DNA from: a virus
DNA length: 27,998 nt
Direction: 5' to 3' (one strand)
Virus record (IMG/VR): IMGVR_UViG_3300007644_000024
Span: 1 to 27,998 of that record
A model generated the notes under the pieces. It was not told the DNA's origin. It worked only from the letters and a program-made list of their open reading frames with translations, and did not search any database. A program made the translations under genes and the position numbers. Positions within the stretch are counted from its first letter, which is position 1; every line of letters begins with the position of its first letter. Shown one piece after another: positions 1-27,998 of the stretch.

Positions 1-604
1 CATTATACGTTTGTGGTTGTCGTTGTTGCTGTTGTTGCGGTACTTGCGCTGAAATTTGCTGTTGTCCTGTTTGGGCTAGTTCGGGGTGCCGTCTTAGCAA
101 CTCGGCCGATGGCTGCTGAGGTGCAGCTCCGGGCTGTGGTTGCGGCTGTGGAGCTTGTGCTCTGGCAGCACTTTCTCGAATTTTATTTGTAAATTGGTCT
201 ATAGCGTTATTAGTGCCGGCGCCTATTTGCCCCAACGCATCAGTAATTGGATTCTGGAATCCCCCCTGTCCGGGCTGTGGTTTTGGTGTCGGAGGCGGCG
301 GTGGTGGTGTGTTGCCCGGAGTGTTAGACGGCGAATTGCCAATTTGACCACGGCGTTTTTGCGCGTCTGCTGCTGCTTGTTCGGCAGATGGGCCGGGTGG
401 AGGCGGAGGAAAACCGCCAAGTTCAGAACGCCGTTTTTGTGCTCCCGACGGATCTGATGGCGGCTTTGGGCCAAAACCGCCAAGCCCACCGTTAGCTGCT
501 TGCTTTACAGCCGTAATCGCACCCAAATCAGCTGCGGTCTTTGCAACCGCAACCTGCCGACGCGCAATTTCGGCGCCAAGATCATAAGCAGTTATAATTT
601 TCAA
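1..604 (-). CDS. Pro/Gln-rich phage protein, 3' end outside window
   Basis: This frame is open from a TTG at 604 to the window edge, so about 201 residues are visible and the C-terminus is missing. I chose TTG because AGGAGT lies 6 bases upstream (616-611) and the portal gene ends at 615; no ATG fits. The first 35 residues look helical and Ala-rich. After that the protein is low in complexity: runs of Pro (FPPPPPGP, TPPPPPPTP), GGFG/GGLGG segments and a Gln-rich end. I do not recognise a family. Its place right after the portal suggests a virion or head-assembly role, which is inference only. Other frames across this region contain ORFs, but this one continues the operon with correct spacing. 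Confidence 0.7.
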   Translation of the reverse strand, partial: MKIITAYDLGAEIARRQVAVAKTAADLGAITAVKQAANGGLGGFGPKPPSDPSGAQKRRSELGGFPPPPPGPSAEQAAADAQKRRGQIGNSPSNTPGNTPPPPPPTPKPQPGQGGFQNPITDALGQIGAGTNNAIDQFTNKIRESAARAQAPQPQPQPGAAPQQPSAELLRRHPELAQTGQQQISAQVPQQQQQRQPQTYN

Positions 605-614
605 GGTAAGACTC

Positions 615-2525
615 CTAACCTGTTGGTTGCGCACCACCCGCCTGTCCCATAGCCGCACTATTGGCCGCTTGCGTCTTTGTGTCGCGTCGCTTCTGCGCCA
701 TTCTTTCCTTAACCAAAGCATGCATGGTCGGATTCGCTTGCTTCAACTTGCGTAGGTCGGAATCCTTAACAGACTCCGGTTGTCCCAGCATTTGATCCGC
801 CAGACTGTCAGCCGCCGCCATCATGTCTTGAGGCGTCTGCTGCGTATTCTGCCCCATACTCTGAATATACTGCGTAACCGGACTTTGCTGTTGTCCCATG
901 GCGTTGGGATCTTGTCCACCTTGAGGAGCACCGCCACCCTGAGGAGGAGCGCCACCGCCTTGAGGTTGATTAGGATCGCCTGCCTGACCCTTAGCAATCT
1001 GCTGCGCAAATCCGTGTTGCTGCATTTCTTCTTGCATACGGGACTGAATCTCTGTCTGGAATCGCGACTCCTCTCCAAGTTGCTTCTGTTCCTGTCTCCA
1101 ATCATAACCCATATCGCGCAGAACCGTAGTGCCAGACAACTGTTGTGACATCATCATCTGCGCAGCCATCATTTGCTTCTCAAGATTGTCAGCAATAGTG
1201 ATGCGCTTAAGGGATGTCTTGACGGTCTCCCACGACTTAATGCGACTGATCTCTGTCGTCAACCAACGCAAGAATCTATTGGCGTCATTTACCAAAGGAT
1301 GATGCGTGGCTTCAAACAAACGCAAAGCTACAGGCGCCGTTTGAAGTTGCAAGCTTCCATTATAAAGTTCAACGGGGGTGCCGCAATCATTCAACAGCCG
1401 TTCGTAACCCTGAGCAATTAATTCCGTTGGTGCTAATTGCTTGGCGTCGGCACCAAACATTTGGAAATTAACGGGAAACGGAAATACTTGAATCGAGGCT
1501 GGATCTCTGCGCCTACGTCTAATCATCTGCAAAGCTTGATTGCGGAAATCACCACCGTCATATGTCATTAACGGATCTATAGCTCCGCCTGACGGACCAC
1601 CTGCACCCTGTCGTGGTTGAGGTGTAATAATCCTAAATGGAATCACGTAATCAAGAGCAATGGCTTCGTTAAAACGGTGAAGGACCTGCACGTACCAAAT
1701 CTGTCTGAAGTTAGACAACAACCGAGGAATGCCCCAACCTCGGTTAATCATGCCTGACAAGGTTGGTTCTTTCATGTGGAAAATAGCGTCAGGATTAAAT
1801 CTAAAAACCTGATTTAATTGCACGGCCTTTAGAACTTCCTGATCCACACGCTCTAAGTGAAACAAAGAACCTTGTCGAATTTGTCTGCGGTAATCTTCAG
1901 GAATACGCCAGATGTAATGCAAGTCTTCCGTGTACAGGTCATGCAGCAATTCGATTTCATGCACGTTCCAATGCTTGACGCGAATCTTGTTCTCGTCTTT
2001 CTCGTCCTTGATTTTCCAAGGCCCCGTATATGTTTCTTTACCCTTCTTGGCACATACAGGACATGTGGCAACAAAATTAGGCATCTGCCAACTAAAATTA
2101 AATACTTTGTTTTCGTAAATTTCTTTGAGAGGTGCCTGATATCCACACTTAGGGCAACTAAGAAAACGTTTGAAAGGTACAACGATACTGCAAAAACCAT
2201 TACCGTAACACATGCGATTACGGAGAGCTGTTTGAATCTCACCAATGATGTTCAAATCATCTCGTAAGTATTCTTCCCACTTTTCGCGCTCATCGTCAGA
2301 GGCATCTTCAATAACAACGTCAGTAAGGAAGTAACTAATGATGCGTTCCATGGCCATACGGTAGGTGCCATGGTAATTCCAAATAAACTCACACCAATAC
2401 AGCGCCGATCTAATGTTTTGGGGAATGGAGAGACTGGCTACGTCCATGAACGGATCGGGAAACTCGGCACCTCCGCCAAGTCCCGAGAAACGTGTAAATT
2501 GGCCGCGCATCAACGCCGAAGTCAT
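615..2525 (-). CDS. Portal protein with inserted zinc ribbon
   Basis: This 636-residue protein looks like a phage portal, the dodecameric ring at the head vertex through which DNA is packaged. Support: the N-terminal helical region ending in a FLTDVVIE segment, a central region of the type seen in portal stems and wings (ALDYVIPFRIITP, then ELIAQGYERLLNDCGTPVELYNG), and a long helical tail. Residues about 121-160 carry two CxxC pairs (C124/C127 and C155/C158), a likely zinc ribbon inserted in the domain. Residues about 515-580 are Gly/Gln/Pro-rich and probably disordered. The ATG at 2525 follows AAGGA at suitable spacing. The next gene starts 11 bases after its stop. The portal call rests on overall pattern, not a search. 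Confidence 0.7.
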   Translation of the reverse strand: MTSALMRGQFTRFSGLGGGAEFPDPFMDVASLSIPQNIRSALYWCEFIWNYHGTYRMAMERIISYFLTDVVIEDASDDEREKWEEYLRDDLNIIGEIQTALRNRMCYGNGFCSIVVPFKRFLSCPKCGYQAPLKEIYENKVFNFSWQMPNFVATCPVCAKKGKETYTGPWKIKDEKDENKIRVKHWNVHEIELLHDLYTEDLHYIWRIPEDYRRQIRQGSLFHLERVDQEVLKAVQLNQVFRFNPDAIFHMKEPTLSGMINRGWGIPRLLSNFRQIWYVQVLHRFNEAIALDYVIPFRIITPQPRQGAGGPSGGAIDPLMTYDGGDFRNQALQMIRRRRRDPASIQVFPFPVNFQMFGADAKQLAPTELIAQGYERLLNDCGTPVELYNGSLQLQTAPVALRLFEATHHPLVNDANRFLRWLTTEISRIKSWETVKTSLKRITIADNLEKQMMAAQMMMSQQLSGTTVLRDMGYDWRQEQKQLGEESRFQTEIQSRMQEEMQQHGFAQQIAKGQAGDPNQPQGGGAPPQGGGAPQGGQDPNAMGQQQSPVTQYIQSMGQNTQQTPQDMMAAADSLADQMLGQPESVKDSDLRKLKQANPTMHALVKERMAQKRRDTKTQAANSAAMGQAGGAQPTG

Positions 2526-2553
2526 GACGCCATTCCTTGTAAGTGCTTATTGC

Positions 2554-2730
2554 TTATTTGCGGCGAAAGGCATCCGCAGCTTCATCTGACAGACGTGAGG
2601 CGATATGCCGATCATGAATATCTTCGGCCTGTTTTTCAGTAGAACAGGCGCCAGTGCATTTACCCGAGCAACCCTTTTCGACCGGGCTGTCGGGTGTCTG
2701 TTCTGTAATAATACCGCGTTTTTCAATCAT
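2554..2730 (-). CDS. Small Cys-containing protein (58 aa)
   Basis: This short gene fills the gap between the portal gene and the 361-residue protein gene. It starts at ATG 2730 with CGGAG 8 bases upstream, just after the upstream TAA at 2742, and ends at TAA 2554. The protein is 58 residues, charged, and has three Cys in the segment CSGKCTGAC at residues 21-29, with His39 and His42 further on. That could bind a metal, but three Cys are fewer than a classical site needs. No family is recognised. Spacing and ribosome-binding site make it a real gene although it is under 60 codons. Confidence 0.75.
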   Translation of the reverse strand: MIEKRGIITEQTPDSPVEKGCSGKCTGACSTEKQAEDIHDRHIASRLSDEAADAFRRK

Positions 2731-2741
2731 GACAAACTCCG

Positions 2742-3827
2742 TTAGCCGTTGTCTTCCTCTGAATCATCTTTATCTACTGTAACAAGGATGACGCAGTCAA
2801 ACACACCAAACGCAAACTTAAGGCCAAAATACTTGGTGTCGTAGATCTTATCTTTCTCTTTAAGCTTATTGGGCTTAGGCGCTGGTACAACGACTTTAAG
2901 AGGTAAACCTTCAGGATGAGTTTCAGAGCTGTAAGGAGGACAGAACTGTTGGCCGTCAGCATAACGTGTGTCATAGACAAGGACCACACAACCGTCACCC
3001 GTAAAAATACCATGAAACCAAGTAGACATAGAACCAAAACCGGGCAATTCAATAAACACTTGCGTTTTGGCTTTTTGAGGCGTTGGTCCAACAACAAAGG
3101 GAATTTCCAACGCTTCGTAACCCATACTGGCACTTACGTCTGGTGCGGCTTCTGACATGACAGGCTCCTCAGGTTTAACGGTCTTCGTAACAGGGGCAGG
3201 CGTAGGTTCATTGCGAGTCAGATTTGTGTGCATCATAGACGTCAGTTGAGATACCTGAGCCATGAGTTGCGCAATGATAAGTTGATTGGGGTCTTGTTTG
3301 GCGCCAAGAGGAGGAAGGACAGGTTCTTCCGCAGGCGCAGCCGAAGCTACAGTTCTTTGAGTAACGATAGGGTTTGAGGGGATAGCATAAGATTGCATAG
3401 GCGTGCCTTCCATGTCAGCACGTGGAACAACGTAACTGCCGGGCATCAAAGGATTAGAACGAAGGGGTTCCATAGATTTCTTTTCCGGTAATTTTTGAGC
3501 TGTGCTTAATTCAGAATAAATCTTAAACGGGTCTTCACTGCCGTGTTTGGCGTAAATCTTTTCGTAGTTTTTTTTATCTATGTTGGCCAAGTCAACAACA
3601 ATGTTGCCGCCTTTTTCATCAGGATCAATACACACAACGTCAGGAACGTTGTGGTCAAAGCCTTTACTGCGTCCGTCATTTTTGCCATATGAGCCGGGAA
3701 TAACAGCATAATCACCCGTAACACCACCACCCAACAAATACCTTTGTCTTTCGTCGGGCTGATGGTAATGCGCGTCGTCTGGCGTGAAGCGTTTAGTACC
3801 TTCGGGTAATACCATCGGATTGGACAT
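2742..3827 (-). CDS. Unknown protein, possible virion component (361 aa)
   Basis: The start is ATG 3827, preceded by GAGGTGG. A longer frame reaches 3962 but would run backwards through a transcription terminator, so I rejected it. The first 200 residues are Pro/Ser/Asp-rich with PGSY repeats (VIPGSYGKN, LMPGSYVVP). A short amphipathic helix follows near residue 190 (LIIAQLMAQVSQLTSMM). The last 130 residues look like a compact beta-rich domain ending in an acidic tail (DKDDSEEDNG). I recognise no family. It is the first gene after the terminator at 3915-3960 and has a promoter-like sequence in its leader. With the portal gene next to it, a head or assembly role is plausible but unproven. Confidence 0.75.
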   Translation of the reverse strand: MSNPMVLPEGTKRFTPDDAHYHQPDERQRYLLGGGVTGDYAVIPGSYGKNDGRSKGFDHNVPDVVCIDPDEKGGNIVVDLANIDKKNYEKIYAKHGSEDPFKIYSELSTAQKLPEKKSMEPLRSNPLMPGSYVVPRADMEGTPMQSYAIPSNPIVTQRTVASAAPAEEPVLPPLGAKQDPNQLIIAQLMAQVSQLTSMMHTNLTRNEPTPAPVTKTVKPEEPVMSEAAPDVSASMGYEALEIPFVVGPTPQKAKTQVFIELPGFGSMSTWFHGIFTGDGCVVLVYDTRYADGQQFCPPYSSETHPEGLPLKVVVPAPKPNKLKEKDKIYDTKYFGLKFAFGVFDCVILVTVDKDDSEEDNG

Positions 3828-3857
3828 GGCCACCTCGTGGAAATAGGGGTTTGTGCA

Positions 3858-3886
3858 AGTGTAGGAAAGGAAAGGATTAGTTACAA
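3858..3886 (-). promoter_or_regulatory. Candidate sigma70-type promoter
   Basis: Between the terminator and the gene starting at 3827, the minus strand reads TTGTAA (3886-3881), a 17-base spacer, then TACACT (3863-3858). Each box matches the consensus at 4 of 6 bases. A promoter is expected here because the preceding terminator would otherwise isolate the portal operon. Transcription would start about 25 bases before the start codon. The match is modest. Confidence 0.4.
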
Positions 3887-3914
3887 GTTCGATTAACAAA
3901 AGTCTCTGATAGCT

Positions 3915-3960
3915 AAAAAAAAAGACCAAGCCACCCGGGAACGCCCCGGACAGCTTGGTC
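3915..3960 (-). terminator. Rho-independent terminator after the 78-aa gene
   Basis: In the transcript, GACCAAGC (3960-3953) pairs with GCTTGGTC (3931-3924). The stem continues inward through CCGGG/CCCGG, with G-U pairs that exist only in the minus-sense RNA, to a small loop. Nine U residues follow (3923-3915). The stem is about 17 base pairs. It lies 5 bases after the stop of the 3966-4202 gene. Confidence 0.92.
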
Positions 3961-3965
3961 AAAAT

Positions 3966-4202
3966 TTACTTGGACGCCGTTACGGCGTCCAAAGTGCGAA
4001 GGACGAGCTTTGAATATTGCCCAAACCTGTTCCGCCATACCACTTCACCGGGGCCAAAGGCCCCAAGAGCGGTGTTGAAAATTTCCGTGGCGCGAGCCGC
4101 CTCTTCGGAGTCGGCCGTAGCCAACTCCGCAATACCCAACCCCGTCACCATTTTCGTTAGCCTGTCTGCGGCTACTACGGACGTTACGAATTCAGTTTGC
4201 AT
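3966..4202 (-). CDS. Hairpin-rich GC-rich gene, unknown 78-aa protein
   Basis: The gene starts at ATG 4202 with GTGGAGG 9 bases upstream; an extension to 4223 lacks a ribosome-binding site. The 78-residue protein is mostly helical and Ala/Thr-rich, with no recognised family. Its DNA is clearly more GC-rich than its neighbours and its coding strand forms strong hairpins. GGGGCC/GGCCCC with a 3-base loop is at 4050-4064. A 9-pair stem with a UACG tetraloop is at 4107-4128. A perfect 10-pair stem (TTGGACGCCG with CGGCGTCCAA) at 3970-3992 covers the last codons. The gene has its own promoter-like box (4258-4270) and terminator (3915-3960), so it is an isolated transcription unit. That design suggests a strongly expressed product; whether protein, RNA or both matter is unknown. 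Confidence 0.85.
   Translation of the reverse strand: MQTEFVTSVVAADRLTKMVTGLGIAELATADSEEAARATEIFNTALGAFGPGEVVWRNRFGQYSKLVLRTLDAVTASK
3970..4128 (-). other. RNA hairpin set inside the 78-aa gene
   Basis: Three strong hairpins lie in the coding strand: 3970-3992 (10 perfect pairs, loop of 3), 4050-4064 (6 perfect pairs, loop of 3, within an outer CACC/GGTG pairing 4046-4074) and 4107-4128 (9 pairs, C-G-closed UACG loop). In the last one the only non-Watson-Crick position is U-G in the minus-sense RNA but C-A on the other strand, so it folds properly only as the sense transcript. The leader adds a weaker stem with a GUAA loop near 4227-4238. Confidence 0.7.
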
Positions 4203-4257
4203 CGTGCATCCTCCACTAAACAACGGCTTACGCCGGCACAGCTAAACCGCTGTACAT

Positions 4258-4270
4258 GTTATATGACGCA
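4258..4270 (-). promoter_or_regulatory. GCGTCATAT box before the 78-aa gene
   Basis: The minus strand reads TGCGTCATATAAC, with a -10-like TATAAC, 59 bases before ATG 4202. The same nine bases GCGTCATAT occur 64 bases before the other hairpin-rich gene (5411-5424). I found no good -35 match at 17 bases, so this may be a phage-specific or activator-dependent promoter. Confidence 0.5.
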
Positions 4271-4284
4271 ATTTTGCCTTGAAT

Positions 4285-4512
4285 TTAGGCAGGTTTGAAA
4301 GGTAGCCAATCGTCTGTATTAGAGTTCCAGCGCAGTGCTTCTTTGGTGGCAGTTAACACGTGATTGACCGTACAGTAATTAACGGCACCGCATTTACATG
4401 ACTTTGAAAAACAGTCATAAGTATTTTCATGCTCCTTACAGTCAGGAGCAATAACAACTTTCATACAAACGGTACAACGGATAACCACGGTATATTCCTC
4501 GTGTCCGCACAT
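4285..4512 (-). CDS. Small zinc-binding protein (75 aa)
   Basis: I start this gene at ATG 4512. The frame is open to 4590, but that would place a rho-independent terminator inside the coding sequence and encode an odd hydrophobic leader. The 75-residue protein has many Cys and His: CGH at 2-4, CTVC near 13-16, CKEH near 24-27, then C, CKC and C over residues 33-46. This looks like one or two small zinc sites of the ribbon or treble-clef kind. Function is unknown; small zinc proteins in phages often bind nucleic acid or host proteins. It lies between the two GC-rich hairpin genes but has ordinary composition. The ribosome-binding site is weak (GAG 6-8 bases upstream). Confidence 0.7.
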   Translation of the reverse strand: MCGHEEYTVVIRCTVCMKVVIAPDCKEHENTYDCFSKSCKCGAVNYCTVNHVLTATKEALRWNSNTDDWLPFKPA

Positions 4513-4543
4513 TCTAAGCTCGACAATAATTTCTGCAATAGTT

Positions 4544-4586
4544 AAAAAAAAGACCACGCCCAGCCCTAAGGCCAGACGTGGTCTCT
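4544..4586 (-). terminator. Rho-independent terminator after the 253-aa gene
   Basis: AGACCACG (4584-4577 side) pairs with CGTGGTCT (4558-4551 side). The stem continues with seven more pairs, three of them G-U possible only in the minus-sense RNA, up to a UUAG loop. Eight U residues follow (4551-4544). It begins a few bases after the stop at 4590. Its layout closely resembles the terminator at 3915-3960. Confidence 0.92.
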
Positions 4587-4589
4587 GCA

Positions 4590-5351
4590 TTACGCCAACA
4601 TGTCTGGCGGGAACGCCAAACTAATTTTTAGCCCGTGTGGGTATTCCACCCACTCTTTGCTGTCCCACCTTTCTCCGGTGGACAACGGAGTTAGGACGAA
4701 GGCTTGCGCCTCCTCCAAGTAGTTATCCACCTGCCCCTCTCCGAGCAAGTGTGTAACCTCGTAGGCTACGCTACCATCCGACATCGCTGTCGGAATTGGG
4801 GACTTGATGTCCCGGAGCGCCGCAAAGGCGCCCATGAAAGGATTAAGCAAGACCGAGTCCTGCTGCAAAATCAGATCGATCTTGCGCAATTGGCCGCGCA
4901 CAACAAGGGCCATGTCGGCCCATGACCTGCGCCCAGCGGCGCAAGCCGCCGTGGTCATCGCCACGTCCACCGCCACGGCAGCGGTGAACGACGCAGCGTC
5001 GTCCGCCGCGCACTGCGCGGCTGGCATCCCCCTCAAAGGGAAAACGCTTTCGGTGGCATTGATGCCACCAACAACACCTGCCCCGAAGGGCAAGATCCGC
5101 GCCACGGTGGCGCTGGGAGTGCAATCTCCCAACGCCCCGTCAAGGTAATTAGGCGGTACGTCCTGTACCACCAGCCATTCACCGGACAGTACAAAATGCC
5201 GGTCTTCGATGACCGTCACCTCCTTTGCCAGCAAGGCAACTCCCACGTTGCCTCTGAACTTTGTGGCGACACCTACTCGGTTTTTCGGCATCGTGGCATT
5301 GTGCCACTTTGCGAGCGCAATGGTGTTGTCGATATTGCTAGCAGTAGTCAT
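4590..5351 (-). CDS. Hairpin-saturated GC-rich gene, unknown 253-aa protein
   Basis: Start ATG 5351 follows GGAGG at ideal spacing; a GTG extension to 5378 is less likely and would include the leader hairpin. The protein has 253 residues, Ala/Val-rich in the middle (about 118-155) with no clear membrane segment, signal peptide or known motif. I recognise no family. The DNA is markedly GC-rich with many NNC/NNG codons. Its sense strand holds about 19 short hairpins almost back to back from 4605 to 5307 (described separately). The gene stands alone between a GCGTCATAT box (5411-5424), a leader hairpin and a strong terminator (4544-4586). The protein reading looks real, so the RNA structure seems superimposed on coding. 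High expression, mRNA protection or an RNA-level role are all possible. Confidence 0.85.
   Translation of the reverse strand: MTTASNIDNTIALAKWHNATMPKNRVGVATKFRGNVGVALLAKEVTVIEDRHFVLSGEWLVVQDVPPNYLDGALGDCTPSATVARILPFGAGVVGGINATESVFPLRGMPAAQCAADDAASFTAAVAVDVAMTTAACAAGRRSWADMALVVRGQLRKIDLILQQDSVLLNPFMGAFAALRDIKSPIPTAMSDGSVAYEVTHLLGEGQVDNYLEEAQAFVLTPLSTGERWDSKEWVEYPHGLKISLAFPPDMLA
4605..5307 (-). other. Tandem array of RNA hairpins in coding sequence
   Basis: Perfect stems of 5-7 pairs include: 4605-4618, 4637-4653, 4777-4794 (7 pairs, GCGA loop), 4799-4813, 4817-4831, 4907-4921, 4936-4949 (inside an outer ATGACC/GGTCAT stem, 4922-4958), 4968-4986, 4988-5002, 5005-5021 (7 pairs), 5052-5069 (7 pairs), 5079-5092 (C-closed UUCG loop), 5099-5113, 5114-5131, 5155-5169, 5225-5239 or 5235-5252, and 5293-5307. 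Imperfect ones: 4661-4684 (bulge) and 4698-4713 (GCAA loop, one G-U). I count ten perfect stems of at least 6 pairs with loops of 3-7; random sequence this long should give about one. Confidence 0.75.
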
Positions 5352-5377
5352 GAGAAACCTCCACGCAATAACTGACA

Positions 5378-5398
5378 CGCTATCCGAAATGGATAGCG
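5378..5398 (-). other. Leader hairpin of the 253-aa gene
   Basis: CGCTATCC and GGATAGCG form a perfect 8-pair stem with a 5-base loop. It lies between the GCGTCATAT box and the ribosome-binding site, so it would be near the 5' end of the transcript, where stable stems often protect phage mRNAs from decay. Confidence 0.7.
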
Positions 5399-5410
5399 CG
5401 ACGCATTGCA

Positions 5411-5424
5411 GATAATATGACGCG
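5411..5424 (-). promoter_or_regulatory. GCGTCATAT box before the 253-aa gene
   Basis: The minus strand reads CGCGTCATATTATC with a -10-like TATTAT, 64 bases before ATG 5351. It shares GCGTCATAT with 4258-4270. A poor -35-like ATAACA sits 17 bases upstream. Shared sequence at equal distance from two isolated genes supports a common promoter. Confidence 0.5.
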
Positions 5425-5439
5425 TTTAGGGTCTGTTAT

Positions 5440-6072
5440 TTAGTCGTCGTAATCGTCGTCATTACGCGGTATTGGCGCCTGTCTGACTTGTTTCTTTTTG
5501 TCTTCTTTGAACGTGACACTCGTTATCATTTCGACTGGACCAAAATAATAGTCTGCCTGCATCTTGACCACAGGCAATAATGTCTCAGTATCGACTTCTG
5601 TAACCGCACCATCTTTTACCGCAGGAACTGTCAATGCCGTTGCACCGTCAGGCAGATACACATACCTCTGCGGCCCCTTAGTGACAGGCAGAGGTACGCC
5701 ATAAAAAGGAAATACATAAACGTCTTTACCTTCTGCCGAACTTAAATACTTGGCCAAGGCTACAGACGTGCGTACGTTCTTAATCTTAGGAGCCTCGCCG
5801 TCTGCGCATTCGACAATCCAATAACCTATCGACGTGAAATTAGGAACGACGTCACCCACAGGCATTTCGGCTGCAACTTTTTCTTGAATGACGGTTCGTG
5901 TAAATTCGCTTAATTTGGCAAAGCTGTTTTTAAATAACTGTGCGTCATCACATACAACTGTTTTATGCATAGCCAATTCACGCGATACAGGACTACGCCG
6001 TGTTTCTTCTACCGTCTCTTTGCCGACGGGACTTAATTTGTCAAACCATGTGTTCCACGCAGCCAGTGCCAT
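5440..6072 (-). CDS. Unknown protein with acidic C-terminus (210 aa)
   Basis: The gene starts at ATG 6072, overlapping the upstream stop as TAATG, so translation is probably coupled. The 210-residue protein has a helical first third, then a beta-rich region (about 75-190), then a basic patch (KEDKKKQVRQ) and the acidic end NDDDYDD. A short Asp-rich tail is typical of ssDNA-binding proteins, which recruit partners with it. Next to genes resembling an exonuclease and a RecA-fold protein, that reading is possible. I see no OB-fold motif and do not assign a function. Confidence 0.8.
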   Translation of the reverse strand: MALAAWNTWFDKLSPVGKETVEETRRSPVSRELAMHKTVVCDDAQLFKNSFAKLSEFTRTVIQEKVAAEMPVGDVVPNFTSIGYWIVECADGEAPKIKNVRTSVALAKYLSSAEGKDVYVFPFYGVPLPVTKGPQRYVYLPDGATALTVPAVKDGAVTEVDTETLLPVVKMQADYYFGPVEMITSVTFKEDKKKQVRQAPIPRNDDDYDD

Positions 6073-6731
6073 TACACACCATTCTTCGTATTAGCAATTT
6101 CAACCAGAGGATTCTTACCCGCCGCAAACGCATCAAAAAACGTTTGCATTTCTTTCTCAGGCGGCAATTTTATGGGATAGGGAATCAGCTCGTCTGGCTT
6201 AAAACAAATCGTGCTGTTGTTGGAAATGATCCCTATTGCTTTGATGGGTATGACATTGGATACGAGCATATGCAAATCAGACGCTAATGGATCGGCAATG
6301 TTAAATGTCTGTATCGCAAACTTGGCTGCAAGCTTACGCGCCAAACTAAACATTGTGATGCCACAGATGTGATCTTCAAGCGCAGGCCATTGTTCTTTCT
6401 GTATGGCAAACAATGTGTGATTCCACGAAGAATCGCCGTCGGTTTTAACTAGATTCTTAAAGATCGACGAAAAGAATTTATGCTTATAGATTTTTAAAGG
6501 CGCAGTCATGTCTTTCTGCAAATCAACAAAATGTCCATCAACAAAAGCACCGTGCAAGTTAGCCAACGCCGGCGTGAAAAATACAAAGTCGGCTAACATC
6601 TCGTAGAGAGATTTAGATAACCCCAAAGGCAAAGGCACTTTCGGAAACTGTTCAGCGAAATCGTGTGCCTTACCTAAGCTCACGATTTCTTTCGTGGGAT
6701 TATTTGCACGGGCTTGTTGTTGACGTGACAT
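6072..6731 (-). CDS. Unknown protein (219 aa)
   Basis: The start is ATG 6731, four bases after the upstream stop at 6736, with no strong ribosome-binding site, so coupling is likely. The protein is mixed helix and strand, with a basic, Gln-rich N-terminus. Segments such as FFSSIFKNLVKTDGDSSWNH and ALEDHICGITMFSLARKLAA look folded but match no family I know. There is no membrane segment or cofactor motif. It shares an operon with the degenerate ATPase and exonuclease genes. Confidence 0.8.
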   Translation of the reverse strand: MSRQQQARANNPTKEIVSLGKAHDFAEQFPKVPLPLGLSKSLYEMLADFVFFTPALANLHGAFVDGHFVDLQKDMTAPLKIYKHKFFSSIFKNLVKTDGDSSWNHTLFAIQKEQWPALEDHICGITMFSLARKLAAKFAIQTFNIADPLASDLHMLVSNVIPIKAIGIISNNSTICFKPDELIPYPIKLPPEKEMQTFFDAFAAGKNPLVEIANTKNGV

Positions 6732-6735
6732 AATA

Positions 6736-7416
6736 TTAGTCGTTCAAAAAGCCAAGTTGCGCAGCTAGTTCCGTAATTAACCAGCTATCCTGTTGTACAT
6801 TAACGTGCGGCCGTGTCCAACTGGAAACATCCCATTTCTTGGTTGCGTCGTTCGTTTCCCATGGCTTGCGCAATTTCAAGACAATAGGCCACGACAACGA
6901 AAACTCAGAAGGCATCACCGCTTCGGTAATATCTCTGTGGTTAGCATTATTATACCAAAGTCGCAATGGCACTTGCACTTTGCTGTCAGGTAACGTGCAG
7001 TCCAAACCAAGCATCTTTAAAAACAGCCGCGTGTCAAACCCAATAAACACAACGTTGGAATTTGCCGTGTCTAAGATGTCGCCGACGAACGCATCAGGGT
7101 TATTACGTAAGATCCACGAGGCTGCGGCTTCGGCAACTGTCAGACCATCCGCAGCGTCACGGTCTTTGCTGGACCATTTACCCACAAGCTGTTTCTGCAA
7201 ATCTACAAGCATCACTTCATCGAACGTACCCGTATAAGGTTGGTTAGCTGCATCGGCCTCGAAACTGTCCTTACGTTCTTTAATGTACTTGGAGATCTTG
7301 TCGGCGTCCTTGTAGTTAGACGGCGCCTTAAAGTCCGGGGTCATCGAAGCAATATTGTCAGGATCCACAAGTTTAGTTGTAAACGACACAATAATTCTTG
7401 TAGTCTTGCTGCTCAT
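6736..7416 (-). CDS. Degenerate 3'-5' exonuclease-like protein
   Basis: The 226-residue protein resembles phage and bacterial 3'-5' exonucleases of the RNase H fold related to the PolB exonuclease domain. The best marker is the segment APSNYKDADKISKYI (31-45), which follows the first catalytic strand in that family as 'P-x-N-x-K-D-x-x-K-I'. A GFD...FL segment (126-133) recalls the ExoII motif. The catalytic DxE expected near residue 11 reads SFT, and the ExoII Asp pair is not in place, so nuclease activity is unlikely. Start ATG 7416 follows AAGGAA. It lies just after another degenerate enzyme. Family assignment is from memory of motifs and is uncertain. Confidence 0.45.
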   Translation of the reverse strand: MSSKTTRIIVSFTTKLVDPDNIASMTPDFKAPSNYKDADKISKYIKERKDSFEADAANQPYTGTFDEVMLVDLQKQLVGKWSSKDRDAADGLTVAEAAASWILRNNPDAFVGDILDTANSNVVFIGFDTRLFLKMLGLDCTLPDSKVQVPLRLWYNNANHRDITEAVMPSEFSLSWPIVLKLRKPWETNDATKKWDVSSWTRPHVNVQQDSWLITELAAQLGFLND

Positions 7417-7425
7417 ATACGTTCC

Positions 7426-8322
7426 TTAAGTAATGTTGCCGTTTTCGTCTACCCGGCGCAACTGGCTGAATACGCGCAGTTGCTCATACTCGGGTCCTGT
7501 AATATCTGAATCCGTCGTCGGCACCGCTCCAAGCAATGCCGCACCTAACTGTTGACACATACGCCAAATAACCTTGTGCGCGTTACCAGCCGTAGCGCCG
7601 ACAGGTTGACCCACGAATAACTCAGGGTGGGCCAACGCCAAATCATCAACAATAACCAAGTCAGGCGGTACATCCATTTGTTTGAGAATGGATATAGACG
7701 TGAACTTGCCAAAGGTGCTGGGATTCTTAGCGACATCTTTCCACTGTTCAGCAGAAAACGAACAGTACACGGCAGACTGCTTATCAGGCTCAGGCTGCAT
7801 GCCAAAGCGTAGAACCACCATACCAGCTACTTCTGCTGCGGCGGACGTGGCGTTCAATAAGGCACTAATTTGAGTCGGGTCACCCGCCAGTGTCAAAGAC
7901 CTGTCTCTGGCAAGTGTCATCGTGTCAGATGGGAGCCTGAACCCTAGAGGTACAGGTGTCTCCCTGCGGCGTTGTTCCAGTACAAGAAGCTGCTCTTCCT
8001 CAATCTTGGAATGCTCAGCCATCTTTTCCTGAAGCCACGGAAGCACAGCACTATGCAATCCCGTGAACAATTGCTTCTCTTGAAATGGCTTGGCCGCAGC
8101 GTGCATGGCCGACTGCACGATAATGTCACACGACAAGGGATGGTACTCAGCATCATCCTTGGGAGTGTCGAGCATCTTCTGCAATTCCGAATACGCAACC
8201 ACATAGGCTCGGCGCAACGACAGAAGCACGTTGAAAATGCGTAAGCCTTCAGGGTCTTCTAGAAACCTAGACACGTCCTGAGTTGCTTCGACCTGTGCCT
8301 TGTCCGCTTCTGTCACTTCCAT
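7426..8322 (-). CDS. RecA-fold ATPase-like protein without a P-loop
   Basis: The 298-residue protein has a helical N-terminal half (to about 130), then a region laid out like a RecA/KaiC/DnaB core. A strand, SLTLAGDP (142-149), stands where a Walker A would begin, but it continues TQISALL instead of GxGK[ST]. Then come a helix, the strand VVLRFG, a Walker B-like DLVIVDD (221-227), and a later helix-strand GAALLGAVPTTD. If the alignment is right, the ATP-binding Lys is lost. The start ATG 8322 has AGGAG 6 bases upstream. A structural role beside replication enzymes is conceivable. It could instead be an unrelated fold, so the call is tentative; the gene itself is certain. Confidence 0.4.
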   Translation of the reverse strand: MEVTEADKAQVEATQDVSRFLEDPEGLRIFNVLLSLRRAYVVAYSELQKMLDTPKDDAEYHPLSCDIIVQSAMHAAAKPFQEKQLFTGLHSAVLPWLQEKMAEHSKIEEEQLLVLEQRRRETPVPLGFRLPSDTMTLARDRSLTLAGDPTQISALLNATSAAAEVAGMVVLRFGMQPEPDKQSAVYCSFSAEQWKDVAKNPSTFGKFTSISILKQMDVPPDLVIVDDLALAHPELFVGQPVGATAGNAHKVIWRMCQQLGAALLGAVPTTDSDITGPEYEQLRVFSQLRRVDENGNIT

Positions 8323-8331
8323 TACACACTC

Positions 8332-8571
8332 CTAAGATAAATGCCGAGCCACTACACCGCGACGCTTGCTGCACGAAGGCATCAGCAAACGTTTCTTGAA
8401 ACCATTACCTACATTAACGCCACGGTAGTAAATCACAGCCTGAATCAACTTACCAACAAACTTGTACTGCGTCTTGTAGCTACTTTTGCCTTTACCAACT
8501 TGTATCAAAAATTCAGTCTCATCGGTGTACGCAATTTTTTCACCATCAACCTCAGATATGTATATCTGCAT
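8332..8571 (-). CDS. Small tandem paralogue A (79 aa)
   Basis: Two ATGs lie two codons apart; the second (8571) has AAGGA at correct spacing, so I use it. The protein shares FL[IL]QVG.G...Y and KKRL[VL]MP.....R...AR with the next gene upstream (8581-8823), so the two arose by tandem duplication. It looks like a small beta-rich, basic domain. Function is unknown. Confidence 0.75.
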   Translation of the reverse strand: MQIYISEVDGEKIAYTDETEFLIQVGKGKSSYKTQYKFVGKLIQAVIYYRGVNVGNGFKKRLLMPSCSKRRGVVARHLS

Positions 8572-8580
8572 AGTCATTCC

Positions 8581-8823
8581 TTAAACGTTGTAAGTACGTG
8601 CCAGTATGTGACGATTGGTTCCGTAAGGCATCACTAATCGTTTCTTATCGCCCTTCTCAAGTTGAATGCTGTCGTAACATTCAAGAGCCAGCCTTAAATT
8701 TCCTCTTATCGACTTTGTGACGGAGTAGGCATCGCTGCCCGAACCTACTTGCAGTAAGAACAATGTGGCGCTGTGCCAATTGATCTGTCTTCCCTTGTAA
8801 ATAATCGATCGTAACTTTGTCAT
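8581..8823 (-). CDS. Small tandem paralogue B (80 aa)
   Basis: It starts at ATG 8823, overlapping the stop of the RuvC-like gene as TGATG (a GTG lies one codon earlier). It is a paralogue of the 79-residue protein downstream, with the same FLLQVG and KKRLVMP blocks and equal length. The copies have diverged widely, so the duplication is old. Function unknown; it shares an operon with the resolvase. Confidence 0.75.
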   Translation of the reverse strand: MTKLRSIIYKGRQINWHSATLFLLQVGSGSDAYSVTKSIRGNLRLALECYDSIQLEKGDKKRLVMPYGTNRHILARTYNV

Positions 8824-9374
8824 CACGCACCATATACCTTTCTGCGTAAATACTCCGCCAGCAACAAACCCTCCGCGCGATTGTGATCAGCCTTACGGGT
8901 AAGTTTGACGTTGGGGAACATGGCTGCGGCTTTCATGCGGCTGAATTCTTTATCCTTGCCCTGAAGCCCCATGTTCTTCTTCCATGAAATTGGAGCTACG
9001 ACTTCGTGGTAATAATCTAGCGCCGTAAAGAACAAAGACCACATGCCAAAACCAACACCTACACGAAAACCTGTGTAGGCATTGGCTCCTTTACCTTTGA
9101 TCTGAACCTGCGCCTCTTCCACACAAACCCTGATCCGTTTACGCAAAGGATTGAAAGGCTTAAACAATTCGACGATAGCTCTGTGATCAAACAGAGTTTT
9201 GGTTTTGGAAGAACCATCTAGTTTTTTGCCAGAGCGTTCCGTTTTGTATGTGGGTATGTCCACCACACACGCAAAGTTGCCACACAGAAATCCAATGGCG
9301 CCTTCCGACCCGGGATCAATTCCCACAAAGATGAGTTCTTCGCTATTGGCGACACTTTTCAGAAACTCATCCAT
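8823..9374 (-). CDS. RuvC-like Holliday junction resolvase/nuclease
   Basis: This 183-residue protein has the RNase H fold of RuvC-type nucleases, which cut branched DNA before or during packaging. Expected acidic residues are present: D20 in GIDPGSEGAIGF, the Glu pair in VCVEEAQ (86-87), and D163 and E168 in KADHNRAEGLLLAEYLRR, the typical end of the phage and bacterial RuvC-like family. The motif TGFRVGVGFGMW is also characteristic. Length is normal for the family. It starts at ATG 9374, overlapping the end of the DUF3310 gene. Confidence 0.85.
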   Translation of the reverse strand: MDEFLKSVANSEELIFVGIDPGSEGAIGFLCGNFACVVDIPTYKTERSGKKLDGSSKTKTLFDHRAIVELFKPFNPLRKRIRVCVEEAQVQIKGKGANAYTGFRVGVGFGMWSLFFTALDYYHEVVAPISWKKNMGLQGKDKEFSRMKAAAMFPNVKLTRKADHNRAEGLLLAEYLRRKVYGA

Positions 9375-9579
9375 GTGTTGACTCGCTGTAAGTGCTTATA
9401 AGTTTCGTCAGGTAATCCTGAGCTTTTTTCAGATCGTCTACACCGTTCTTATCCCTGTAACGCGCAATGTACTTAATGACATTGCCTTGCAGAAAACCTT
9501 GAAACTGATCCTTTGTCATCCACGCTTCCATGGCATCCCACGGCTGAATTGATTTGTTGTAATGCTCAGGTGTCGCCAT
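9367..9579 (-). CDS. DUF3310 family protein (70 aa)
   Basis: The protein matches the small phage family DUF3310. It has PEHYNKS.I.PWDAMEAW at the start, then FLQGNVIKYIARYRDKNGVDDLKKAQDYL, the family's hallmark. These proteins, sometimes labelled nucleotide-kinase-like in phages, have no proven function. I start at ATG 9579, which has GGAGG 6 bases upstream; the open frame extends to 9678 but that part overlaps another gene and lacks a start signal. Confidence 0.85.
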   Translation of the reverse strand: MATPEHYNKSIQPWDAMEAWMTKDQFQGFLQGNVIKYIARYRDKNGVDDLKKAQDYLTKLISTYSESTHG

Positions 9580-9793
9580 GGTTATCCTCCGGATCAGCAT
9601 CAAGGGAATCCCACAACAACAGGTCGTGGCGATATGGCTTGTATAGGTGATGCCTGTCCCTTTCCCGATGCAGATCAATTGCGCGTCTCAAGCGTTTGAC
9701 TTCTGCCATCAGCCGCCGCGCAGATACTACTGTGTCTGTCGGCGTGCTGACGGTCAACATAGCTTCAATGATTCTCAATTCATTTTCAGTCAT
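9566..9793 (-). CDS. Small unknown protein (75 aa)
   Basis: ATG 9793 overlaps the end of the upstream gene by 8 bases, and the stop at 9566 overlaps the DUF3310 start. The protein is helical and charged, with an Arg/His-rich stretch (RLRRAIDLHRERDRHHLYKPYRHD) and an acidic end. It has no recognised family or strong ribosome-binding site; translational coupling is likely. Confidence 0.65.
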   Translation of the reverse strand: MTENELRIIEAMLTVSTPTDTVVSARRLMAEVKRLRRAIDLHRERDRHHLYKPYRHDLLLWDSLDADPEDNHGDT

Positions 9794-10022
9794 GAGGACA
9801 CAGCAGGTCGCGCGCCCACTCCTGTACCATCATTTCGCCTTTTACCGTCACCGAACAGTTATCGACAATCGCTCCGCGCAATTCTTGAATGGTGTCAATT
9901 AACTTGGCAATGGCACAGGCAGAGTGCCGCAAGTGACATTCTTGCCAATGTGTTGCACCGTCGTTAGATTGCTTGTCCACGAAATTTAATTTCATGAACA
10001 CCAGATCTGCATCACTTAACAT
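9786..10022 (-). CDS. Small unknown protein (78 aa)
   Basis: ATG 10022 has GAGGG 6 bases upstream, formed by the end of the preceding gene. The protein is helical and contains HWQECHLRHSACAIAKLIDTI, a Cys/His-containing segment, and two more Cys further on. No family is recognised. It is one of three consecutive small genes between DnaQ and DUF3310. Confidence 0.7.
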   Translation of the reverse strand: MLSDADLVFMKLNFVDKQSNDGATHWQECHLRHSACAIAKLIDTIQELRGAIVDNCSVTVKGEMMVQEWARDLLCPHD

Positions 10023-10023
10023 T

Positions 10024-10254
10024 TCAATCCCTCACATACAAGCGTTTGCCGCGCACTTCGACAAAACAACTACCCACATTGCTGATCAATGTGCAGTACA
10101 CCCGATACTTACGCTTGTCATTTGCAAACACCAACATCTTGTCAGTAGCTATTTTCCTGCCGTATCCCGAGGGAGACTGTCCGGGCCGTAGCCCTCCGGG
10201 TGAAACTCTTACTGGTTTTTCAATGAGCGTATAGTTCTCAGCATAAGTAATCAT
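10024..10254 (-). CDS. Small unknown protein (76 aa)
   Basis: I start at ATG 10254, which overlaps the DnaQ stop as TGATG and follows AAAGGA; a TTG is one codon earlier. The first third is Pro/Gly-rich (SPGGLRPGQSPSGYGRK) and is encoded by a GC-rich hairpin region (10161-10200). The rest is a basic beta-rich segment. No family is recognised. Confidence 0.7.
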   Translation of the reverse strand: MITYAENYTLIEKPVRVSPGGLRPGQSPSGYGRKIATDKMLVFANDKRKYRVYCTLISNVGSCFVEVRGKRLYVRD

Positions 10255-11081
10255 CAATTATTCCTTTGACCTCTGTAACGTGTTAGGGCGTCAGATCTAA
10301 TAACCGCAGGCGAACCTGCATTAGGAGTTTCTGTCACAGTTTCCGGTACGAGCAATTGCCGAAATTTTTCCATCAAAATATGCACACAAAATGCGTCTAC
10401 ACTTGCATTGTGCATTTGTGATTTGTTGACGTGCTGATCAAAACCATATTTAACAAAACAATGTTCGCCTAAGTTTGATTTAAGCCCTTTTATTCTAAGC
10501 GCATTTAATCGCATAAAGTAAGAACGTAATGTGTCAGCTGGCTTAGGAATTGTTACCGGTGTCGGCCCCAATCCATTAGCTTTCTCGATTCCGTTGGTGT
10601 CGATGATGCAGTTATCGTTAAACGTAACTTTGGGAAACTTGAACCTTTGAATGTTGTTAAGAAACATAGGTTCGTCAAAGGCGTAAATGTTGTGTCCGAT
10701 GACAGGCACACCTTTGGATAGAAGCGTATTAATCATTTGCGCGTAAAACGTGAATACCTCTTCAGGTGGTTTACCTTCACGTTTCATGCGCTGGAAATCG
10801 AGGTGAAATTGCACTCCTCTTGCGGCCATGGCATTAGATACATTCTGTAACTTGCCTTCTATGGCGTCAGCGAGATCAGCTTGATGTTTAGTCCAGTCCA
10901 CAATTGTTGTGAGCCTGTCCACCACTTCGCCGTTACGAACCAGACAGTGACCGAACTCCACAATCAAATCGTTCTGCAAATCTAGCCCTGTGGTTTCAAC
11001 GTCGATGACGAAGTAATCACGTGGCCAGCCGCCTCCGTACAGTTTACGAAACTCAGCTGGCCAGTGATTAGCGATCATCAT
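10254..11081 (-). CDS. DnaQ-like 3'-5' exonuclease (DEDDh)
   Basis: The 275-residue protein carries the DEDDh catalytic set: D27 and E29 in DYFVIDVETTG (ExoI), D136 in GHNIYAFDEPMF (ExoII), and H224/D229 in MHNASVDA (ExoIII). Such enzymes remove 3' nucleotides from DNA or RNA. Because the polymerase at 22411-25764 has its own proofreading domain, this one more likely trims DNA ends or degrades nucleic acid for reuse. Two adjacent ATGs precede ATC; GGAG is upstream at 11089-11086. The N-terminus overlaps the previous gene by 4 bases. Confidence 0.85.
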   Translation of the reverse strand: MMIANHWPAEFRKLYGGGWPRDYFVIDVETTGLDLQNDLIVEFGHCLVRNGEVVDRLTTIVDWTKHQADLADAIEGKLQNVSNAMAARGVQFHLDFQRMKREGKPPEEVFTFYAQMINTLLSKGVPVIGHNIYAFDEPMFLNNIQRFKFPKVTFNDNCIIDTNGIEKANGLGPTPVTIPKPADTLRSYFMRLNALRIKGLKSNLGEHCFVKYGFDQHVNKSQMHNASVDAFCVHILMEKFRQLLVPETVTETPNAGSPAVIRSDALTRYRGQRNN

Positions 11082-11599
11082 GCTCTCCGCGTTAAAATGT
11101 GAAACGCATCTTTAATCCGTTGCCATCCTACGTACAAACCTCGACGCCATTTAGGAATGGTCATGCGGCGGCTCAGATCACGACCATAGTTGGCCAATTC
11201 CTGATAATTTTCACACGGAGAATGCTCCGCAACGGAAGCTTCTCTTACCCCAGCCCAGTACACGCCTGAGATGACGGTACCGAGCAACGCCATATACAAA
11301 AACTGCGCAGGCTCTTCCACCTCAAACCAGCCAGACTCAGACAACGATTCCACCATAGACTTGGTCTTAGGATCTGCCGCAGCAGGCACGAACTTGCAAA
11401 ATGCAGCACAGGCCTGACCAAGTTGCTCATCCGTCACATTGAAGTGTTTCTTAAACGCCGTAAGACAGTTAGGGTTGTTTTCCAACTCCTCAAGCCTTTG
11501 CGCCACAACCATAGCAATGCTGCCGAAGTTGTGCGCTACGTCTCTCTCCGGACGGTATAAGCGCTTATCGTCTGCTGAGAACCGTGCCTGCAATCCCAT
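11078..11599 (-). CDS. Unknown protein with one possible membrane helix (173 aa)
   Basis: ATG 11599 has a perfect GGAGG. The protein is mostly helical. Residues about 101-118 (FLYMALLGTVISGVYWAGV) are hydrophobic enough to span a membrane or to form a buried helix. A basic end follows (RRGLYVGWQRIKDAFHILTRRA). I recognise no family. It sits between DnaQ and the 188-residue gene. Confidence 0.75.
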   Translation of the reverse strand: MGLQARFSADDKRLYRPERDVAHNFGSIAMVVAQRLEELENNPNCLTAFKKHFNVTDEQLGQACAAFCKFVPAAADPKTKSMVESLSESGWFEVEEPAQFLYMALLGTVISGVYWAGVREASVAEHSPCENYQELANYGRDLSRRMTIPKWRRGLYVGWQRIKDAFHILTRRA

Positions 11600-11600
11600 G

Positions 11601-12167
11601 TCAAACCTCCTGCTTCAAATCATCGATGTCATCGCCAAGAAAGAACTTTGCTTGTTCTTTTATATAATCACTTGGCAGGCATCCGTCTTTAGGTAATTCC
11701 TCAGAAAAGTACCGACAGTCCCAACCGGCAGCCTCGTCTCCCGTTACCAGCAAATTGTCTGAATCGTAATATGTGCCGTTTCCTGAAATTGTCGGTTCCG
11801 TCACGTAATTGGCTTCGCCATGCACGCCATGGACTAACAACTTGCCGCCGATTGTGATTGTGAACTTAGCGCCGGGCGGTATTTCACCCAAATCTGAATA
11901 CTGCTTTCGTGCACCGTCGTCTATCCCGGCATAAGTGAATCCGTAATCGTGACACTCTGGACCGTCGGGAGTTACCAATAACGCTGCGCCGTACTCAGAT
12001 TCCGCCAATTCATCCATGGCTTCATCTACACATTTTGCCTCTACCGCAAAATGTTCCGGGAAGAAACTATCGTCAATAGTCACGAGCCAGACAATACCAC
12101 CTGCACCCGGATTGATCGCTGTTGCTGTAATTGGCTGTCCGCGAAACTTACCTTCTGCACGTACCAT
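11601..12167 (-). CDS. Unknown acidic protein (188 aa)
   Basis: ATG 12167 follows AAGGGAGAG. The protein is acidic and beta-rich; it contains no catalytic motif I can recognise and ends in a helix with DDIDDLKQEV. It directly follows thyX with a one-base gap and may be co-translated with it, but there is no sign of a shared function. Confidence 0.75.
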   Translation of the reverse strand: MVRAEGKFRGQPITATAINPGAGGIVWLVTIDDSFFPEHFAVEAKCVDEAMDELAESEYGAALLVTPDGPECHDYGFTYAGIDDGARKQYSDLGEIPPGAKFTITIGGKLLVHGVHGEANYVTEPTISGNGTYYDSDNLLVTGDEAAGWDCRYFSEELPKDGCLPSDYIKEQAKFFLGDDIDDLKQEV

Positions 12168-12168
12168 G

Positions 12169-12999
12169 TCACTCTCCCTTAGGCTGAGCCAGTTCGTAAG
12201 GTGTTGTTCTCATGCCATATACTTCTGGCAAATCATCCACCGTACGAACCTTTGCGTCGCTAAACATATGTGGATACTTCTTGCTCAAAATCTCGTAGAT
12301 TTGCGCAAAGACGTATCGGATTTCCCACTCTGCGTGAGCTGACGTGCGCATCTGGATCATGTGCCTCGCCGCCCTGACATTCATTGAAAACCCAATCTCG
12401 TTTGCAACGCCATTGGGTAGAAACATCCGACGCAACGCCGATGTTACTTTTTTCTTGTAATCGAACGACTGCTTGGGGTCGTTCAAATTCATGTCTTCGC
12501 ACGCCATCCGATACTTCATCTCTAGATACTCAAGCGTCAACTCGATGTCGTGCTTGATGGGCGCCAAGATCGGATCCCACACAACCTTCAGCTTGTCTGT
12601 ACGCACATACCTGCCAGACGTCTGACTGTATTCCGTACCGACGTGATGCCGTACTAACTCGTGCGTGAACACCCTACTACAGTTCGTAATGACAAAGTTA
12701 AAATTCACGTGCCCGAAAACAGATCCATGCCCGTGAGCCAAGCACGCAGCAAGATTCGCCGGAATATCCCGCGTTTTATCGATGTTGTCATTCTTGCCGG
12801 GAGACAGCGAGGCATAGCACAGTTTCGCATAGAAGCTTACGAGGCATTCCGCTGGCGACAGTCCCAGCTCCAAGGCATGCCTGTATTGCTGGATAAAGGC
12901 TTGATTGCCTGTGTCCTCCAGATACCTAATCAATTCCGTGTCGTTTACTTCTGTGAATCCCAACAAATACACAGATGGCGTAACAAACGGTGATGGCAT
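12169..12999 (-). CDS. thyX: Flavin-dependent thymidylate synthase ThyX
   Basis: ThyX makes dTMP from dUMP with methylene-tetrahydrofolate and reduced FAD, supplying thymine for phage DNA. The family signature is at 117-131: RHHVGTEYSQTSGRY, a form of the RHR...S..S.RY motif, here with His at the third position. The later SMNVRAARHMIQMRTSAHAEWEIR block (about 225-248) is also typical and holds the substrate-binding Arg residues. At 276 residues it is normal in length. ATG 12999 has GAGG 7 bases upstream. The His for Arg change touches a residue involved in flavin or dUMP binding, but the rest looks intact, so I expect an active enzyme. Confidence 0.92.
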   Translation of the reverse strand: MPSPFVTPSVYLLGFTEVNDTELIRYLEDTGNQAFIQQYRHALELGLSPAECLVSFYAKLCYASLSPGKNDNIDKTRDIPANLAACLAHGHGSVFGHVNFNFVITNCSRVFTHELVRHHVGTEYSQTSGRYVRTDKLKVVWDPILAPIKHDIELTLEYLEMKYRMACEDMNLNDPKQSFDYKKKVTSALRRMFLPNGVANEIGFSMNVRAARHMIQMRTSAHAEWEIRYVFAQIYEILSKKYPHMFSDAKVRTVDDLPEVYGMRTTPYELAQPKGE

Positions 13000-13006
13000 A
13001 AAATCC

Positions 13007-13813
13007 TCACTTAAAAGCCACGGCTACGGGATACTTAGGAACAATATCGTCGCCAAACGTCAAATCAAAGTACGCCACGGTCAATCGGCGTGAAATATAT
13101 TTACGCAAATTAGTTGTTAATTCAATACTTGTTACAACGTGTTGAGGACACATTACTTCAAACTCATCGCCTTGGTCCGTTGCGCATACAGCTATAGCAA
13201 AACCAGCAAACTCACCACGTCCACTTTTTACATCCACAACGTTGTAACTTTTAGTTTTGGGTGTGTGCACTGCCAAGAAAAATACAGAATCGTTCGATTT
13301 GTATCCTTCTGCCGAATGCCGCAAATTAACTCCGGGATAGCCTAACAACAAACAACGCGATTGATAGTAGTTAAGGTCTTCCCGGTTACGAATCTTGACC
13401 GTTTCCGCACACGTTACCAGTGATCCCGTAAAGGCATTGAGCTTTTTATATCTCTCAGAAAATGCGGCTGTGCTGATCTGATCGCACAATACAAATTGCA
13501 CTTTCGTATTATCTGCCTTTAATTTCTTTAATCGCTTTTGCAATACAGTTTGCGCTATGCCGGTTTCTGTTAAAAATCCGTCTAGAATTGCAGTAGGTTC
13601 CTGTGTCAGCGGCCAATGCAATGCGCTGTTAATACGTGGTACTGTTGTGACCGGTGTCGCATCCATGGTCACTAACTGTACTTGATCGTTTTCAAGATAT
13701 GCAAAACACCGTTCGCCCTGCAACATAGGCTGACCTAATGCGTTGTCCCATCGTACTTTAGATGCACAGTCTACATAATCGCGCGGAAGTGCAGGGCTTG
13801 GTATTTTTATCAT
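13007..13813 (-). CDS. Catalytically dead ATP-dependent DNA ligase-like protein
   Basis: The 268-residue protein follows the order of an ATP-dependent DNA ligase, but the active-site residues are changed. Motif I (usually PKxDGxR) reads PMLQGER at 29-35, so the nucleophilic Lys is Met30. The LDGE motif reads LDGF (77-80). FVLCD (107-111) fits motif III. The EGVVLR motif reads PGVNLR (160-165). The two Lys of motif V (usually LLKVK) read FLAVH (179-183). The C-terminal OB domain still has RLTVAYFDLT...PKYPVAV, typical of phage ligases. It starts at ATG 13813, overlapping the upstream stop (ATGA). The open frame and conserved core suggest a pseudoenzyme kept for binding nicked DNA or a partner, not a decaying gene. 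Confidence 0.7.
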   Translation of the reverse strand: MIKIPSPALPRDYVDCASKVRWDNALGQPMLQGERCFAYLENDQVQLVTMDATPVTTVPRINSALHWPLTQEPTAILDGFLTETGIAQTVLQKRLKKLKADNTKVQFVLCDQISTAAFSERYKKLNAFTGSLVTCAETVKIRNREDLNYYQSRCLLLGYPGVNLRHSAEGYKSNDSVFFLAVHTPKTKSYNVVDVKSGRGEFAGFAIAVCATDQGDEFEVMCPQHVVTSIELTTNLRKYISRRLTVAYFDLTFGDDIVPKYPVAVAFK

Positions 13814-14721
13814 GAACTAGAATTCCTTGAACAATTGATGCATGCTGTTGCGGCAGCGCCATCGCTAAAATATGCTTGTGTATTACACGCCGGACACAGT
13901 TTTACCGCATATGTCGTTGGATGACAACCCGCTCTGCATTCTTGATAGCCTATAGGACATGTGTGACATGCAAAATTATTTGCATACCCAGCAGGACACG
14001 CATACTTAGGATTGCGTCGAGCCCTGTAGCGCATTTGCTCTTTATTCCATTTCATCAAGTTTGGAATAGCAACAAGTTCTACAAACCTTAAATTTTGTTC
14101 GGATTTGTCATAATCCACAAGCGCAGAAAACCGCATTGTCACCAGTTCTAACGGTCCTCTGTACAAAAATACTTCGCGTTTACGCATACTCGCAGGTAGC
14201 CGGCGATACAGCTTTAATTGACGCCATGCTATATACCGACAATACGATAACGGCCACCATGACGTGCTTGTCAACGTGCAAGGAAATCCTGCTAAAACTT
14301 TAAACGTAACGTCGTACCCTTCTACCTTTTTTGCATTAACACGCGCAGTCATTTCCATGATCTGCACAGGCACCCATTCCTTACCCTCAAGCCGCACGTA
14401 AGGACGTACGGCTTTGTTTTCCTTAAGCGTCCAACAGTTACCAAGCAACCGATGTATCAAATCTACAGCCAAAGACTCTGTCAGTTCCGTTCCAGCAAAT
14501 GGGCGCAACGATTCCTGTATTGTGTCGTATTGCAATCCGGGCATACGGATTGCTAATGAGACCTGAGCAAAAATGTAATTCACAAATTGCTTGAATATGC
14601 TTCCCACAAGTTTTTGATTAGCAAATTTATGGTAAACATCTAAACCTATGCTATTCTTTTGCGCAATGATTTGTTCAACGTCGTAGCGTAATCGTGTTGT
14701 TTTTTCATTGCTCTCCGTCAT
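13810..14721 (-). CDS. Unknown protein with Cys-rich C-terminus (303 aa)
   Basis: ATG 14721 follows CGGGGA. Residues 1-240 have no motif I can name. Residues 241-299 hold eleven Cys in a pattern CPAGY...C.TC.IGYQEC..GC.PTTY....CPAC...C..C, which would form two or three zinc sites. I have a sense of similar Cys-rich ends with GY.xC and HPxTY in other phage proteins, but no name. The gene is directly upstream of the ligase-like gene and overlaps it by 4 bases, so the two may be functionally linked. Nucleic-acid binding is a reasonable but unproven guess. Confidence 0.75.
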   Translation of the reverse strand: MTESNEKTTRLRYDVEQIIAQKNSIGLDVYHKFANQKLVGSIFKQFVNYIFAQVSLAIRMPGLQYDTIQESLRPFAGTELTESLAVDLIHRLLGNCWTLKENKAVRPYVRLEGKEWVPVQIMEMTARVNAKKVEGYDVTFKVLAGFPCTLTSTSWWPLSYCRYIAWRQLKLYRRLPASMRKREVFLYRGPLELVTMRFSALVDYDKSEQNLRFVELVAIPNLMKWNKEQMRYRARRNPKYACPAGYANNFACHTCPIGYQECRAGCHPTTYAVKLCPACNTQAYFSDGAAATACINCSRNSSS

Positions 14722-15256
14722 CGATCAATTCCCCGTATGTGCCAGTTGAAACACCGGTACTTTCATTTACGACAACAATAGGTGTGGTATTTGTTAATCT
14801 AGGCAATTCCGGTGCGTAAATATGTTCGTACGAATAAGTAGCTGTAACATCTTCAGAAAAATCTTCAATTGCAGCGATTGTCAAATAGGATCGAATCAAA
14901 TGGTACGGCTCATGCTCTGCGGTACCAACCCCATTTTTCTGTAACTGAGAAAACAATACACCCAACTCACTCCAGTCCCCACTTGTATTGAAGAAACGCG
15001 CGATTGCGTCACTTAGTAAATACAGTCGCTGCGCTTCGCCTCGTTGAAATTCGTTTGGTGCTGTCCAAAATCCCAAGGTAATTGTGCCGTGTTGTTCTTC
15101 CGTCATATCCAATAGTGGCACATACCGATCATCTAAACGCAAATTAAAATACACGCCAATAGAATTACCGTCATCAATTAACTTAACGACATATCCGTCT
15201 CCGGGTTTTAACTTAGTTAGCGTTTTGGGCTTGTCGTCGTTTGACATTGTGTTCAT
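14705..15256 (-). CDS. Unknown acidic protein (183 aa)
   Basis: I use ATG 15256, which has AGGG upstream; another ATG is three codons later. The start overlaps the end of the preceding gene by 44 bases, more than usual here. The protein is acidic with a beta-rich N-terminal half and a Ser/Thr-rich end. No family or motif is recognised. Confidence 0.7.
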   Translation of the reverse strand: MNTMSNDDKPKTLTKLKPGDGYVVKLIDDGNSIGVYFNLRLDDRYVPLLDMTEEQHGTITLGFWTAPNEFQRGEAQRLYLLSDAIARFFNTSGDWSELGVLFSQLQKNGVGTAEHEPYHLIRSYLTIAAIEDFSEDVTATYSYEHIYAPELPRLTNTTPIVVVNESTGVSTGTYGELIDDGEQ

Positions 15257-15743
15257 AAATTACCCTGTTTACTTCTGACCAGTAATATTTAATTACAGCT
15301 TTCTTTGAAAACCCTTGTGCCGTTAACTCAAGCATAATTGCTTTTTGTTGCGCTGGTTCTGGATAAGCGTATTCCCATTTAGCTGCGGCGTTACGCGCTT
15401 TTATATACAACTGTGCTACCACAGGATCGTTCTGTTCTAAAGTTAACGGTGTTTTATTGATTTTTTTGGCTGCATACGCTGCGTACTTTCTAGGTAACAA
15501 GTGCTTTAACTGCATGTCAATTATGGCTTGATCCGTCGTCAACGCTGTGACTACGCAATATTCTTTAAATTCGGTTGAATAACACACGGGAAATATAATC
15601 CCGTGTGTTTGCTCTGAAAGCAAATAGCAATTTTTAGTATGTTTCCCGAAGGGAACCGCTTGTTCCACAGCTTCATAAATGGAAAGCTTAACGTCGGGAA
15701 AACGTTCGGCAAATCGATTCAATGCGTGAATAGAAATCAACAT
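15213..15743 (-). CDS. Unknown protein with S.HA..RF.ER N-terminus (176 aa)
   Basis: ATG 15743 has GAGA upstream. The first 80 residues, beginning ISIHALNRFAERFP and followed by a helix and strands (YLLSEQTHGIIFPV, EYCVVTAL), recall small RNase-like or DUF4258-type folds that start with a conserved His/Arg helix. The similarity is weak. The second half is helical and basic. A perfect 10-pair inverted repeat (15581-15609) lies within its coding sequence. Confidence 0.65.
   Translation of the reverse strand: MLISIHALNRFAERFPDVKLSIYEAVEQAVPFGKHTKNCYLLSEQTHGIIFPVCYSTEFKEYCVVTALTTDQAIIDMQLKHLLPRKYAAYAAKKINKTPLTLEQNDPVVAQLYIKARNAAAKWEYAYPEPAQQKAIMLELTAQGFSKKAVIKYYWSEVNRVIYEHNVKRRQAQNAN
15581..15609. 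repeat. Inverted repeat CACGGG type, copy 1
   Basis: AACACACGGG and CCCGTGTGTT form a perfect 10-pair stem with a 9-base AT-only loop. A second structure with the same CACGGG/CCCGTG core and an AT-rich loop lies at 17500-17534. This copy is not followed by a T-run on either strand, so it is not a terminator. Confidence 0.6.
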
Positions 15744-15755
15744 GGATCGTCTCGC

Positions 15756-16508
15756 TTAAATGCGGGCAGCGATGTCCGCTATGATTGGATGGCGTACGAT
15801 GTTTTCATCGCTAATATGAATTACAGCGACGCCCGGAACTTTACCGATTTTGTCAATAATGTCCATCATGGCGACCCGACCCACAAGGTCACTTTGTTTT
15901 GGATCGCCTGTGATGATCATTTTTGACCCTACTCCAATACGCGTAATAAACAATTTCAATTGCGCATAGGAACAGTTTTGCGCTTCGTCCAGAATGCACA
16001 CCGCATTCTTTAACGTACGCCCGCGCAAATAGGCAATTGGGGCAACCTCCACGCCCTTGTCAATATATTTACGTTGCGCGTTCTCTTTACCCACCAGATC
16101 ATCAAGTGCGTCGTACAACGGGAGCATGAAAGGATGTACTTTTTCCTCAAAGGATCCGGGTAAAAAACCTAAACGCTCGCCGGCTTCCACAATAGGACGT
16201 GTGATAATAATTTTCTGGGTTTTATTTTCCAGCGCGCTATGAATAGCAAACGCCGTAGCCAGAAAACTTTTACCTGTACCGGCAGTACCTATCAAAAATA
16301 CTACGTGATTTCGTGCAATTGTTTCCCAGCAAGAACGCTGAAAAGGGTTAAGGAATTCAAGACTAAATCCTTTTTTCTTTGTAACCTCCATTTCCATATG
16401 GTGTTCGGGTTCTGCCAGATCTTTACGCTGACGAACACGTCGTTTTGGCATGGGCAGGTTTCCGTGTCGCGGGTTAGCCTCAGTGTAAACCGTAGGCACG
16501 GAAACCAA
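15756..16508 (-). CDS. phoH: PhoH-like ATPase
   Basis: The protein matches the phage PhoH family, P-loop NTPases common in lytic marine phages, whose role is unclear (RNA helicase or RNase activity has been shown for bacterial PhoH-fused proteins). Walker A GTAGTGKS is at 74-81, Walker B CILDEAQN at 171-178, and the family's IITRP..EAGE.LGFLPG and ITGDPKQSDL blocks are all present. The start is unclear: TTG 16508, GTG 16499 or ATG 16451 (MPKRRVRQRK, basic). None has a strong ribosome-binding site; the ATG gives the usual family length of about 231. Confidence 0.92.
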   Translation of the reverse strand: MVSVPTVYTEANPRHGNLPMPKRRVRQRKDLAEPEHHMEMEVTKKKGFSLEFLNPFQRSCWETIARNHVVFLIGTAGTGKSFLATAFAIHSALENKTQKIIITRPIVEAGERLGFLPGSFEEKVHPFMLPLYDALDDLVGKENAQRKYIDKGVEVAPIAYLRGRTLKNAVCILDEAQNCSYAQLKLFITRIGVGSKMIITGDPKQSDLVGRVAMMDIIDKIGKVPGVAVIHISDENIVRHPIIADIAARI

Positions 16509-16540
16509 AAATGTATTGAGATAAATATTTATTTGATCGT

Positions 16541-16903
16541 TTATTCAGGCTTCGCTGTTACAGCAAAACCTACGTAAAACCGCATTGTTTGTTCTTCTGT
16601 GTGCACTTGCTGGCCGATAAACAACAACACTTCTTCAAACTGTAAACGCGGCATGTCTTTGTTAAGCTGTCCCAGAAACTGGGTTGCCTTTTCCATTCCT
16701 GCCGCAAGTAGGTACTGCGGTTCAATCGATGGGACACGATAAGCGTGAATTGGAATGCGAGCGTATTCGCCTATCTGCGTATGCCACATTTCATCGTTTG
16801 CCAAAGCAAACCATGCTTTTTTGTCTCGAGGAACCACCATGACAGGTTGTTCTTTTGTTTGCAGATATGGTTCGACATCAACCCAAACTACACTGACGTA
16901 CAT
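16541..16903 (-). CDS. Unknown protein (120 aa)
   Basis: ATG 16903 follows TGAGGTTAAG and overlaps the glycosyltransferase stop by 16 bases. The protein is a mixed helix-strand fold without motifs I recognise. It is followed by about 30 AT-rich bases before the PhoH gene. Confidence 0.75.
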   Translation of the reverse strand: MYVSVVWVDVEPYLQTKEQPVMVVPRDKKAWFALANDEMWHTQIGEYARIPIHAYRVPSIEPQYLLAAGMEKATQFLGQLNKDMPRLQFEEVLLFIGQQVHTEEQTMRFYVGFAVTAKPE

Positions 16904-17685
16904 ATCTTAACCTCAGTTTGTTCACCGTTGGCGTAATGCTCAACAGTGTAGACAAAAGATTTGTAAGGACTAGAAATACCGTCGTACCACAGCGGCCGCA
17001 TACTCAAACCACGGCGAGGTGCCCGAGATTCCCGGTGATGCTCGTCGGCGTTAATTGCTACGTGCGTATTGTAATGGAACAACCGGTAACTCTGTTGATA
17101 ACACAGTTCACCCAGCACTGCATCTCCGCCATTGTGGTGCATATCTGGAAAAGGATAATCGTGTTTTTTTAGTAAATTTAAACGTGTCGCCCACCAACCG
17201 CCTGTTGCAAATTTTATCGCATATCCCTGTGGCCATTCTTTATTTGTGTACCACGATTGATTTTTAATTACGCATCGTTGGTTGCCGTTCCACATACTTG
17301 TTAACCGATACACAGAACCAACCAAATCTGCGTTAATAAGATAAGTGCTTATGTCTTGCCAGAACGTACGCGGCGCTGATTCACGTATAAAACTGTCATC
17401 GTCAAACCACATCACGTTACGTTGTTGCGGGTCTGCGTATCGCAACATCTGTCGCATCAACGGATATTTGCCAACGTTTTCATGATTGTCGGCCGCAAAA
17501 AGAAGCACGGGAATATTAAATCCCCGTGCTTCTTCCGTTAAATATTCTTGCACATCTTGCGTTACTGCGTTCATCCCTATGCGTAATTCCGATACGCCGG
17601 GATATTGCGCACATCGTTTAATTGATGTCAAACAACGCGCAATCAAATCACGATGTTCGCCGTAACACAAGACGCATACAAGCAT
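16888..17685 (-). CDS. GT-A type glycosyltransferase
   Basis: I start at ATG 17685, one base after the upstream stop; the open frame extends to 17757 but would overlap the AT-hook gene. The 265-residue protein begins MLVCVLCYGEHRDLIARCLTSI, the nucleotide-sugar-binding start of family 2-like transferases. It has the metal-binding DxD as WFDDDSF (95-97) and a GGDAVLGELCYQQ block, which matches the position of the catalytic-base motif. Phage enzymes of this kind modify DNA bases, virion proteins or host surface sugars; the sequence does not tell which. An inverted repeat with a T-run lies within it (17500-17534). Confidence 0.75.
   Translation of the reverse strand: MLVCVLCYGEHRDLIARCLTSIKRCAQYPGVSELRIGMNAVTQDVQEYLTEEARGFNIPVLLFAADNHENVGKYPLMRQMLRYADPQQRNVMWFDDDSFIRESAPRTFWQDISTYLINADLVGSVYRLTSMWNGNQRCVIKNQSWYTNKEWPQGYAIKFATGGWWATRLNLLKKHDYPFPDMHHNGGDAVLGELCYQQSYRLFHYNTHVAINADEHHRESRAPRRGLSMRPLWYDGISSPYKSFVYTVEHYANGEQTEVKICTSV
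17500..17534 (-). repeat. Inverted repeat CACGGG type, copy 2, terminator-like
   Basis: A perfect 12-pair stem (AAGAAGCACGGG with CCCGTGCTTCTT) with an 11-base AT-rich loop lies inside the glycosyltransferase gene. On the minus strand the second arm ends ...CTTCTTTTTG, so the transcript has a stem followed by U5, like a weak intrinsic terminator. Its core resembles 15581-15609. Confidence 0.55.
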
Positions 17686-17686
17686 G

Positions 17687-18613
17687 TTAAATACCGGTTG
17701 GCGTCTTCTTGGCCGGGCGACCACGTTTACGTGCCGGCGGTTCTGTGTTACGCACAAAACCAGTTGGCTCAGTCATTTGCTCCGTACGACTGACCGGCGT
17801 CGTATACTCACGCTCAACTTCAACACCCGCAGCCGGATCGACTTGTGTATCTTTTGCTGCAATGATCCGAGATACACGCTTCTTAATTTCATCCAAACGT
17901 GACACGGCTGTCTGCGCAGCTAAAAGCATATCTTGCAATCTTGCGCCTGTTTCTTGCAAAATGCTGTCCAGATTGTTTGTGACAACGTCTGGCGAGATTG
18001 CGTCTAGCGGATTGAAAATATATTGATCGGCAACTTCATCCATGTAATTGCCAAACTTTGCAGCCAACTTACCAATCTTCGTCACACCCGCTACTGGACT
18101 GGTTGGACGTCGTACGGGTCGTCCTGCGTTTGAACTACCGCCGGAACGATCCAAAGCGCCCGAGATAACTTCCAACACTTCGTTTGCGGATAGCCCGTCA
18201 CGGATAGCTCGTTCAATCATCGATTTCTGCGCAAGCGGATCTTCCAGACGTGCGGCATAAATCCAATGGTACACAGTCAAGGTCTGTCCGGTGCTCGTCA
18301 ACTTACCCTGTTGCTCTACCACGTACTGATGGTCAGGAAACGCACGAGCAAAATTCCGATAATCACGCAACGTTGCTGCGCGGACGTTAAGGAACGTCTC
18401 CAATTTGGCAATAGCATTAGCTCCATAGTAATTGCTGCTATCGTTCAATACGTCGTCCACCATCGCACCAATGCGATAGAAATGGATAACCATTTTCTTA
18501 CTACTGTCCGTCAATTCTTTCTGCAATTTAAGCGCTATTTCTTGCAGCGCTTGCGGCATTTGCGCAAACACTTCGTGCCGCTGAGCAGACATTGGACCGA
18601 TCAGATTCGACAT
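17687..18613 (-). CDS. DUF1016/DUF3102-like protein with C-terminal AT-hook
   Basis: I start at ATG 18613 with a perfect GGAGG 5 bases upstream; the frame extends to 18727 but without a start signal. The 308-residue protein has an N-terminal helical domain (about 20-130: FYRIGAMVDDVL.....YG, then a helix-turn and TVYHWIYAARL) similar in layout to the N-terminal domain of DUF1016 or DUF3102 proteins. A Ser/Gly/Pro linker follows, then a helical region. It ends with RKRGRPAKK, a textbook AT-hook for the minor groove of AT-rich DNA. A DNA-binding role is likely. The family name is tentative. Confidence 0.65.
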   Translation of the reverse strand: MSNLIGPMSAQRHEVFAQMPQALQEIALKLQKELTDSSKKMVIHFYRIGAMVDDVLNDSSNYYGANAIAKLETFLNVRAATLRDYRNFARAFPDHQYVVEQQGKLTSTGQTLTVYHWIYAARLEDPLAQKSMIERAIRDGLSANEVLEVISGALDRSGGSSNAGRPVRRPTSPVAGVTKIGKLAAKFGNYMDEVADQYIFNPLDAISPDVVTNNLDSILQETGARLQDMLLAAQTAVSRLDEIKKRVSRIIAAKDTQVDPAAGVEVEREYTTPVSRTEQMTEPTGFVRNTEPPARKRGRPAKKTPTGI

Positions 18614-18662
18614 AACAACCTCCGGTAAAAACAATCCCACCATAACTCTTTTGAATTGGTCG

Positions 18663-19247
18663 TCAATACGTCCAACCCGTGTTTTTAACAACCTGTAAAA
18701 AATTATCAAACCGCTGCACATACACAAATTTGTGACAGTTTAGCTGTGGATATACAAATACAGGTCCGACGAATTCCGTCATTTGCAGCGTGTGTGCAAT
18801 CATCCCGTGCGGAAATCCTTTGCGCGGTACAATTAATCCCGCCGGGCGATTAGCAATTGTGTCAACTTTCTCGTCAAAAAAATTTGACAGCAATTTGAAC
18901 ACCGTTGAGCGCGAAAACTCTTTGAACAAGCTAGGTAAAAAACAAGACTCGTCAAGATGCAGAGCTTTTGGCGGTTTGACCGCACCTAGAAATACAGGAA
19001 ACGACGGGAACATATCTGCAAAACCAGAAAAAGTTAATTCCGAACCATTGTTGGCTCGAAGTTCTTGTTCTAGCTTGTTAGCGGCTTTAGGTAGAAAAAA
19101 CTTCAACAAAAACCGTACCCGTGTTTCTTCGTATCCTTCGTAGTACGACGGTTGATGGGACAAACCCGCCAGCATCTCTTGTTGGCGTTGGATCACTTCT
19201 GGATCCACACGCGCTTCAAACAAATCGTCATCATCATCATTTGGCAC
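18663..19247 (-). CDS. Unknown protein (194 aa)
   Basis: GTG 19247 overlaps the RecA-like gene by 11 bases, so the start is probably coupled. The protein opens with PNDDDDDLFE, encoded by a run of GAT codons, then is helical and basic with Phe-rich blocks (FLLKFFLPKAANKLEQEL, FKEFSRSTVFKLLSNFF). No family is recognised. An Asp run at the N-terminus recalls the acidic tails used for protein docking in replication complexes. Its operon position suggests a replication or recombination accessory role. Confidence 0.7.
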   Translation of the reverse strand: MPNDDDDDLFEARVDPEVIQRQQEMLAGLSHQPSYYEGYEETRVRFLLKFFLPKAANKLEQELRANNGSELTFSGFADMFPSFPVFLGAVKPPKALHLDESCFLPSLFKEFSRSTVFKLLSNFFDEKVDTIANRPAGLIVPRKGFPHGMIAHTLQMTEFVGPVFVYPQLNCHKFVYVQRFDNFLQVVKNTGWTY

Positions 19248-20730
19248 GGTTGATCAATCGCTCCAAATGGTTTGCGTAATCCCCAGTCAGTGTGGGAATG
19301 TGTGCAATGCACAATCCCTTCCTGATCTTTTTAACTATTTCGGGATTGGCGTGAAGCATCGCTCCTAGACGACTCCATGACACGGCGTCCTTACCGCTCA
19401 TGCCTAACGTCTTGGACCATGCTTTATTCTCCACATCCGCACGCGTAGGGCATGTCACGTGAATGCCCAATGCCTCCAATCGTGGTTTGAAGTAACTGTG
19501 TCCTCCTTGATTCAGAATGTAATCCAGCAACCAAACAAGGGACCAATTCCAATCCCAGATCGTGTGCTGTCGTGACGGAGCCATCTCCATGTCACCGTCA
19601 ATAATTTCTTCAACATTGTTGTGCCGCCACAACAATCTTGTCGCAATCTTTTTGACGCCTTCGCTGTATGAGTTCTTGAACGTTTCAATGTTCACCTCAT
19701 ATCCAACGAACTTTGATGACACGATCTTGTGCTTCGGTCCCTTCGCTTTGGACAACTGAAGCTCGACAGATTCCTGAAACCCTAACTGCTTGCCGCCACC
19801 GATTGAACGCGTCGGTAGTCCTCGTTCGTCCATACCGGTCTTCAACTGATTGACGGTTACCAGCGAGAATGGCCAACCGTCAAACTCCTGCGGGATAGCT
19901 TTGATAAACTTGGTATTAACCAACGCTTCTGTGGCAAAACCACGTGCGGCGTTACCAATACCTTTACCTCTCAAACCATCCTTGCCAATCTTGCCAAGTA
20001 TCTTTTCCTGTTCGGTTTCAGAGGCCTTACCTGATACAGAATCGACTCCGAACAAGAACGGGATCTTGCGGCCAAAACCCTGAGAGTCGGCAGACCTCTT
20101 GGTGATCTTGATGGCGTCGGTAAGGTTGCGCTGCCACTCTTCCAAAGAACCTGCGCGTAGAAGCTGCGTCATCCCAAACATCTGCTCACCCATGATTGAC
20201 GCATACCAATCAGGATTGAACTTAGTCTCGGTCTCGACCAGCCAGAACCCCCCACCGAAACTCATGAACCACCGAGCAAACTCTGCCAACATCGCAGACT
20301 TGCCCACACCCGTCTCAGCCACCAGTTGATACATCAAACCCAACGGCAACGCATCTAAACCCAGCAAATACTCCATCGGCAATGACGGTGTCGGAATACC
20401 GATCATTAATTCTCGAGATTCCGAACCGATGAAATAATTAGCTGGCGTGGTCTTGCGGGCTTCCTCCACAAGTGCCGTCATGAATTTCCATTGTTGCTCA
20501 GGCCGAATCTTGCTTTTGCCTTTGTCCATGTCAGTGTTAATCAATTGCGCAGGCAACAAATCATCATCTGGCATTTCTGGAGCCGTAAATTCAGGTTCCT
20601 CTTCAATTTCTTCGACCTTGGGCTTACGCCCACGCTTCTTAGGTTTAACCGATTCCGTGTCTTCCGTGACAGGAACCGGCGTTACCCCCGTCATTTCTTC
20701 GTCATCATCGTCCAACGGTGGCAATTGCAT
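19237..20730 (-). CDS. RecA-like recombinase
   Basis: The start is ATG 20730 with GGGGGA upstream; the frame runs on to 20781 through a strong hairpin. The 497-residue protein pairs homologous strands using ATP. Walker A is AETGVGKS (about 138-145). A Walker B-like FLFGVDSVSG follows, then a LVTVNQLKTG.DERG.....GG segment like RecA loops L1/L2. The N-terminal 60 residues are acidic (DDDDEE), with a basic KKRGRKPK patch that resembles an AT-hook. At about 500 residues it is longer than bacterial RecA (about 350) because of terminal extensions. It follows the putative ssDNA-binding protein, as expected for its substrate. Confidence 0.85.
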   Translation of the reverse strand: MQLPPLDDDDEEMTGVTPVPVTEDTESVKPKKRGRKPKVEEIEEEPEFTAPEMPDDDLLPAQLINTDMDKGKSKIRPEQQWKFMTALVEEARKTTPANYFIGSESRELMIGIPTPSLPMEYLLGLDALPLGLMYQLVAETGVGKSAMLAEFARWFMSFGGGFWLVETETKFNPDWYASIMGEQMFGMTQLLRAGSLEEWQRNLTDAIKITKRSADSQGFGRKIPFLFGVDSVSGKASETEQEKILGKIGKDGLRGKGIGNAARGFATEALVNTKFIKAIPQEFDGWPFSLVTVNQLKTGMDERGLPTRSIGGGKQLGFQESVELQLSKAKGPKHKIVSSKFVGYEVNIETFKNSYSEGVKKIATRLLWRHNNVEEIIDGDMEMAPSRQHTIWDWNWSLVWLLDYILNQGGHSYFKPRLEALGIHVTCPTRADVENKAWSKTLGMSGKDAVSWSRLGAMLHANPEIVKKIRKGLCIAHIPTLTGDYANHLERLINRAK

Positions 20731-20744
20731 AGAGTCCCCCAAAC

Positions 20745-20772
20745 GGGCACCGCAACCGAAATTGCGGTGCCC
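20745..20772 (-). other. Intergenic hairpin before the recombinase gene
   Basis: GGGCACCGCAA and TTGCGGTGCCC form a perfect 11-pair stem with the loop TTTCGG. It fills the 59-base gap between the Asp-rich protein stop (20790) and ATG 20730. No T-run follows, so it is not an intrinsic terminator. It may protect or separate the upstream message, or adjust the relative amounts of the two proteins. Confidence 0.8.
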
Positions 20773-20789
20773 ACGAAACAATTAAACAC

Positions 20790-22394
20790 TTATTTTTTAC
20801 GAGGCGGTCTTGGCGCAGGACTCTTTGGAGGAGCATTGCGCGCGGACTTTGGTGGCGGAGGCATATCGTCATCATCCTCGCCGTCTTCTTCAAAATCGTC
20901 GTCTTCGGTGGCTTCACCTTCCTCCAAATCATCTTCATCTACAGGCAGTTGTTTACGGACTGGCGCCGACAATTCTGCATCGTCTTCGTCGTCATCTTGA
21001 ACCGCTGGCCGAACCGGAGTCGCTACGACTGCTTCGTCTTCGTCGTCGTCCATAGCGGGCACAGGAATTTTCTTCAGAACTGGCAAATCCAAATCGTCAT
21101 CGTCATCTGTAAACGTTTGATTGTTTGCAGGACGCGCCGGTGCTGCGGGTTTCTTGCTCACAGGCGGCGAGAAATCATCGTCGTCCTCAACTTCTACCAT
21201 TGCAGCTTTCTTGGGACGAGGTGCTTCTTCCGCAGCCGGTACGCTACTCTTGGCGTTACCCAAGATCTTGCGCACGTCTGCGGTCATATACTCGGACCGA
21301 TCAAACCACGCCCATTCCACCAACTTAGGAATAGAGCGGAACGCCTGTGCAATAATTACACACTTTTCTTCGTTAGACGGGAAGTGCAAGATACCTGCAT
21401 TCACGCCAGACGGAGTCCAGAAGAATGACGATTTAACAACACGTTCAACCTGTTCTGTGGACAGAGATGGTTTAAACTTCTGTCCGCCCACACCAAGCAC
21501 TCGACTAATCGCAAACTCATAACCCGTTGGTTTCTTCGGGTCGATGGTGCCTGACCACGACATGGACAGCCACTGGCTCTTTGGATTAACAGCGTTCCGT
21601 GCCTGAAGCTTGGTTACCTTCGGGTTGAACGCACACACGAAATAGCCACCCGCAACAGTACGGGTGTCGGGATCAAACGTACCGACAGGATCTCCGTAGA
21701 GATACGGTGCGTTGTAATCCACATCTGGATTTCCATCGAACGAATCCGCTGGCGTGTCGAATATATTGAACAAGCTATTTGCCGAGGCAGGTAGCTGGAT
21801 CACACACATTGCCTCGCCGGGTGCTTCACCAAGTGCATGTTCACGACCATTGCCGATATGCTCGACATCGCCATTGGCATACACAAAACCCTGCATGAAG
21901 TTCAGGGTAGTGGGTCGCGTGATTGACGCACCCTTGCCAGCAGAACCAACCATCAACTGATTCCAACGAGCATCCCACGAACGGCCGCCGGCAAACACAC
22001 CTTCCTTGTGCGCACGGAAACAAGACCAATAGAAATTGGTATACGGCTCGTTACGGCGTGATGCCTCGTCTCCGGGCTGATGCAACAAGATCGTGTACTT
22101 ATCGCGATCATCTCCACCGAAATATTTAGCCGCAGGCACGGGAAACATGAAGTGCGAGTAATGCCGCTGCGCAGCACTCTCACGGCCACCTGCAAGGTTG
22201 TTGGGATTGTCGTAATCTCTGCCCGGCACCGGACGGAACAGCAACGGTCCCTTGGTGTAGTTCGGACGGATTAGCTGGAACGGAAGCGAACAACGTGGAT
22301 CCAATGTCTTATCGTCGGGCGGTGCGCTGCTGCGCTTGTCATTGCTACCGTGTGCCCGTGAATCGTAGCTCGGTCTCTGCCATTTATCAGACAT
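20790..22394 (-). CDS. Putative ssDNA-binding protein with long acidic tail
   Basis: ATG 22394 follows AAGGTGAGG. The 534-residue protein has a folded part (about 35-370), with many aromatics and FMFPV, YTILLHQPG, TNFYWSCFRAHKEG and RWNQLM segments. The last 150 residues are low in complexity: runs of Asp/Glu (EVEDDDDF, TDDDDDLDLP, MDDDEDE and more) with Pro/Ala/Lys, ending PRPPRKK. Acidic tails are typical of phage and bacterial ssDNA-binding proteins, and the gene sits between the polymerase and the recombinase. The function is inferred from these; I see no clear OB motif. The final basic segment is unusual for such a tail. Confidence 0.5.
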   Translation of the reverse strand: MSDKWQRPSYDSRAHGSNDKRSSAPPDDKTLDPRCSLPFQLIRPNYTKGPLLFRPVPGRDYDNPNNLAGGRESAAQRHYSHFMFPVPAAKYFGGDDRDKYTILLHQPGDEASRRNEPYTNFYWSCFRAHKEGVFAGGRSWDARWNQLMVGSAGKGASITRPTTLNFMQGFVYANGDVEHIGNGREHALGEAPGEAMCVIQLPASANSLFNIFDTPADSFDGNPDVDYNAPYLYGDPVGTFDPDTRTVAGGYFVCAFNPKVTKLQARNAVNPKSQWLSMSWSGTIDPKKPTGYEFAISRVLGVGGQKFKPSLSTEQVERVVKSSFFWTPSGVNAGILHFPSNEEKCVIIAQAFRSIPKLVEWAWFDRSEYMTADVRKILGNAKSSVPAAEEAPRPKKAAMVEVEDDDDFSPPVSKKPAAPARPANNQTFTDDDDDLDLPVLKKIPVPAMDDDEDEAVVATPVRPAVQDDDEDDAELSAPVRKQLPVDEDDLEEGEATEDDDFEEDGEDDDDMPPPPKSARNAPPKSPAPRPPRKK

Positions 22395-22410
22395 GTCTAC
22401 CTCACCTTAG

Positions 22411-25400
22411 TTATTTTGCAAATCTCTCAGGTATCCCCAGCCGCGTGCAATCTTCAAGACTGTATGGCTCACCCCAGTACTTTTCAACCACAATGTCCAC
22501 GCCTAAGCGATAAGGACCACCGGGTCGAGGACTACCGTCCAAACCACTGGGATAAATCGGTACACACTCTTGCATTGCATAGGGAATAAGCTCATCCACA
22601 ACGTATTCGATCAAATCGTAGCGAACTTCAAGCAATGCTGCATCATGAATTTGCAGAAGCATTTTAATTTCGTTTTGTAAATCGTTGTCATGGATGATTT
22701 TACGCATCCATGCCAAACCACGATTTACACACGAAGCCACCATGCTCTGAATAGGAAAGTTCTGCGCTTGTCGTTGAAACTCGCCAAGGATCTTTTCATC
22801 AGACGTGTGGGCAAACCGGCGATACCTCCCGAAACATGAAGTCAGCCAGCGATGATTTTCAGCCCGATCCCGCGCGGAATCGAAGAAAGGCCTCAATCCT
22901 CCATACATCTGGAAGATCGTGTCAATCACCTGCTGTGCTTCGTCTACAGTAACCTCGACACCTTGCTCCTTGGCCTGAAGCGCAATTGCTTTTGCACCAC
23001 GACCATAGGCAATGCCGAAGATCACATTCTTGGCCAAGGTTCTGAAGTGCGCCTTGCCGAGGCTTTTAAGTCCTGCCTTTGTTGGCGCACAATCCAACCT
23101 GAAAGCAAGTTTGGCTACATTCGAGTGAATGTCGTAATAATCCGGATGCGGGTGTTTTCCGCCCTTCACAAGACTGCCTTCTGCATTATATCCCTCGTCA
23201 GGATGCAGCGCACGTGTTGCATGCGAAATCATAGTCGCATCGTCGGCCATTACTGCCATGCCAAACAATTCTGCGCCCTTGTAGTCAAACTCCACAAAGG
23301 CATACCCATCCGTTGCTTTTAAGATGGAACGCAACTTGTGCTTGTAGCGATCCCCAAGCATACGGAAGTAATCAGGATCTCGCGATTTGCTGATGTTTTG
23401 TAAGTTAGGACGTGCTGATCTCCAACGCCCAGTTTCTGTTGTAGGAAACAGATTGGTACGCGCACGACCGTCAGGATCAATGAATTCAGCAAGTCCGCCG
23501 TCGTAGGTCAGATTGCCGTCTTCGTCCTCATACTCGCCCGACTCTTGTTGACACGGTGGCCTCAATATAGATTTGAGCACCTGATCCAAAAACCTCTGAT
23601 CCCGCAACAAATTGATCTGATCCATTTGTGCTGGATTATCTTGCGCCAGAATCGACAGAATCATTTTGGACGTACCGGGTGACGCCGACTTAGTCAAATT
23701 CTTTTGCTTCAATTCATGCCATCTGCGAGGAGGCTTGCTGGTGTCAAGCAACGGTTCCAGATACAAACTGCGGCCCTCTTCAGGACGTAATCGCACAGGT
23801 TTACCGTCGGCATCCGTACGTCCGTTTAACGTTTCACCGAATAGAAATTCCTTGACGTGCTGCGTTGACCTGCCGTTGAAGTCCGGCCAGTTCGCCCAGT
23901 TCTTGAGCTGCTCTTCTTTCTCCGCACGCGTCTCCATGAAAGCAAACGTCAACGTGTCGATTCTGTCTCTGTCAATCAAGATACCGTTGCTGTGCATGTC
24001 GTAGATGACGGGCAACGTCAGCATCGATTCCCACAGAGCTTCCCAGCAATTGTTTCCGCAATAGTCGTACGAGATGTACTTCAGTAGCTCGACACAGATA
24101 CGCCGCGTTACATCGGCATCGTAGTTAGCGTAGGGAATCAGGATTTCATCGGGAACATCACCGTAGCCGTAGATGGCTTGTCCCAGTCGCTTCTTCTCGT
24201 CTCGTTTCCATTTCTCTAGTGGCAAGTCATACCGGGGTGCTGTCGTGTAACGCGTGCTTAATACTTCCAAACCCAACTGTGCAGTTTCTTCGACAGCGTG
24301 TGCCATCATTCCTGTGTCAAGCCAACCGTGACCTTGCTGTAAATACTTATAGGCTTCAATTGTTGGATCAGGACTTTCTACCAATACAGGACAATCACGT
24401 ATCGGATCAAAGTTGTACATCCTCAACCATTCCAAGTCAGCATTGAGGAAGTGTCCCACCGCCCTCTTGTCCTGCATGAATGTCTGCAACAATTCCATCA
24501 ACGCAGGAACGGCATTCTCACCAGCAGCGTTAACAAAACACGGGTTGCCTCCCGGTTCCGTCAAGACAAAGCATATCGCCTTCTTGTGTCCCCACGACGC
24601 CTGAAGCGTACGCATGTAGCCACCGGGTTTGCGTGGACTTGGACCATGCCACTCAGCGTCCCAAGCAATCAATCTGTCTTTCAACGGCAATTCCGTAAAC
24701 TCGTAATTAACTTCCGCAACCCAGTCTTCTACTTCTTCCAACGTCCTGACGGCCCGGTGATCAACATCTACTTCCGTGTTGTCTAACGTCGCTCCAGCAA
24801 TCAACATCTTGAACCTAGCCAGATTGCGTTCAAACTGCCGAGCTTTGACAGGATCCCTTGTCACCTCACTTGGATGAATCGAGACCAACACTGAACACTC
24901 GTGAAATTCTTCAGGCTGATCTTCTGCCGTGTGAATCGGAAACCTGTACGTAAGCACCTGCCCTTCCGATTCAGATACTTTGGCATTCTTACCAAACAAC
25001 GCTTTCAGTGCATCCGCTCCCAAGCACAAGATGTACTTGGGCTGCACGATACGCAATTCCTGATGCAACAGCGGTAAGCAATCCGCCAACCACGCCGCTT
25101 TGATCGTTGCAGCATTAGCGGGCAACAAAAACTTAATAACGTTTGTTACGTACCATTTGTTGTAATTAGTAATTCCGACGGTTTGTAACGCATCTTTGAG
25201 AGCCTGTCCTGCTGGTCCTACAAAGTTGGCGCAGACCCTTGCCTCTTCCTTCCACGGTACTTTGCCTATTACCATCACGTCAGTAGGCACAGGCCCAACT
25301 GAGAAACTGAACGCTCCTGCCAGATTCTCTAATGCAAAACTGCTATTGCCCGCATACCGTCCCCACAGATGCCCCGGTACAAAGTTCACAGGTTCCGAAT

Positions 25401-25764
25401 ATCCCGGTCGCACTACCACGGGCAGTGTAAATCCACGTTCACGCAACGCCCGCGTGTACAACTTCAACAGCGTTTCAGCCGGAATGTATTGTTGCTCAGA
25501 TTTTTTCTTAGAGTTCTTTTTAGGCAAAATCGTTGCGTTGTGCCCGTCCAAATGCGTTGCATGTAACAAGAAGTTAGGCCCGGGTGGCGGCATGCCGGGC
25601 GCGTTGTACGCCCAGCAACCTTGCTTGTTGATACGGCTACCAATCACACGCCGTTTAAGGCGAGCGTCGTCAGTAACGGGATCTAGCAAACGCCGCCTGA
25701 TTTTTTTAGGTTGCGGCGTATTGTCAGGCGAATCGGACAAATCGCCTTTATGAATGTTCCGCAT
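22411..25764 (-). CDS. polA: Family A DNA polymerase fused to a UDG-like domain
   Basis: The 1117-residue protein replicates phage DNA. Residues 1-95 are basic. Residues 160-320 match uracil-DNA glycosylases of family 4/5 layout: GKVPW (usual GEAPG), NFVGPAG, VTNVIKFLLP, and ILCLGADALKALFGK, then IHPS. Residues 365-560 are a proofreading domain with D370/E372, D444 and Y546/D550. The polymerase core has TGRWRSARPNLQNI, motif A D828...E833, motif B R909/K913/F917/Y921, and motif C as IHDA with D1042 but Ala for the usual Glu. The O-helix Phe matches E. coli F762. ATG 25764 follows GAGG and overlaps the primase stop (TGATG); a GTG is one codon earlier and residue numbers above count from it. 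Confidence 0.92.
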   Translation of the reverse strand: MRNIHKGDLSDSPDNTPQPKKIRRRLLDPVTDDARLKRRVIGSRINKQGCWAYNAPGMPPPGPNFLLHATHLDGHNATILPKKNSKKKSEQQYIPAETLLKLYTRALRERGFTLPVVVRPGYSEPVNFVPGHLWGRYAGNSSFALENLAGAFSFSVGPVPTDVMVIGKVPWKEEARVCANFVGPAGQALKDALQTVGITNYNKWYVTNVIKFLLPANAATIKAAWLADCLPLLHQELRIVQPKYILCLGADALKALFGKNAKVSESEGQVLTYRFPIHTAEDQPEEFHECSVLVSIHPSEVTRDPVKARQFERNLARFKMLIAGATLDNTEVDVDHRAVRTLEEVEDWVAEVNYEFTELPLKDRLIAWDAEWHGPSPRKPGGYMRTLQASWGHKKAICFVLTEPGGNPCFVNAAGENAVPALMELLQTFMQDKRAVGHFLNADLEWLRMYNFDPIRDCPVLVESPDPTIEAYKYLQQGHGWLDTGMMAHAVEETAQLGLEVLSTRYTTAPRYDLPLEKWKRDEKKRLGQAIYGYGDVPDEILIPYANYDADVTRRICVELLKYISYDYCGNNCWEALWESMLTLPVIYDMHSNGILIDRDRIDTLTFAFMETRAEKEEQLKNWANWPDFNGRSTQHVKEFLFGETLNGRTDADGKPVRLRPEEGRSLYLEPLLDTSKPPRRWHELKQKNLTKSASPGTSKMILSILAQDNPAQMDQINLLRDQRFLDQVLKSILRPPCQQESGEYEDEDGNLTYDGGLAEFIDPDGRARTNLFPTTETGRWRSARPNLQNISKSRDPDYFRMLGDRYKHKLRSILKATDGYAFVEFDYKGAELFGMAVMADDATMISHATRALHPDEGYNAEGSLVKGGKHPHPDYYDIHSNVAKLAFRLDCAPTKAGLKSLGKAHFRTLAKNVIFGIAYGRGAKAIALQAKEQGVEVTVDEAQQVIDTIFQMYGGLRPFFDSARDRAENHRWLTSCFGRYRRFAHTSDEKILGEFQRQAQNFPIQSMVASCVNRGLAWMRKIIHDNDLQNEIKMLLQIHDAALLEVRYDLIEYVVDELIPYAMQECVPIYPSGLDGSPRPGGPYRLGVDIVVEKYWGEPYSLEDCTRLGIPERFAK

Positions 25765-26846
25765 CACGTATCCTCTTTTGTTTTCTGGCAGACCATGCGA
25801 TTGAACGTCACGGTAACGCCCTGTAACGCTGCCTGTTCTTTGACATACTTGCGCAAGACCCTACGGTTTGTAGACCCGGGATCTGTACCTTCTGGCAACT
25901 TGACGTGAACAAACCCACCAGAATGCGCAAGCAAACGAGGATTGTGCAACAAGTTCTGCACATGCTTCTCAGCGTATGCCTCAGGATCAAACAACAACAC
26001 GATTGGTCGCGCAGGACGCCTAAACGCTGCTGTGATTAATTCTAATTGCCTGTCGCTTATGGAATGGCCGAAAGTGCATACAGCACCATCACCAAAACCC
26101 CATACATCAACAACGCCTTCCGTGATGACGCAGGCGTTGAACAGCCTAGACCTGTCAAGGTTGTACACAACCGTGCTTTTCGACATCCCCGGCATCGTAA
26201 AGTACTTTGGAGGTAAATTCTTCTGCGTCTTCCAGTCCAGTTCACCAACATATCGTGCCTGCCATCCTTTCAATACTTTGTTCTGATAGACAGGAATTAT
26301 CAAACGGTCTTTGGCCAAACTATACCGACTGGCTACACAGTACCGCACGTCGTAAATGCGTTGCAGGCGCCCGGGATCATACCCACGCTCTTGCACATAC
26401 TGGATTGCTGCATGTTCTTGTGGCAAAGTCAGCAATGGAACACAATCGCCCGGCCACACGGCAATCGTGTCGCTTTCCGCCACTCTGCGTCCCGGTTTTA
26501 CTTGCACCTCGCTCAACGGAATCAACATAGGTGATTCCAGCTTGTCCACAAACTCGGAATAATACTGTGGATTGCTCAAGCAATTCTCGTTGAAGCAATG
26601 TGCCAAAAACCTCATCGGCTTACCGTCAGAACCGTTCTGCCCAAACATGTACGAGATGTACAGGCGGAACCGAGAATCCGTACAGAATGGGCAGCATACC
26701 TGATAGTACTCACCCTTACTGCGGAAATTCAAACGACGCTTGCCCGCCACCATCATGGTGTCAGCATCAAATTGTTGACCAGCGCTGGAAACCCGAACTC
26801 TGCCAAAAAGGGTTTCCAGCCGCTTGTGTAGTGGGAAATTAAGCAT
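25764..26846 (-). CDS. DNA primase (zinc-binding and Toprim)
   Basis: This 360-residue primase makes RNA primers for lagging-strand synthesis. The zinc domain has CCPFC (51-55) and HCFNENC (83-89), a CHC2-type site. A linking segment, YSLAKDRLIIPVYQNKVLKGWQARYV, is typical of phage and bacterial primases. The Toprim domain has the catalytic Glu in ITEGVVD (243) and LLFDPEA (287-290). Helicase and primase are separate proteins here, unlike T7 gp4. ATG 26846 overlaps the helicase stop as TAATG. A strong hairpin covers codons about 9-21. Confidence 0.85.
   Translation of the reverse strand: MLNFPLHKRLETLFGRVRVSSAGQQFDADTMMVAGKRRLNFRSKGEYYQVCCPFCTDSRFRLYISYMFGQNGSDGKPMRFLAHCFNENCLSNPQYYSEFVDKLESPMLIPLSEVQVKPGRRVAESDTIAVWPGDCVPLLTLPQEHAAIQYVQERGYDPGRLQRIYDVRYCVASRYSLAKDRLIIPVYQNKVLKGWQARYVGELDWKTQKNLPPKYFTMPGMSKSTVVYNLDRSRLFNACVITEGVVDVWGFGDGAVCTFGHSISDRQLELITAAFRRPARPIVLLFDPEAYAEKHVQNLLHNPRLLAHSGGFVHVKLPEGTDPGSTNRRVLRKYVKEQAALQGVTVTFNRMVCQKTKEDT
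26784..26820 (-). other. Hairpin over the first codons of the primase
   Basis: GCTGGAAACCC and GGGTTTCCAGC form a perfect 11-pair stem with a 15-base loop, and four more pairs beyond a one-base bulge. It begins 26 bases inside the primase gene. A stem here could slow ribosomes or limit expression compared with helicase. Confidence 0.7.
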
Positions 26847-27998
26847 TAGCCAGCTGCGCCCTGTGTCGCCACTGCCGGCGATGAGCGGCGTACTTCCGTG
26901 GGTGGAGGTACGGTACGGGTATCACTCTTGGAGATCACCGTGTCTCCATCCAAAATCAACTTGTCAGAATAATCGATCAGACGACTAAACTTACCATCAA
27001 CTTTTACCAAAGGATTCTGCATCACCGGCGCACCACGTCGAACCTTAGTGAACGCAAACTTGACAATCTGTTCCTGACCAATAGGCCGCGTCGTAGTCAC
27101 AGCCACATCCGCAAACTCACCAATGCTGGCACTCTGCGAACCGTCTGTGTGGTCAATCTGCGTTGCGATGTTGCGGGCCATCTTGTTAGCCTTACCCGTC
27201 AACTGATGCATGACCAGCGCCGGGATGTTGTAGGTCTTGGCAATCTTCTCGCTTAGAGACCGACCTACCGTGTTGATGACAAGATGCATGTTGTCAAACG
27301 AGTCTTTCTTCTCGCAGATACGATTTGCCAACGCCGATACGTGATCCAGTACAAACGAATACGGATACAATTCGCCATTCATTCGCATGTGGTTATCCAT
27401 GATCGTCTGGATATCCGCCACCCCGTTCTTGCCGTACTGCTTAAACTTGGGGTTGGAATCCATGAACTCCACAAACAACAAATGCTTGCGCAATAGTTCG
27501 ATCGCCGTGTTAATCCTCTGCCGTTCACTGACGTAACGCATGCTGCACCCGAAGATATCCGGATTCAAATTGTGCTGCCGCAATGCGTCTCGTTTCTGCG
27601 CTTCAATCTCGTGCTCGTACGGTTGTGTCGGCACGTCAGAATCACTGAAGAAATTCAAATCTCCACGCGATTCGAGAATGCGCTCACGCGGTACCTCAGC
27701 CAGAAACGTCAAACATCTTTGTTGGAATTCGTTACGTGTCGCTTCTGTCGATACATAGAAAACCACAGGACATTTTTGCACTGCGGTACCGTCCGAGTGT
27801 GTCAGGAACGGTCCCTGCTGCGCTGTAAAGATGCGCTGACACGCCTTTGCCATGTTGCATGCTGCCATGACTGCAAAGGTTGTCTTACAGGAGCCGAACG
27901 GTCCCATAAACAAAAGCATCTCGCCGCCAAGCAATCCACCCCCAACATGCTTATCTATGACAGATACACCTGTGGGAACGTATGTCACATCCGGCGGC
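26846..27998 (-). CDS. DnaB/RecA-fold replicative helicase, 5' end outside window
   Basis: The frame is open to the window edge; codons before the first GTG (27988) read PPD, so the N-terminus is likely missing. Visible are 383 residues of a RecA-fold ATPase: GG.L.GGEMLLFMGPFGSCKTTFAV with Walker A about residues 29-37, VVFYVSTEATRNEFQQR, Walker B-like SFVLDHVSAL, and LVMHQLTGKANK, typical of the DnaB/gp4 helicase core. The C-terminal VKFAFTKVRRG segment resembles the end of that core. It directly precedes the primase gene, so it is probably the replicative helicase. A RadA- or Sak4-type recombinase is a less likely alternative because RecA is encoded elsewhere. Confidence 0.75.
   Translation of the reverse strand, partial: PPDVTYVPTGVSVIDKHVGGGLLGGEMLLFMGPFGSCKTTFAVMAACNMAKACQRIFTAQQGPFLTHSDGTAVQKCPVVFYVSTEATRNEFQQRCLTFLAEVPRERILESRGDLNFFSDSDVPTQPYEHEIEAQKRDALRQHNLNPDIFGCSMRYVSERQRINTAIELLRKHLLFVEFMDSNPKFKQYGKNGVADIQTIMDNHMRMNGELYPYSFVLDHVSALANRICEKKDSFDNMHLVINTVGRSLSEKIAKTYNIPALVMHQLTGKANKMARNIATQIDHTDGSQSASIGEFADVAVTTTRPIGQEQIVKFAFTKVRRGAPVMQNPLVKVDGKFSRLIDYSDKLILDGDTVISKSDTRTVPPPTEVRRSSPAVATQGAAG

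Follow-up and report, generated by a model that had tools for sequence, protein, structure and literature searches.

Near-continuous hairpin chains in a class of small, motif-defined genes of a tailed phage

The phage that carries the hairpin-packed gene described here has at least nine units defined by a motif, this gene among them. They form a class of small transcription units, found in one phage group, that have a promoter-like motif in common. The overall hairpin content of these genes is maintained via synonymous choices, and not as one fold: selection is visible only in the summed folding, not in single stems. The wider reading that we propose, and whose chances we regard as evenly balanced, is that a double-stranded DNA phage keeps a promoter-defined class of armoured accessory-gene messages, written by synonymous choice as near-continuous hairpin chains whose stems are lost and regained. 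This would be GORS in the mRNA of a DNA virus, restricted to one transcript class and probably directed against ribonucleases or RNA-targeting immunity.

The window, that is the whole stretch of DNA analysed, is a 27,998-base IMG/VR record; the same protein as that of the hairpin gene is encoded in a 186,054-base contig, G001. The phage is a tailed one with double-stranded DNA, since a DNA polymerase A, a tail sheath, a baseplate and an RNA polymerase beta subunit are encoded. The hairpin gene is the minus-strand open reading frame (ORF) 4590-5378, and its likely start is the ATG at 5351, preceded by GGAGG. The features of its unit (P3a) and of the next unit (P4a) are listed below, with the basis of each in brackets.

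4590-5351, minus strand: coding sequence of the hairpin-packed 253-aa protein, no assigned function (ATG 5351; z -7.3; homologues)
5409-5443, minus strand: promoter-like motif of the hairpin gene unit, CTAAAT ... GCGTCATATTATCTG (18-unit alignment, motif scan)
5364-5410, minus strand: 5' leader hairpin with a perfect core at 5378-5398 (8 pairs) and the loop AUUUC (leader alignment, stem count)
4543-4584, minus strand: intrinsic terminator, a 15-pair stem plus T run immediately past the stop codon (sequence, fold)
4255-4288, minus strand: promoter-like motif of the next unit, P4a (unit alignment, motif scan)
3966-4202, minus strand: coding sequence of the second hairpin-rich unit, P4a, z -3.3 (codon-preserving shuffles)
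3917-3960, minus strand: terminator of the second unit, P4a (fold, position of the T run)

The minus-strand ORF 4285-4590 (101 aa) has its called start, 4590, upstream of the terminator of the hairpin gene and reads through it. In a relative, L014, its counterpart begins past the terminator (7893), so an ATG near 4512 may be the true start.

Ten perfect stems had been reported in the initial annotation, each with 6 or more pairs and a loop of 3-7. By this definition 12 perfect Watson-Crick stems are counted in 4590-5400: 11 in the coding sequence, plus the 8-pair leader stem at 5378-5398. The coding sequences of 300 codon-preserving shuffles contain 1.97 +- 1.32 such stems and never more than 6, which confirms the excess but corrects the guess of about one stem by chance. 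Three hairpins with stable tetraloops are also present where they had been placed: UUCG (5 pairs, 5079-5092), GCGA (4777-4794) and GCAA, with one G-U pair (4698-4713). When the fold of lowest energy is computed with a span of 60, the coding sequence contains 26 hairpin loops. Under a weaker definition (5 pairs, G-U allowed) there are 24 hairpins against 18.3 +- 1.9, and the shuffle maximum is also 24. This count is much less exceptional, so the signal lies in the long, perfect stems.

The folding energy also falls outside the range of codon-preserving shuffles, as the annotation would have it. Local folding of the longer frame that starts at GTG gives a z of -8.4, and none of 200 shuffles is equally low; the energy is -0.448 kcal/mol per nt, versus -0.346 in codon-permuted versions with unchanged protein and codon counts, all folds having base pairs of no more than 60 nt in span. 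Elsewhere in the window, 28 further ORFs were examined and range from z +0.6 to -5.9. In general, ordinary genes also fold slightly better than their codon shuffles (23 of these 28 ORFs have a z between 0 and -4), and the second most structured of the 29 examined, the minus-strand ORF 15756-16508 (z -5.9), is without the unit motif.

The full unit motif, CTAAAT-N(12-14)-G(C/T)GTCATA, occurs at nine sites in G001, at nine in a 74-kb relative (G007), at two in a 66-kb contig (G002) and at two in the window, always on the minus strand as stored. It is absent (0 sites) from Salmonella phage Arash and Vibrio phage D69, two remotely related isolates. There is no obvious -35 TTGACA in the shared motif, which is reminiscent of sigma-28-type promoters. 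Its core, GCGTCATA, has 14 matches in G001, and the eight with CTAAAT upstream lead into hairpin units. All units except P9a were collected via this core, with only these eight G001 matches kept. CTAAAT plus GCGTCATA is present in 18 of 18 aligned units, which had been selected by the core. P9a was flagged first by a folding scan and its variant motif recognised afterwards; it is one of the nine G001 sites. One motif site in G007, L116:12131, was left out of the unit analysis.

In most of the nine G001 units, a hairpin in the 5' leader is followed by a coding sequence rich in hairpins and then by a terminator. The 66-nt leader stretches fold at -20 kcal/mol or below in 16 of 18 cases, the exceptions being P5a (-16.8) and P8a (-18.0); the leaders of P4a, P4b and P4c form several smaller hairpins in a row, not one. 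Seven of the 18 leaders share a hairpin core, CCAUUUCGG. Among the seven leaders of the commonest type (six of them distinct), both sides of the stem have changed with pairing kept at 5 of 21 pairs, a result found in 12 of 500 shuffles. A downstream T run is present in 17 of 18 units; P5a is without it, yet has a strong stem past the stop codon. P8a carries an extra short ORF ahead of its terminator, and in some slots the proteins differ between the two phages.

The strength of folding was compared among 20 unit coding sequences, with 100 codon shuffles each; these include the second ORFs P8a2 and P8b2 (the latter beyond the terminator of its unit), and orthologues among them are not independent. 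The z-scores are -13.5 for P3b, -13.0 for P3c, -11.8 for P6b, -10.8 for P2b, -8.6 for P2a, -7.4 for P5a and -7.3 for the hairpin gene itself, P3a. They continue with -6.9 for both P4b and P4c, -5.9 for P8a, -5.6 for P7a, -4.8 for P7b, -3.9 for P9b and -3.8 for P8b2, and end with -3.3 for P4a, -2.9 for P1a, -2.8 for P1b, -1.9 for P6a, -1.7 for P8a2 and -1.2 for P8b. For 16 of the 20, not one of the 100 shuffles is as low. P9a, found later, has a z of -3.4. Watson-Crick stems of at least 7 pairs number 78 in the 20 sequences, against 13.8 +- 2.6.

Against the background of their own genome the units stand out as well. Eight G001 unit genes have far more structure than 179 other genes (Mann-Whitney p=1.6e-10), and six of the eight lie above all 179 in energy excess per nt; P1a and P6a are inside the background range, and the mean excess of the 179 is only -0.014 per nt. 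This background is made of 184 mechanically called ORFs of at least 90 aa, less five unit ORFs; up to 1200 nt of each were folded and compared with 16 shuffles, and the test leaves out P9a and the second ORF of P8a. By energy excess the hairpin gene ranks third among the 184 ORFs; in the first, L034:1959-2285, three quarters of the bases are paired over a 420-nt unit that includes a 16-pair perfect stem. Further, the six most structured of 89 ORFs in G007 are unit genes. Folding is not exclusive to the class: two genes without the motif, L041:3303-3758 (z -6.7) and L036:4097-5701 (z -6.2), also fold well. The minus-strand stretch L042:3401-3600 shows a strong folding peak too; it is repetitive, without the unit motif, and apparently a repeat-rich coding sequence.

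No hairpin-rich genes of the unit kind were found among 241 ORFs of Arash and 278 of D69 (minimum ORF length 60 aa, 12 shuffles each, up to 900 nt). The lowest excess per nt is -0.065 in Arash and -0.083 in D69, versus -0.25 in G001. The mean over all ORFs is -0.014 per nt in Arash and -0.016 in D69.

As expected of Watson-Crick stems, the antisense RNA of the unit coding sequences also folds extremely. The sense strand is nevertheless favoured beyond its own shuffles in 16 of 20 coding sequences (p=0.006, with orthologues counted apart). In strict stems, G-U pairs outnumber A-C mismatches by 15:2 and 19:2; in looser stems the ratios are 22:12 and 16:9, which is not significant, so the excess depends on the definition of a stem. 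Together, the G-U excess and the sense preference are moderate evidence for selection on the mRNA.

The structure is placed in the body of the genes. Around the start the unpaired fraction is 0.46 in units and 0.44 in other genes; in the body it is 0.354 against a background of 0.453, and unpaired runs longer than 10 nt occur 3.0 times per kb against 5.65, both differences being uncorrected for the higher G+C of the unit genes. The background here is every second of the 184 G001 ORFs, minus unit ORFs. A translatable mRNA with few single-stranded stretches is what a model of protection from endoribonucleases would predict.

How this folding is inherited can be followed among relatives. Distant homologues of the hairpin gene, 43% identical in alignment A2, occupy the same genomic place in two relatives and have a z of -13. 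The proteins of P3b and P3c are 72% identical, and their differences fall as 78/55/174 on the three codon positions (351 each); as third-position differences dominate, the unit proteins are conserved. The base pairs are not: from P3a to P3b 99 of 223 pairs are still possible (null 100), and from P4b to P4c 39 of 76 are retained (null 41). Nearer relatives exceed the null, with 251 of 363 pairs from P3b to P3c (null 211) and 78 of 88 from P2a to P2b (null 61). Neither retained-pair nor double-change counts show a compensatory excess in the coding stems, among which no common loop was found. Despite pair loss at the null level, P3a, P3b, P4b and P4c have z-scores of -6.9 to -13.5. The annotation had named, as evidence against selection on structure, homologues in which the protein is kept and the stems are lost; the distant homologues do lose the individual stems, but they stay stem-rich.

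The same picture is obtained at short range. In three comparisons of variants of the hairpin gene, synonymous changes break 10, 10 and 13 pairs, versus 13.0, 12.3 and 11.2 with random placement, and in P2 and P3b/P3c they likewise break pairs about as often as randomly placed changes. The three variants have z-scores of -7.7, -9.4 and -11.1. When the same codon changes are reassigned among eligible codons, the energy is -321 versus a real -353 from the window to L002, and -383 versus -478 from P3b to P3c. The cost of random codon placement is about 16-31 kcal/mol for close variants, 17 for P2 and 96-106 for P3b/P3c, and in eight comparisons the random placements that reach the real energy number 0, 0, 2, 0, 0, 0, 0 and 1 of 150. 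Pairs thus break at a near-random rate yet the energy is held, which indicates that total folding is kept and single stems are exchanged. The idea that RNA structure is under selection in addition to the encoded protein is therefore supported by the codon-preserving shuffles, by the energy kept across variants and by a modest preference for the sense strand.

Hypermutation of the hairpin gene was considered, as its variants differ and the neighbouring proteins match. However, in the aligned part the 66-kb contig and G001 are 4.2% different in a patchy manner, so the hairpin gene is not special in its divergence.

A tblastn search with the hairpin gene against the phages collection returned zero matches, and a search of the genome contigs collection gave 40 pattern stretches, none of them a relative. 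Among ten window proteins searched against Pfam and PHROGs the sole match is the DNA polymerase at 22411-25767, and ten unit proteins gave no Pfam match and one weak PHROG without known function. Structure prediction of the protein from five sequences was unsuccessful (mean pLDDT 32.5). At the gathering score no Rfam family matched in the window; at an E-value threshold, 4200-5700 gave two chance-level matches (E 0.5-0.8).

The DNA polymerase A (minus strand) is fused to a uracil-DNA glycosylase domain and a 3'-5' exonuclease. Its best full-length matches in the phages collection, at about 30% identity, are Vibrio phages D181, D148 and D69 and Salmonella phage Arash; at E 1e-5, Arash or D69 has a homologue for only 10 of the 184 ORFs in G001. 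Homologues of three Arash proteins, gp206, gp216 and gp10, are nevertheless encoded in G001, the last, a sigma factor, being detected by pairwise search (27% identity over residues 9-144). Sigma-70 regions 2 and 4 gave nothing over the cut-off in G001 or G007, and homologues of gp216 and gp10 were not found in the 74-kb G007, which is possibly a fragment. A search for a T7-like RNA polymerase, run without a working control, gave no match. On the minus strand at L036:15004-17154 lies a gene for an SbcC-like subunit of a palindrome-specific endonuclease, a curious presence beside palindrome-filled genes.

In Arash (PMC10585845), no virion protein gave more spectra than the beta subunit gp206, the virion also contains gp216 and the sigma factor gp10, and early transcription is given as one of two possible reasons for a virion RNA polymerase. 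Because G001 has homologues of these virion RNA polymerase subunits and of the sigma factor, it is plausible that the hairpin units are transcribed early by an injected polymerase.

The structure itself is well supported by these computations; what the hairpins are for is inferred. Among the functions offered in the initial annotation, protection from RNases would fit best. That the hairpins armour one transcript class against ribonucleases, perhaps the early mRNAs of a virion RNA polymerase, is the explanation that we favour, tentatively and at somewhat less than even chances. RNase E requires single-stranded sites and prefers free 5' ends. A unit transcript would begin just downstream of GCGTCATATnACATG and end at the terminator; the 5' hairpin would block attack that depends on the 5' end, and 3' exonucleases would be stopped by the terminator. 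Endoribonucleases such as RNase E, or an RNase-based defence, require long single-stranded stretches, which the hairpin chain would eliminate, with the start region left as accessible as elsewhere so that translation can begin. Unit messages would then be predicted to outlive other messages. Message decay does matter to phages, as T4 illustrates: host RNase E is active for the whole of the infection, RNase LS is counteracted by Dmd, and gene 32 has a long-lived message (PMC3014915).

Other explanations share part of this evidence. Folding might hide targets from RNA-guided immunity (Cas13, type III CRISPR or antisense RNAs), for which the first transcripts would matter most. Jumbo phages that form a nucleus can be attacked by Cas13 and type III systems, which target RNA (PMC12908238), and it would suit such evasion that generic folding counts and no specific fold; nevertheless, the armour is confined to a single class of small genes, though RNA-targeting systems could hit any transcript, and we rate evasion as rather unlikely. 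Control of translation speed or timing, by hairpins that slow ribosomes, lower protein yield or couple folding to translation, agrees with the position of the structure, within the coding sequence but away from the start region. Pause sites would need conserved stem positions, however, and distant homologues show none relative to the protein, which makes this reading unlikely in our estimate. It is improbable, too, that selection plays no part and that perfect hairpins are created again and again by mutation, through template switching at quasi-palindromes. The stems are indeed often perfect and turn over, and the antisense strand is nearly as folded; but hairpins are concentrated in motif-defined units and the start region is no more folded than that of other genes, the sense strand is favoured, and energy is held across variants.

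The RNA could also act as RNA, e.g. as a scaffold, a condensate seed, a protein sponge or a packaged RNA, with the protein being secondary. The high folding and the CCAUUUCGG hairpin of some leaders would fit this, but distant homologues are without a conserved fold, the coding stems without a common loop, and the proteins are conserved with a third-position excess. The initial annotation had included compact virion RNA and a dual mRNA/noncoding RNA among its possibilities; both are weakened by the turnover of individual stems and the lack of a credible Rfam match in the window, and we consider a role of this kind very unlikely. Least probable of all is that co-transcriptional hairpins aid the polymerase by preventing R-loops or backtracking under an unusual phage RNA polymerase: one promoter class is common to the units and the phage encodes its own multisubunit enzyme, but Arash and D69 have a homologous polymerase and yet no hairpin genes.

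The preferred reading, armour against ribonucleases, can be set beside several known systems; in the open-access literature searched, we came across no account of phage genes whose coding sequence is such a chain of hairpins. Structured noncoding phage RNAs such as GOLLD and ROOL are a poor match, as no Rfam family was matched in the window and proteins are conserved, P3b and P3c being the example. The T4 gene 32 mRNA has a stabilising leader structure. It is the stablest message of its phage, with a half-life of 15 minutes in a cell where RNase E is active, and translation raises its stability (PMC3014915). In the units described here, by contrast, the whole coding sequence is structured, and long message life is a prediction.

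Phages with a virion RNA polymerase (AR9, phiKZ, Arash) resemble this one in having their own multisubunit enzyme. In AR9, early promoters have a motif of their own, AAATATATATTAT (PMC5312081). However, the unit motif is not AT-only, and Arash and D69 lack both motif and hairpin genes. The layout of the units, with a repeated promoter-like motif, a leader and a terminator around small genes, is reminiscent of the PeSL cassettes of T4-type phages. Arbiol et al. 2010 reportedly described them as small accessory genes separated by repeated cassettes of promoter and stem-loop, and folded coding sequence is said to be no part of the cassette. PeSL genes are said to be exchangeable, and their promoters to be early ones of the host sigma-70 type; the different proteins in some slots of the two phages may hint at exchange here too. 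The promoter is another one here, and in the units the transcript begins with a leader hairpin and its coding sequence is folded.

The closest likeness is to GORS of hepatitis C virus, where tandem stem-loops run through the coding sequence, which folds more strongly than controls, and where the structures are mostly unique to a genotype and the degree of folding is shared (PMC7566573); the units here show both the stronger folding and this pattern. GORS extends across an RNA virus genome, and this is not the case here: the virus is a double-stranded DNA phage, one motif-defined class of short mRNAs is folded and the other genes are near-ordinary. If the proposed reading is true, nature would offer in these units coding sequences that are written to make a message last, and the remaining genes of the phage would be built-in controls with which the benefit of generic message folding becomes testable. 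It is on this contrast with GORS, a DNA phage with a single folded promoter class among near-ordinary genes, that the interest of the units rests: pervasive RNA structure in coding regions would then not be limited to RNA viruses, and could be used on one promoter class of a DNA virus.
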